From Phanerochaete sordida (lineage: Eukaryota; Basidiomycota; Agaricomycetes; Polyporales; Phanerochaetaceae), in contig BPQB01000078.1 in NCBI GenBank assembly GCA_019973155.2, positions 62,001 through 126,000 of the forward strand: 64,000 nt of DNA. The letters run 5' to 3'. This document shows, piece after piece, positions 1-64,000 of this stretch; the stretch's first letter is position 1, and every line of letters starts with the position of its first letter. A program made the translations under genes and the position numbers. The notes beneath the pieces were generated by a model that saw only the letters and a list, made by a program, of their open reading frames with translations, searched no databases and was not told the DNA's origin.

Positions 1-1212
1 GCATGCTCCTTGGCGCGGCGCGGCGCTCTGAGCTGAAGCGAAGGCCAGGGAAGCGCGAGGGCCGGGCAGGGAAGATGTCTGCCGCGAGTGCGCTCGTAGT
101 GTCCATCCCGTCCGTCGTCGTCCACGCGTGATCCGGATCCGAGCGTGACTCGGATGTTCTCGCCCGTGAGGAAGGTGTATACCGCAGGTTGGAGGTGCTG
201 GATCCGGGGCTTGTAGTGTACCTGGCACGACATCCTGGATGAGCATGCCGCCTCGAAGACACGGTCAGCACGCTTGTACAGTGTTCGACCGACAGCTGAG
301 TTCGTTCGCACCTGGAACATCGCGCTCTCCCAGATCTCTCAGAACGACTTCTGGCGTCTGCGAGGGTTCGGTAGGCGAGAAGGGCCTGGGCAGGCATCGG
401 TGTCGACGCGCATGAGGCAGGGGCAGGGAATGGCCAGAGTCGAATGCTAGCCGGGGTAGGAAAGCGAGGACAATGTCCGCGAGAGGCTTGAACGCGACCT
501 TCGGATTGACGAACATGGCGCGGGAACGGCCGTCACGTTCGCCAGCCTGCAAGCCCCGACATCAGCACACTCGCGCCGCAAGGCACGCGAACGCGTCCAC
601 TATGCGCTCACCTGCACGTCTGTCCTGCCACCATGCCCGCCATATGCATGCCCCGCTAATTACCAAGTCTTCCGCTTCTCCTCGCTTCGCGCTTTGAGAC
701 TGCTGGGGGGAGGACAGGGCGTCGTCCAATTGTCAGAGCAGTAAAACACAGAACCTAAGGCGTTTGAGACTTACCAGCACTAGCTGGACCGCATTTCTTC
801 ACCCAAGATAGCGAGCTCGCACTGGCAGTAGCATGATCGGTATCCGAGAATTAAGAGCTGCTCAGCACGACACAGAATGTCTTCGAGGGAGGGTCAGGGT
901 TCGCGGACACTTCTATGGTTGCTGGCTGTTGTATGTGGGAGTTGGGGTTCACGTGTATGGATATTTGATCTGACTTTCGCAATATCTCGCGCGCTGATTC
1001 GGCACGCGATACCGCTTTTGGGGGGTGAGCTTTGTTTGTTCCAATGTTTGGTGCCAGCCGTCGGTGAGAGTGAGAGGTCCCACACTTGGGCCTAAAATGG
1101 AAGTCACTGATTTATGGAAGGTATTTCACACGGCCCTCAGAATAAGCCTCCTCTCCTTCGCCGCGAGACTTAAGGACCTCTCACTCGAACCGACGGCGTG
1201 GGTAGGAGCCTG
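1..1212. other. No confident gene left of the retroelement
   Basis: I see no recognisable protein or RNA gene here. The minus strand is open from about position 233 to the left edge (about 77 codons, starting MSCQVHYKPRI), so the end of a gene could run off the window. I recognise no family in it and do not call it. The small frames between 265 and 1095 look like chance ORFs in GC-rich DNA. Confidence 0.4.
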
Positions 1213-1354
1213 GTCGGGCTTAGTCAGCCAGGGATTATCCGTAGAATTTTCGAGTAGATTTCTCCTGTATTTAAGGAGGCCCCGGAGGGCCTCAGAGCGT
1301 TGAACACGAGCTTTCTAGTGTTACTGCCTGCGTGTTAATCCCCACTTCTTTACA
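1213..1354 (+). repeat. Left LTR, 5'-truncated
   Basis: These 142 bp match 2674-2815 without a mismatch. The copy lacks the first 76 bp of the right LTR, including the TGTTGG start, and the sequence upstream of 1213 is unrelated. It holds a TATTTAAG box at about 1268 that could be the promoter, and it ends in TTACA directly before the primer-binding site. The missing U3 start could reflect deletion, incomplete reverse transcription or recombination. Confidence 0.85.
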
Positions 1355-1368
1355 GGTTATGAGCCCCG
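1355..1368 (+). other. Primer-binding site for internal initiator-Met tRNA
   Basis: GGTTATGAGCCCCG follows the LTR end with no gap. It is complementary to the anticodon arm of initiator methionine tRNA, whose GGGCUCAUAACC core is conserved. Copia/Ty5-type elements are primed by this internal half-tRNA rather than by the tRNA 3' end, so the site supports Copia membership independently of gag. Confidence 0.8.
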
Positions 1369-1443
1369 AAGGGCAGTAACCCTCTCGACTCTGTTTTTCG
1401 TGCTCCGGCGGACCACCCGCGCTTACCCGTTCATCATCGTTTG

Positions 1444-1605
1444 GGCGTTTCTACGCCGTTTGGCTGTCTAGCCGTTGGTGTTTCTACACCGGTTGGGTTT
1501 CTACCCGTGTTCGCGTTTCTACGCGGTTGTCGTTGGTTGGCGTGTCTACGCCGTTGCGTTTCTACGCGTTTCGTTTGGCTGTCGAGCCGTGGGCGTTTCT
1601 ACGCC
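1444..1605 (+). repeat. Array of nine covarying mini-hairpins in the gag leader
   Basis: Nine inverted repeats lie in tandem at 1444-1457, 1462-1473, 1477-1490, 1495-1506, 1512-1525, 1539-1552, 1556-1567, 1577-1588 and 1592-1605. Each has a 4-5 bp stem closed by T:A around a four-base loop. Six loops are TTCT, two are GTCT and one is GTCG. The stems differ but always pair: GGCGT/ACGCC, GGCT/AGCC, GGTGT/ACACC, GGGT/ACCC, CGCGT/ACGCG and GCGT/ACGC. Linkers are often GTT-like. Changing stems with a fixed loop point to selection on RNA structure. A packaging or Gag-binding signal is an inference; translation control is an alternative. Confidence 0.85.
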
Positions 1606-1648
1606 GTTCGTGATTGCTTAGTCATCGACTTTGTGGCACTTGCCTAGT

Positions 1649-2545
1649 ATGGAAGGACGTGCCGAGGGCAGCGGATTCAGCGGCGGATCGTCGCGTTTCG
1701 AGCTGTTGCACGACTCCAATTGGTACGCGTGGAAGTACCGTATGGAGATGCATTTGTTCCGCAAGGAACTATGGGGTTTGGTGTCCGGGGAGGAGCCGAG
1801 ACCAGTCGCGAATGCGAGAGCGCAGGCTGCATGGGACAAGCGCGCGAAGCTTGCCGCAGCGGAGATCGCCTTGCACGTGTCGGACGGTCAGCTGCCGTTG
1901 ATCCGGAAGACCACAGACCCGAAGGAGATGTGGCGGATTCTCAAGGAGACGCATGAGAACGCCGGCTGGGCGAACCGGATGGCGCTGATGCGCCGTTTCC
2001 TCTTGCTCAGGAAAGAGCCGGATGTGTCCATGCAGGATCACCTGAACCGCTTCCAGGACTATTACCAAGCGTTGATCGACGTGAAGGTCGATATTTCGGA
2101 CATGCTGAAGGTCACGGTACTCTTGGCGAGCTTGCCAGAAGAGTACGAGAACATTGTTACCGCTATCGAGTCCTACATCGAGGATACCGGTGCTACGGAC
2201 GATGCGGACGAATCGGGGGAGAAGAAGCCATCACCGAACTATGACTACGTGATGCGCCGCCTGCTGAACGAGGAAAAGCGCCGAAACCTCGTGCAGGAAT
2301 CCAGACCCGAGGCCGCGTATGCTGCGAAACCGGCGAAGCGTCGTCAGCGCCGTGAGGATATCACTTGCTTCGAGTGCAAGGAGAAGGGACATTACCGGAA
2401 CGAATGCCCGAAGGCGAAGAAAGAGCACGCCGACGTTGGCGTGGATTTCGGATTCTGGTGCCAGGAGTCCGGTGACGTCATGGAACGGTTCGACGACGGT
2501 ATCGTCGAAACCTTCCAGCGGACTCGGGACGGCTTCGCGCTGTAG
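1649..2545 (+). CDS. Gag-like protein with UBN2 region and CCHC zinc knuckle (Copia type)
   Basis: The 298-residue product resembles the retrotransposon Gag (UBN2-type) region, which forms virus-like particles around element RNA. The N-terminal part has the usual Y-WKYRMEMHL and AW-KR-AAEIAL features, then ETHENAGWANRMALMRRF and a segment ending in LLASLPEEYENIV. Near residue 245 lies a CCHC zinc knuckle, CFECKEKGHYRNEC, which normally binds nucleic acid. The true start is taken as the ATG at 1649, because the frame opens upstream only with a TTG. The stop is an ordinary TAG with no pol downstream. The acidic tail after the knuckle is not one I recognise. Confidence 0.88.
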   Translation: MEGRAEGSGFSGGSSRFELLHDSNWYAWKYRMEMHLFRKELWGLVSGEEPRPVANARAQAAWDKRAKLAAAEIALHVSDGQLPLIRKTTDPKEMWRILKETHENAGWANRMALMRRFLLLRKEPDVSMQDHLNRFQDYYQALIDVKVDISDMLKVTVLLASLPEEYENIVTAIESYIEDTGATDDADESGEKKPSPNYDYVMRRLLNEEKRRNLVQESRPEAAYAAKPAKRRQRREDITCFECKEKGHYRNECPKAKKEHADVGVDFGFWCQESGDVMERFDDGIVETFQRTRDGFAL

Positions 2546-2588
2546 CGCCGTCCGCGTCGGGATTGCCTTCTATGGCACATGCGGGCTC

Positions 2589-2597
2589 GAGGGGGAG
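2589..2597 (+). other. Polypurine tract
   Basis: GAGGGGGAG lies directly before the TGTTGG start of the right LTR. This is the expected place and composition for the plus-strand primer of an LTR retrotransposon. Confidence 0.75.
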
Positions 2598-2815
2598 TGT
2601 TGGAACGTCGTCGACCCGCGCATGTGCGCATGTGGCAGTGGGGCGCGAGAGAATGCACTGGAAATGGGATGACGTCGGGCTTAGTCAGCCAGGGATTATC
2701 CGTAGAATTTTCGAGTAGATTTCTCCTGTATTTAAGGAGGCCCCGGAGGGCCTCAGAGCGTTGAACACGAGCTTTCTAGTGTTACTGCCTGCGTGTTAAT
2801 CCCCACTTCTTTACA
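2598..2815 (+). repeat. Right LTR, complete
   Basis: The repeat runs from TGTTGG at 2598 to TTACA at 2815, 218 bp, with the usual TG..CA ends. Its last 142 bp are identical to the left LTR. The next five bases (AAGGC) have no copy before the left LTR. Confidence 0.8.
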
Positions 2816-3295
2816 AAGGCTGACGCTGCTAGTTGCCTTGTCACAATCTGCTTGTCCTCTGATGCCATCGGAGCACTTAGACATTTTGACGAATCGTCTG
2901 GGCTGCGAATTATCAGTCTTGCGGTCATAAATAATCCGAGCCCCTGTGGAATCTACAGGGAATTTATGTCGAGTTTAGTCACAGCAAATAATATACATTG
3001 CACACAAGGAGAGCGGCTCGCTGGTATATGAACGACACTACAGCCACGCCTCTTCAAACGTCGCGTCTTGGCCTTGTATCGAAGGCTAAAATGTTTATGG
3101 TCCTGCGAATTGCACAGATGTAGTGAACAAATTTTACCAAAGACATTCTGCTGCGGTTCAGGTGCGCTACCAAAATGAGCCCACGTCGGCCCCGGCTCTG
3201 ATCGTGAGAACGTACGACTGCGGAGACGCAGCGCTCAATGAGTCACAGCAGTAATCTCAGGTCGCGTTGCCCAACTTCATCCATTCCACGCCGTC
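2816..3295. other. Gene-free stretch upstream of the first F-box gene
   Basis: Nothing is recognised until about 3210. From there to 3300 the sequence resembles the upstream region of the next gene at about 4887-4980 (shared TACGACTGCGG and AGCGCTCA words), so the promoter was probably part of the tandem duplication. Confidence 0.4.
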
Positions 3296-4804
3296 ATGCA
3301 CCCCTGTCTGCATATCGACGAGGTCATAGAGAACATCGCGAGTCATGTCGAAGACAACCGCACGCTAACGCGCCTCGCACTGGTCTGCCGAGCATTCGTC
3401 GAGCCCGCGACCGATGCGCTGTGGGCTCATCTCAGTGGCCTTGAGCCCCTGCTTTCGTGCCTCTCTTCCGACCTGATGGGGCCGTCTCAAAGGTCATATA
3501 GGGCTTTGGTAAGTCCCTCTCCACCTGTTCCATGCTGGTGCTGAAGGCCCTCGGGGTTGCAGACGATAAGAGCGCCTCCGACGCTAGCCGGATGGGCTCG
3601 ATTTCGCCACTACGCTCGAAAAGTGAAGTCACTTCATATACGCCCTGCCAATTTACGAAAGCTGCAGGACAATGGCGGGACTACGATCCTGGCTGAACAT
3701 CACCCGGACGGCGTTTTGCCAAACCTCAAGCATCTCCGGTGGCACGAACAGTGGGGCTCCGAGACGCTCGCGCTGGCCTTCATGCGTCCCTCGCTGAGTA
3801 CTCTCACATACGTAGGCAACACCACTCAGGCACTGCGTACTGTCATGGAACACGTCCGAGCCAATCTCCCCCAGCTCAACGACTTCACATGCTCGTACGA
3901 CTCCCTGTATCTCCCCCCAGACGATTCCATCGTCAATGAGTTTTCGGACACCATCCTCGCCTTGGGAAACCTCACCACATTCCTGTACACCTCCAATGTT
4001 CTCCGTTCCGACGCAGTGCTCCATCTGTCCAGAATCCCGCATCTCACCACTCTCTCCGTGGTACTCGACAGCGAAACCCACGAGCTATGGATCAATCCCC
4101 GCTCTGGAGGCTTTTGTGCCCTCACAAATCTCACTTTGAGAGTCTGTCCAATGGAGGGCGGCCTATCTCCATGTGTACGCATGCTGCAGACGCTCTCGGG
4201 CCTTGCGCTTACGAACTTAGAACTAAATATCTCGACCCCCTCGATACGCGCCGGTGAATACGCAGACCTTGTCTCTGCCATCGGACGCTTTCGTCACCTG
4301 CGAGACTGTCTGATCGTAGGCAGCAGACTCAGCGGAGACCCCGCCCACGCTGCCCACGCCATCGACGCAAGCGCTCTCACTCCCCTCCACGCACTCTCCG
4401 ACATGCGCCGCTTCCACCAGAGGTCGATCCCCGTCGCCCTATACCCGGAGAGTGCCCGGCAGCTCGCCGCAGCGTGGCCTCGCCTCGAGGACCTCGCGAT
4501 CCGCGCACACTCAGTCGAGCACAGACTCTACCGTGAGCTGCGCCGCGACGACCTTCTTGCGCTTGCTCGGAGCTTCCCGAGCGCGGAGGCCCTCGCTGCC
4601 CCGGTGCACCCCGTGCGCGACGACCAGGCGTACAATCCTTCTGCGATCGATCCCCCACCGTCGGCCTCCAACTCGTTCGGTCTCGGAGAGTCCGCGAATT
4701 TAGCGCGTGCCGTCGACGGCATGGCAGCGTGCCTCGCGAAGATGTTCGCTCCGGCGCGGCTCGAGGATGACTGGGTCGAAGTCGAGAGGTCAGGTGCAGA
4801 ATGA
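3296..4804 (+). CDS. F-box/LRR-like protein, tandem copy 1
   Basis: Two exons, 3296-3508 and 3563-4804, encode 484 residues. The N-terminus (MHPCLHIDEVIENIASHV, then LALVCRAFVEPATDALWAHL) is the short F-box-like module shared by most F-box genes in this window. Such proteins usually act as substrate receptors of SCF ubiquitin ligases. The rest is a series of leucine-rich helices (LTNLTLRVC, LTNLELNIS, LEDLAIRAH) typical of a divergent LRR solenoid. The intron after codon 71 is phase 0, as in the paralogs. It is followed about 180 bp later by a clear tandem copy. The substrate is unknown. Confidence 0.82.
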
Positions 4805-4982
4805 TAGAAGTAATTCGCTCGTAAAGACCTTTTCCCCAATGGATATTGAGTGATACGTATTGAGAGTCAAATATTATGTGGCCGTGGGAGTCTACGACTG
4901 CGGTGACAGCGCTCACTCTCTGACTACGAGGACGCGTCTTTTCTCAGACCGCGCTGTCCTCCTACGCCAGTCTCAAGACACC

Positions 4983-6294
4983 ATGCATCCATGTTTACAC
5001 ATCGATGAGATCACGAGGAGTATCGCAAGCCATGTAGAGCACAGGCATACCCTGGTGCACCTGGCCTTGGTATGCCGGGCGTTCGCCGAGCCCGCGACCG
5101 ACGAGCTCTGGTCGCATCTCGATGGGCTGAAGCCTTTGCTTATGTGCTTGCACTCTAACCTGCTGGGGAAATCAGACACGGTGTACAACGCTTTGGTAAG
5201 TCCCTCCACAAATAGAGCCATATTCGTGCTGAACTAGCCTGCGAATGTAGACGATCCTCGTTCCTCCGACGCAGGACGAGTGGTCGCGATTTAGGCATTA
5301 CGCGCGGAAAGTGAAGTCGCTGGAGACTCATGCGACATATGGGGGACGGCTGCTAGACGACGCGGGGTATGCAATCCTAGCAGAGCACCATCCGGATGGG
5401 GTATTGCCGAATCTCAGGCATCTCAAGTGGCACGAATGGGGCGGCGAGACACCCGCGCTACCCTTCATGCGTCCTACGCTGAGTACTCTCGCATTCGTGG
5501 GCGGCACCGTCGAGGCTCTACGCGCTGTAATGGCGCATATCCGGGACAATCTCCCACAGCTGGAGGAATTTACCTACTCGCACGACTCGTGGTTTTCGCC
5601 AATCGATATCCTCATCAATGACTTCTCTGACACCATCCTCGCACTTCATCACTTGACCTCATTCCCCAACACCTCCGCCTTTATTCGTCCAGACGTAGTA
5701 CTTCATCTCTCCCGGCTGTCGCATCTCACATCCCTCGCTGTAATCCTCGAGAACAGGAACCGAGACCTCTGGACCCAGCCCCTGGTGGGAGGCTTCCCTG
5801 CGCTCACACATTTGACCTTAACTGTCCTGACCAAGGAGGAGGGTCTACTCCCCGGAGTCCAAATGCTACAGACACTCTCAGGGCTTGCGCTCACCAACAT
5901 CAAGATCAAGGTGTCGATTCGCTCTGTGGCCATCGACCACTGCACAAGCCTGATCTCCGAGCTCGGTCGCTTCCGACGCCTGCAAGAATGCGACATCTGG
6001 GGCAGCAGCACCATCGACGACGTCGAGTACTTCGACGCGAGCGTGTTCGGCCCTCTGCACCCGCTCGCAGACATCCGCACCTTTACCTGGCCCTTCCTAC
6101 CCGTCGCCTTCACGCAAGAGAGCGCCCAGCAGCTTTCCGCGGCCTGGCCGCAGCTCAAGGAGTTCTACGTCTGCACGCCCTCTGATGAACCCGGGCCCCC
6201 GCCGCCCGTCCCGGGTCACCGCCCCGGTTACATGCGCCTCGAAGACCTCCTCTGGCTCGCGCAGCGCAGCACGCGCCTCGAGCCAGGCCCTTGA
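4983..6294 (+). CDS. F-box/LRR-like protein, tandem copy 2
   Basis: Exons 4983-5195 and 5251-6294 encode 418 residues. The protein is close to its upstream neighbour throughout: the same MHPCLHIDEI start, the same intron after codon 71, and matching blocks such as ILAEHHPDGVLPNL and FMRP-LSTL. It ends about 66 residues early. Just before the stop the +1 frame continues with a sequence resembling the neighbour's tail (SSQALDAMTYPPRED), so a one-base indel probably truncated the C-terminus. It may still be a working adaptor because the F-box and most of the LRR region are intact. Confidence 0.8.
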
Positions 6295-6677
6295 TGCAAT
6301 GACGTACCCTCCGCGCGAAGACTCGGCGGGCGCGCCTGCGGTGTAGGGTGCGTCGGCGACGCGCGGGACATCAAGTCTCTCTGACCCCAACGAGAACACG
6401 CCGCTGTGAAGAGACCCTGTCCAAAACATCCTGCACCATGCTAAGCACCTAACGAGGTTGCGCGAGACTCGAGGGCGAAACAAGGTCAAACGTTGGAAGG
6501 ATAGTCTGAGGGGACTGGATCCTAATTGAGGCCGCGCGCAGAAGAATGGAAACATCGTTTATCACCCTGCTGGCTCATTCGTCTTCAAGTACCGTTCACG
6601 TTCGATTTGATTGAATATATATTTATTGGTTTGCGATTAGCTCGCCGCAAGGGGCGCGATAGATTATGATATGATGC

Positions 6678-7550
6678 TTAGAGGCCAGCGCGGATAGCAA
6701 GGACCTTCTTGACGGCCTCACGCTCGACGAGCTTCTTGTGCCAGCTGCGCGCAACATAAGATCAGCGGTGCGCCGTGGATCAGGGTAGTGAGGGCACGTA
6801 CGCAGCGGTGGCGGGATACTCCTTAGCAAAGTCGATGTCGACGATGCCGGGGACGGCGAAGTCGTTCCAGCTACGCAGGCATCAGCACGAGCACCACGCA
6901 CTCCGGAAAGAGGAAAGAGACACGCACGGGATGAAGGACAGGTCCGCGATCGTCGTCTTGCCGCCGACGAGCCACTCCTGCTTGGAGAGCACGCTCTCGA
7001 GGACGCTGAACACGCGCTTGATCTCGCCCTTGTAGCGCTCCTGCGCGCTCGGGAGCTGCTCGTGGTGGTAGAACGTGAACCACGCCGCCTGCCCGAAGTA
7101 CGGGCCCTGGCCGGACGACTGGTAGAAGAGCCACTGCAGCTGGTGGAACTTGTCGCCCTCGTCCGTGACTGAGACCTTGTGCTCCGGGTCGTACTTCTCG
7201 ACGAGGTAGTACAGGATCGCGTCGGACTCCCTGGAGGGAGCGTCAGTGGGCGTAGAAGAAGGTAAGACGCATGACGCACCAGAGCACGTAGTCGTTGTTG
7301 TGGTGGTCAATAATCGTCGGGATGCGCCCGTTCGGGTTGTACTTGGTGTGCTCCGGCGCCTTATGCTCCTTCGCCTGGAAATCGAGGTAGATAGTCTCGT
7401 AGGTCAGGCCGAGCTCCTCCAGGACGAAGGCGACCTTCCTGAGCAACGAAGTCAGCCTGGTCCGCAGTCTAAAAATCCAGAATATTCGGCTCACCAGCCG
7501 TTGGGGCCCTTCTTGTGGGAGTAGAGAGTGAACTGCTTGCCGTGAGACAT
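6678..7550 (-). CDS. Glutathione S-transferase, Ure2p-like class
   Basis: Five exons (7550-7495, 7438-7280, 7230-6928, 6870-6802, 6744-6678) encode 217 residues, the normal GST length, and every junction keeps phase. The N-terminal thioredoxin-fold domain starts MSHGKQFTLYSHKKGPNGWK and carries NPNGRIPTI and the ESDAI glutathione-binding motif. The C-terminal helical domain includes YKGEIKRVFSVLE, LVGGKTTIADLSFIPW and WHKKLVEREAVKKVL. The enzyme would conjugate glutathione to electrophiles in the cytosol; wood-decay fungi have many such paralogs. A TATAAAGA box lies about 65 bp upstream of the start. There is no sign of damage. Confidence 0.95.
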
Positions 7551-7619
7551 GGTTGGAGAAGTCGAAGCTGGAGTGTGTTCGATGAGGACCAGAGCCCGAA
7601 GCCCCGCACGTCTTTATAG

Positions 7620-10171
7620 ATGAGCAGCGTCCATGCCTCCATACCACCCCGACGCTTGCGTGCTGACCCCGCGCAGAGGAAAATCGCGTCCAGCAACAAT
7701 AACGTCCAATAAGGGCGACACCGCCACCCCGCTATACCGGAGTCGGACGCGCACCCCGCCCTTCGCCCGCCGACGCGGGCCTACGTCATGCATTGCGCTG
7801 CTCGCCGCAGATATGCCTCGCAATCGACGTGATCTGCCCTCTGCGCCAGCTCCACGAAGGTCGTGCACGCAGCCGCGGTGTAATTGCGTGCTGTGCGCCT
7901 CCGTTCTCGGGCCGCCTACCCCCGCACCGCATCTCTCGGTGCGCGAACTGTGGCTGGATTATCTGAAAATCAAAAGAGCCAAGTATATCAGCTCTGACGT
8001 TCCGCCAATCGTGATTGAGGTTGTGAGGTACCTGAGGTGTCGTTTCCCTAAAGGCTCAGTCCGCAGCTGTCGTCCATTTCACCAACCGAGTGCGTCTTGC
8101 GCTGTCAAGGAATGTCCGCTCTGCATCGGATATACCTCATTGCTCCACATCTTTGCTTGCAGGTACACGGTGGGATGTCGAAAGTGCACAGCAATAGCGT
8201 GCTGTGGTGCATGCTTCGAGGAGCGTCCTCGGGGAAATGAATAGATAGTGGGGAACTCGGGGCAGCATGCAGGGCGCCGTACTCTCCTGAAACGTACTAA
8301 GTAACGTTTAGAAAGATATCGAAGTGTAATATTCCGCGTACGTACGGTCAGGTCAATGGCCTAAGGAGACAGACGAGCGAGTGAGACGAACATGTTCAAG
8401 CTTGGCGCCAGATAGACGCCTGATTACATAATGAGTGCGCTGTCCAAAATCGGAAGGTGACGTCGAATAGCAAACGTTCATCGCACCTGGGCCCGAGTAC
8501 CCCCGCGCACTGGCTACAGACCGCCACTCTGCTTGTGTTCAGAAATGCCGAACGCAAGTAGGAAAACTATGCGCAGCTGAATGTCTGCTCCCATAGGCAT
8601 CATCGCTGGATCGAAGGCCTCCGCACTCGGAGTACCGCCGCAGCCGCGACCGGGCCCGCTGGCAGTTGCAGTGCCCTTACCGATGAGCACACTTTGAAGT
8701 GTCGAACCCGAGCTGCGCCTCGCGAGAGGTTCGCTTCCGGCGACGCTCGGCCTTGTCGGTCCCGGGATTCGAGGGTGTAGGAAAGAATCGGAGAGGAGGG
8801 GAAGCTGGGCTACACGATATCTCAGCGAAACTCGCATGCAGCAGATGAGGCAAGTCTCACCGTCTGTATTGCTCTCTTTCCGTCCTAATGCAATGCCGTT
8901 ACGCGGGAAGGAATTTCATCTCAGAAGTTGCAGCAAAGAAGGAAAGTGGAGCTACCGGCAGCACTTGCATCGCCAGCGCCGGTCGCGCCTCGTAGTCGGC
9001 TGTATGGGGTGACGGGCAGCGGGTTCTTGTGAGAACGGACGGCGGAAACGCGCAAGAGGCCGTGCCCTCTCTAACAAGTCCGCGCAGAGCCGACGTGGAG
9101 CTGCCCGCTGTCTGGAAGGAGATGGCGAGGGTGCTCTGGGCGGCGCCGCCCACAGCGCCAGGAGATTCTCTGTACATATGTGAGACATCTGTAATTGCGG
9201 GGTCAAGCGACATACCTGGACGTGTAGAGCCGCTTTAGTTCCTGGGCCTTGCGATGGTACGATTACGCCAGCGGCTCCCGCGCGGCCTGTCGAAACGTCG
9301 GGCGCCGCATAGGCGACCGGCCGAGGATGAACTTGCTGCTCGCAAAATGCATCGTTCAGACGCGCCCGCGATCGTCCTACTCCAAAACCCTTCGGAACCG
9401 TGGCAAAGGGCGTCTGCAAAGCAGAATCGGTGCATCAGCGCGGTTCGCAAGAAGAGTCGCGAACCACGAACCTGCGCAAAGCGATCCGCAAGAGCCGCCC
9501 GCGTCCCTAGGGTTCGGGCCATGGTGGCGCGGGAGCCCGTCCGGCGCACATCCACAAAACCACTCCCAGAGCGCAGCAGCAAGCCGCACCCCTCTACGAA
9601 CGGGGCTGCTTCTCGGTGATTCACGGCTTTGACGTTGACAGGGCTTCACACAGGAAGCGCGCGGCGGGCTGCCCGTGGCAGTCGTGCGGCGGCCCTTACG
9701 CCAGAGGCTCTCCGCATCGCTGGGAGCAACCTGTACGCTCCTGAGTCAGCTCACGTGCCGGATACGCTGCGCTATCAGCTCCTTACCTCATCTATCACGG
9801 CAACCGCACGCTGAGAAGCCATATCCTGGGAAGCTGCGTCCAGCGGGGAGGATATGACGAATGATACCGTCGGTACGCTTTGCCTGAAACTGATAGCACG
9901 ATGCGACGCGGAGGCACCTCGGGGGCCGTCTCGCGCTGAGATGCAGGTCGGCCGGTGACTGCGACGTATGCCTGGCGGTGAAGTGGAATACTGCTGAGAA
10001 GCAAGATACGAAACGAGCCATGTTCTAGGTTGAGGCTGTAGGCGCGTTCATATCGACCGTTCGAGCTTAGAGCAGCTTGGTAGCTGACGCCGATAAGGTA
10101 CTATTGTTAATGAACATATCAGATGTTTCATTCAGCTTTACAGCGGGAGCATATTCTGAGTAGAGGTTGAA
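7620..10171. other. Long stretch with no supported gene
   Basis: The stretch is GC-rich with many short overlapping frames on both strands. None has a recognisable domain, a convincing set of splice sites or a paralog in the window. The longest (7633-8244, plus) is arginine- and proline-rich and lies partly over the GST promoter, so I regard it as a chance frame. No tRNA, rRNA or repeat structure was seen. Confidence 0.4.
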
Positions 10172-10531
10172 TTAGAAGGCATGCAGGACGTAAGTCGGAA
10201 CAATGCTCTCTAACACGTCAAACTCTCCATGATCGGGGGTGCCACCCGTCTGAATAATACATATGAAATCAGCACGACCGTAGCAATGTTGCACAAGGAC
10301 AAAGTAGGGACTTGGAGTGGTGGTGATCTTCACGTCAGGGTCTAGCGGGAGCTCCCCGTGCCTCCCCATCGTCCTTCGCGTTAGAAGCGAGAAGCTGCAG
10401 AAGCATGCATCGCCCGAAGCCTGAAACCGATCGTAAGGCGAAGACGAATCTCCAAGCTGGATCACAGATAGAAAACTGCTTCCCGTGCAAAGCACGAACC
10501 CTCGCGGAGGCGTCCCCGTGTCACGTGGCAT
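10172..10531 (-). CDS. Small hypothetical protein, doubtful
   Basis: An uninterrupted 119-codon frame starts at an ATG at 10531. The product is not low in complexity (for example DPDVKITTTPSPYFVLVQHC and GGTPDHGEFDVLESIVPTYV), which is unlike the arginine-rich chance frames around it. I recognise no domain. It could be a single-exon gene, an exon of a larger gene, or chance. Confidence 0.25.
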   Translation of the reverse strand: MPRDTGTPPRGFVLCTGSSFLSVIQLGDSSSPYDRFQASGDACFCSFSLLTRRTMGRHGELPLDPDVKITTTPSPYFVLVQHCYGRADFICIIQTGGTPDHGEFDVLESIVPTYVLHAF

Positions 10532-11893
10532 CGTGGCAGTCTGCTGCGATGCTGCAGACGCGCAGTGGCTGATTGACTATCAGTCTGGGATCAGCGAAGC
10601 CGCGGGCACGCTGTAAAACGCCGACCGTACCTTACGGCCGAGAGCGCCGCGCGCTGGCAGGCTTCGGTGCATTGACACGCAGCGGGGCGCCAGCTCGGAG
10701 CAGCCGTAGCGCACCGTCCCGCCCCGCCGCATGCGAGCTGCAAGCGACAGAGCCGACAAAAGCGAGACCCTCGAACGTAAACCGTCGCAGACTGACCCAC
10801 GCCTCCAAGCGATCATATGCTCGCGCACTCGCACGCAGCAGCGTTGTTCTGACTGACAGTTTGTCAGTACTGCAGCCGTGTCACCGCATTTGCAAGGATG
10901 TGCCTGCCTGCTTACCATTGGTGCAGTGCCAGCCGTATCGTCACGGCTGCGCTCCTCGAGGGGCTGCGCGGGTCCGCTCTCCCTGGGATGCTGCAAAGCG
11001 CTCCAGGTACGTTCCAGCTGGTGCAGCTGAATTTGTATCTGCCATACAACATTCAATTATCAGTCAAAGTCGCGCACGAGGCTTTCCACGCCTGTGCCTG
11101 TGTCTTGCGGCGACGTGGTCGCGAGCAGAGACTGGGCAGGGCGTGACGGGCGTGAGATGACAGCGTTACTGTTAGTGACGGTAACGGCGCTTGCGCGAGC
11201 TGGCATCACGCTCGGCCTTCCTCTTGTCTTCAGCTTCAACCTTAACATCCATCCGGTATCTCTTCAAAGCACTCTGATATGCTATCTTTACAGCCTGCGT
11301 AAGATATCAAAGAGCTGCGTATCGCAACGCACGTCAGAGGGCCTCTGATTCGACGCAAGTGCCGGCCAGATAGCTGATGCCTCTTCCCGAGCATTTGCCA
11401 GACCCCTTCGAAGTTCGAGGATGATACTTGCCGACAATGGCTCCGCCGACACTTAAAGCAACTATTTTTCTTGGACGACAGAACACAAACATTTTGTCTG
11501 CTCTTGCAGGACCTGGATCCCGGGTACGGTGAAGCTGATTAGCTCTCAAGCGGCCTTCTATTACCCTGATAGCTCCCCCATGCGTGCTGGCGGCTTATCC
11601 CTGCACGATATGGGAAGAGTCCCGGACCTGTCAATGGACAATACACGCTCAGATTGCTCTTACTTGCAAGTATCGCTGGTATGTTCCTTTGCATGTGGAT
11701 ACGCGTCAGAATTGAACATTGAGGGTACATCTCCCGTAGATATCGCAGAATTCACCCTTCTAGATCTGCAATTCAATACGAAAACTGTATTGCGCATACA
11801 TGGCTCCACCTATGCCGCAGACATATGCCTCAGCCTTCTTCAACGTCCATCACCAGCCAAGCCACACCCGTCGAAAGCTCGGTCATTCCTTTC
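10532..11893. other. Gene-free stretch
   Basis: I see only short overlapping frames with no recognisable product, no repeat and no RNA gene. The right part may hold the 3' untranslated region of the minus-strand gene that ends at 11894. Confidence 0.35.
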
Positions 11894-12538
11894 TTATCGT
11901 AAGTGCTTCCTCACGATGTCGACGCGCTGATCGAGATCCTTCACATCTTCCCCAATCTCGATGAGCGGAATGCCCAGCTCCGTGAGTGTCGCGCGGAGGT
12001 GGGCATTGTAGTTCCACGGGTCTTCCAGCGACCTGATGCCGTCGTCTTCTAGCCACGCGGGGACGGGCTGCAGGAGGACTGCGGGCAGATCTCTGTTAGC
12101 GACGACACAGACCGTGCTCCTGCTGTACATACAGAACAGAGCGTCTCTGTAGAATGCGAGTGTCGCTTCGAACGCTGGGTCGTGCAGGAGCCGCTGCCGC
12201 TTGGCCGCACCGTCTGCGCCGGACGTCGCCGCGTAGACGATGGGGTCGACAGCGGATCTGTCGCTCAGAAGTAAGACTGGTCCGTGGTGCGGTGGGGCCG
12301 CCCGCGCGCGTGCTTCGGCTGCGAGCTGGGCGGTCATGATGGCGTGCTGCATCTCGACCTGGTCAATCGTCTCGCGCGAGAATGTCGTGGTGCGCATGAC
12401 CTCTCGCGCGACCTCTTTGACCCAAACGGCAGGGTCGACCTGAAGACTCTCTGCAATTGCGTTGCAGAGAGTCGTCTTGCCGACCGACGACGCTCCGACT
12501 ATGTAAACAGCTCGCTGACGCGTTGGCTGTAGGTTCAT
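11894..12538 (-). CDS. P-loop NTPase, NadR/AAA_28-like kinase domain
   Basis: This single-exon frame of 214 residues begins MNLQPTRQRAVYIVGASSVG. It carries a Walker A motif (GASSVGKTT, about residues 16-24), then REVMRTTTFSRE and LLLSDRSAVDPIVYA, where the Asp-Arg pair and the following Asp and Tyr fit the NadR-like/AAA_28 nucleoside-kinase fold. The end is a helix, KDLDQRVDIVRKHLR. Members of this fold phosphorylate nucleosides or small metabolites; the substrate cannot be read from sequence. It starts 255 bp from the divergent RdRP-helicase gene, so the two may share a promoter. Confidence 0.85.
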   Translation of the reverse strand: MNLQPTRQRAVYIVGASSVGKTTLCNAIAESLQVDPAVWVKEVAREVMRTTTFSRETIDQVEMQHAIMTAQLAAEARARAAPPHHGPVLLLSDRSAVDPIVYAATSGADGAAKRQRLLHDPAFEATLAFYRDALFCMYSRSTVCVVANRDLPAVLLQPVPAWLEDDGIRSLEDPWNYNAHLRATLTELGIPLIEIGEDVKDLDQRVDIVRKHLR

Positions 12539-12793
12539 GCTGCACTCGGCTGTGCGCCATCCGTGAGTCCTCCTATCTCGATGTCGACCCTTGCTTACCT
12601 GACATCGACGTAGATGTGCCTACTGCTAAGAGGAGAAGTGCTTGCGTGACCGGGTCAAGTCTTCCCAGCGTCTCCCCAAATCCGCTCGCGAATAAGGTTG
12701 GCAATACACGCTGCTGCGCCCATCAATGCGCCCGGCGCCCTCGTCCACCCCACCCTCGCCCACCCGCACGGCCTACCCAGAACACCAGCCGCC
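12539..12793. promoter_or_regulatory. Shared divergent promoter region
   Basis: The 255 bp between the divergent starts at 12538 (minus) and 12794 (plus) must hold both promoters and both leaders. The plus start lies in a good context, GCCGCCATG. I see no clear TATA box. Co-regulation is an inference from spacing only. Confidence 0.4.
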
Positions 12794-15700
12794 ATGTCCC
12801 GCATCGTTCTGCGTGAGCGACCGACGCCAGAGGACACCTCCTGGACCTTCCAGACCGCGCTCCCACCGCAGCCGCGCGCGAACATGGGCCTGCATATCTC
12901 CTTCTCGCCGGACTCGATCACGCTCGCGCGCACCCAGTTCCCGCAGAACCGCATCCTGCAGGGCGAAGACCCCGCGTGCTTCGTACTCGCGTCGTTCGAG
13001 CGCCTGCGCTTCCCCGACACGTCCCCGCGCGTCGCGCAGGAGTACATGATGCGCTTCTTCAAAGAAGGGCTCGTGCTGAACGGTGTCATGTACCGGTTTC
13101 ATGGTCACAGCAATTCGCAGCAGGTAAGTAGCGTAAGCCCTGTAAACTGCGGGGGCGAGACTGACATACGCGTAGCGGTCCAGGAGCTGCTTCCTGCGCC
13201 AGGCTAAGACTGATGAGGAACTTGACGAGAGGATATACCGCCTAGGGGACTTCCAGAAGATCACTAGCGCTGCGAAGAGCACGTCTTTATTTCTGTTCGC
13301 CGTCTTTGTGCTAACCCAGATTGGCAGGGGCGAAGCGCATCGGGCTCTTGTTCTCGGAGGCGAAGATAGACTGGATGCTGGACCCTCGATTTACGAAGGA
13401 CATCGATGATCTCGTCGTCAATGGCGAGACATTTTCCGATGGATGCGGCCTGATCTCTCTCAAGTTTGCGAAGCAACTCAGCAAGCACAAGAAAATCTTG
13501 TTTCATGGACGGCCATACACACCTTCGGTCTATCAGATCCGGTATGTTAGCGAGTATATTTCTCACATGCCATGCTAACAGCCTTCTCATTTCCCCAGAT
13601 ATCGCGGTTACAAGGTATGCTCGCGCTCTAAGCTCGCCTTATGTGCTTATTGGTATATAGGGAGTCCTCGCCCTCGAACCGCAGTTGACGACCGACCACG
13701 TGCACTTCCGCAAGAGCCAGAAGAAATTCACTGCCACGGGAAATAACACCTTCTCCGTCGTCGACTACTCAGTACCGTTTGCCTTCGGTCGGCTAAACAA
13801 CGACATCGTCGTCCTCCTCGCGAGCCTCGGCATTTCGACCGAGACCTTCCTCGCGAAGCAGCGCGCCTACTACGACTGGCTGGGCAACGCCTCACACGAC
13901 TGGGAAGCTGCCTTCGACCTACTCTGCGCGGCCGGCCGGCACGCCGCCGCGGAGCGCCTGCTGCTCGACGGCGCCGACGATCCCGCGGTCGCACGCGAAG
14001 TGCGCGCGCTCCAGCACGCCGAGCTCGCGGCCCTGCGCAAGAACGACCGCCTGCGCGTGCGCACGCTCGTCCGCTCCGCGCGCCTCCTCTTCGGCGTGTG
14101 CGACCCGTACGGCGTCCTCCGCCCGGGCGAGGTCCATGTCCGCATCATGGTTCCGCGCAAGGGCGTCGTGACCCTGACGAACGTCGATGTGCTCGTCGTG
14201 CGCAACCCGTGCATGTACCCGGGAGACTGTCTCAAGCTCCGCGCGGTGCACCATCCGAGGCTCGACCATCTTGTGGACTGTCTCGTCTTTGCGAGCCGTG
14301 GGACGCGCGCTGCGCCGTCGATGAGCTCTGGTGGCGACTTGGGTATGTACGTCCATGGATAGTCTCCGAAACTAGCTGATGGGTAGACCAATAGATGGGG
14401 ACAAGTTTACCGTGATCTGGGATCCGGACCTCGTGCCAAAGAAGATTGCTCAGGTAGGTCGTTCGAGAACAAGAACCGCTCTGTCTGACCTGTCGAATAG
14501 CCCTACGACTATCCTGCCCCTCCCGAACGCGTAAGTACAAGAATCACCCGCCAGGACCTTGCGAGGAGTTTCGCGTCATATAATAGGTACGCACTCTCTG
14601 GACACGCGGGAAGAAGAGTCAGCTGACACTAGCTCTCCAGCATAACCATGGGCCGCGTCGCCGCTCTACATCAAAAATGGGTTCGTCTGGGCCCGGCCGG
14701 CGCAATGAGCGCGGAATGTCAGGAGCTCAACGCTCTTTACTCGCTCGCGGTAGACGGAGGCTCGGTCAAGATCCCCGAAAGGCTTGTCAAGGTGCCCCAG
14801 AACACGTCTGACGAGCCGTTCGTTCTCGACGTTCTGCACGAGGCGGCGCGTGCCTTCGCCGATGAGTTCCAGCGAAATGAGGTCCCGGTGTCGCATGGGT
14901 TGCGGGTCACAGCAGGCGAAGCAGGCGACGGCACCGGCGCGGAAGTCGCAGCGGATATGGTCCTTCGCCTGCTATCATCCGAGACAGCAACCATGTCAGA
15001 GTACGAGATCCTCTGCAAGGCTTCCGAGATCGCACGACGACACGACATCCCGATGCGCCAGTACTTTTCACACATCGACTTCAGCGCGCTCACCGTTGCC
15101 GAGAAGTACGCGGCTACGAGTCTGCTGCAATTGACAGAGGAGGAGATTCCTTATGTTTGGAACAGGTGAGCTGAACATCTCTCGTATACGTGACGTCGAG
15201 CTGATAGAAAATTGGCAAAGCCTCGTACGATCTGATATTCTGCAGCGCAAAGATCTCGAAGACCGAAAGCTCGGCGGACCCCTGCGGCTGCAGCGTCTGT
15301 ACTCCTCGTCTATCCAAGGGCGGGCAGCCTTCTTTGAATATCTCAAGGACGCCATGCAGAACTACAATCGGCGAATGGTGCTATTGAAGGTACGTCATCA
15401 TGAGTAGAAAGTAATCATCTCCTCATCGCGTTGTATCCAGACCGATTACAGATTTTCGGCTGGCATTTTTTTCCGTGGGCCAATCACCTGGGATGAAGAT
15501 GTTAGTTACCCCCGATGCAGCTTCAAATACTCATGATCTGACCTGCGCCTCAGCATGCCATAGATGACAACGTATTGGCCTGCTCCTTCATGCCAGAGTC
15601 AACCACCGTTATATCGACCTACAAGCGTGGTGTCAAGGGGTGGATATTGTCCTGTAACGACAATAGCTTCCAGCTCTTCAACCGCCAGCGCGCAAACACG

Positions 15701-18700
15701 TTCATCTTCATCACTCGCCCTCCTGAGCAGTCAGGCGCCGACATCATTACCAGCATCGCGCTGCAAAATTTCTCGCGTTTTGTGCAACAGGTGGGCCAAT
15801 GATTAATGCCATGTAAGAATGAGTACTGAAAATCTGTAGCAATATGGCCGAATGAACCGCACTCCCGTGGTATCAATTGAGATCCATGTCGTCTCAAACA
15901 GGGACCGTGTCGCTCAACAGCTTTTCGACTTACGCTTCGACTAGTAAGTGGCCTTGGTCAGAATTCTTCTTTCTCCGCTGACGGACTGGATTAGTGTCGG
16001 AACAGAAGAGGTCCTGCATCGCTTCGATCATCGACCAGGCCAGTACACGCCAAACTCTCTGCTGGCCGTGAATTGGGAGGAGCGTCCCGCCAACGAGCGC
16101 ACAGTTCTGATCGGCGAGCTCGATGCTGCGTCCCGTGTGCTTGATGCTACTACCCCCGAAGACGCTCTGGAATATTTTTTCATGGCCAGAAAGCACCGCG
16201 CCGAGGACCGCATGTTCCATATCTTCGAAGCGCTCCTGCGTAAGGACGCCTTCCCGCTCGACATCGTCCTGACCGCCATGGAAGAGCATCCTCCCCTGGC
16301 GTACTGCTCCTTGAAGCGCTTCCTGCATGAAGGCACCGCAGAGCTCAGCGAGCCACTGCGCGCAAGACTTGCCATCGCGGTACTCGTCCAGGCTGTCCGG
16401 TCTGCTAACGACCTCGGGATGGCAGCTCTTGCCGCGCTAGAGCGCCTTGCCTCCGACATCGCCGCTCTTGACCTCAACACCTATCTCGAGCTACTGTGGC
16501 TATCCTCGCTCGGCATCCGCTCCTTCCAGGTCGCTCAGGAGGTACTCCTTGTATTCAACGACAGTCGGGCAGCGCAAGAAAATCTATCCCCGTCGGAAGC
16601 GTACGCCATCAAGCACGCTCTCGCGGTCGTATTTGACCGAGCTGAAGAAGCCGCTAACGAATGCCCATGCGACGAGCAAGGCCGACCACGTAGGCAGAAG
16701 GAGGCGCCGATTGCTACCAAGCTACTTCCGATGCCGCCGCCCAAGGAAGAGGTAGATGGACAATCGAGCGCAGCGCCTCGGGCAGAAGAACAAGCAGAAG
16801 AGCTCAACACGCCGGTTCGCGTCATGGCGCACGTCCGCGTTGATCTAGCCGTACCGATACGCCTCCACGCACATGTCCGCCTCAAGGTCGCGTCGACGCC
16901 GGAGCACTCGGCACTCCCTCCAGCTATCGTAGACGGCACTGTTGTCCGTGCAAGCCGCGGCGAACTCGTGCTCGACATCCTGCAGCCGCTGCCACCAGAG
17001 TTCGCCGTCGTGGATTGGCAGATGTACCGCGCAGGTGGCGTCGTCACGTCGAAAGCCATGCTGGACGCTGTCCGACGGCTGGCTACGGAAGGTCGCGGAT
17101 GCTGCCGCTTCAAGGACATCATCTGTTCGGATGCCGTCGCTGAGGGCAGAGGCGGCACTGCGGGGGAACTGGTCGAGGGAGATCCTGACCTCGTGCTGAC
17201 TTCGCCTCTGAATGACAGTCAGAAGGCCGCCGTGGCAGCCACAGCCCTCGGGCGCATGAGCCTGATTTGGGGCCCGCCAGGTGAGTATCTCATGCAAGAT
17301 CCCAGCGAAATATCTGACACCCGAAGTAGGCACCGGCAAGACTACTGTCGTAGTGCAGATTCTGCTACGTTTCCTCCGCCTTGACCCTGAGGCCAGGATC
17401 CTGATGACTGCGTCTACACACAACGGTAAATATCGTGATGGCTCATTGAAACCTACATTGACTTACGCATCAATAATAGCTGTCGACAACGTTCTAGAGC
17501 GTTTTGTGGCAGAGAACACCAAGGTTGACCTCTTACAAGATGAGCAAATTCTGCGCGCTGCGACGGAGGCCTCAAGGGTCAACAAGGCCCTACAGAAGTA
17601 TACGGTCGACGCACGGCTAGGTGGCAACTTGAACGAGAATCCTAAACTCGTCCAGAAGGCCCAGAAGCGCGTCAAGGAGGCACGAATTGTGTTCACAACA
17701 TGTACCGGCGCATCCCTGGGGATCCTTCGCAAGGCAGACTTCGACATCGTTCTCATCGACGAGGCTTCCCAGATCAGCGAGCCTGCCGCCTTGATACCAT
17801 TGGTTAAAGGTAGCAAAACCGCAGTCATGGTAGGCGACCAGTGAGTCATTTCGGACTTCAGACGCTACCTCAGACTGACACGGTATCCTGCGCCAGCGTC
17901 CAGCTACGTCCTACGGTGCAAGCCATGGGAAAGGCGCTAGAGTTCGACAAATCTCTGTTCGAGAGGCTGTATGTTGGGCCGCCCTATGAGAATATGACAA
18001 GGAATATGTTGGAGGTACGTTCTACACGTCTACCACAGAAGTTTATTCTCAAGCTATTCTCCAACCAATAGGTGCAGTATCGCTTTCCTGAGGCTATCGC
18101 CCGCTTTCCCTCTGCGGAGTTTTATGAAGGACGCCTTGCGACTGGTAATCCGAACAAGACAGCAGTTGCAAAGCTGGCCCTCTCTTCCTTTCCGTGGCCT
18201 GGTACAGAGCGTGACGGAAGCATCTTCCCCGTCGCGTTTGTACCATGCCTCGCAGAGGAAGATTACGGACGGTCGTCCAAGAGCAATGCAGGGCAAGCGA
18301 ATCTTGTCAAGTACATTATCACCCTCCTTCGACAAGTTCAGCTCCCTGAGCCACGCTGCGGTGGTGATGTCCCGCCAGAGGATAACCGCGGAAGAGCCGT
18401 CGCAGAGTTGCAGGGTCTCTCCATCGCCGCGCTCACTCCGTATTCACGCCAGGTCAAGCTTCTCGGACAGACGCTCCCTGCAGGCATCGTTGTCAGCACG
18501 ATCGACGGCTTCCAGGGCCGCGAGAGCGACATCGTTGTCTTCTCGACCGTACGGAGTAATGCGGAGGGCGACTTGGGCTTCGTCGAAGACGCGCGAAGGC
18601 TCAATGTAGCGTGGACGCGGCCCAAGATTGGATTGATCATCGTTGGTGACCCACGTACTTTGAAGAATTCGTCGCTGTGGGAAAGAGCACTGGGATATTG

Positions 18701-18737
18701 CAAGGAGGTGAACATCCCTCCTCCGGACGCCTTGTGA
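12794..18737 (+). CDS. RNA-dependent RNA polymerase fused to SF1 (Upf1-like) helicase
   Basis: Seventeen exons join in phase to give 1,707 residues: 12794-13123, 13176-13282, 13320-13541, 13599-13614, 13661-14342, 14395-14453, 14501-14586, 14641-15165, 15221-15389, 15441-15500, 15554-15790, 15840-15943, 15995-17280, 17330-17425, 17480-17840, 17897-18014, 18072-18737. Residues 1 to about 675 are an RNAi-type RdRP with FSDGCGLIS, YRGYKGVLAL, FGVCDPYGVLRPGEV and the catalytic DLDGD (451-455). The C-terminal part is a complete SF1 helicase: GPPGTGKTT (about 1292), DEAS (1420), VGDHVQL, QYRFPEAI, TIDGFQGRE (about 1629) and RRLNVAWTRPK. The RdRP would copy aberrant RNA into dsRNA and the helicase would unwind or remodel it. 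Catalytic residues are intact on both halves. The least certain junction is the GTCTTT donor at 13283. A larger N-terminal region seen in many RdRPs is absent. Confidence 0.9.
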
Positions 18738-18948
18738 GCGGCGAAGGGTGAATGGTTAGGTGTACTACTCAGCTGTAGTGAAGCTTGGAGTCTCAATTCT
18801 ACCGTGTCTATGCAATGCCCACCACGAGACAAATGTTCTGCCGCGAGCTCCCTGGTCCCTCAGACTTCGAGGTGCCTCAAATGACGCTGAAAATAATATA
18901 CAATGGATATCACCAAACATGCACGACTAGCAATGATATCAGACGCGG

Positions 18949-21900
18949 TTACTGCTTTCTCTCCGTCTTTGTACGTGCACTTCTACGCGTCGGGACAGAA
19001 ACAGCAGGTCTCCCCCTACCTCTCGTAGCTCTCGCTCGGCTTTTCTTGGAGCCCTCGGGCTGCGCGACCTCTTCGCCGTTCGTCGTGACCGGGAGTACCT
19101 CTGCGTCAGCTTCAGCGGGAGCCCCAGAGCCCTCCGCTCCTGTCTGCGCAGACCGGGCGTTGGTGGTGTCCTCTCCGCCGTCTTGGGGGATAGGGTCGAG
19201 GGGTAGGTAGAGGCCTGCGTCCAGGCGGACCCGCTTGCTGTAGATCTCTTGAAATTCTAGGCCAAGACCGTCGTCGGCGAAGGAGTCGCGCGACCGCTTA
19301 CTCGACGACGAATTTTTATCCGCGGCCTCATCAAGGTCGAGCAGGCCGTCGAGCTGGTCCGGTGTCTTGTCTCTTCGGCATATCTTGAGGATCGGGCCGT
19401 AGTGGCCGGTAATGACGCGCTCGAAGATGTCGAGGAAGTGGTTGTGGGTGTCCAGCGGCCGTGGTTTGCCCTTCGGCCACTCGATGTGCACGGGCTCCAC
19501 CACGAACGGCTCGTTCCGGACGGTTTTCATCTTTGGAAACGACACGCGCAGTGCGGCGTCTTCTTCTGTGTCCTCGTCTTCCGAGCCCTCTTGTGCAGTG
19601 CTCTCCGCGCAGTCATCCGGCAGCGCCAAGGCCATAGAGTTCATATCTCCTGAGACTGAAACCTCGTATCTCCTCATATCATCAAAGTCGATGCTGTTGT
19701 AGTGTAGGCGAAGGAGCGCGTAGAGATCCTCGATGAGCCGCGCGAGTGGGGTAGGACCGTTGGGACCGGCATTGAGGTATACAGGGAGCTCCCCGCGAGC
19801 GAGGATTGTCAGTAGCTTCATCTCCCCTCCAGACGAGTATCCTCCCTCGCAGAGACAGTCCTGATAGAAGAAGTTGAAGATGTGCTGTGCCAGACCCGTG
19901 TTTCCCTTGTTGGCAAGTCTAAGCGCATCCCCTGAGATGCCCGGGGCATAGTTGAGTGACAGTTTGTGGGGGTGGAATCGCAGTGCTAGGCAGACGATGA
20001 CGTTGACGAAGGACTCGAGATCGTCGGAGAGCTCCTGAGGTTTCTTCGGATAGGTCAATGCGAGTGCAGACAGATACGGCCAAGTGCCCTGGAAGCTATG
20101 GTCAGGATCTGCGCATCATGAAAGACATTGAACAAAGATGACTTACGCTGCGCGCAGGAGATGGCGGCAAATCTTGATGATAATCTTCGAGGTACCGGCA
20201 GAGATCCCAGTCCGTCAAGAAGCCCCTGAGTCGCTTCCGAGGCGACTCGACATCGATGAGCATGTTGGAAAGGCTCACGTCCCTGTGCAGAACGCCCGCC
20301 TTTGTCAACGCTTCGTAATGACCTGAAACGCAGGTAAGCCCCTTGAGCTCGGAAAATACGCCAGACAACGTACCTATAGCGGCGTGGGACACCAGGATCA
20401 TCAGTTCCCCAGAGTTTGGATACCCGTCAAGAGGACGCCCTATCTCCTTGAAAACGACGCGGTGATGGGCACGCTCGAAGTCCTTATGCGGTCCGTCGGG
20501 CTGGTATTCCTGTGAGACCGTGTGCTGGGGGCTGGCGGAGCCTCCGACGTCGCCGCCGGCGAGCAGCGTCGCGACATGCTGGACCCCGTGCTTCTTGAGG
20601 CGCAGGTACGTGTCGGCCTCGGCGTGCAGGTTCTTCTTCGAGCGCCAGCTGTCCTTGATGTACACGAGGTCGCCTGAGTCGAGGTCGTATGCGATGTACG
20701 TCCGCGTACAGCGGCCCGTCGGTACGCATTCGCCCGTGGCGTGGCGACCGACGAGATAAACCTTCGGTGGCACTTTCTTTGGTTTTCTGGTTCGCCGCCT
20801 CTCCGAAGGCTGTTCGTCCTCTGTCTCTTCGGCGGGAAGCTGTTCGCACTGCATCTGTGATAAGTCGGTAGTCAGTGCGATATTCGGCGCCGAAGTCAAT
20901 GACGCAAGCAACAGACCTTGTACATAGGGAAGTGCACGATGTCTTCAAGCACACTGTCGCGCAGCTTCATGAGCGTCGAATTTGACGACGTGTATGCTCG
21001 CCACTTGTCTATGTCCGACTTCGCTGCCAGGCCGGCAGTAGGATCGAACCCCTGTCTTGCAGAGGCGAGGCGGGCAAATCGATACACGAAGTTGAAAAGG
21101 TTCGCAGTGTCCTTCCTTAGGTCGATCTTGGTGTAGATCGCGCCATTGCGGTCCCATCGGAAGATCGCGACGTGTGACTGGGTGGCGTACGTGGAAAACA
21201 GAAATTCGCGGTGCTGGCGCAGCATAATCTCCGACGCGTACTTGACGTTCTGCGCACGCGCCGCAGGGCCGTTCGTCGATTCCTGGACGAACTCCCCCGT
21301 GAAGCTGTAACCGGATCCGGCCTCGCTCGGCTTGCACTCGAGAAACATCTTCATCCACGCCCAGGCCGAGCGGGCCACGAAGGGCCTGCGTTCAGGAGCG
21401 ACGGAGTTGGCCACAGGCATCACGTAGGCATCGCGGGCAGCCTTGGTAGTGGGATAGAGCACGATGTCGGTGCGTATGTCGATGTCCGTGGATTCGTGCC
21501 AGTCCGCGACGTCCATCCAGCGATCGGCAGACTGGGCGTGCTCCTGAATGATGTTGAATTTCTTGCACTGCGCCGCGGTGAGCACAAGCCATATAAAATG
21601 TCGGAACACTCACGAAGATGGGATACATTGACGACTCCTTATCCTTCCTGAAATTGAGCTTGAACAGCTCGCTGAGGTCTCCAACGCTCTTGAGCTGCTC
21701 AGCGCCCATGTTCCTCCCGGGAACAAATGTCTTCATGAAGTCCCCGAACTGCACGAACGAGTACTTCTGGCTCATGACGCGGTTTAGCTTGCGTATGAAG
21801 GTAGGATTCTTGAATTGTCCTCCGGTGCCCCTAGAAGACGGATGGCGAGGCGTCCCGTCCTTGTCGTAGAGAGTGAGCGCGGAGAAGATCTTTCGGTAGC

Positions 21901-21958
21901 CTTGAGATGATTGTGTGGAACTCGACGAATGGTCGTCAAATCGGACTTGTCGAGAATT
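18949..21958 (-). CDS. FunK1 protein kinase A (5' end unresolved)
   Basis: Exons 21958-21614, 21567-20917, 20854-20374, 20322-20147 and 20088-18949 keep phase and encode at least 930 residues. FunK1 kinases are an expanded fungal family of unknown substrates. The N-terminal region (IFSALTLYDKDGTPRHPS, ARSAWAWMKMFLE) precedes the kinase core: lysine in LVYIKDSWR, catalytic HRD in VLHRDVSLSNMLI and the DFG-equivalent TDWDLCRY. The C-terminal tail (SRARATRGRGRP) is basic and could be nuclear. The first exon is not settled. A candidate ATG lies at 22314 but no splice pair in the right phase was found. It is convergent with the RdRP-helicase gene, 211 bp apart. Confidence 0.85.
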
Positions 21959-22798
21959 CTGTCCGAGTGGCCGGTCAGATAGATTCGTGGCGGTGGATCA
22001 TGGTCTGGGAAGAGGAGCTCACAGCAGCTGCGAGATTTATAAAAGAAAGCGAGGTGATCTGCGAGGTCGCAAGTCGGAATTCCAAGCTCTTTGTGGGTGG
22101 CCCCAGTAGAGATGATGGTCTATGCACGCATGCACGACACGCTGCCGCCGCCCGCTCAGCATGTAAGAGAGTATCATGAATCCGTGCCGCTATACTCACT
22201 GAACAGCTCCGAAATGAGCTTTCTTGCGTTTGACGCTGCGCTGCGTCGCCGACGTTGTGGTTGAGCGCAAGGTTGGATTCGAGGTCGACACGTGATGCCG
22301 AGTTCTAGCGCCATCTTCGTGGCGTCACCATCCCTTGCGAAAACGGAAGGCGTTCAAGTTGAGATATTCGGAATAGAGTCGAGTGTAAAGTAGGCAAACG
22401 CTGCGCAAAGACAGAATGGAGAACAGGCGAGAAACTGGACCAAGGGATGCGCTACTTGGTCTCGCGACGAGACATGAAGTACGCGAACAGCTTGCGAGTA
22501 GCCGGCGGTTTGGCTGGCCAAGATGAGCCGTCAATATCATCTAATAAGAGTACGCTCGAATTGAGACGCGAACGGTATGCTCAACTGTGCAGTGGCGTCG
22601 CCTATGGAGGGGTATATTCGCCGCGAAAGGCGGATTGAGCCTCAGATGATATAGCCGTCTAACTACCTGCACTAGGAGACCGACGCTGAGTGGGCTCAGC
22701 CCCATCGCGACTCGCGGTACGGTGCTGCAGCCGTTTCTGAGTCGTCTACGTCTCCTTCGCTAGCACACTTCATCAGCTCTGCAAGGCACTCGAGCAGA

Positions 22799-24449
22799 TC
22801 AAGACTGCGACGTACCTTCAGGAAACTCCTTCAAGCCGCGCCGCGCGTGCTCTGCGAGATACCGCTTCTGTAGTGTCTTGGCCTTCTCGATGACGCCCGG
22901 CGCGAGCTCTTCTTTCTTCTCGCGTATTATATCGAATGTGGCGCCCCAGCGTCGCTCTGCTGACGGCACAGCAGACCACCCGTAACTGGAGCGATGGCTC
23001 GACAACTTGTCGCTCGACTTGTCGTGCACAAGATCCGCGTGCGGAAATAGCCTGGCGAGGTAGGTCGCGACGTCGTGCACGGCGGCTGGAGCAAAGCGCG
23101 AGCTCGCGAGGTCGAGCTTCTTTAGCGGGGACAGTGGGTACTCGGCCTCGAGGCGGCAGGCCCAGTCCGAAGGTACTGGCTGCACCTGGACTGTGACGGA
23201 GGTCAGGTACGGACAGTTACGGCAGAAATGCGCGAGGTCGTCTAAATGTAAATTGCAGGGTCTTCGGTCGGGGGAGCCGATGATGAGATTCCGAAGGTAT
23301 GTCCAGGATGAGGCCAGCTCCTCGACGATCTGTGTCCCAAGCTCGATGGGAGCACCGCATAAGGCGAAGTCCGACATGCTCGGGATGCGGAAGAGGTATC
23401 TCAGGGAGCGCGCGTCGAGCACCCTGAATTCCTGGTGCTCTCCCGATAGATAAATCCATCAAGTCTTCAATTTTTGGAGATGGCCCATCGCCTGGGTAAA
23501 CTGATCGAATTCCGCAGAATCTAGTGACATTGACAGGTTGACCTCCAAGAATGTCAGCGATGAGCCTGAAAGACCCTCGAGAAGCGACATCATGGGGGAA
23601 GGTGACATGTTTCGCATGCAATAGCTGCGAAGCAGGGTCAACGTTTCCAGCGCGGGGAACCCTCCCCACAACGTGGTGTGATTACCACAGTCATGATCGT
23701 CCTCGGTGAGCGCCACAGATAGCGTTGTTAGGTGCGGGATACGTGAAAGATGCACAAAGGCGTCGGAACGAAGGACTACCTCTTCGAGGGTCGTCCACTG
23801 GTCGTGTGCCTTGATAGCGTCCGCCAGCTCATCGCCGTCAAGGATTTCGCTGGAGTCATCGCAGAAGGTGAGTCGTTTGAGCCGTGGCGTATTCGTCACC
23901 ACGCGATCCAAAATACCGGCAAGCGGGATATAACCTACGCTTCTCAAGGTAATAAGCGTAGGTGGCATGACCAGTGGAGCGTACTCGACGAGACCCCTGT
24001 CGCTCCAAGAGAGGTGCATGAGATTTGGAAGGAATGGGCCGGGATGATGCTCTGCGATGATCTTGAAAGCGTTCTCGTCGATAAAGCAGCCACCCGCTTC
24101 CCAACCCCATATCTCGAGAAACTTGACGTAACGTCCATGATGCGTGAACCTCCGCCAGTCCGCCGGTGACGGGGGACTCAAGATAGTCTGTAGCCGACCT
24201 CGCGCTTAGCTCGAACCTTTGCAGCACAAGGACTGAGTTTCGTACCAGACGGTAATCATAGTCCTCCAGCAGGTGGGCCGGCAAGAGGTTGACGAGGTGG
24301 TATAGATTCTGGAGGTGGTACCAGAGCGATTTGTTGGCAGGTTCGAGGAACGCTCGGCAGACGAGGGCGGCGTGGTACAGCGACCCCTTGTCGTCGACCT
24401 GCCATAGGATATCGCAGAGAACCTCATCGATTGCGAGGCAGCGGTGCAT
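22799..24449 (-). pseudogene. F-box/LRR-like gene with an in-frame TGA
   Basis: Exon 1 is 24449-24234 (MHRCLAIDEVLCDILWQV, F-box-like). Exon 2 starts at 24187 (ILSPPSPADWRRFTHH) and would run to 22799. The frame is the same before and after 23461-23459, where a single TGA interrupts it (LQKLKT, stop, WIYLSG). Paralogs read straight through at this place (compare FRHLRDC and FRRLQEC), so a Cys or Trp codon was probably lost. The part after the stop still has coding character (LRYLFRIPSMSDFALCG) and no further damage. It is either a young pseudogene or a protein truncated after the first half of the LRR region. No GT-AG pair that would remove the TGA was found. Confidence 0.72.
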
Positions 24450-24694
24450 TGTGCAAAGCGGAGGAACGCGACAGAGAAGAAGTCGCAGCCAGAGAAAGCG
24501 AACACGGGCAGGCAGATTCTCCGTCCAATCAGCGGCGAGCGGAGTGCCCGACAAACGCCCATCTCGACACGCCGACGCTGCAGCCGCTTGACTGGTCAAT
24601 CAAGTTGTCTGTCTTGAACATACGCATACATCGGCCAAGCACAACCAGCAGGACCACTTGAATGTAAAGAAATAAATATATCAGCCCTGTCGGG

Positions 24695-26089
24695 TCAGTC
24701 ATCTAGCTTTCTCTCCTCGTTATCCGTGTTCTCCTGACGATCCCCGTCCGTCTCTTCGAGCGATTCGTCGTCCACGTCCTCCTCATCCTCTCTCGCACAC
24801 GCTCCCAAAGAGGCACCGGGACTCTTGTCCTCGTCTGCGTAGACATACAGTAGCCCGCGAGCCCCGAGCCTCGGCATCGCCTGTATAAACGCGTTGCGGT
24901 CCTGCGGCGACATGCCTGCCTGCGCGCGCATGCTTCCCCTCGCAAGGCCCACGCGCACGGGAGTTTCGCCCGAGATGTGTGCGTCGAGCGCAGTGTCGAT
25001 GCCCGCGAGGTCTTCCGCCTGGTACGCCCACAGGATGATGCGTCTCAGCTTGCACGCGTGTTCGGGCGCGCGCCCGAAGAGCTCGTCGAGCAGCCCGCAG
25101 ACGAAGGCCTGCAGGCAGACGCTCGTGAAGGACAGCTCGAGCTCGAGGGTGACGAGCGACGAGCATGCCGCGAGGCCGAGGCCGGGGTAGGGCGTTCCAG
25201 CTGTCCGAAATCAGTGATCCGGCGAGGCGCGAGCCAGATGTGACGTACTATCGTCGTCTGAAGACGAGTGCAGCCAGAGGCTGAGATGCTCCAGCGAGAG
25301 CGCAGCGTGGCTGATGAGCTCGCGTGGGCTCTGCATGTCATCGCGCATGCTCCAGGCGGTGACCGGGACCTCAAGAGAGATGCTCGTGAGGGTATCTTGT
25401 TGGATCTTGAAGATTGTCTCTCGTGCGAAGATATCGAGGATGTCGACGTTATGAATGGTCAAGTTCCGCAGGCTTGTACACTTCGGAGGGCTCCAGGTCG
25501 GCCACGCGCAATCCCCGCCAAAGTCACAGCGGCCAAAGACTTTAGCGGACCGGGGAATGTCGACGGATTCCAGCCGCAGAGACAGGGATATAAGCCGAAG
25601 GAATGTGTCTGGGCCCTCGACCTTCGCGAAATCTTCGAACGTGAGTGTCTTGAAGGACGGCATGACGTGGCGCCAGTCGATTAGGCCAACGATACGTGCA
25701 CCTTTGAGGGCGAGGGTGTCGAGGCAGGGAAGGAGGGCGAGGGTGCTCGCGAGCGACAGGAGCGATACTCCACGCCCAGGCGGTGCGTTATACTCTCCGT
25801 ATATAGTGAACACCATGATACTTGCGCGGACCGTCGCGCCGGACGCGCTCGCGAGAAAAGCAGCGAAACCGCGCAGACTCGGGCCTGGCGACTCGTCAGT
25901 TGCGCGGTCTGCTTTTCTGGTAATGACCTTGGCACGACGGAATGCGTAGGGACGTGCTCTGTGCAGCCATGCTTTAGAGACGAGACAGCACCTGGTCAGG
26001 GCACCGCGGCGCTTCCTCAGACTGCTCAACTGGTCGATAACCATGTCGCAGAGCTCTTGCGGTAGCGTAGGGGCCAAATTATGAGACAT
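24695..26089 (-). CDS. F-box protein, canonical LPxEL type
   Basis: Exons 26089-25249 and 25200-24695 encode 448 residues. The F-box is of the common basidiomycete type (LPQELCDMVIDQL, then RCCLVSKAWLHRARPYAF), clearly different from the MHxCL type of its neighbours. LRR-like segments follow (LDTLALKGARIVG, FKTLTFEDFAK, LRNLTIHNVDILD). The C-terminus has the block NAFIQAMPRLGARGLLYVY and a strongly acidic tail (EDEEDVDDESLEETDGD). It probably serves as an SCF substrate receptor. The next minus-strand gene to the right shares its C-terminal block but not the F-box. Confidence 0.82.
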
Positions 26090-26845
26090 CGTCTGTTGAA
26101 GAAGAGTTGAGCAGGCTCCTCATGGCCAAAAACAGCGAGGATCTACGCCGGACTCACCGACGCGTCGTTTTCCTCATGCACACGCCGCCGTCCGGCCGCT
26201 TTGCGCGGAGAAGGTGTGCGCTGCATCCCGGAAGCCTAAAAACGTTGGGTTGGGTTACAATATTGAATCTGAAGAGCATACGGTACCGTTGTGGCTTCGG
26301 TTGTTGCCATCGAAGCAAGCGACCTGGCGGTGGAGGAATAAACCGTTTCTGCGCACGTGACGCAGCAGCGAGGCGTCTATCGGAGGGCGCTGCTCCCCAG
26401 CCGCCTCCATGTCGAGACTGACGGCCTATGGACGCCACCTTGTCTCGAGCATCGAAAGGCCCGAATTTGAAGGTGCGTAACTTCATGGCGACCAAGATGC
26501 GGGATTGACTCACAGTGGCAAACCTCAAAGCCAGCGCGACCGCCGCTGTGGCCGAGAGCCTACTAGGGACAGGGAACTGCAACGTTCTCGACGAGCAGTC
26601 CCCCTGAGCACCCCTGGCGGCTGCACGGACGATTTCACGAGAGCATACCGCATAATTGATTTGCTTCTGCCTCTTATGCTGCAAGCGTTGGCTAGAGGCT
26701 CTGCTGCTGGGGCCGGGACAATTTCAGAGCTATCCGTCCGCGAACTCGGGAGGTAGGTTCTCTAGATCTGTTTCTATTCGTGTATCATACGACAGAACCA
26801 TGAGTTTAGTGTTCAACAACGGATTCCGCCGCACTTGTAATATTA

Positions 26846-27825
26846 TCAAGGTCTGTCGAACGCGCTGATAGCATCCCACTTGACCGACGGATCCTCGTCC
26901 CCGTCAGGATGCAGGTAGAGCAGCCCGCGGCGCGTCATGGCGGGCATCCACGACACCGCGGCGTCGAGCTCCCAGCGCGACAGGCCCGCTCTCATGCTGA
27001 GCGCGATCCGCACCCGCGTCGGCGAGCCCCTTAGGAAGTGCTTCTCGAGTGTCTTGTCGAGCTTCACGGCTTGCAGAGCCTCAAAGCTTCCGATGCGCAC
27101 GATGATGCGTTTGAGCTTTTTCTGCTGGCCCCGAGGCCGCGAACAGAGTTCGGCGAAGAGCGTGTCGAGGAACGGAGCTGTCGGCCATGACGCAGGTGAT
27201 GGAAGGTTGAGGTCGAGGACCTCGAGAGACGGGCACTTATCGAGGTCGAGTTCCGTGCCATGCCTGTCCAGTTCTGTCGATCGTTGAGACGAAAGCCCTG
27301 CACATGATAAGTAAGCGATGCACTCTACAGAGCTCGACAGCAAATACACGTACATGCAAAGTTATCCTGCGCATGGTTCCATGGCATTCCATACAGATCG
27401 AGCCTGAGTTCACGAAGTGCGTGGCGTGTGCGTCGAATGGCTGCCCCGACGCTACGTCTGGTCTTGGATGTCCAGATGTTGCACTTCAAGGAGAGAGTCG
27501 CCACTCTGTACGGCTCGCGGATAAAGTACAGAGGGTCTAGGTAATCGAAGTCGGGGATCGTGCCGCTGCGCACGCCGCGAATCCAGGCGTCATAGAGGCA
27601 GTAATATCCGGGTGGCTTAGGATCTGGGTCTAGCTTGGGTTTTGGAAAGGGAACTTCTTTTGAATCATCAAGGCGTCCATCGTTGTTCGAGGGGCTACAT
27701 GGAAACTGCGTGTCGTCCCCGGGGCTCGGTAGAGTAGGCTTAGCGCAAGAGCCGCGGTCCTTGAGCGAGGATTTCAGCATCAACAGCACGCTCTCGTTTT
27801 TGTGCAGAGTAATCAAGCTCACCAT
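26846..27825 (-). CDS. F-box-less LRR-like protein related to the preceding F-box gene
   Basis: Exons 27825-27354 and 27297-26846 encode 307 residues. The C-terminal half matches the neighbour at 24695-26089 in layout (LEVLDLNLP, KKLKRIIVRIG, WMPAMTRRGLLYLHPDGDED against MPRLGARGLLYVYADED). The N-terminus (MVSLITLHKNESVLLML) has no F-box. A TATATA box at about 27899-27904 lies some 75 bp upstream of the ATG, which supports a genuine short transcript rather than a missed upstream exon. It may compete with the full adaptor for substrate, or it may be a decaying copy. Function is unknown. Confidence 0.68.
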
Positions 27826-27904
27826 GTTAGTCGCTCAACGGGCTAGGTGAGTGGCGTGATAGGTGGTGTGTGGCAAGGAGCAAGCAGCGTTTGGGCGCTA
27901 TATA

Positions 27905-30779
27905 TTCGACCAGTGGCCCCGCGGACATATCTGTAGTAGCACGTGAGAGGCCTGAGCTTCAACTTTTAACCTGAAGGCCTGTAAGAATAGCTAACTTTCG
28001 CTGCTACGAGTGGCCGACACGTTGTACTAGCGTGTTGGCGACAGTGGTAATTCTCTGCTACTAGTATCTGGTATTTTCGTTGTGAAAGATACAGTCTCGA
28101 CAGTCTTTAAGCAAAAAATCGCTATAACGTATTCATTTATTCACCCTGATAAGCCTCGGATAAGTTGGCTGACGGCCCCCTGCTTGCGATCTTGAACAGT
28201 TGCCTTTTCGATCCGCGCCGCCACGACGACGGCCATCAGACTTTCGGCCTATGACTTGTAAAGCCATATATGCCAATGTATACCGTCAAATCTGTGTAAG
28301 ACACATAATTATCGCCGCTTCCTTGCAACACGCTTATATAGTTTTTTCGCCAATATGACCCAAACACATAATTGCATACATTGTACGAAATTGTACAGCT
28401 TGCACTGTTCCCGAGACCCAGAATAATGAAGAACGAAGTTCTTGCGCAGGAATCTCGCTTTAGAGGACGCAAATATAGATGTATTGCGGTCAAGCATGGT
28501 CTACTCTACAATATACAGAGACTAAGTGGCCTCCACACCGCCGTAGCTTGCCTCCCAGCGCAACCGCTGCGAGGCACCAATATTCGGACTATTGGTAAAC
28601 ACAGCTTGCAGGTGCCTTGAAAGCCGTCAAGCGACCTATTGACAAGCCTGTGTCAGATGGGGAAGTAGAGGCAGGCATGCGGATATGGGGCGAACACACT
28701 GAGGGTGGAGCAGTAGATGCGCGGGCGCGACACCGAGCGCCATCGATGTAGCGACGAGAGGTGCTACGGACGTACCCAAAACGGCACTGCCAGCATGCAT
28801 TGGCCTCGCTCGCGTGCGTGCGCAGACAGGCACATACGTCCGGCACTGCCGAGTGAGCGGCGTGCTCATAACAGTGTTGATGTCGGCGGCGATGTCAGTA
28901 CGGCAGCCAGAGGAGGGAGCGGACGGAGGAGTAAATGGGCGGGAAGACACTAGGTCTGCGTCGGCCTGTCGACGTCCGGATGCAGCTACGAGATTCGGAG
29001 CTCCTAGGGCAACGTCTTCTCGTGACGGTTGTTCTTGCGGCGGGTCAGCTCGCGCGCGCGCGCCGCAACTGTACTTGCTGGTTGTGTCCGGTTCTGCGCT
29101 GCCTAGCTCTGCGCGGTATGGGAGCGCTGCGTGTGGTGCAACGCCGGGGACTACCTGTGTGGACGTTGTGTTAGAAAAGGCGTCAGGGGGTATGACGCTC
29201 ACATGCGCGAGAGCATCATCGCCACCTGTGATGTTCCCGATGTCGCTGTCAGGCCGAAAGGCATCGTAACATAATGTAACAGCGCACCTCGTTCGTGTCC
29301 GATTTGGGTGCACCTCTGCTGTGTGTTCTCTCCATTTCGGCGCGAGAAGCCCCCGAGGATGTCGAGAGCGTCGTCCGAGTGGTACAGTGAGTCACTCAGC
29401 CGCGGTCGGGGCCTACGGAGGCCGATAATGCGGTCGGCATCGCGAACTGGTGGTGGTCGAGAGACAAGAGTGTTGACCAGAACGCAAAGCGCTCGTGGAC
29501 ACTTTCAACGTCATGGAGCTCGGCGTGGGGCTCAGCAGACGCCGACTCGTACCAGCCAAAGTCAAGCTCGACTGCATCGCCCTCGCTCGCTCTCCCTGAG
29601 TGGAATCCAAATATTCAGAGGCCCATATGTCGTGTCTACCCGAGCGTCGACTACAGGGGTATATTTGCAGGGGTCACCATTCCGAGTCTGGCGTGCGATA
29701 CCCTACCGGCTGCGGGGAAGGGTTCACAGGGACCTCGCTAGTGTCAGGGGTCCCGTATTATCATAGTACAACCCGACGAGGGCATCGGCGAACAACTTAC
29801 TTCCCGCTGACCCATGCCGCGCGTCGTTGCCATAGCTTTGCAGACAGAAAGGTGACTCACCACCCAGACGAACCACTGCTGCACGGGGATACCGCCGCGC
29901 AGGCGAAATACGAATCGCGCGAGGCCTGCACTAGTGCGCTGTCGCCTGCAGTTCCTATGGCGTTGCAAGCCACACTGTCCTCTCAACCCATTACCTGTGC
30001 ATGTGCGCGCACTGTCTGCACGGAACGCAGCAGATCCCGCGCAATTAGAGCATCTCGCATGCATTCCAACGGTCCGGCCCTGAACTGGGAGCCAGTGGGT
30101 ACTGCTGGACGCCGCCGACGTTGCGCGACCACCGACTGAAAATATTCGGCCGTGTTGTCAGCCGCGCCCTGTGTGCTACTGATCCATAGCGACGGACTGG
30201 GAGATGAGGGGTCGCAGCCACTTGCCACAAGTGTCCGCCAGCACAAGGGCTTCCGGCACGACTCGGACTACGAGACGGGCCCGAATACACCGCGAATACA
30301 ATGCGATGTATACAGCTTAAAAGTACGGTAACGCTTGTGCATGCTTGAGTATGCCGCTATAAGTAGTCTAAAATATCGGCTGTCTTTGCAAGGTCATACA
30401 AGGTCTGCAAACCATTATAATATATATAACGCGCGCGCCGAAAGTCCGATGGCGCTACTTTCGGCATCACCGTTCGATCGCCTGGAATTTGAACATTTCC
30501 TTCAACCGCCACCACGAACTTCGGTTCTCTAGGTCCCGACGAGAAGAAAGGCCGTTTCATCAGCTTAGTAAGTTTCTACGCTTTGGACTTGGATCGCGGC
30601 TCAACCGAATCCCCAGGTGGCCCGGCATTCCATTGAAACGTCTCCTTTCGAGCGCGTCAGCCCACTTCATTGTGGCCACTTCTCGCGCAATTGAGACTCC
30701 GCGTGTGCGTGGCGCCATCTGCCTGCGATAAGCTTGCTTGGTACTCCCCGTAGTATGTCCCTTTACCCTATGTTCAACC
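27905..30779. other. Long stretch without a supported gene
   Basis: From 27905 to about 28600 the DNA is AT-richer and has only short frames. From 28636 to 30250 there are several overlapping frames. The longest (29313-28636, minus, 225 codons) contains DSDIGNITGGDDALAHVSVI but no domain I know. The last 480 bp should hold the promoter of the plus-strand kinase, with TATA-like runs near 30420. No repeat or RNA gene is recognised. Confidence 0.35.
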
Positions 30780-33700
30780 ATGGACTCACCCGACGCCCCT
30801 CGGGCTATCCTTGACTACCCTCGACTTAGAGATAATCCTGTCGCGTCCAACCTATACATTGAGAGAATCCTCTCTGCCCTAACTGCCCATGGGAAAGAGG
30901 GCACGCCGAAACATCCGTCAGGCGTCGGCCGTGGCGGCTACTTCCAGAATCCAAGATACATCGGAACGATCAACATCGTCATGAACCACAAGTACAGCAA
31001 GCGTCCATACGCGGACTTCATGAGCGAATACGTTCCTGGCTCTGACCTTACGAAAGAACAGCTGAAGAAAGTAGGGGATCTCAGTGAGCTTCTTACGCTT
31101 AAGCTCGGCGGGAAAGATCGAGAATTCGCCATGTACCCGATCTTCGTACGTTTCAACACCCCGTTGACTATCATATTCCACGGAAACTTACTCTTACCGA
31201 CACTAGTGCAACAAGTTCAACATAATTCAAGGACTTGCCAGATCCACGGACCGCTGGAAGGACGTCGCGGACTGGAGAGAGACCGACTACATCGACATTC
31301 GAACCGACCTTGCGCTCTACCCCGACGACGCTCGCGCGCACCTGGCATACGACATGGAACCACCGAAGGGTATCGCGGATTTGAGGAAGCCGCACGTGGC
31401 GCGCAATGCGTGGGCGTGGATGCTGTCGTTCCTCGAGGCGAAGCCGGACGAGTCCGAGTCTGGCTACTTCTTCTCCGGCGACACGTTCCTCAACCCAACC
31501 CCGAAGGGTCAGACCGCGCGGGCGCAGAACATGAAGTACGTCGCAGAAATTATGCTTCGGGGCCACTTCCAATTTGTCTTCTCCATCTACGTCGCGGGCA
31601 CGAACGCGGCCATCTTCCGTTGGGATCGCAACGGCGTTCTGTACGCGACTATCGACCTCAAGAAAGACCCTACGCATCTCTGGAACTTCGTCTTCCGGCT
31701 GGCCAAGCTCAAGGGTGCCAAGCGAGGCCTCGACCCAACGGTCGAGCTGGCCTCAGCTGCAGACATTGAGAAGCTGCAGAACCACGTACCTCTCAAGGCG
31801 CAGCTTATCAAATCCCACAAATTCATGCTGGCGAACACGACGTTCTACCCTATCCATAAGGTACGTCGTATCAGGCCTCTTACATATTCGTAGCTGATTA
31901 GATGTGACGGACAGGTGTACTGCGACCGCCCGGAGGATAGCAGCATCGCAGCAGCTCCCAAGCGGCGTACACGTTCTTTGGCGAACTCGAAGATGGCGTT
32001 CCTCATCGGGCGGTACAGCAACGGCGAATGCTTCCCGACAGGGCGCTGCACGCGGACATACATTGCCTACGACATCGCCAACGACCGCCTAGTATTCTTC
32101 AAGGACAGCTGGCGCCCGAAGTTCAATGCTCATCCCGAGGCTGACACGTACCGCCGCCTGAATTCTGCCGGAGTCACCTGCGTCGCGACCCTCCTCGCAG
32201 GCGGCGACGTCGGTGCTCCAAAGAATCTGCAGTGCACAGTCTCGCAAGAGTACCAGCCTGACGGCCTCTACAAGGACTTCGAGCGCATCCATCATCGCGT
32301 TGTCCTCGAGGAAATCGGATGTCCCATCGAGAACTATCCCAACTCGATGGAAATGATGACGTTGGTTTACCACGCCCTTCGAGGTGCGCCTTGACTATTA
32401 TCCGAGGCGTATGTATCTCACAATAATTTTACAGGGCACATGGAGGCATGGGAAAAGGCTGGCGTCCTTCACCGCGACATCAGCCTTGCGAATATTCTCA
32501 TCGACATCAATTCAATCGGAGGAGATCTTGCGGCGTTCCTCATCGACTGGGACCTGTGTCGGTACCGCGAAGACTTCGAGAAGGATGTCCCTCCTTCTCC
32601 TGCCCGTTCTGTATGTCTTTCATTCATGGTTTCGCCCTCGACGTGTGGCTTATCTGCATGTTTAGGGTACATGGCCCTTCCTCTCCGCGCTGCTGCTGCG
32701 ATACCCGAAGAAACCACAAGATCTCTCGGACGACCTCGAGGCTTTCGTGAATACCGTGACTTGTCTCGCCCTACGCTTCCACCGGCACACGAAGTCGCTT
32801 AACTACCCTCCCGGTGTGAGTGGCGACGAGCTTCGCGCGCTCAACGGAACCAACAGCAGCCTCATGTCACATGTTCACACCTATTTCTACCAGGAGGAAC
32901 AGCTCCCCGGCGGCTACTGGAAGGGCGGCGAGGCGAAAATGAACGTACTCGTCCACGGTACGAACCTTCCCATCGAGCTCCTGCCCGACAAGGATGGGCC
33001 AGTGCCTCTCGCGGGGCTCATCGCGGACCTCTTCGCACTGCTACGCGAGCACTACGAGACCATCGACTTCGAGGATATGAAGCGCTACGACGTGGCGATC
33101 GAGCGTCCAGAGCAGTTTGCTCCTCCGCCAAGACTGGAGCCGCCTGCAGGACATGCAGCCCCACAAGCTTCGGGGAGTGTCACTCTACCAACCCGCCCGC
33201 TAAACCGCCTTCCTCCGCGCCAGCGCCGCCCCGCAGCGTCTGCTGCTCCACCTCCCACGGAGTCCGCTCCCGCAGCGCCCCCGCCACCGAAGCCAAAGTG
33301 GCCCGCGGGCAAGCCGCGCCCGCTGGACACGCACGATCGCATACTCGAGATCTTCGAGGCCGTGCTCGACGACAAGTACGGCGACGTCTTCGCGCGCGCG
33401 CAGAACGACCGGACGCCGGACCAGATGGACGGCCTGCAGATCGTGCTCAGCGCGACGGACAAGCGGTCGTCCGCCGCGACGAAACGCCAGGCTGAGCACG
33501 CCGCCGAGCGCGAGCTCGGCATCCTCGAGGCGTTCAACAAGCGTGTGCGCGTCGACGCGGGCTGCTATCTCCCGTGGGATCCCATCGCAGAGGACCACAG
33601 GAAGCCCGTGCCGCAGCCTGATGGCGACGCGCAGCCCGAGGCGGGTCCGAGCAGGCTTTCCGAGCAGGGAGCCGGTGCTCGCGATGGAAAGGAGCCCGAT

Positions 33701-33790
33701 ACCGACCAAGATGGAGCTGAAGCTGCGGCTGAGAAGCCAAAAGCTCGACAGAGGAAGTCGCATCTGGAAAACCTTGTTTTCTTAGATTAA
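30780..33790 (+). CDS. FunK1 protein kinase B
   Basis: Exons 30780-31145, 31207-31860, 31915-32383, 32435-32610 and 32666-33790 encode 929 residues. The ATG lies in a good context (CAACCATGG). The N-terminal region (GTPKHPSGVGRGGYFQNP, RNAWAWMLSFLEAKP) leads into the kinase core with lysine in LVFFKDSWR, HRD in VLHRDISLANILI and IDWDLCRY at the DFG position. The C-terminal third has a proline-alanine-rich linker, KPRPLDTHDRILEIFEAVLD and a basic tail. All catalytic landmarks are present. The last nine codons and the stop lie inside the left inverted repeat of the element at 33760-34762, so the C-terminus was probably replaced by the insertion. Confidence 0.9.
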
Positions 33791-34762
33791 TACTAAGCCT
33801 GTATTATAGATGCTATTGGTGGATTATGCTGTTAAATGTTTGAAATCAGGTTTAATGGCTTGTTTGTTCCTAATTACCACTGTGTTATCTATTGTTATGG
33901 CTGCTAATGCATTAATAGTGCTATGAGACAGCTAAACCTCAGTTATTGCCAGGTTAACATCCAGCTATCCATTTAATCGATTATTGGCTCACTAATAGTG
34001 CTTATCTGAGTGTTATGAGCGGGTTAATACACTGTATGTGGGGTTCCACTATATATTCACAGAGGTGAACATAATATGTAGCATAGTCAGTGGTTCTGCA
34101 GAGCATGGCTACGCCTATATCATATTTCAAACTGAGCGTTCTGTCCTACCTTGGATGTAGCTCTATCAAGTATGGCAACTTCTACTCTAAAGTCTGCAGC
34201 AGGCATGTGGAGACAGCTGTGTGCTGTCAACACACCCTCACATCCAGTGGAAAGAGATTGGACAATGTTAGTTCAAGGTAAGGGTGGCCAATGAGATCAG
34301 TGAGTTGCCAGTGGGTCTGCAATTCGGTGAAGTCCACAGCACTGGTATATGGTGCCAATCCGCTCTGTGTTACTGTAGAACACTTGCTGTAGTGGTTAAC
34401 ACGCTATCCTTGTGGCTGCCACAAGGAGACTGCTGGTTCGATTCCTACCTGGGCCATTTTTTTATTTTTCAAAATTGCGCTTCTCCACCTTTTTCTTTCT
34501 TCTGATACCACTGTACATGGCTCTACACCCTTTAGAAACTATACTGGGCCTATCCCTGCTGTAGAAATGTGCTGTGACCCAGAAATTAGCAAGCCATTAA
34601 CACCCATTAACACTCATTAACACTATTATAATGGCCATTAGTGTTAACATAAGCACTGTGAATAGGGGGGGGTTGTTAATTAAGCTAATCGATTATCATG
34701 ATGCTAATTAAGCACTTTATGCTTATGTAGCATTAATTAAGAAAAGTAGGTTTTCCAGATGC
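33760..34762. mobile_element. AT-rich element with imperfect terminal inverted repeats
   Basis: The left end (33760-33798) starts GCATCTGGAAAACC and recurs as an imperfect inverted copy at the right end (34721-34762, ending GGTTTTCCAGATGC). The two copies are about 40 bp long. The 1,003 bp in between are markedly AT-rich, with many ATTAAT/TTAACAC words and no long frame, unlike the GC-rich flanks. This fits a non-autonomous DNA transposon. The target-site duplication is not clean: TCGACA follows the right end, and the same six bases lie 9 bp before the left end. Superfamily is not assigned. Confidence 0.62.
34381..34457 (+). repeat. tRNA-derived (SINE-like) Pol III promoter module
   Basis: An A-box-like AGTGGTTAAC (34391-34400) is followed by a strong hairpin CCTTGTGG/CCACAAGG (34408-34426), a perfect B box GGTTCGATTCC (34435-34445), a 3' GGGCCA and a T run. 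Order and spacing are those of a tRNA, but the acceptor stem does not pair and the anticodon arm is too long, so it is not a working tRNA gene. It is more likely the head of a SINE or a tRNA fossil inside the AT-rich element. Confidence 0.6.
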
Positions 34763-35048
34763 TCGACAAAAGGCAAAGGGCGAGAGAAAATCCCAGCTGA
34801 GCTTCCCCGGCGCAGAAGCACGCGCAAACGAAAATAGGGATGATCATTTCAGACAGATGGACTCCATGTAGCTGTACTTACTATACGTTCAGTCTCACGA
34901 TAAAAATCTTGCAGAAGTTAGATCATGGCATCGCAGACTCAGCCAGTCGTAGATGTGTAGACCGGCATGCATTGTGTGAAGGCGATACGATTGAAGATGG
35001 GTGCATATGAATAATGAGACGTTGACTCGTATTTGCAGGGATATAGCT
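34763..35048. other. Intergenic, probable remnant of the old FunK1 B tail
   Basis: Directly right of the element the plus strand reads ARQKAKGERKSQ in one frame, resembling the KARQRKS codons left of the element. This suggests that the former C-terminus of FunK1 B was split by the insertion. No other gene is seen before the convergent kinase C. Confidence 0.4.
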
Positions 35049-37891
35049 CTAGATGTTATCTGCAGTGGCCGCCGTTCTGTTCCTGGTGCTTCGGCGGGTG
35101 GGCGCAGAGGGCGCTGCCTTGCGTCCCCGCGCAGCCCGCACAACCCGCGACCCAGGACGACGGGTCCTCCTGGTCGTATGTGTAGCTTCCTCATTCGCTT
35201 TCATGACTTCACTCGCACCTGAGGTGCTCGCAGTGTGCGGTGCAGCGGCAGGAGCAACGTTTTGTGCGGAGACAGGAGCAGGTTTCTCGTCCAGATCTCC
35301 AGGGATCGGATCCAGCGGCGTCGCGTACGAATAACACTCGACTCGCATCCGCTTGTGCGGGACCTCGGCGCACCCGATGCCATAATCCGCGTCCGATCTC
35401 GATGACCGCTTCAACGACGACCGGTGGTCCTCCTGGCCGTCGACGGCCATGAGCCCGTCCATCTGGTCCGGCGTCTTGTCGCGTCGGCAGAGCTTGAGGA
35501 TCGATCCGTAGCGCCCCCGCACAATGCTCTGGAAGATCCGCAGGATCCGTCGATGGTCGTCGAGCGGCCTCGGCTTGTCTGCGGGCCAAGTGCACACCGG
35601 CAGCTGAGGCGTCCGCAGGAACTGCGGCTCGTCGAGCTCCTCTGAGTACACCGTACCCAGCGAGGCACGGTCGGCGGAGTCGGCGTCGGAGCGCGCGTCC
35701 TCGTCGCTGGCGGTCTCGACCATTGACAGTGCAGACGGGTCGTTCGCCATCGAGACGACCTTGTACTTCTCCAGCTCCGCGTAGTCAAGCGTCTCGTAGT
35801 GCTCCCGGAGAAGGGCGTAGAGCTCGTCGATGAGACGTTGCAGGATAGTGGGATTCCCGTCCGGGCCGTTTTTCAGCACAACGGGCATCTCCTCCTTGAG
35901 CTTGATGGTCGCCATCTTGAAGTTACCGCCAGACCAGTAGCCGCCCCCGCAGTAGCGATCCTGATAGAAGAAGCGGGCGACGTGCTGCATCAAACCGTGG
36001 TTATTCTTGTTAATCTCCCGAAGTGCATCGCCGTCGATGCCTGGCGGATACGCGGGAGTCATATCGTGGTTGTGAAACCGCAGAGCCAGGCATAGGATGG
36101 CGTACACGAAGGACTCGAGGTCGTCGGAGAGAACTTGAGGCTTCTTTGGATATCGCAGGCATAGAGCCGATAGAAAGGGCCAGGTACCCTACAAAGAAAA
36201 TTCTGGGTCAATCAGATAGCACCAGCGACAGTGATAGCAGCTACGCACACTGCGGGCAGGCGAAGGTGTGATTGAGCCGTCCTCGAAGTCCTCCTTGTAT
36301 CGGCATAGATCCCAGTTGGGAAGGAGCGATCTGAGGGATTTCCTTGGGGACTCCACGTCGATTAGCATGTTCTCGAGACTGATGTCTCTGTGGAGGACTC
36401 CGGCTTTTGTCCATGCCTCAAAGTGGGCTGTGCACGCGTGAGCGAAAGGCGAGGTGAGAAAGAGAAACAACGCTGGACGTACCAACAAGGACGATGAACA
36501 TTAAGTGGATGAGCTCCCCAGAGTTCGGATACGCGTCGATGGGCCGTCCGATCTCTTTGACGACAACGCGGTGATGGACGCGCTCCACGTCCCTATGCTC
36601 ACCAGGCGGCTGGTAATCTTGCGAGACCGTGCACTGCGGCGTAGCGCCTCCGACGTCGCCGCCGGCGAGGATCGTCGGAATATGGTGCACGTCGTGCTTC
36701 TTGAGGCGCACGTACGTCTCCGTCTCCGGGTGCAGGTCCGATTTCGCGCGCCAGCTGTCCTTGATGTAGACGAGCATGTCGGTGTCCATGTCGTACCCGA
36801 CGTACGTCCGTGTGCAGCGTCCGGTGGGGATGCAGTCGCCGGTGGCGTGGTGACCAATTAGGTAGGCTTTTGTAGGCCGCGTCTTCGCAGCTCGTGTGCG
36901 CCGGGATCTCGTGGGCTCTTCAGCATCGCCATCGTCCGGCGGAAGGGTCTCGCACTGCATCTATAAAGTCCCGAGTGCATGAGTAACAATATTTGGCATA
37001 GACATTGACCCGTACCTTGTAAATAGGGTAATATATGGCGTTCACAAGGAGGCTTCTATGGAGTTTGGTGAGGTCCTTGTTGGTAGACTTGTATTCTCGC
37101 AGCTTGTCGATGTCGAATTTCGTCGCGAGTGTGACAGTAGAGTCGTAACCTTGCTGTACGGCCGAGAGCAAGGCGAATCGGTAGATAAAGTTGAAAAGCT
37201 GCTGAGAGTCCGTCCGAAGGTCGATGACCGTGTAGATTATACCGGTGCGGTCCCATCGGAAGACCGCGGCGTGCGAAGGAGTGGCGTATATGGAGAAGAG
37301 AAATTCGCGATGTTGACGTAGCATGATCTCTGACGCGTACTTGGTGTTCTGCGCGCGCGCCATCTCCCCCGCGTCGGAGTCGTTCAAGAAGTCGGGCTCG
37401 CTCGCAGAGAGACGGTATCCCGACTCGGATTCTGAATGTATGAACTTGACAAATATCTTCGTCCATGCCCATGCATTCCGCGCAGCGTGGTCCTTCCGCT
37501 CTTCCGCGACTGCGTTCCCAGGAGCGGCATCGTACGCTTGGCGAACTTCAGGACAGTCGAGATGCAGCGCGATGTCGGTGCGAATGTTGATGCATCCCGA
37601 CTCGCGCCCTTCGGAAACATCATTCCAGCGGTCCGATGACTTGGCGAATGCCTGGATCATGTTGAACTTGCTGCCCTGTCTCTGGTGCTCAGCTGTGCAG
37701 CTACGTCGAGGGTCAAGCAGACCTCCTACAAAGATGAGGTACATTGACCGTTCCTTCCCGGTTCTGACGTTGAGCGCCGTCAGCGGGCTCAGGTCACCGA
37801 GTTTCGCGAGCTGGGCTCTCGTAAGGTCTTTACCAGGCACGAAGGCGTGGATAAACTCCGAGTAGGGACAACGGGTATATTTGTTGTCCAT
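35049..37891 (-). CDS. FunK1-family protein C, probable pseudokinase
   Basis: Exons 37891-37730, 37675-37016, 36960-36483, 36427-36249 and 36188-35049 encode 872 residues, aligned along their length with kinases A and B. It starts at MDNKYTRC, so about 80 N-terminal residues present in the paralogs (including the GTPxHPS block) are missing; a stop lies three codons upstream. The kinase lysine (LVYIKDSWR) and HRD loop (VLHRDISLENMLI) are kept. At the DFG-equivalent position the Asp of DWDLC is Asn (LLPNWDLCRY), which should weaken Mg-ATP binding. The 54-nt first intron is also open in frame. It may act as a scaffold or be an early-stage relic. Confidence 0.82.
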
Positions 37892-38593
37892 GATGAGTCA
37901 AGCCGAGGCGGGATAGTCGAACGCGCGAGCTTGAGATGAATGTCGAGATGCTGCGTTGCCTTTGTGGAGCGTGAACGGGTCGGTAGCAAATCGAACAGCG
38001 TCCGGGCCCTGCAATGGCGCCAGGCCCTGACTTGAGCGTTATTCAGGGCACAGAGGTTGGATGCTCACCGTACTTGCTAACGTCCGTACACCTGACCGAA
38101 CAAGGCCCAAAAAGCAGCGGAGTTTGACGTTCGAATTTGTGAATGGCACGCCGGTCTATGCACAAGCAGATCTTGTCGGGTGGCCCGGGTCGCTGCGCCC
38201 AGGTAAGCTCGTGAGTCAAACGCGACGAGGAGGTCCACTTCAGACTTACTGGAGCTGTAAACGAGTCAATATGGTTCGTGCGCTGACGGCCGCCGCGCTC
38301 GTGGTGGCGGTCGCAGCTCAAGCTATTGTTCGGATTCAATCGCGTTCATCAACAGGCGTGAGCTTCGTGGCGTCTGCCACGCAAAAGGAAAGCGTTCAAC
38401 TTCGTCCCGACGGATGTCTCTGCTGCCTTGGATCAATAGATAAAAGCTAAGGAGAGCTGTTAATGCATACATTGTAAAATGTCAATGACTATGTTGATCT
38501 GCGGCCGAAGAATCTTGCAGATACACTATAAGCACCCAATCCAACACAGAGGCAAAATATCGCAACCGTACGCGAGAACAGGGACGAGAACAT
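37892..38593. other. Intergenic stretch
   Basis: This should contain the promoter of FunK1 C. The N-terminal block missing from that gene was looked for on the minus strand and not found. No other feature is seen. Confidence 0.35.
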
Positions 38594-41373
38594 TCACAGA
38601 AGGCACAGGGTGCCTAGGAGTACCCACGCTCTGATAGTCCCGTCTTCGGCGACCGATACGAGCTCCTTGTCGTCAGGTATGAAGACGACTTTCTTCAGCT
38701 TCTCTTCGTGGCCGCGGAACTCGACCACAGCCTCGCCCGACTTTGCGTCCCACACCCGCACATGCCCATGCGATGAGCCAGCAGCGATGAGATGCCCGCC
38801 GACAGAGTACGCCACCGCATCAACCTGCGTGGTTCAGTGGCAGGGCTGGACGAATCACGTGAGGCAAGCACCTAGCGTCCAGCCGAGCGCCTAGGCGAAG
38901 CTGAAGTTTTTCTGCTTCGCTCCACCACCTGTCCGTCGCCCGACCGCCCTCGCGGTCTTTGTTCGTCGTACTTTACCGTCGTTTTAGTAGTTTTTGCCCC
39001 GCCCACCTCGCCCTTCTTCTGTTCCTTGTTCCTGGGTCGCAATGTGTATAGTCATACATGCTCTGCGAATAGTACATGTGTTCTCCTCGGACTGGTCTAC
39101 GAATCGTGTCGCTCCCGCCCACCCAGCGGCGGCTCGCGACGCGTCCGCTGCCCGCTCCGCGGGCGCTTCCCCAACCATGGAGTAGACCCGTCCGATCCGA
39201 CAGACAGCCCCGCACCCAGCGCACGCAGAAGATGAGGCTGGACTGACCTTCTCCGAAAACATGCTTGCGCTCCGCGGTCCAGGAGTCGGACACGACGACG
39301 CTCCCGTCGAACGACGCGCTCGCGGTCTCGTCGCCCGCAGGCCAAACACGCGACGGCCCACGCCGTGCCTGTGTGCCCGTGGATCGTCGCGAGCTCGGCG
39401 CCATCCTCGGCGCTCCACACGTGCGCGCTCGCGTCCACGCTTCCCATGACGAGGCGGTCGCCCTGCGGCGCGAAGGCCGCGGCACACACTGCGCTCGTGT
39501 GCCCGCGAAGCTCCGCGATGCGTGTGTGCGTGCGCGGGTCCTAGAGCGTGACGGCCGTGTCGGTGTACGCTGCGAGCCGCGCGCCGTCGCTCGCGAAGAG
39601 CACGCGCGTGATGCCAATGCCGTGCCCCGCGAGCGTCGCGATGAGCGCGCCTGTCTGGACGTTCTATAGGAGGACGGCTGCGTCGGCGCCGCCCGATGCA
39701 AGGGTGGCGCCGTCGGGCGAGTAGGCGAGCGCGGTGACGTCCGCGGTGCGGGCAGTGAGCCGGTGAACGATGCGCCCCGGTGCGACGTCTCAGACGAGGA
39801 CGTCGTGGTCTGCGGAGCCGGAAGCGAGTGTGGTGCTGTCGGGTGCCCACGAGACAGTCTATGGTGTCGATGTTCCCGTTCTCATTGAGGTTACGGAGGA
39901 CTCGACCATCGCGCAGGCGCCAGACGGTGACGGCGACGTCGTCGAATGCGGCGGCGGGTCACTTGCCGTTCCGCGAGACGACGGCGGTTGTGACCAAGCC
40001 GTTCTCGACGTTCTTGTGCGCGAACTACAGGTCCGGCCAATCGTACACTGTCGCGTTTGGGCCCAGAAGTACCTGCCCGTCGACGACCCGGCCCCCTTTC
40101 GAAGTGCGGTTCGTGAGCGTGAAGCCCTCGCCGGCGTCCTGCGAGCCATGGCGGAGGCTCATGTATTGGCGCCGGTGACGGATGCTCTCGTAGACCGGTA
40201 TCGACCCGCCTGGAAAGCACCAGTCAGATGGCGGCAGCATAGAACATGATGGTACGCACATTTCTGGTCGTCTATAGCGATCGGGGCCCGCTGCCACGCT
40301 TACCTGCAGAATGTAGTCGAGAAGGACGTCGACAGGTAACTCAGATTTCTATGAACAACATGAGTGAAACTAACGCGAAGGATGAAAGAAGACCTACATA
40401 CCTCAGACTGGAGCTCATCCGGATCATCGTCGCTTACGAGCATAGCCTAGTCGGCGTCTACGCCTGGCCAGTCCGGCAGGCTCGCGGGGCCTGCGCCGGC
40501 TTTCAGGTTTTGCAAGAACCAAAAGCGCGACTTCATGGCGTAGTATTTGATGAAAATGCATTGGTCGACCTTGTGTTCGTCCGCGAGCTCGCTCTGCGAC
40601 AAGAACTTCTTGCCCCAGCGAGAGACGACAGGCCCCGTCATCATCGTTGCCTGCGCGTAGTTGAGCCCTGCGCTCCTGCCGACGCCGACGCCCGCGTGCG
40701 CGCCGATCTTCCACTTCGCGCTCGACTAGACGAACGCCATGACGGTCCAGTCTGCCGTCGTCTTCAGCCAGCCTCGCACGAGATACATGCGCTTCAGGTG
40801 GTCGTCGGCGAGGTCGAGATCGTCGGTGAGGAATCGCTGCCAGCGTGGGAACTGTGTCGAGACGTAGGTGCGCAGGCCCTGTGTTTTCGGCAGCGAGAGC
40901 TCCTTGGCGTCGCTCTTCAGCACGAGCGTCGCGCCTTGCTCTTCCTTTCACGTGTATTCGAGCTGGAGGTCAGCCGCGCCTGGCGCAACGTTGCTGTGCT
41001 AGGTCAGCAGGGCGCGAAGACGGGCAGCAGTCGGAGACGTACGCTTGTACGGACGTCTTCACACTCGTCTCCTCCATCCCTCGGCTGCTGTACCACGCTG
41101 GAATCACCGCGTTGTGGTGTTCGGCGAGGCTGCTCCGCATGGCCGGCAGAGGCACAGGCGAGTCGAACTGTACATGGCGATTGGGGATGCGCTGTGGGTC
41201 CACCGTGTTGAGCAGGCGGGCGAACACGCCGTTCTTGTCGATGTATCCGACGTCTGCGATTTGCATTTCGCCGGTTTGAGAGGCTCCGGCCACCACAGCG
41301 GGTAGCCGTGCGAGAGCGTCGTTGTGAGAGCCTGGGCGTAGGTGCTGCTGTGGTCTCGACGCGAGGGCGGCAT
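38594..41373 (-). pseudogene. Decayed WD40-repeat gene with basidiomycete-specific N-terminal domain
   Basis: Read from 41373 leftwards, the start MPPSRRDH leads to GYPLWWPEP, then after a frameshift near 41280 to IADVGYIDKNGVFARLLN. This resembles the N-terminal region of a large Agaricomycete family of unknown function. From about 39980 down to 38594 several WD40 repeats follow (LASGSADHDVLV, LAYSPDGATLASGGADAAVL, ELRGHTSAVCAAAFAP, HGHVRVWDAKSGE). The frame has at least seven stops and at least three frameshifts. Several stops sit where the repeat needs Trp: VL-V-stop-D, VLL-stop-N, VTL-stop-D and RNGK-stop. The last repeat is intact. It can no longer encode the full protein. Confidence 0.82.
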
Positions 41374-42092
41374 TGTTTCCTAGAAAGTAGTGGTAAGAGC
41401 GCTGAAACGAGGTCGCGACGAAACTAGAGCTCACAATTGATTAGCCAGGAGCGTATTGCGACGCTTGGCTGTCCGCGTCACGAGGCTGGATGCTGTTCGA
41501 GCGCAGCATCGATGGGCGGGCGCCACGAGGCCAAACCCTTATACGCGGAGGCCCTGAGGCTCTCGCACCTACGCAGACATCCCACCATCATCTGCGTGGA
41601 ACTTGCAGGGTACTCTGAGGGCGATCTCGGCGATGACGAGTCACTCATGCAGCCTGCAGGCTGTAGCGCAAGGGATGAGTCTAAAAAACCCAAATTTAGC
41701 TTGATAATTCGCATAAAAATAAACTGCGCTCAAATATGATAAGTGCATACCGACAGGCTACTTTCTTTGCGTTCTGCACCATCTTTTTGCAAACCGGAAG
41801 GTCGCACTCGTCCTCGGTGGCAGGAGGAGCACGATGTCACCGAACAAGCGCCGACCGGTACGGCCTCCGAGGACCACGTGATAGTAGGCGGCGGAGCTTG
41901 CAGCTCTGCGCGTTTTTTCACCCAGCCCGCGACCACTTACGCAAAGAGATGCGAATCCAAGTCTTGTAACAGACAGAAAATCTCGTGCATCCCAATCTAC
42001 AGGCCTAACGTCCCCTGTCCAGCGAAATATACACGTACGTCAGCCTCTTTTTTCATCACCGAGCGCGCTGACCCGTGCGCGTAAAAGTGAAT
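41374..42092. other. Intergenic stretch
   Basis: It lies between the divergent WD40 pseudogene and the next F-box gene. Only short frames are seen, and no repeat or RNA gene. Confidence 0.35.
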
Positions 42093-43410
42093 ATGTCGCG
42101 CTTGCCTCCAGAGCTTGTGGACAAAATCATGGACGTCCTGCAACACGAGACTAAAGTCTTGAAGATGTGTGCAAGCACTTCCAGAATGTGGGCATCGCGA
42201 GCACGCTACCACCTATTCAAGAACTTTGTAATGGACATCAGGCAACAATGGGACCTACTCGACCTACTAGAGGCGTCCGACTTGGTCCTGACAGAGATAT
42301 CAGCGTTGCGCACGCTCGTTCAAGACTTCGTGGTTATGACACGCCCGAAGCAGAAGTCTGCTGCATACGCGGATACCAGTATCCCTGCGTTCTCCATAAC
42401 CATCCACATGTTCCACCGCATTCTTCATGCTTTTCCGTTCCTCGGCTCCCTGATGCTCAAATCAATAAATATCGTGTCTCCAGAGTCGACCTGGCCTTCT
42501 GAAGAGCTCTCTGTCCTCCCACGGCACCTTCGATGTCTGGAGCTATCGTGTACAAACTCTACGCCCGAAGACCTCCTCCTCATCCTACGCATGTTTTCCT
42601 CCATCTCGACACTCTCCCTAAATGCTCACGTAGTTCGCTGGTTTCCTCAACGCCGCACGCTGGCCGCCGCCCTCGACCTAGAGTGCTTCGACCCGGCTCT
42701 GCTGCCGCTCGCGTTGCAGGTCTCGACTCTCCGCCTCAAGGGCAACATAGCCTGGACGGCCGCCATGTGCCTCCGCCTCGGCTCGTCTCTCGGCCTTGAG
42801 CACCTCTCAGTGGTTCCCCAAGAGCTTCCCGTCGACATCCCCGCTCTGAACGCCATGCTCGCGGGGACAGCACAGGGCCCGCGGCTGAAGACGCTCAGCA
42901 TCTACCTGAACGAGATCTTCACGAGTATACACAACCCATACGGTGCGCCTGCTGTCGCTAAAAAGAATACCTACTGGAAGCTGACCTGCACATATAGGCC
43001 CCAGCACGCCACTGCCCACACTCGCCTTCGACGCATGCACCGCGCTGCACACGCTCTCGCTCTCGAGCCTCGTCCTCACGCGCGACTACGAGCCCGTGAG
43101 CCCGACCGTCGCGCGCTGCATGCACGCGTTCCTGTCTGTGCCCGCGCCCGCCGTCGCGACGGTCGTGCTCTGCGTCGTGCTCCGCCCCCTCATGCGCCTC
43201 CGCGCCTCCGATGTGCACTATCCGGTGTGGGACGACTTCGCGGCAGCACTTGCGGCGTGGCCTGCGCTCGAGACGGTCGTCATCAAGGTTTCGTGCGGGG
43301 CCGCACGCGATGCGCTGGACGAAGAGGCGACTGTGCAGGCACTCGAGCAGCGCTTGCCGCTGCTTCACGGGCAGGGCAAGCTGAAGGTCGTGCTCGTAGG
43401 CGACCCTTAG
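42093..43410 (+). CDS. F-box protein, LPxEL type
   Basis: Exons 42093-42942 and 42998-43410 encode 420 residues. The F-box is MSRLPPELVDKIMDVL, with ASRARYHLFKNF further on. LRR-like segments follow (LRCLELSCTN, ISTLSLNAHV, VSTLRLKGNIAW, LHTLSLSSLVLT). The C-terminus (WPALETVVIKV, LEQRLPLLHGQGKLKVVLV) is shared with the gene at 47821-49336, so the two are paralogs in inverted orientation. The ATG at 42093 is chosen because the frame opens upstream only with a GTG. It probably serves as an SCF adaptor with an unknown target. Confidence 0.82.
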
Positions 43411-43942
43411 GCTCGGCCATGGCTCGTACATCCAGCATTCACACTATACACTCCAATACGAACCTCCCTGCAGACCGCGCGACTTGTCACAAATTCCTAC
43501 ACACAAATGCTTTCTTTGACTGCAAGTGGGCCTTTCTTTTACGGGACCCGCAGGTCGTGCTCCTCATATCGTACTCGAACGGCAGAGACCTCGCTGGGGC
43601 TACTCTTCGGATGCGAATCTCAGCGCATCGGTACCGAGAAACCCTGTTCCCTCGACGCTCAGCGAGCACAGAAGACGACGAAAACTCGCTCGCGACCATC
43701 CCGCCATCACGAGGCGGCGCGCGCGCCTCAGGGCCCTTCTCGGCAAACCAAATGAATGCAGACGTCGGGCTCCGCGTAACAGTCATCGAGCCGACCACAG
43801 CTTAACGACAGCCGTCACGCTCCCGCGCCCTCGGTCGGCCCTCTGATTCCAACCACCAGCACCCGTACGTCCGCCGTCCCACACGCCCTCCTGGTCGCTC
43901 TGACATGTTCACAGGGCCATCTCCTACAGCTACGCCCGGAAG
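43411..43942. other. Intergenic stretch
   Basis: It holds the 3' end of one F-box gene and the promoter of the next. The minus-strand frame 43798-43487 has no recognisable content and is not called. Confidence 0.35.
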
Positions 43943-45758
43943 ATGCACCGCTGCCTCAAAATTCAAGAGATCGTCCGCTCCATCGTGCAGTGCACTACGC
44001 TCGCCTCTGAAGATGACTATGGCACGGAGCCCGGCGCGGACGAAGGCGTGGACGAGGTCACGGACGAGGGCACAGATGAAGGCACGGACGAGGTCACGGA
44101 CGAGGGCACCAACGAGGGCGCGGACGGGGGCGCGGACGGGGGCATGAACGAGGGCGCGGATGCACCTGTACCGAAGAAGCACTCGCTCGTCGACGTCGCT
44201 CTTGTCAGTCGCATGTTCTACGAGCCGGCGATGGACGAAATCTGGGCGTTTCAACGAGGCTTCGATGCGCTCTTTTCCTGTCTTCCTCACCAGCTCCTGC
44301 GCCGTATCCCTGGTAAAGCATGGAAGGGCACGGTGAGTAGCTGTACCACCTCGATAATTTTCACAGTATCTCATAACGCATCAGGTCCTTGCCCGGGCCC
44401 CGGTCGGCGAAGAGTGGAGGCGGTTCGAGCATCATGCGAAACGAGTACGCGAGCTGGTCCTGTATGCCTCTTCCGACAGGTACGAATTTGACGACCATGG
44501 ATTCGAAGCCGCGGCACTACGATCCTTGGAGTTCGTTATCGAGCATTTCCCGAAGCCTCTGTTTCCGCGTCTACGCTCTCTCGATGTCAGGGGAGACGCC
44601 CTCCGTCCTCAACATATCCTCCCATTTCTCCACGACCAGATGTGCAAGATCGAATTCGAGGGCGAGTCGCCTGAGGACGAGCTCATTACACTCCTTCGTG
44701 CTGTGGCAGCCACCACCCCCAACCTAATTGAGCTCGGAATACAGTACCGCAGAGGATATAAGCCCATGGACGATGCGTTGAGCTGGGAGCTATCTCGTAC
44801 GATATGCTCCCTGCCTGCGTTAGAAGACATGTCCGGCTTCGACCATCGTCTGTCTATAGACGCCATCGCGCACCTCTCCCGCTTGCCAAGATTCGAGAGC
44901 TTGAGGCTATCAGTCTCCGCCCTCAACGTCCGTATCTGGGATGTACAATCATTCGGCGAATTTAAAGCGTTGACTACCCTCCTGCTCAAATTGGACACAT
45001 CCACAGTGCCTGTAGAATGGATCTCCTTCGTCCAGGCGCTCTCGCGCGCACCTCTGCAAACTGTACGCATCTACGCTCCCACGCTGGACTCCCCTGCGCT
45101 CGAGCTCGGCCCCCTCTTCGAAGCCCTCGGTCAATTTCCGGCCCTCGAGAGCTGCTCTGTATCGATGAACCCTGCCAATGACGACTCGACTCAGTGGTCC
45201 GGCGAGTTCCTCGACAGCGCTGTTCTCCAAGGGCTGTTCCAGGTCCCCGGAGTCACAGAATTCTCCCTCAAAAACGTCCCCATTCGCTTCTCCGCTTCCC
45301 TGCTGCAGGGCATCGCGTGTGCCTGGCCGGGCCTCACGCACCTCACCCTCTTTGCCTCGCACGCGCTGCCGCCCGCGGACTGGGTCGCGCTCGCCGACCT
45401 CGCGCACCTCGGCCGCTGCGTGAACCTCATGTGTCTCAACGTCGAGATCGCACCCGTGCCCGCGGACTGGACGTGGACCGACCTTGGGGACGACGTGCCC
45501 GGCGCGCGTGCCTTCATGTTCGAGGTCCAGGACGCGCGCATCGACCCGGCGGCGGCGGCACAGGTCGCGGCGTTCCTGAATCGCTACTTCCCGTACACAC
45601 ACATGGATCATCCGGAGCGCGACGACGATGGGCTTGATAGCGACGACGAGGACGAGGAGGGAGGCGACGACATTGACGAGGACGCAGAGGTCGAGGACGA
45701 GCATGCCGGGGACGAGGTCATCGACATGATCAAGCGGTTTAGGACGGGCGGTTCGTGA
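43943..45758 (+). CDS. F-box/LRR-like protein with acidic repeat inside the F-box exon
   Basis: Exons 43943-44332 and 44385-45758 encode 587 residues. The start MHRCLKIQEIVRSIV and the block VALVSRMFYEPAMDEIWAF form the family F-box module. Between them, about 45 residues of Asp/Glu-Gly-Thr/Ala repeats (TDEGTDEV, NEGADGGADGG; 44023-44165) are inserted and coded by a 12-bp-period repeat. LRR-like segments follow (LRSLDVRGDALR, FESLRLSVSALN, LTHLTLFASH). The C-terminus is again acidic (DSDDEDEEGGDDIDEDAE). The phase-0 intron lies at the family position. Whether the insert still allows Skp1 binding cannot be said. It is convergent with the next gene. Confidence 0.82.
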
Positions 45759-45942
45759 GCATGAGCCAGGTATATTTGTCGTTACATTGGCCACACGAAT
45801 ATCTGCGCCGGAAGGCGGAGAGTTTGCAGTACGCTTCATGAACGGTAGAGACACACTCAAACGAGAAGGCGTGGACTCGCAACCATGCCGTTCGCTACAC
45901 AGATTCCTGGTTTTGTAGCGAGAAAATTATACGCGCTGCCAC

Positions 45943-47600
45943 CTATAAGCTGCGAAGTCTCCTCATCTCAACCTCCTGAGCAACGCGCTGCGCGGCGACC
46001 TGCCACCCTCGCGCCTCTGCAATCAGCTCATCCTGATCGTCCATGTTCCACACCTCCTCGTCCCACGCGTGCTCGATGCGCGCTCTCGGGAACCACTGCG
46101 AGAGAAACTCGACGACGGCCGGCACAGCACCGGCGTCGATGCGCACCTCACGGAGGTCGAGCGTCCACACCGCCGACACCTCGTATGCGCCCTCAAACGC
46201 AGGATCGGAGCCTGTCCATGCTGCGCTCACGTCTGCGAGCTCTACCTGCACGCGTTGCAGCGCGCTGCACCGCGCGAGATGTGCCAGCTCTTCGAGCCGC
46301 GCCCGCGCGGTGCGCGGCATCCCCAGCGCCGTTTCGAGCGAGAGGCTCTGCAGGCGGGGCCAAGCGCGTGCCGCTAGCTCTAGGAGTGCGTATGTCTCGG
46401 ATCCCGGTTCGCTGAATGGGGTCGAGAGCACCAGAGGGAAGTTGTACAAGCCGACGTCGGTGAGCCCGCGAAGAGCGAAGAGTGGTGCGAGCGTGGGTGC
46501 GTCCAGCCAGGTGCCGCCCCACGGGTCTGCGATGTCTGAGATATCGACGGCGATGGTGAGGTCTTGTAGCGCGTTCAGTGCGCCGAGCGTGTTGATGACC
46601 GGTATCAGAGCGGATGCAGGCGTTTGAAGCGTCGGGATAGACAAGGACAGGACGCGTAATGGCGCTTGCTCGAGTGCACGGAGGAACGACGCCCAGTACG
46701 CGGTTGACGATGACGGTGCGAAGGCGAGGGAGAGAGTCGATAGCGAACGGAATGCACCCAAACCCTGAACGTGGGTAGTAGGTGCCATGGACAGGTACAG
46801 AGTCTCTAGGCTTTGGAGACGCGACAGATGTTCGAGTGCCGCGTCGGAGAAGAAGTGATGCGCGCCGCCCAGCCAATTCAGGCCTTCCATCGCGCAGACA
46901 GTCTCCGAGAACGCCGCGCGCAGCGCATCGTCTTCCGCCGCATGGCCCTCGGGCAGCGCCACCCTCAGGGACATCAACTGAGGAACATTTGTCGGCACAA
47001 GAGGTAGCACCTGGCGGATATCATCCGCAGATAGGTTATGGAGGTGCAGTGATTCGACGAGAGGACACAGGAAAGCGTCGAGATGACATGGGACGCGCCA
47101 CCCGCCGATCTCGAGATATTGCAAGCGCGGCAGGACAGGCTTGGGGGCGTGTGCACAGATGATATTGAGCGACGCGAGTGCCGCGGGAGTAAAGGCGTCG
47201 TCAGGGTCGTGGCTCATGCCTGCATAGGGTACCATGCTACGCACGCGCCTGGCGTGGTGCGCAAAGCGTACCCACTCGTTTGTGAGAGGCGTCCGAGTGA
47301 TAATCTGTGTACAGACTGATGTCAGACGAGGGTAGAAGGCCGACAACGGAATAGACTCACCGCACAGAATGACGAGCCGTGCATGCGCTCGATAGCGTAG
47401 TCAGGGAGGCAGGCAATGAGCCTTCCGAAGCCGGACATGTTCGCCCAGAGCTCATCCATGGCGGGCTCGTAGAACACACGGGACGTGAGAGCGATGTTGA
47501 CAAGAGCGGACTCAGCATTAGGGATGTACAAGTACATCAGCTGGCGAGCCCAGTGAACGATGTCGCGTACAATCTCCTGGATGGCCAGACACTGGTGCAT
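45943..47600 (-). CDS. F-box/LRR-like protein
   Basis: Exons 47600-47361 and 47304-45943 encode 533 residues. The F-box module is MHQCLAIQEIVRDIVHWA with IALTSRVFYEPAMDELWANM. After the phase-0 intron comes TNEWVRFAHHARRVRSM, a block found after the intron in most members of this family here. LRR-like segments include LESLHLHNLSA, LETLYLSMAP, LRVLSLSIPTL and LQSLSLETALG. The tail (VVEFLSQWFPRARIEH) matches AAFLNRYFPYTHMDH of the convergent neighbour, which marks them as inverted paralogs. There is no sign of damage. Confidence 0.85.
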
Positions 47601-47820
47601 GTTAGAGTGGGACTCGAGCTAGAGATGCGCCTGAGCGACGAACTGTTGGCAGAAGGAGTGTGGGAAGATGTCATCAATCGGGATGCGCGCCGCGGGAGAT
47701 AGCTCTTGCTGGCTGCTCGCAGACCAAAGTGCGGCGGCGACCTTCGTTGAGCACAAGGTTCACGAATATGCTGTGCTCCATACGAAATTCTACGACGTTT
47801 TATCAGTATACAGGAAGATA

Positions 47821-49336
47821 CTACTCATTCCAACAAGCAAGCGGTCCTTCGTCACGTACAAGCACGATCTGAAGAGCGCCCTGCGCGCGAAGCACCGGCA
47901 GCCGTCGCTCCAATCTCCTCCTGAGCAGCTTCTCAAGCAGCGCCTCCTCCTGACCCTCCTGCGGCGCCCAGAGAACACGCAGACGGAACGTCTGCAAGGC
48001 CGGCCACGCCAGCACATACGACTGGAGCGTCTCCCAGAAATCTGTTTCCCTCGCGCTGAGCCTAGCGGCGTAGCTCACGGTGAGCTCGATGGTGGTCGTC
48101 GCGGGCGGCGGGCGGGCGAGCGCGATGTAGACGCCCTCCGGGATCCCGCGGAAGAAGGGCTCGAGGTCTTCTGTGAGGACGAGGTTCGACAGCGTCAGGG
48201 TTTGCAGCGCGCGGCATTCCGCGAGATTCAGCTTGTAGCGTGGCTCATTGGGAGCTACGACTGCGCGCCACGTCAGTGAGACTCAGCTGCGGCGGACGCA
48301 TGGACGTACCCGGAGTTTCAGACATCAGCCGATTGAAGAGGGTGATGTTCAGAGACTGCAGGCGCGTGCCCAGTCCGGCCCGCATGAGGAGATATTCAAG
48401 AGCTGGGAAGTCGGTGAGAAAGTCTGAGGTACCGACGTTCACGTGGATAATGTTGTGTAGAGCATCGTTGGCCTGCAGTGACCCAGACGTCGGAATATAT
48501 CCTTTGGTGTAGAGTCAGTCTCTGAAGTCGAATAGGAGTGGAATTGGACGTACGCCATAGATCCCCAATCCTATTCCCACAAGTGTCCTTCTTCGACCAC
48601 TCGGTGAGGTGTAAATAGTGTAGAGTGAGCGTTTCGATGTGTGAAAACGTGCTGAGAAAGCGTAGTAGCTCGCGTAGATCGGCAGTCGTCCGCGACAGCG
48701 TGAGGGAGCGTAGGGATATGGGCGGGGCGGGAAATTCGTCAGCGAGGGACGGTAGGGCCATTTTCTTGAAAGCGTCTAGATAGGACGACCAATCCGCTGG
48801 CGGGAGATGAAGCCTTTCGAGCTTCAGGCTGTGAAGATAAGGGAAGCGGAGCACAATTTGGACAAGAGCTTGCGCTGTCACTGTCGAGGTCCTTTCGGGT
48901 GTGTCCCAGTCGCGAACATGACTCAGCGTAAGGTCTTCCACGAGAACGTTCAGCGGTGTTAGCGACCCTTGTGCGTACATCGATTCGTCCAGCAGTTCAT
49001 GTAAGCTGTTCAGCTGCTGCGGCTTCATGCGAAGTCGGCGGAAGAGGTGGTAGCGGGACCGGGGAGCCCATATGCGAGCGAGGCCGACGATAGCTTTGAG
49101 ACTGCGTGAGTCGTCTTTGAGGAGGTCGACGACTGTGTTCACGATGTCAGGGACCAGTCTGGGTATCTGGTTGGTTTGAAGTCAGAATCATAGTCAGGCA
49201 ATACCCATCTGCATCTGCAACTGTCACGTACCTCACGGCCGCTTCTGCTGTCAGCGCACAAATGGTCCAGTTGGACAGAGAGTGAAGGAGGTGTGACGGG
49301 GTCTGAGGCCCGCCAGAGAGCGTAGAGTGTCTGCAT
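47821..49336 (-). CDS. F-box/LRR-like protein, paralog of the gene at 42093-43410
   Basis: Four exons (49336-49232, 49166-48554, 48501-48310, 48254-47821) join in phase to 447 residues. The segment IPRLVPDIVNTVVDLL with IWAPRSRYHLFRRL corresponds to the F-box of the gene at 42093, but it sits behind a 35-residue first exon (MQTLYALWRASDPV). LRR-like segments include LHSLKLERLHLP, LRSLTLSRTTAD, IETLTLHYLHL and LQTLTLSNLVLT. The C-terminus (LAWPALQTFRLRV, LERRLPVLRAQGALQIVLV) matches its paralog. The first exon is the least certain part. Confidence 0.75.
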
Positions 49337-49980
49337 GAGCTCAGAGACCGACGTGTCGTCCTATCTCGTCAGAGGGAAGGGTGGACGCGGCTTTGAGGGA
49401 GATCTTCACGAGTCATGAGGCTGTTCCAACACGTGGGCCTGCTGAATCGATGTTCCTCTGATCGCTGTTCGCAGAGGAGGCGAGGTCGCCTCGGAACGAC
49501 TGTCGAGGCTGCAGCTGGCGCTCTGCAAAGCCAGCCATCTGTGATATCCACGTCGGTCTCAAAGCAAAGCAAGGTTGGCTTCGGAACTCGCTCGAACACA
49601 TCGCTGTCCGTGTGCAAGCCCGTTCGTAAAAACGACCTCGCCGCGAGGGTTGCCAAAACGCCGCCTCTGGCAAGCAGAGGCCGCTGTTCCTAGTGCTGGC
49701 CAGAAAGATTCGGGATTTTCAGCAGACACGACATTCATACAAGCAATCCGTGACCTACACGCCTTCACATTCGGGACCTTCGACGCCCAAGAGGACCTGG
49801 CGTCTAACGTCCGCAGGTCGCAACATGGGGAGCGGGAGGGCAGCGAGCGGCGGACGTTAGACGCCTGGCCGCCTGAGCAGCGCATCACGTGCGCATTCGC
49901 TCGCTCATTTTCGGGCCTCGGCCACGTCTTGGACGTCGTCTCCCTCGGCGACGACAATGACGGTCACAACGGTATCGTAT
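49337..49980. other. Intergenic stretch before the hAT-type element
   Basis: Frames exist on both strands (49575-49991 plus, 49957-49559 minus) without a recognisable domain. Nothing shows that the element to the right split a gene: joining the flanks across the insertion gives an immediate TAA. Confidence 0.35.
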
Positions 49981-49988
49981 CCTCTGAT
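49981..49988. repeat. Target-site duplication, left
   Basis: CCTCTGAT flanks the element on the left and is repeated exactly at 51598-51605. An 8-bp duplication is the hAT signature. Confidence 0.85.
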
Positions 49989-51597
49989 TAGTGGTTGAGG
50001 GTCCGGTCCTTAGGACCGGCTGGGACCAGGATTAGGACCGAGACCGGACTGCGTAGGACCGCTGACGGTCCTGGTCCTGTGCCGGTCCTGTCCTGGTCCC
50101 AGTCCTCGGTCCTGGTAATCGTCAATATTTTCAGGACTGACATGGACCGGTCAGGACCGGTCAAGGACTGAGGTGCGTGTGTTCAACGATACCCTCGCGG
50201 AAAATGCTCCGCCACATTACCTAGGAGTTCGAGCGACTCCGGCGCATCTAATCAAACTCCAAGACCTTCGAAACGTAGGTAATCGATGCAATCTCTGTTC
50301 ATATATATACATCATGAACACCGGAAGGCTTTCTCGCAGCCTATTAATCGGTAAGTGAAGCGCGTGTCACGGGGAGGACGCGTCTGGCAAAATGTCAGCG
50401 TCGGGAGGGTGAGACAATATTTGTGCTCACTGAGTGTGTATAGGACAATCATGCTCGCCATGGCGAGCGCGAGCACCTCCAGTGTCCTGCCAACGAGGCG
50501 GAGAGGTATCCCGAGGGCCGCGGCCTCCTTGTCAGGGTACATAGCTACGTCGATCGCGCGCAAACTCTGCACCATCTCTTGGTACATGCAGAGTCGAGCA
50601 TGGGTGCGGCGGGATGCGCACAAATTAGTTGGTGTGTAGTATGATATGCGCCCGCAGGTAAAGTACGGGAGAGAACGCAGGCGGCGCGGGCTCGCGCATG
50701 TTCAGTTTGAAGGTCACGCTCAGCAGATGCAGTGTGTGGAGCAGCGATTACCAGATTTCGCCGACTTCGCCGAGGTGGAACTTGAAGATGTGCGCCTCGA
50801 CCTTAACACCACCACTGATAGGCGAACGATTGCGGTGCCACGACACATCGTCGGGCTCGATGGCTCGCAGCACAGGCAGTGAGTAGAGTACCAGAGATGC
50901 GCGTATCACGCGGCGGATTACGCCGGATAATTGCGCTGCGATGTTGCCGTTCTAAAAAGGAGCACCGTGAAGAACTCGCAAGGTGTCGCGGATATGCGGC
51001 GAACGCAAGGAAGCCGAGGCCGCGTACTTGCTCCCGGGCCCCGCCCGCTCGCGTAAAGCTGCTGGTAATGTTCATGAATCAGCCAGAAAGTTAGATCTAC
51101 GACTTTCCGTCTGGTAACACTTTACTGAGCGCAATAATACAGTTTGTACACTCTCCAGCATCTCTTCACACAGCAATGCGGCCATGACGCCACCGCGCAC
51201 ACGATAGTACTCACTGGGGACTATTCGTGCGAAGCACCTCGCCGGGCACTCTGCAAGGCCCTCTGACCTCGTCGAATTTACAAAGCACATCGCGCGCATG
51301 CTTATAAAGGCTGTGTACACGCGGTCGTGGGCGTAACTACGCAGAACACAGTATACGATGACCTCGAGCTGCACGAGGAAGCTCTCCTTATGCGTACACA
51401 GGACCTAGACTGGCAACGGTCCTGCAGTGGTCCTGGACCGGTCAGGACCAGTCCAAGACTGGCTGTAGGACCGGGTAGGACCAGGACCGGGTCCTAGTCC
51501 GGTCCTATGCAGCCAGTCCTGGTCCTAGTGGCGGTCCCGGTCCCGGTCCTCCCAATATCTGGGAAAAGACCGGACCGGACCGGACCCTCAACCACTA
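49989..51597. mobile_element. Non-autonomous hAT-type DNA transposon, 1.6 kb
   Basis: The element has 21-bp perfect terminal inverted repeats beginning TAGTGGTTGAGGG, which fits the hAT YARNG rule, and a perfect 8-bp target duplication. The outer 180 bp at each end are crowded with GGTCC/GGACC words, more than a dozen per side. These are probably subterminal transposase-binding sites. The 1.2 kb interior has no long frame and no hAT dimerisation or RNase-H-like motif, so it must be moved by a transposase encoded elsewhere. The perfect duplication and repeats suggest a fairly recent insertion. Confidence 0.88.
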
Positions 51598-51605
51598 CCT
51601 CTGAT
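51598..51605. repeat. Target-site duplication, right
   Basis: CCTCTGAT is identical to 49981-49988 and directly follows the right inverted repeat. Confidence 0.85.
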
Positions 51606-52118
51606 TAATGCTGATATCACGGTCTAAATTTGCGTCTTTGGAACGATTGCAGTGCCGTACAGCGGGTCGCGATTGGGTCTGGCGCACCCAACGTCCGTCT
51701 TCGAGCGTACAAGGATGTATACACCAGCATGTGCGAAGCCATTTCTCGCTGGAGCGCACCGTCCGCGCAGCGCGTCTCAAGGCTCGTGTACCCTGACCAT
51801 GGTTATTCAATTTTCGTCACCATTGCCACCCTGTTCGCGCACAAAGCCATATGTTTGCAGGACATCCAGACGCTGCGTGCAGTATAGTATTGCCAGAGAA
51901 AATTCATAAGACGATGAGAAAGCGCGACGCCGAACATTGCGTGAGCTCCAGCAGGCTCAACAGCTGCGAGAACGATGCAAAGGTCACATACGTTCGTATC
52001 CGAGCAAGTGCCACTGCGCTTGAAAGACCGCGCAGCGCAACCAGTCGCCACGCTCCTCCACGGCGGCACGGTTTGGCACGCCCCGAGAGACTCGACCCGC
52101 GGCGCAGGGAAGCCCTCG
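51606..52118. other. Intergenic stretch
   Basis: Short overlapping frames only. It includes the 3' flank of the minus-strand F-box gene that ends at 52119. Confidence 0.35.
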
Positions 52119-53744
52119 TCACTTCCGGGCCACTCTGAGCTCCTTGACGAGCTCAAGCGTCTTCCCGCGCTCTGGCAGCTCGCCCACAAGGTCCGGGTCG
52201 CCATCGGTGCCGTACAAATGGACCAGGGGCGCGTTGGGAAAGTACCGGTCGAGAAACCGCGCGACCGCGGGCGCTGCTGCCGGCGCGACCTCCGCGTACT
52301 GCACATTCAGCTCCTGTGCGTCCGAGGGCGGCACGCTCGCGCCCGCGTCGTCCCACGTCCAGAGCGGCGGGACCGGCGCGAGGCTGGCAGCGAGTGTCGT
52401 GAGCTGGGGACAGCAACGCGCGAAGTGCACGAGGTCCGCGAGTGGGACGCCCAGGTGCCCGCGGCCCTCGGCCAGCACTTGGTCGTTGCAGAGGCAGAGG
52501 GTCGACAGTGACGGCCACGCCTTCGCCATTTTCTCTGCCAGCGGCGATGCAAAGGAGACTGGACAGTTGTAGAGGGTAACCTTGCGAAGCCCTCGAACTT
52601 GGAGAAGCGCATCGAGGGCTGTGCTGGTGAGGTAGTCACCACCCCATTCCATGTCTTCTGGACCGAGGGAGATTGTGCAGTCGCGCAAGGACGTGAACAG
52701 GCCGAGTGCTTCGAAAAAGGGAAGAAACTGGTTCGTAGAGGACAGCACCCCGGTTGGCAGTTCGGTGGATGAGATATGTAGAGTGTGGAGGGGCGCGGAT
52801 CGGAGCGAGCGGATGAAGCCAGCCCAGTCGACGGGAGAGGCATCGAACCCAAACAGGATGTGGAGTTCCGTGAGGCGCGCAAATTTGCCCATGTTCCTCG
52901 ACTTGAATACGATATTCGAGCTCATGACGTACAGCATGAGCGTCTTGAGGTCCGGAATGTGCGAGAGGTGCGCCAAAGCGTCGGGTGATAAAGCATGAAA
53001 TCCCCCGTCCAGGATGCGCAGCCGACCGAGGGTGGACACCGTTTTGGAGAGCTGCGCATATACACCCTCTATTCCGGGGTTGGTCAGATGACAAATGTAC
53101 CAGTCTTGGTGTAGCAGGAGATGAGAGAGGCTGCCCATGCCTTCGAGCTTCTGTAGAATCCCTTTGGTCTCCGCGCTGGGCCTCGCGTATTCCATGGAGA
53201 CGGCATTTAGTGAATCGTGGAGAAATATCTCTGCAGACCGGGGAGCACCTGCGACCATGCGCACCACCAGCCGACGCAGTTGCGGCAGGACGGGGCGCGG
53301 GCCATTCTTGCGTATAGCCTCTAACCAGCTCGTCTCGCGTGCAACGTCGTGTGCGATACCGCGGACGCGGGTGATGGGAAACAACTTCACCTCACGGACG
53401 CGCCGAGCATGGTGCACGAATCGCGCCCATTCGTCGCCAACGGGAGGTCGCGTTATGGTCTGCAGGTCATTCAGCTGTCATCGTAGCGCGAAGATTCCTG
53501 GGAAACGCACGAAATTGTACCCTGTGACCCCTTGCCGTGTCACCGTTCCTTCAGGAAGGCAAAATAGCAGCGGTCCTATGCCGTTGAAGAGATGCGCCCA
53601 GAGCTTGTCCATTGCGGGCTCGTAGAAGACGCGCGAGACGAGGGCGAGGTGGAAGAAGAAGGGACGGTCGCCGAGAGTATAACAATCTGGCAGATGCTGT
53701 ACAATCTCGCGTACAAGTTCGGTAACGGTCCAGCAGCGATGCAT
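52119..53744 (-). CDS. F-box/LRR-like protein
   Basis: Exons 53744-53511 and 53459-52119 encode 524 residues. The F-box module is MHRCWTVTELVREIVQHL with LALVSRVFYEPAMDKLWAHL. After the intron comes GDEWARFVHHARRVREVK. LRR-like segments include LRRLVVRMVAG, LKTLMLYVMSSN, LTELHILFGF, LRKVTLYNCPVSF and LSTLCLCNDQV. The end, FLDRYFPNAPLVHLYG, matches other cluster members. The phase-0 intron is at the family position after codon 78. All features look intact. It probably acts as a ubiquitin-ligase adaptor with an unknown substrate. Confidence 0.85.
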
Positions 53745-54226
53745 GGAGCGCGGCGAGTGAGCTTGAAATGCAGCAGACGTTCTGAAGAAAATTCGTCTAG
53801 GACAATCGGCTCGGAAAAAGGGGCGCGTCGACGTACTCTTCCGAATTATCGCTCATGATGCACCGCTATGTGTTCGCCCGTGATTCAAAGATAGCCTGTG
53901 GTCCTGAATCTTGTAGCAAAGGACCGTAGTTTTGTGGTCAAGAGCAAGACAGGGAGCGCGCGAAGTCCGGGCACACTGCGCGACGCTACGTCACGTGAAC
54001 ACAAAAATGTTGCGCTGCGAAGGACGAGCCTTGGAAGATGCAAAGCGGATATCAAGGGAGATAGTATTCTAAGTTGAATATATATAAGGGAATGAGAGCA
54101 GCGTTGCGGAGACTGCAGGGTCGAGGTGGTTACTATCATCCACGGGTGAAGCAAAAGTCGCGCTCTCATCCGAGTCGGCTCGATATGAAATGGCCCTTCT
54201 CAGGCGTCGCAACCCAGCGATCGCCT
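53745..54226. other. Intergenic stretch
   Basis: It holds the promoter of the F-box gene on the left and the 3' flank of the membrane-protein gene on the right. No gene is recognised. Confidence 0.35.
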
Positions 54227-55726
54227 TCACTCAGCGGAATAGGTTGGAGGGGCGTCCAAATTGGTGGCCTCCTCAAAGGATTCTGTCCCTCCTTTCTCGC
54301 GGGCGATTGTGCCAGAGCAAGTCCCTGAGAATGCTTCGACACGCGATCCGGCGTCGGCGAAGCTAGAGTGCAAGCCAAGCAGCATTACGCTGCTTGAACT
54401 CGTGAGGGCGACACCCGCTATCGCGCGGTCGAGCATCTGGAAATTACTGGTGTAGGTCGAAGTGGGACGCGGGCTGACCAGGCTGAGGTGGAGCGAGTCC
54501 GTGCTCGCTGTCGTTGTGCTCGTGTCGGCGGTTTGGCTCGAGGGATAACGGTGCAGGAGACCTGCGGAAAGTCGTCAGGCAACTTTGAGTGTGAAGGAGC
54601 ATGTTCGTGATACTTACTCGTCTGCGTGTACGGCGTGCTCGACTGCTCGATCCTCGCCTCGAGGCCCCGGGAGCGTCTCCGCTGGTACCACCATGCCATG
54701 CTAATTGCGGCCAGTAGGAAGACACAGAGCCCTAATACCGCCGGTAGAATGATTGCGAGGTTTTTAAGCGTCGAATTCGACTTATGAGGCCCCGCTGCGC
54801 TTGGACTCGCTTGGGAGGCCGCAATAGAACTCAAAGATGTGCTTGAAGGTTTGACCGATGGCGAAGCCTGCTGCCCGCCAAATGGTGCCGCTGATATTCC
54901 GCCTGCAGGTGGAGTTAGAGACAAGGAGGGTGATTGAGAGGAAATGAGAAAGGATTTGGAGGCATGGGCAGGAGCTGGGCTTGCAGAGAAAGCCGCGCTC
55001 GACGATGGTCCCGAGCGCAAACTTGACCCCAGTGACACAGCAGCTACCGCCGTCAGCGCCTCTCCTGGAAAGACAGACGACACCTGTGAAGACTGCAAGT
55101 TGCTGGACGGCGGCTCCGCATCCGCATTGCCAGCGGGCGCAAGCGCAGCGCCAGACGGGACGTACGTCAGGTAGTCGAAGCAGAAAGTCGACCACGGCTG
55201 TCCGACGTGCGAGGCCGGCGCTGTGACGAGCAGCGTGTGCGCGCCGTCTTCGAGGTTTGGCGACTGGAAGAAGAGCTGGCGCGTTAGGTACGCCGTGCCC
55301 CGCTGCGCCGTGAACGTCGTGGATTGCGCGTCGGCGTCCAGCGTGTAGGTCGAAACCGCAGTGTTGTTCGCTAGGATGCAGCCGAAGACCGAGACGGATG
55401 TACCTGGGATGCTCGTCAGGCTGACTGGGCTCTGCAGGGCAGGCGAGCACGTACCGGTGAAGATAAATTTAAACTCGGAATCCGGATGCGCTGAGTACGC
55501 GGTCGTCCTGTACATCGTTAGGGACTCCAGAAGGGATGGATCGATCTGCGACGTACGAGTTGTAGTCCGGAGTAGTTGTTGTATGATTATACCAGCTCGT
55601 TACATAGTTAATCTGGGGACTAGTATTGTCCACCACGACGGCCTGCATAGCTGCAGACGACTGGGTAAGAGGGTTACCAGAAGGGAATGTAGACATACTC
55701 ACGATTCCATATACAATTATGCCCAT
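54227..55726 (-). CDS. Single-pass membrane protein, beta-sandwich-like ectodomain, PPxY tail
   Basis: Exons 55726-55604, 55545-54618 and 54561-54227 would give 461 residues. The N-terminal part (VVVDNTSPQINY, SLTMYRTTAYS, then TSVSVFGCIL and LEDGAHTLLVTAP) has the layout of an Agaricomycete family with an extracellular beta-sandwich. A Ser/Pro/Ala-rich stalk follows, then one membrane helix near residue 300 (IILPAVLGLCVFLLAAISMA) and a basic stop-transfer stretch (RRRSRG). The cytosolic tail is Ser/Thr-rich and ends in PPTY, a PY motif of the kind bound by Rsp5/Nedd4 ubiquitin ligases. The start is uncertain: no clear signal peptide is seen, and an upstream exon may be missing. Confidence 0.72.
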
Positions 55727-56390
55727 TGTTCATCATTGAACATCTTAGGCTCGCTGTCAGCGGCGATTGCGCACAGGAGATCCGCGACACTGCCCACTCG
55801 CAGTCTCTTGATCCGCGTCGGACAATGGTGCGACGCAAGTGAGCCACTTCAAGCGTTCTACGACGTCTCTGTATGCGAGAAAACCGGGATCGGTGGAAAG
55901 AGGCCGCGCAATAGATGACAGATGTACATCGGATGTACAGCAATGGTGATCAGCTGCAGTCTGTCTCGAAGCAGCAGATGGCGCGACGCTGTACGTGCGT
56001 GACCGCGTTGACAGTTGGCCACCATCCGATGCATGTCGTCTTGGTGACGCGTAACTTTGGTGGCGCGAACCGCCAGCATTTTCCAGAAGAGACGTCGCCG
56101 AGTGTTGAGCGAAGACAGTTCTGCGATCGCGAGAAGACAAGAGCACAGCGTCATCGCCGACGTGAGAGGCGGGTGGCAGTAGTGGCCGCCAAAAAGAATT
56201 CGGTGTAAGGAGCTTGCGGGCTAGCCTCGGGTCGTGGTCCAGCAGAGATGGGATGGTACTCCAGTGGGCGCCGGCGAACAAGTAATGAACGTGGCTGGAT
56301 CCAGACAGGACGCCGCTATGACAAGGGAGGTAACAAATACCGCGTCGCAGATGGAGCAGACCGACTTCATCGGCATGAGCTAGCCCGCAG
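55727..56390. other. Intergenic stretch
   Basis: The minus-strand frames 56281-55757 and 56154-55858 have no recognisable content. This region may contain the true promoter and a short first exon of the membrane-protein gene. Confidence 0.3.
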
Positions 56391-57846
56391 CTAGTTCACG
56401 TAGCCAACACTGCAATGCACGAGCTCATCCGCATTGACCTCACCCGACAGCCAGGCGTTGAGAGAATAGCGGTCGAGGAATGTGGCGACGGCCGGCGCAG
56501 CGGCGGGTTCGGTGTACGTTGTCTGCATCGACGACGGCACGTCCGGCGCTGGCTTGCCGGGCGCGTGCCACCGCCACGCGTCGGACGCCGGCTCAAACTC
56601 CACGTCGACCTCGCGGAGCGCGGAGCAGCGCCGCGCAAGATACAGGAGGTCTGCGAGCAGCGGGAGGCACTCGTGGTAGAGGTCCAGATGGGGCTGCATG
56701 ACGAGGGTCTGCGGGCGCGGCCACGCCTCCGCCAGTTCCTCGAGGAGCGGCGATGCGTACGAGATCGGGTCCTGCTCGAGGGTGAAGCTGCGCATGTTGC
56801 ACGCATGGTACAAGGGGCGCAGGACGATGTGGTCCAGGTATGCTTCGTTTCACAGGCCTTGCTCCGCCCCGGACGTTATCGTGGCTTCACAAGCGGAGAG
56901 GTGCGTGAACTGGCCGAGTGCTTCCAGGAAGGGGACTGATTTGGTCGAGGGGCACTCTTGCGGTGCCCACACGACTACCCAGATGCGTTCGAGCGGCGCG
57001 GAGTCCAGCGAGCGCAGGAATCGCGTCCATTCTGTGGGTATAATGCCAGGAGCAAACGCGAGTTTGAGCGACGTGAGCGACGTGACTTTGTTGAGGTACG
57101 GCAGGTCCCAGATGCGCATGTTGAACTGGTGGACCAGAAGCGAGAGAGCGCGAAGTCGGGGCCGGTTAGAAAGGCAGGTGAGGGCTTCTCTCGTCAAGGG
57201 GTAGTACCAGCCATCGAGTGATTCCAGCACGTTCGGCGCGGTGGTCTGTGCTTTCCGTAGGAAGGACGCGAAGCCCTCTTCGTTCCCGATGCAGTAGATC
57301 GTGGCTGACTCCAGACGGGAGTGTAGGAAAATGATGTGCGCCAAGCGGAGAAACTTCTGTGTGAATTTCAGGTAGCACAGGCGGGGAAAGGCTGGATAAG
57401 GTAGGTGGGCGCGGGCTATATCTAGCGACGCGAAGTCGGTCGCGAACCGCGCCTCTCTGGGCATCCGATCTGGGGCTCTGCAAGAACACCGCGCGAACAC
57501 GTCGCGCATGGTGCACCACGCGCGTCCACTCGTCGCCCGCGGCCGTGGGTATGATTCTCTGCAGAGCAGCAAATATCAGGATAGGGGGAAGAACATCGAT
57601 GAAAACGCAAGCTTACATCACTGAACGGGAGCCCCGGGTCGCACTTGACGAAATCCTTGGGAAGAGAGGCCCAAGGTCGGACGGACGCTCCCATAGAAGG
57701 TCCATCGCGGGGTCGTAGAGTACCCGCGAGACGCATGCCAGGCCGACGAAGAATTTTCGGTCCACGGGGGCGAGGCTGTGCTGGAAGCAGTGCACAATCT
57801 CGCGCACGACCTCCTCCGTTGCCACGCAGCGGTTCCTATCGTGAAG
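56391..57846 (-). pseudogene. F-box/LRR-like pseudogene
   Basis: The family module is still visible (NRCVATEEVVREIVHCF, LACVSRVLYDPAMDLLWE). However, the ATG-CAC start of the paralogs reads AGG-AAC (57837-57832). Exon 1 changes frame between DLGPL and LPKDFVKCD. Exon 2 (from 57542, DEWTRVVHHARRVRAV) changes frame again near 57480 before FASLDIARAHLPYPAFP. A TGA replaces the expected Trp between TSGAEQGL and NEAYLDHIVL (about 56850). The last part (FTLEQDPISYASPLLEEL, AVATFLDRYSLNAW) is intact. Several independent lesions make this a pseudogene. A possible 5'-UTR intron (GTAAGTC to CCTCAG) remains upstream. Confidence 0.8.
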
Positions 57847-58408
57847 CGTCCCTGGGCGGGCTAACAGGCGAAGTCTATCTGAAACTGAGGAAGGCCTCAG
57901 GTCAGTCCATCAGTCGAGGAAAGCCATCGTGGATGTGACTTACAGCGAGAGGAGTAGAAGACGTCCGCGAAAGTGAAAAGCCAGAAGCCCGGCAGAGAGC
58001 GCGTTGCAGTAGACTTTGCTGGTTGTAAGTAAGGCTGGATTATAATGGTGTAAACGGAGCTGCAGTAATCAGCGAGCAGGGGCGACTATCGTGAGAGATT
58101 GTCCAGCGGTAAACTGAACAACGTCATCATCAACACCGTGATAACATGCACTGCCCCAGGAGAGGGAGACAGCGGCGTGAGCGTACTCTGCGCAGCGTGT
58201 GTACGCAAGGAATTGGTCTGGAATGCGAGACAGAAATATGAGCTTTGGCAAAGAATATACGGCTGATGTGAGATACGCAGCGCGCTGGGTCAACACGATG
58301 AACTGGAGCCATGTCACCGAATCAACCACATGAACACCAGAAGCGGCTAGTCCAGTGGAATGTGCTCGACACAACGACGAAGGATCCCGACCGGAACATT
58401 TGGAAGGT
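57847..58408. other. Intergenic stretch
   Basis: It contains the old promoter of the pseudogene and the 3' flank of the next gene. Only short frames are seen. Confidence 0.35.
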
Positions 58409-60402
58409 TCATGCTCGCGTCAAGCGCAGCTCCTCTACAGCCTGGAGCATCTTGTCGGCGTCATCCGGCATGCAACGGTTAAGAAACGGCCAGCTTCCGA
58501 CGTGTTGCTCGCGGTCGTAGTCAATCGCCGCGTTGGGGAAGTAGCGGTCGAGAAAGCGCGCGAGCGCCGGGGCGGCCTCGCGGGCTATTGGTGCGAACGC
58601 CAGCAGCAGCCTGCGCGCGTGCGATGGCGACACGTCGGGCTGCTCCGCCCAGGTCCAGTGCTTGCTGACGTCTTCGAGGCTGATGTCGATGGCGGCGAGG
58701 TGCGGGCAGTGGCGCGCAAGGTGGACGAGGTCCGTGAGCGGGACGCAGAGCGCGGACGCGCCGCCCGCATTCTCGTTTGCGCTCTCATCCGTGCTCTCGT
58801 CTGCGCTCTCGTCCGCGCTCTCGTTTGCGCCTTCATCAGCGCTCTCGATTCCGTCCGTGATTTCGTCCGCGATCTCGTTCGCGCTTCCGTCCGTGTTCTC
58901 GCCCGGGCTCCCGTCCGTCTCCTTGTCTGTACTCGCGTCTGAGCTCTCGTCCGAACTCTTGCGTGAGCTCTCGTCCGTGCTTTCGTCCGCGCTCTCGTTC
59001 TGGATCTCGTCTGCGCTCTCCTGCGGGCTCTTGTACACTCTCTCGTCCTCGCTGTCGTCCTCGCTCATAGCCGCGCCTTCGTACTCGCTCTCGTCCACGC
59101 TCTCGTCCACGCTCTTGACCGCGTAGAGCCGCACGACCTCGAGGTGCGGCCAGGCCTCGGCCATCTCGCGCACGAAGGGCGGCGCGAACGAGAGCGGGCA
59201 GCCCAGCAGGGTGAGCTCGCGCACGGTCGGCACGCGGAAGAGCGCGTGCAGCGCCGTGCTGTCGAGGAAGTCGCCGTGCCAGAGGTCCGCATCGCGGTCG
59301 AGGTCGAACTCGATCTCGCAGGCGCGGAGTACCGTGAACGCGCCGAGGGCGTCGAGTGCTGGGAGCAGCTCTGTCGGGGTCGTCTCGTCCTCGAGGGCCC
59401 CATCCCTGACGGTGAGACGCAGACTCTGAACCGGTGCGGAGGAGAATGCACCCAGGAAGGACGCCCATTGGGCCAGTGGTATGCCATATGTGAACTCGAT
59501 GCGGAGAGTTGTGAGGAACGCGAACCCTCCTGAGAACGGAGACTCGGAAATGGAAATGTTGTCCCTCGTCGCGCGGAGTGACAGCGTGTTGAAACCGTGT
59601 AGACCGGATAGGTGCGCCAGCGCGTCGATAGATAGACAATGAGGGTCGCCGCCAAGGTGGCGTAGCCCGTCGAGGGCTCGCACCATCGCCGACACCTCCC
59701 CAGCCAGTTCACGCGAGTCGTAATGGTAATTCACCTCGAGTTGCTGCAGGTGAGGCACGCTAGAAAGTGTAGCGAAGAACACGCTGGTGTTTTTCGATGT
59801 GTCTGCGTCGCGCACGCGTAATGCAACCAGACAATTCTGGAGGAATTGCTCGGCGCGGCGCGCAGCATTGTAGAAATCCAGGCCCAGTTGAATGTCCAGC
59901 TCGCGAAGGCGCGGGAAGAATCGTCCAGAGTAATGATCACGGAAGAAGGCAAGAAATGCGCGCTCCAGCGCGGGATCCATGACGTACACAAGATTGTGCA
60001 GGCATAGTTTGCGGATACGACTTGCGTAGGACGCGAATCGTGCCCATCTATCGCTGGTCGACGGTGGCTCGGAGCACTATGATTCGCGTTTGATTTACGA
60101 ATTCTGTCAAGATGCGGACCACGCACCGTGAGAGCTAAGTCTGCCTCGACGATCTTAAGCCCCTCGCTTTCGCGGATCCATACCAAGTGGGGAGGGAGAC
60201 AGAACATCAGCGGCGCCAGGCTGTCGAGGCGCGCCCAGACCATGTCCATCGCTGGCTCGTAGAACACGCGCGAAACGCGGGCGAGTCCTGCGAGATCTGC
60301 TCGGGGCCCCTCGCGGTAGGACGAATGTCGTTCGTCATCGCATGGTGGGAGCGAGTGCACGATCTCCCCAACGATTTCTGGGATTGCTAGGCAGCGGTGC
60401 AT
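58409..60402 (-). CDS. F-box/LRR-like protein with long acidic DESA-type repeat
   Basis: Exons 60402-60127 and 60076-58409 encode 647 residues. The F-box module is MHRCLAIPEIVGEIVHSL with LARVSRVFYEPAMDMVWARL. After the phase-0 intron comes SDRWARFASYASRIRKL. LRR-like segments include LRELDIQLGLDF, FNTLSLRATRDN, LTTLRIEFTYG, VRELTLLGCPLSF and LEVVRLYAVKS. There follows about 120 residues rich in Asp/Glu-Ser-Ala/Thr (ESADESADESTDES; about 58770-59115), coded by an imperfect 12-bp repeat. Then the family C-terminus resumes (VPLTDLVHLARHCPHL, FLDRYFPNAAIDYD). The frame stays open through the repeat, so the protein is probably made. Confidence 0.85.
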
Positions 60403-60977
60403 GACCGCTGGGTGCAATCCGCGAGGCGAAAGAGAGCTGGCGAAACCTGCGGGTATTTTATCAGCTCCGCCGTCTGTACAGAAACTTGAACATGCTACGT
60501 GCTTGGCGTTGTTTCGACCCGACTTGGGCCGCAAATCGCGAAATTTTATGTGTACGAGGAGATATGTGACTCCTGCACATAAAATGGGTAAGTGGACTTA
60601 TCATAACTGCAAAAGTCAGCCTTGCCAGTTGTTGCAGCCTGCCGGGTGCGTTCACGCTTGCATGGTTCGAGTAAAGAGACCGTGGGAATACGAGCTGCAG
60701 TAAGCATCATTGGCTTACAGAAGGGCGCCTTTCCACGGTGGTCTTGAGAATGAGACTGTGGGAATGTACGCGCAGTAACAGCTGAGAGCAGAAATAAAGC
60801 GACCCCTTGGCGACGAAGAAAGGCGATCTAGCAATTGATATAATCATCTTTATACGCTACAACAAAGAACAGTCCTGACAAGTCGAGTACAGTGATTCAT
60901 GCAGGAGAAAATTCGTCCAAGAAAATGCGAGGGAAACGTGAGGAGAGGATAAATGATGCAAAGAAACGTGACAAAGC
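60403..60977. other. Intergenic stretch
   Basis: It holds the promoter of the F-box gene and the 3' flank of the next minus-strand gene. No other feature is recognised. Confidence 0.35.
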
Positions 60978-62574
60978 TCAGTAGCCGTAACCCGTGCCAT
61001 ACCCGCCAAACGCACCGCCGCCGAGGGCCCCCAGAGCCGTCACACCGAGTTGCGCTGCGCCACCTGCGCCACCTGCGTTACCTGCGTTGCCGCCGCCGAC
61101 GCCAAACGCGCCGAGCACCGTGTTCGCGAGCGTCGCGACATTATTCACGGTGTCCAGCACGCCCGCGTGCCCATTGCCGTTGCTATTGCTATCGTCACCG
61201 CCTCCGCCGCTGCCAGCGTTCGCGCCGCCGCCAAGGGCATTCGCCCCGAACGCACTCGCACCGCCGCCGAGCGCGCCAGCACCGAAGTTGTACGGGTTAT
61301 ACGCCGGACGCGCGGCGTTCATGATGTTCTGCACCATCGCCTCCGAGCGCTGGCGCTGGATCGTCGTGACGCATTGCGTCTGCCACGCGAGGTACTGCGC
61401 CTGCAGCGTCGGCTCGGGCGCCAGCGGCAGCGCGCCGCGCGGGAACGGCGTCGGGAACGGCGCGCCCGTCGCCGGGTCCACGAGCGGCATCCGCGCGAGG
61501 ATCTTCGTCCACGTCTCGAACGCCTCCTGCGGCATCGCGCGCGCCTCCCACACCTCGAGGTGCAGCCACCCGCGCCGGTCCACCACCGGCACCTGCCCGC
61601 GCGGCGTCTGCACGTACCGGAACGGGATCGCCGCCGTCGTGTAGAACGACTCGAGGCACTGCTCGACGGCCGAGCACTGCGCGGTGGGTGAGCGCAGAGA
61701 CGGGCGGCGGCGCACGGCAGACGCACCTCCTCGGGCGCCGTGCCCAGCTTGCTCATCAGCCAGCCGTACTTGGCGGGCTCGACGACTCCCGTGCCGCGCA
61801 GGCCGGGGATGTCGCACGATTGGTCCAGCCAGAAGAACGACGCGTCCGACATTCGAGACAATATCTCTGTCGGGCGTGCACTCGAGTCGATCAGGCTGTG
61901 CGAGCACAGCGTGGGGCGGAGCAGATGAACAGAGGACAAGGATGGAAATTTGAGAGCCAAAGCAACATGTCGGGTGCAGGGAGCGTCGCACAGGTATTTG
62001 AGGTCACGAAGTCGTGCAACGAATATCGCCAGGATCGCGACGGACAGTGTTTCAGGTTGCATGGCAGGCGTAAGGATTAGAACCACGAATAATTGACAGA
62101 ATGGCAGATGGCGAATTGACAAGATGGAAGCAGTGCGAATGAGTACACCACTTCACGAAAGCCAAGTAAGCCTACGCACCTTCCATAAAACTGCTCGGGC
62201 GTGAGCCCGCTCGGATGTGGGGAGTCAAAGGATACAGGCGTGTACCCGTTAGCCACCGGCGGCTTCTGCGATGCCTCGGATGGCCGCCGCGGTGGCAGCG
62301 GCGGTGCATAGCCTGGTGGTGGTCCCTGGGGTTGCTGGGCAGCAGCAAAGCTCCCGTAGAACGGGCTCGCTGGCATCGCCGGGGGCGACGCGATGGGCGT
62401 GGGCAGGAACGAGGGATTCGGGTACGACGCAGCTGGGGCCGGCGCGGGATACTGCGTCGGAGCTGCCGGCGGCGGCGTCGGGCGCGGTGGGGGCAGGCTG
62501 AGGGACGCGGCGCGGGCGTGGCCGACCGACGGCGTCACCTGGAAGCCCGCGCTCGGGGAGTAGGAGTACTTCAT
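60978..62574 (-). CDS. Proline-rich protein with conserved fungal domain of unknown function
   Basis: Exons 62574-62180, 61895-61727 and 61676-60978 encode 420 residues; the first intron is long for this genome (284 nt). The N-terminus is disordered and Pro/Ala-rich (SLPPPRPTPPPAAP, PPPGYAPPLPPRRP). The conserved core begins after the first intron with PTEILSRMSDASFFWLDQSC, DIPGLRGTGVVEPAKYGWL and continues through GQVPVVDRRGWLHLEVWE. The C-terminus is Gly/Ala-rich with Gly-Gly repeats (GALGGGASAFGANALGGG) and ends GGYGTGYGY. No signal peptide or membrane helix is seen. It is divergent from a paralog with the same intron phases. The domain may correspond to a Pfam DUF (DUF7514 is my guess). 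Function is unknown. Confidence 0.82.
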
Positions 62575-63249
62575 CGTCGCGGCGACGATGGAGAGATGGT
62601 GGTGGGCGGAAGAGAAGGGCGGGGGAGCCGACGAGCACGGATGGCGAGTCAAGCCGGCTATTTAGCACGTTGATTGATAGGCCCTGGCAGTTGAATACGC
62701 ACCGCCCTCGCACGCGAATTCTCGTTTATCCTGCTCCTAGACTTCTGCGCCTCGACGCGTTGCGGTGCATCGTGGTCGAGATGAGGACAGCCTCGTAAAG
62801 GATGCAGAGCGCGATGAGGTCGTCGACGTGCGATGCGACCTCGAACGGCGCGCTTGCAGCGTGCGGCGGGACCCCCTCAGGCACCATCGCAGTTCATCCA
62901 GGCACGCAGTGCGCCAATCTAATCTCAATTGCTTCCGCCCTCGACCGCAACATCGCCTGGAGGAAAGATTCGGGGGCGGTACAGGTCGGCAGGAGACTCG
63001 TAGATGGTGTATTTGCGACGAAAAGCTCCCCCAGATGCGCAGAATAACTGGGAGGCGGGTGTAGGGTGTTCGCTCCAACTTTCCCGACGATCTACACGCA
63101 TCGCGCATCCGAATACACTCCAGGAATACGACGCGAGATCATCTGACACCGCCTCTTTCTCTCCGCTGTGTGCACGACGCTGCCTGACATCCGGAACTCT
63201 AGCAGACGCAACTCATCCGACGAGCGCGCGCTCGATCCAAACCGGAACC
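62575..63249. promoter_or_regulatory. Region between divergent paralogs
   Basis: These 675 bp carry the two promoters and leaders of the divergent paralogs. The small overlapping frames (63108-62737 and others) lack recognisable content. I see no clear TATA box. Confidence 0.35.
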
Positions 63250-64000
63250 ATGAGGTACTCCCAAGCCTTATCTCAGGGCTTGCTCGACGACTCTCCTGCA
63301 CCCAAGAGCAAGCCATCAGCATCGTCGCCGGGGCCAGAGACATATCCTCCTCGCAAGTACCTACGCAAGGAGAGCGCGCCGCAGCAGTCGCCAATGGCGT
63401 ATCAGCCTACATCGTACGGCACCTCTGTGCCGAGCCACTCTGTAGATGCGTTCTACGGATCGTATGTTTCCTCCGTCATTCTTGCATGTCTGCACAGCTG
63501 ATCTTGGCGATCACCTTCTCCGCCAACTCCCTGGGCACCTCGAAACCATATCATGTGCGAACCTCGCCTGCGCAGCCTGCTCGACACGAACGGCCGCCCA
63601 AGTGAGGTCTTCTCACGCATGGCAGACGCATTCTTCTTCTGGCTCGACGCCAACTGCGACATCCCGGGCCTGCGCGGCACGGGCGTCGTCGAGCCAGCAA
63701 AGTATGCCTGGATGTCCGCCCGGATGGGCGCCCGCCCAGAATCGGTGCGCCCGCCCCCTCACCCTCTCTTCGGCGCCTGACGCCCGCACAGGTCGCCCTC
63801 CTCCCATACGTCCTACCGTCACTCTACACAGTCGCATCGATCCCGCACACGCTCCGCGGCACAACGCCCGTGCTCGAACGCCGCGGCTGGCTGCATCTCG
63901 TCGTCTTCGAGCTGCGCGCCGCGCCTACGGACGCGCATCGGCACTGGAGCACGGCCGTCCTGCGCTTCGGCCTCTGCGACCCGCGCACGCAAGCCCCGTT
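63250..64000 (+). CDS. Paralog of the minus-strand DUF protein, cut by window end
   Basis: Exons 63250-63461, 63576-63744 and 63792 onward remain open at the window edge. The start MRYSQALSQGLLDDSPAPKS is followed by a short disordered region with YPPRKYLRKES. The shared core begins PSEVFSRMADAFFFWLDANC, DIPGLRGTGVVEPAKYAWM and continues as VLERRGWLHLVVFELRA. Intron phases (2 and 0) are the same as in the gene at 60978-62574, and the second exon is 169 bp in both, which shows common descent by inverted duplication. The 3' end and full length lie outside the window. Confidence 0.8.

Follow-up and report, generated by a model that had tools for sequence, protein, structure and literature searches.

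The leader of a gag-only copia-type LTR element of 1.68 kb (1676 bp at copy C51), located in the 64-kb stretch of DNA analysed here (the window, which lies on contig C78 in an assembly of 40.8 Mb), carries nine short hairpins with variable stems and a constant type of loop. The array points to a cis-acting RNA signal rather than a device for Gag translation. We propose that it is a multi-copy signal read by the element's own Gag for packaging of the gag-only element, a proposal that we believe about as much as we doubt; Gag-mediated packaging would be the best mechanism. The search for copies throughout the genome revealed what is new here, a second gag-only family with a different array, kept after the loss of gag and in TRIM-like elements.

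The window element, encoded on the forward strand, has the features of a TR-GAG-like element: two TG...CA LTRs, target duplications, gag without pol, a primer-binding site (PBS) and a polypurine tract. The 3' part of its 5' LTR (LTR query positions 76-217) lies at 1213..1354, while query positions 1-84 are found upstream of the window, at C78:61332-61415. The two parts are separated by a DNA transposon of about 1.8 kb (window 1-1212 plus L045 from 1585), with terminal inverted repeats of about 39 bp starting CAGGCTCCTACCCACGCC and a 9-bp target duplication, GTCGGGCTT. The PBS GGTTATGAGCCC (1355..1366) is complementary to the anticodon half of tRNA-Met; half-tRNA priming of this sort is known for copia and Ty5. 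Exact CAGGTTATGAGCCC sites occur 12 times in the genome, eight in the window family and four at copia-type loci, and GGGCTCATAACCC has five genome matches, of which the two examined both lie within tRNA-Met genes. Self-priming was considered for this family and rejected, the best pairing being 5 nt (copy C51). The gag gene (1649..2545) codes for a copia-type Gag of 298 aa with Pfam matches to Retrotran_gag_2 (E 9.8e-39) and one CCHC zinc knuckle (E 1.1e-4), and pol is absent. The polypurine tract GAGGGGGAG, read directly, is at 2589..2597 and is followed by the 3' LTR of 218 bp (2598..2815). The 5-bp target duplication at the outer element ends is AAGGC in the window copy and AGTAC in copy C51. 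The sequence-only reading, which had described a gag-only LTR element with an array between the PBS and gag, is borne out by this organization.

Two further features of the 5' region were noted. The LTR sequence GTTACTGCC (window 1320-1328) is complementary to GGCAGTAAC in the leader (1372-1380), and the latter also forms the closing stem of a hairpin (GGTTA...TAACC) that encloses the PBS. The arrangement resembles a U5-leader pairing or switch. The sole ATG of the 294-nt leader, with 2.8 expected, opens a 6-codon frame (MSPEGQ) at 1359-1379, inside the PBS.

The array comprises nine perfect inverted repeats with stems of 4-5 bp at 1444-1605, all with a T:A closing pair and a KTCK loop (TTCT in six, GTCT in two and GTCG in one). 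These are GGCGT-TTCT-ACGCC (hairpin 1, 1444..1457), GGCT-GTCT-AGCC (hairpin 2, 1462..1473), GGTGT-TTCT-ACACC (hairpin 3, 1477..1490), GGGT-TTCT-ACCC (hairpin 4, 1495..1506), CGCGT-TTCT-ACGCG (hairpin 5, 1512..1525), GGCGT-GTCT-ACGCC (hairpin 6, 1539..1552), GCGT-TTCT-ACGC (hairpin 7, 1556..1567), GGCT-GTCG-AGCC (hairpin 8, 1577..1588) and GGCGT-TTCT-ACGCC (hairpin 9, 1592..1605). The eight spacers are G- and T-rich and each starts with G. The nine repeats had been recognized in the earlier reading, and their exact positions are confirmed; 2000 dinucleotide shuffles of 1441-1616 yielded a mean of 0.02 and a maximum of one KTCK hairpin with a stem of at least 4 bp. Elsewhere in the window, the richest 176-nt stretch (in 20-nt steps) holds four hairpins with any 4-nt loop. 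No Rfam covariance model matched region 1200-2820 on either strand at E <=1. A coding role of the array was rejected: the gag frame is closed there, the units of relatives lie in three frames, and in the second family some motif spacings are not divisible by three. Another frame stays open through 1441-1616 but has no ATG.

Compensation between the arms, also claimed in the earlier reading, is upheld by the more sensitive measures. Matched with their own partners, the arms give Watson-Crick pairs at 41 of 45 positions, whereas permuted arms give 30.1 on average (P = 5e-5). Covariation was evaluated on nine aligned units, eight of them distinct, with partners shuffled 500 times. All cells pair, compared with 72% in shuffles (0/500), and the covariation score is 0.686, compared with 0.159 in shuffles (0/500) and 0.348 when partners are slid by +3; the outermost pair column is U.G in the four 4-bp units. 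Two coarser measures, in contrast, stay within the range of the shuffles: three pairs changed on both sides against 2.1 (146/500), and five further pair types against 3.3 (64/500). By sequence and covariation, the array qualifies as a structured 5'-leader element.

The genome contains eight full copies of this family (family 1). The leader is 294 nt long in all of them, with no indels. Across the copies, 325 of 328 stem pairs (41 in each) are Watson-Crick, and the remaining three are G.U on the transcript strand (hairpins 2 and 9 in copy C51, hairpin 7 in copy C98); on the opposite strand these variants would be A-C mismatches. The chance that all three stem substitutions give G.U is 0.005-0.064, depending on the transition bias assumed. 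The array is present in each of the eight copies. Loop variants are present in hairpin 1 (copies C36 and C118), hairpin 4 (C98), hairpin 5 (C36) and hairpin 7 (C190), so that variable sites among these recent copies are about equally frequent in loops (4/36) and spacers (6/50), which counts against the packaging reading. Stems are weakly more conserved (3/82 variable sites, against 10/86 in loops and spacers together; Fisher P = 0.08). All 33 exact GTTTCTAC pairs in the genome fall inside the eight gag-bearing copies, compared with seven matches to a control pattern. A gag-less family-1 derivative with the array was not found in the genome, retention after gag loss being seen in family 2 only, and the other LTR matches examined (five of family 1 and eight of family 2) are followed by neither a PBS nor an array.

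The gag frame is open in all eight copies (306-308 aa), and its variant codons, 67 synonymous to 14 non-synonymous (omega about 0.06-0.08), show that family-1 Gag is under purifying selection. The LTR pairs are identical in all six copies compared. The element has moved recently, and its own Gag matters for that. One copy (G000:C118:63777-65447) ends about 2 kb before the PBS, identical to its own, of a copia-type locus (67535 onward).

Two further gag-only elements are present in the genome, at C145 (L018) and C15 (L017). The Gag of C145 is 25% identical to the window Gag, and in the leader of C145 the motif GGCCGAAG occurs six times, in stems of 7, 6, 5, 4, 5 and 3 bp, the arms of which compensate (for example, tgaacga/tcgttca, gagcga/tcgctc and gctgg/ccagc). 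C95 (L048) is 93-94% identical to C145 in the aligned parts (C145 positions 1-567 and 1297-1692) and has lost most of gag. It keeps all six array units, the fifth one pair shorter, together with three extra 3-bp units; C95 is an intermediate and a possible step from gag-only to TRIM-like elements. Three elements, C133 (L059), C70 (L060) and C55, are 1191-1247 bp long and have 5-bp target duplications and LTRs of 225-227 bp; on the plus strand, no ATG-initiated frame in their interior reaches 40 aa. As short LTR elements with a non-coding interior and a target duplication they belong to the TRIM type. They contain five, six and five exact GGCCGAAG motifs, respectively. With the simple-sequence filter off, their top-scoring similarity to C145 covers the array (76-77% at positions 348-542); the LTRs and a region close to the 3' end also match, at lower scores. 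Paired GGCCGAAG has 26 matches genome-wide (control 3), 22 of them in C145, C95, C133, C70 and C55. The array is thus retained in C95, C133, C70 and C55, which have lost coding capacity, and such persistence would be anticipated for a packaging-type signal that acts in cis. Weak 3-bp GGCCGAAG units number one in C145 and two to four in each of the other family-2 elements.

The family-2 leader has no ATG, and the three TRIM-like interiors have one each, against 4-5 expected. In C145, C133 and C70, the sequence CAAACGCGC immediately downstream of the 5' LTR is complementary, with G.U allowed, to 10-11 nt of the LTR of the same element. The pairing site lies about 30 nt after a TATA in C133 and C70; no TATA was seen in C145, and in C55 the pairing is only 6 nt. 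This pairing recalls self-primed Tf1-type elements as they appear in the available parts of the literature (PMC5445492, PMC6934838).

Seven copia-type loci with open frames of 648-1493 aa, presumed to be autonomous from their frame length only, have the same PBS as the window family or a one-base variant, and encode Gags that share 23-30% identity with that of the window element. The leaders of all seven were read, and none contains a constant-loop array (scanned as at least four identical-loop hairpins within 400 nt). No array is present in the short leader of the third gag-only element, C15. The array is therefore not a general need. Hairpins with unlike loops are common in other loci, with 6-14 in the richest 170-nt stretches when loops of 3-6 nt are admitted and nested hairpins are counted separately, and the only distinctive feature of the arrays is the constant loop. 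A dense cluster of unlike-loop hairpins was seen on the reverse strand of L021 (1001-1170), upstream of the PBS of a copia-type locus. C15 has identical 204-bp LTRs and a Gag 40% identical to that of C145. The genome yielded no close autonomous parent for the window family.

The proposed sequence of events is as follows. The transcript would begin in the 5' LTR, and its leader would fold into nine short hairpins with a UUUCUA-type loop, with G-U-rich linkers between them. Several molecules of the element's own Gag, the putative reader, would bind the repeated hairpins and nucleate a particle on the element's own RNA, packaging being the step presumably served. Reverse transcriptase, integrase and protease would be supplied by an autonomous copia element, since a gag-only element would still need Pol from elsewhere. 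The purifying selection on Gag suggests that the protein works preferentially on the RNA that encodes it. Because the element makes a selected Gag, whereas the long-frame copia-type loci have Gags only 23-30% identical and no array, the array more probably marks the RNA for the element's own Gag than serves to steal the shells of another element. The sequence-only reading, which had suggested a multivalent recognition array, perhaps for the CCHC knuckle of Gag, that could let the element compete for particles, is supported in part.

In the 306-nt leader, the nine hairpins have predicted pairing probabilities of 0.47-0.93. When 1441-1616 is folded alone, hairpins 1, 2, 8 and 9 drop to 0.02-0.08 because they pair with each other, which counts against the packaging reading. 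The stability of the whole leader is not unusual (z -1.23), and that of the array alone is (z -3.2). The C145 leader folds less stably than 100 of 100 shuffles, with three of its six hairpins in the best fold, again to the disadvantage of the packaging reading; taken singly, family-2 hairpins of 4-7 bp fold as drawn, and the 3-bp type does not. The exchange of partners between self-complementary stems in the isolated array raises the possibility that the hairpins serve dimerization or the organization of the template for priming and strand transfer, with no specific recognition by Gag. Stems that are nearly palindromic could pair between two RNA molecules, GGCC within the family-2 loop is a palindrome, and the array lies shortly downstream of the PBS. 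However, a dimerization signal requires either arms that are conserved or a loop that is palindromic, and this array combines variable arms with a constant loop; in addition, the family-1 UUCU loop cannot kiss itself. We consider this explanation unlikely, but not negligible.

Recognition by Gag may also be replaced by recognition by the host. A host protein could read the array, or the array could shape RNA export, stability, storage granules or escape from silencing, with an indirect effect on packaging. Loop-constant repeats are typical of RNA-binding protein sites, and elements of one genome whose loops are unrelated could each attract a different host protein. Wholly different loops in families whose Gags are 25% identical are, however, better explained by private Gag-RNA pairs, and a host reader is, if anything, marginally less probable than a role in dimerization.

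The position of nine G+C-rich hairpins between the 5' LTR and gag, in an array without ATG and in a leader whose sole ATG is in the PBS, would also suit a function in slowing or gating ribosome scanning, so as to balance Gag translation against use of the genome. The family-2 array, however, outlives gag, being kept in three non-coding elements and in C95, and this argues against a role tied to Gag translation, making such a function improbable.

The protein searches, in which some comparisons scored only candidates sharing most words, covered lengths of 0.55-1.75 times the query, so that autonomous relatives elsewhere were outside their scope. They returned the window protein's own record, from Phanerochaete sordida and 99% identical, and 13 relatives (P0002-P0014) with 41-80% identity. 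Two of these, P0005 and P0006, have Gags about 65% identical to the window Gag and long N-terminal extensions, which we read as translated leader. Back-translation of the extensions allows seven (P0005) and four (P0006) units of 3 bp + TTTCTA + 3 bp, compared with 0.26 and 0.17 in shuffled peptides (0/400 each), and none in the Gag part of P0005. TTTCTA ranks first of 256 T-NNNN-A loops, with 11 units in the two proteins together; the next, TCTCTA, has seven and overlaps TTTCTA via codon degeneracy. The peptides GVSTP, GFLA and WRFYA represent the units in three different reading frames, so that it is the nucleotides that are conserved. The presence of the array in these relatives is supported indirectly, by back-translation only. 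Among viral contigs, Gag and Gag-profile scans found no relatives. Picking by motif pattern gave at least 149 loci; 19 of 149 hold at least three clustered TTTCTA-type palindromes, mostly one stem repeated, and none of the 149, among the matches listed, has a GGCCGAAG array with stems of at least 4 bp. A looser pattern of paired TTCTAC gave no information, as it had fewer matches (82 + 93) than its control (191 + 204).

The viral clusters, although limited to the matches listed, count in favour of a neutral, mutational origin, in which a short palindrome would have spread in tandem and its self-complementarity would have been kept by template switching of reverse transcriptase and not by selection. 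Arm-to-arm correction of short palindromes is possible, and in recent copies the loops drift about as fast as the spacers. On the other hand, the three stem variants are G.U and not templated Watson-Crick changes, the stems differ between units whereas most viral clusters repeat one stem, TTTCTA is the best of the 256 loops in the translated leaders of relatives, and family 2 acquired an array of its own, unrelated to this one, that persisted after the loss of gag. A neutral origin appears slightly more doubtful still than a role in scanning.

Least probable, and to our judgement very much so, is a function at the DNA level, with the repeats as binding sites driving transcription. It has a precedent in Sireviruses, whose palindromic box clusters lie, in the available text, upstream of the LTR TATA box (PMC2829016), but the boxes here are in the leader, downstream of the LTR. 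Moreover, a dimeric DNA-binding protein would need the opposite of varying arms with a constant loop, and the stem variants pair on the transcript strand only. A constant loop on variable, compensated stems indicates a hairpin read through its loop and argues against a duplex DNA site, the arms of which would be constant; the signal probably acts as RNA.

Known Psi regions contain a few unlike hairpins, coronavirus SL5 consists of a few large hairpins on one junction, and TR-GAG elements are small gag-only LTR elements relying on a helper. Unlike in Psi, the leader here repeats a single hairpin type nine times with a constant loop, Gag being the putative reader, and unlike in TRIM and TR-GAG elements, a recognizable repeated candidate signal is visible. 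A loop-constant hairpin array in the leader of an LTR element was not found in titles and abstract openings of the open-licence literature. The following comparisons refer to the available portions of the papers cited. The cis packaging sequences of Ty1 are within 580 nt of the RNA 5' end (PMC4974528), and Ty1 and Ty3 resemble the present elements in that a 5'-end region is needed in cis and mini-elements move with proteins supplied in trans (PMC4974528, PMC8396678). Ty1 differs in that its Gag prefers RNAs that have a long-range pseudoknot at the 5' end and binds to many RNAs with low specificity, and those portions describe no repeated hairpin array for Ty1 or Ty3 (PMC4974528, PMC8396678). 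Retroviral Psi (MoMuLV SL-B, SL-C and SL-D with a UCUG site; the HIV-1 leader) likewise has several 5'-leader stem-loops and several sites, over two dozen in HIV-1, for a zinc-knuckle nucleocapsid (PMC7599994). In coronavirus SL5, a loop motif (UUYYGU) is repeated near the 5' end and proposed as a packaging signal, albeit in an unrelated virus (PMC10927501). TRIMs are small, helper-dependent LTR elements for which a packaging signal is assumed (PMC4558846, PMC6934838); it is conserved only as secondary structure and hence difficult to identify (PMC4558846). Sireviruses share clusters of short palindromes in a copia-type element, which in two of the four elements drawn are also found beside env, but their boxes have CGG-CCG arms upstream of TATA, in contrast to the variable arms and constant loop in the leader here (PMC2829016). 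The fungal copia GalEa has a conserved hairpin just downstream of the 5' LTR, the Conserved Hairpin Site, but this is a single site without a PBS, whereas a PBS and nine hairpins are found here (PMC5445492).

Extended to both families, the packaging reading would mean that each gag-only family repeats a private loop (UUUCUA or GGCCGAAG) as a multivalent tag for its own Gag, that the TRIM-like elements are third-level parasites carrying the tag, and that both borrow Pol from untagged autonomous copia elements. This wider scheme is possible, but we hold it with more doubt than confidence. For LTR retrotransposons without gag, packaging signals are ill defined, and here a candidate is legible in plain sequence; if true, it would represent a compact multi-site RNA-Gag pair. 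Two versions of the array in one genome, with natural deletion derivatives of one of them, allow a direct test of which Gag reads which loop, and the same material could show how parasites of parasites enter particles.

Downstream of the element, window 3296-6294 contains two diverged tandem copies of a gene starting MHPCLHIDE, 72-76% identical in parts, which we take to be F-box-like.
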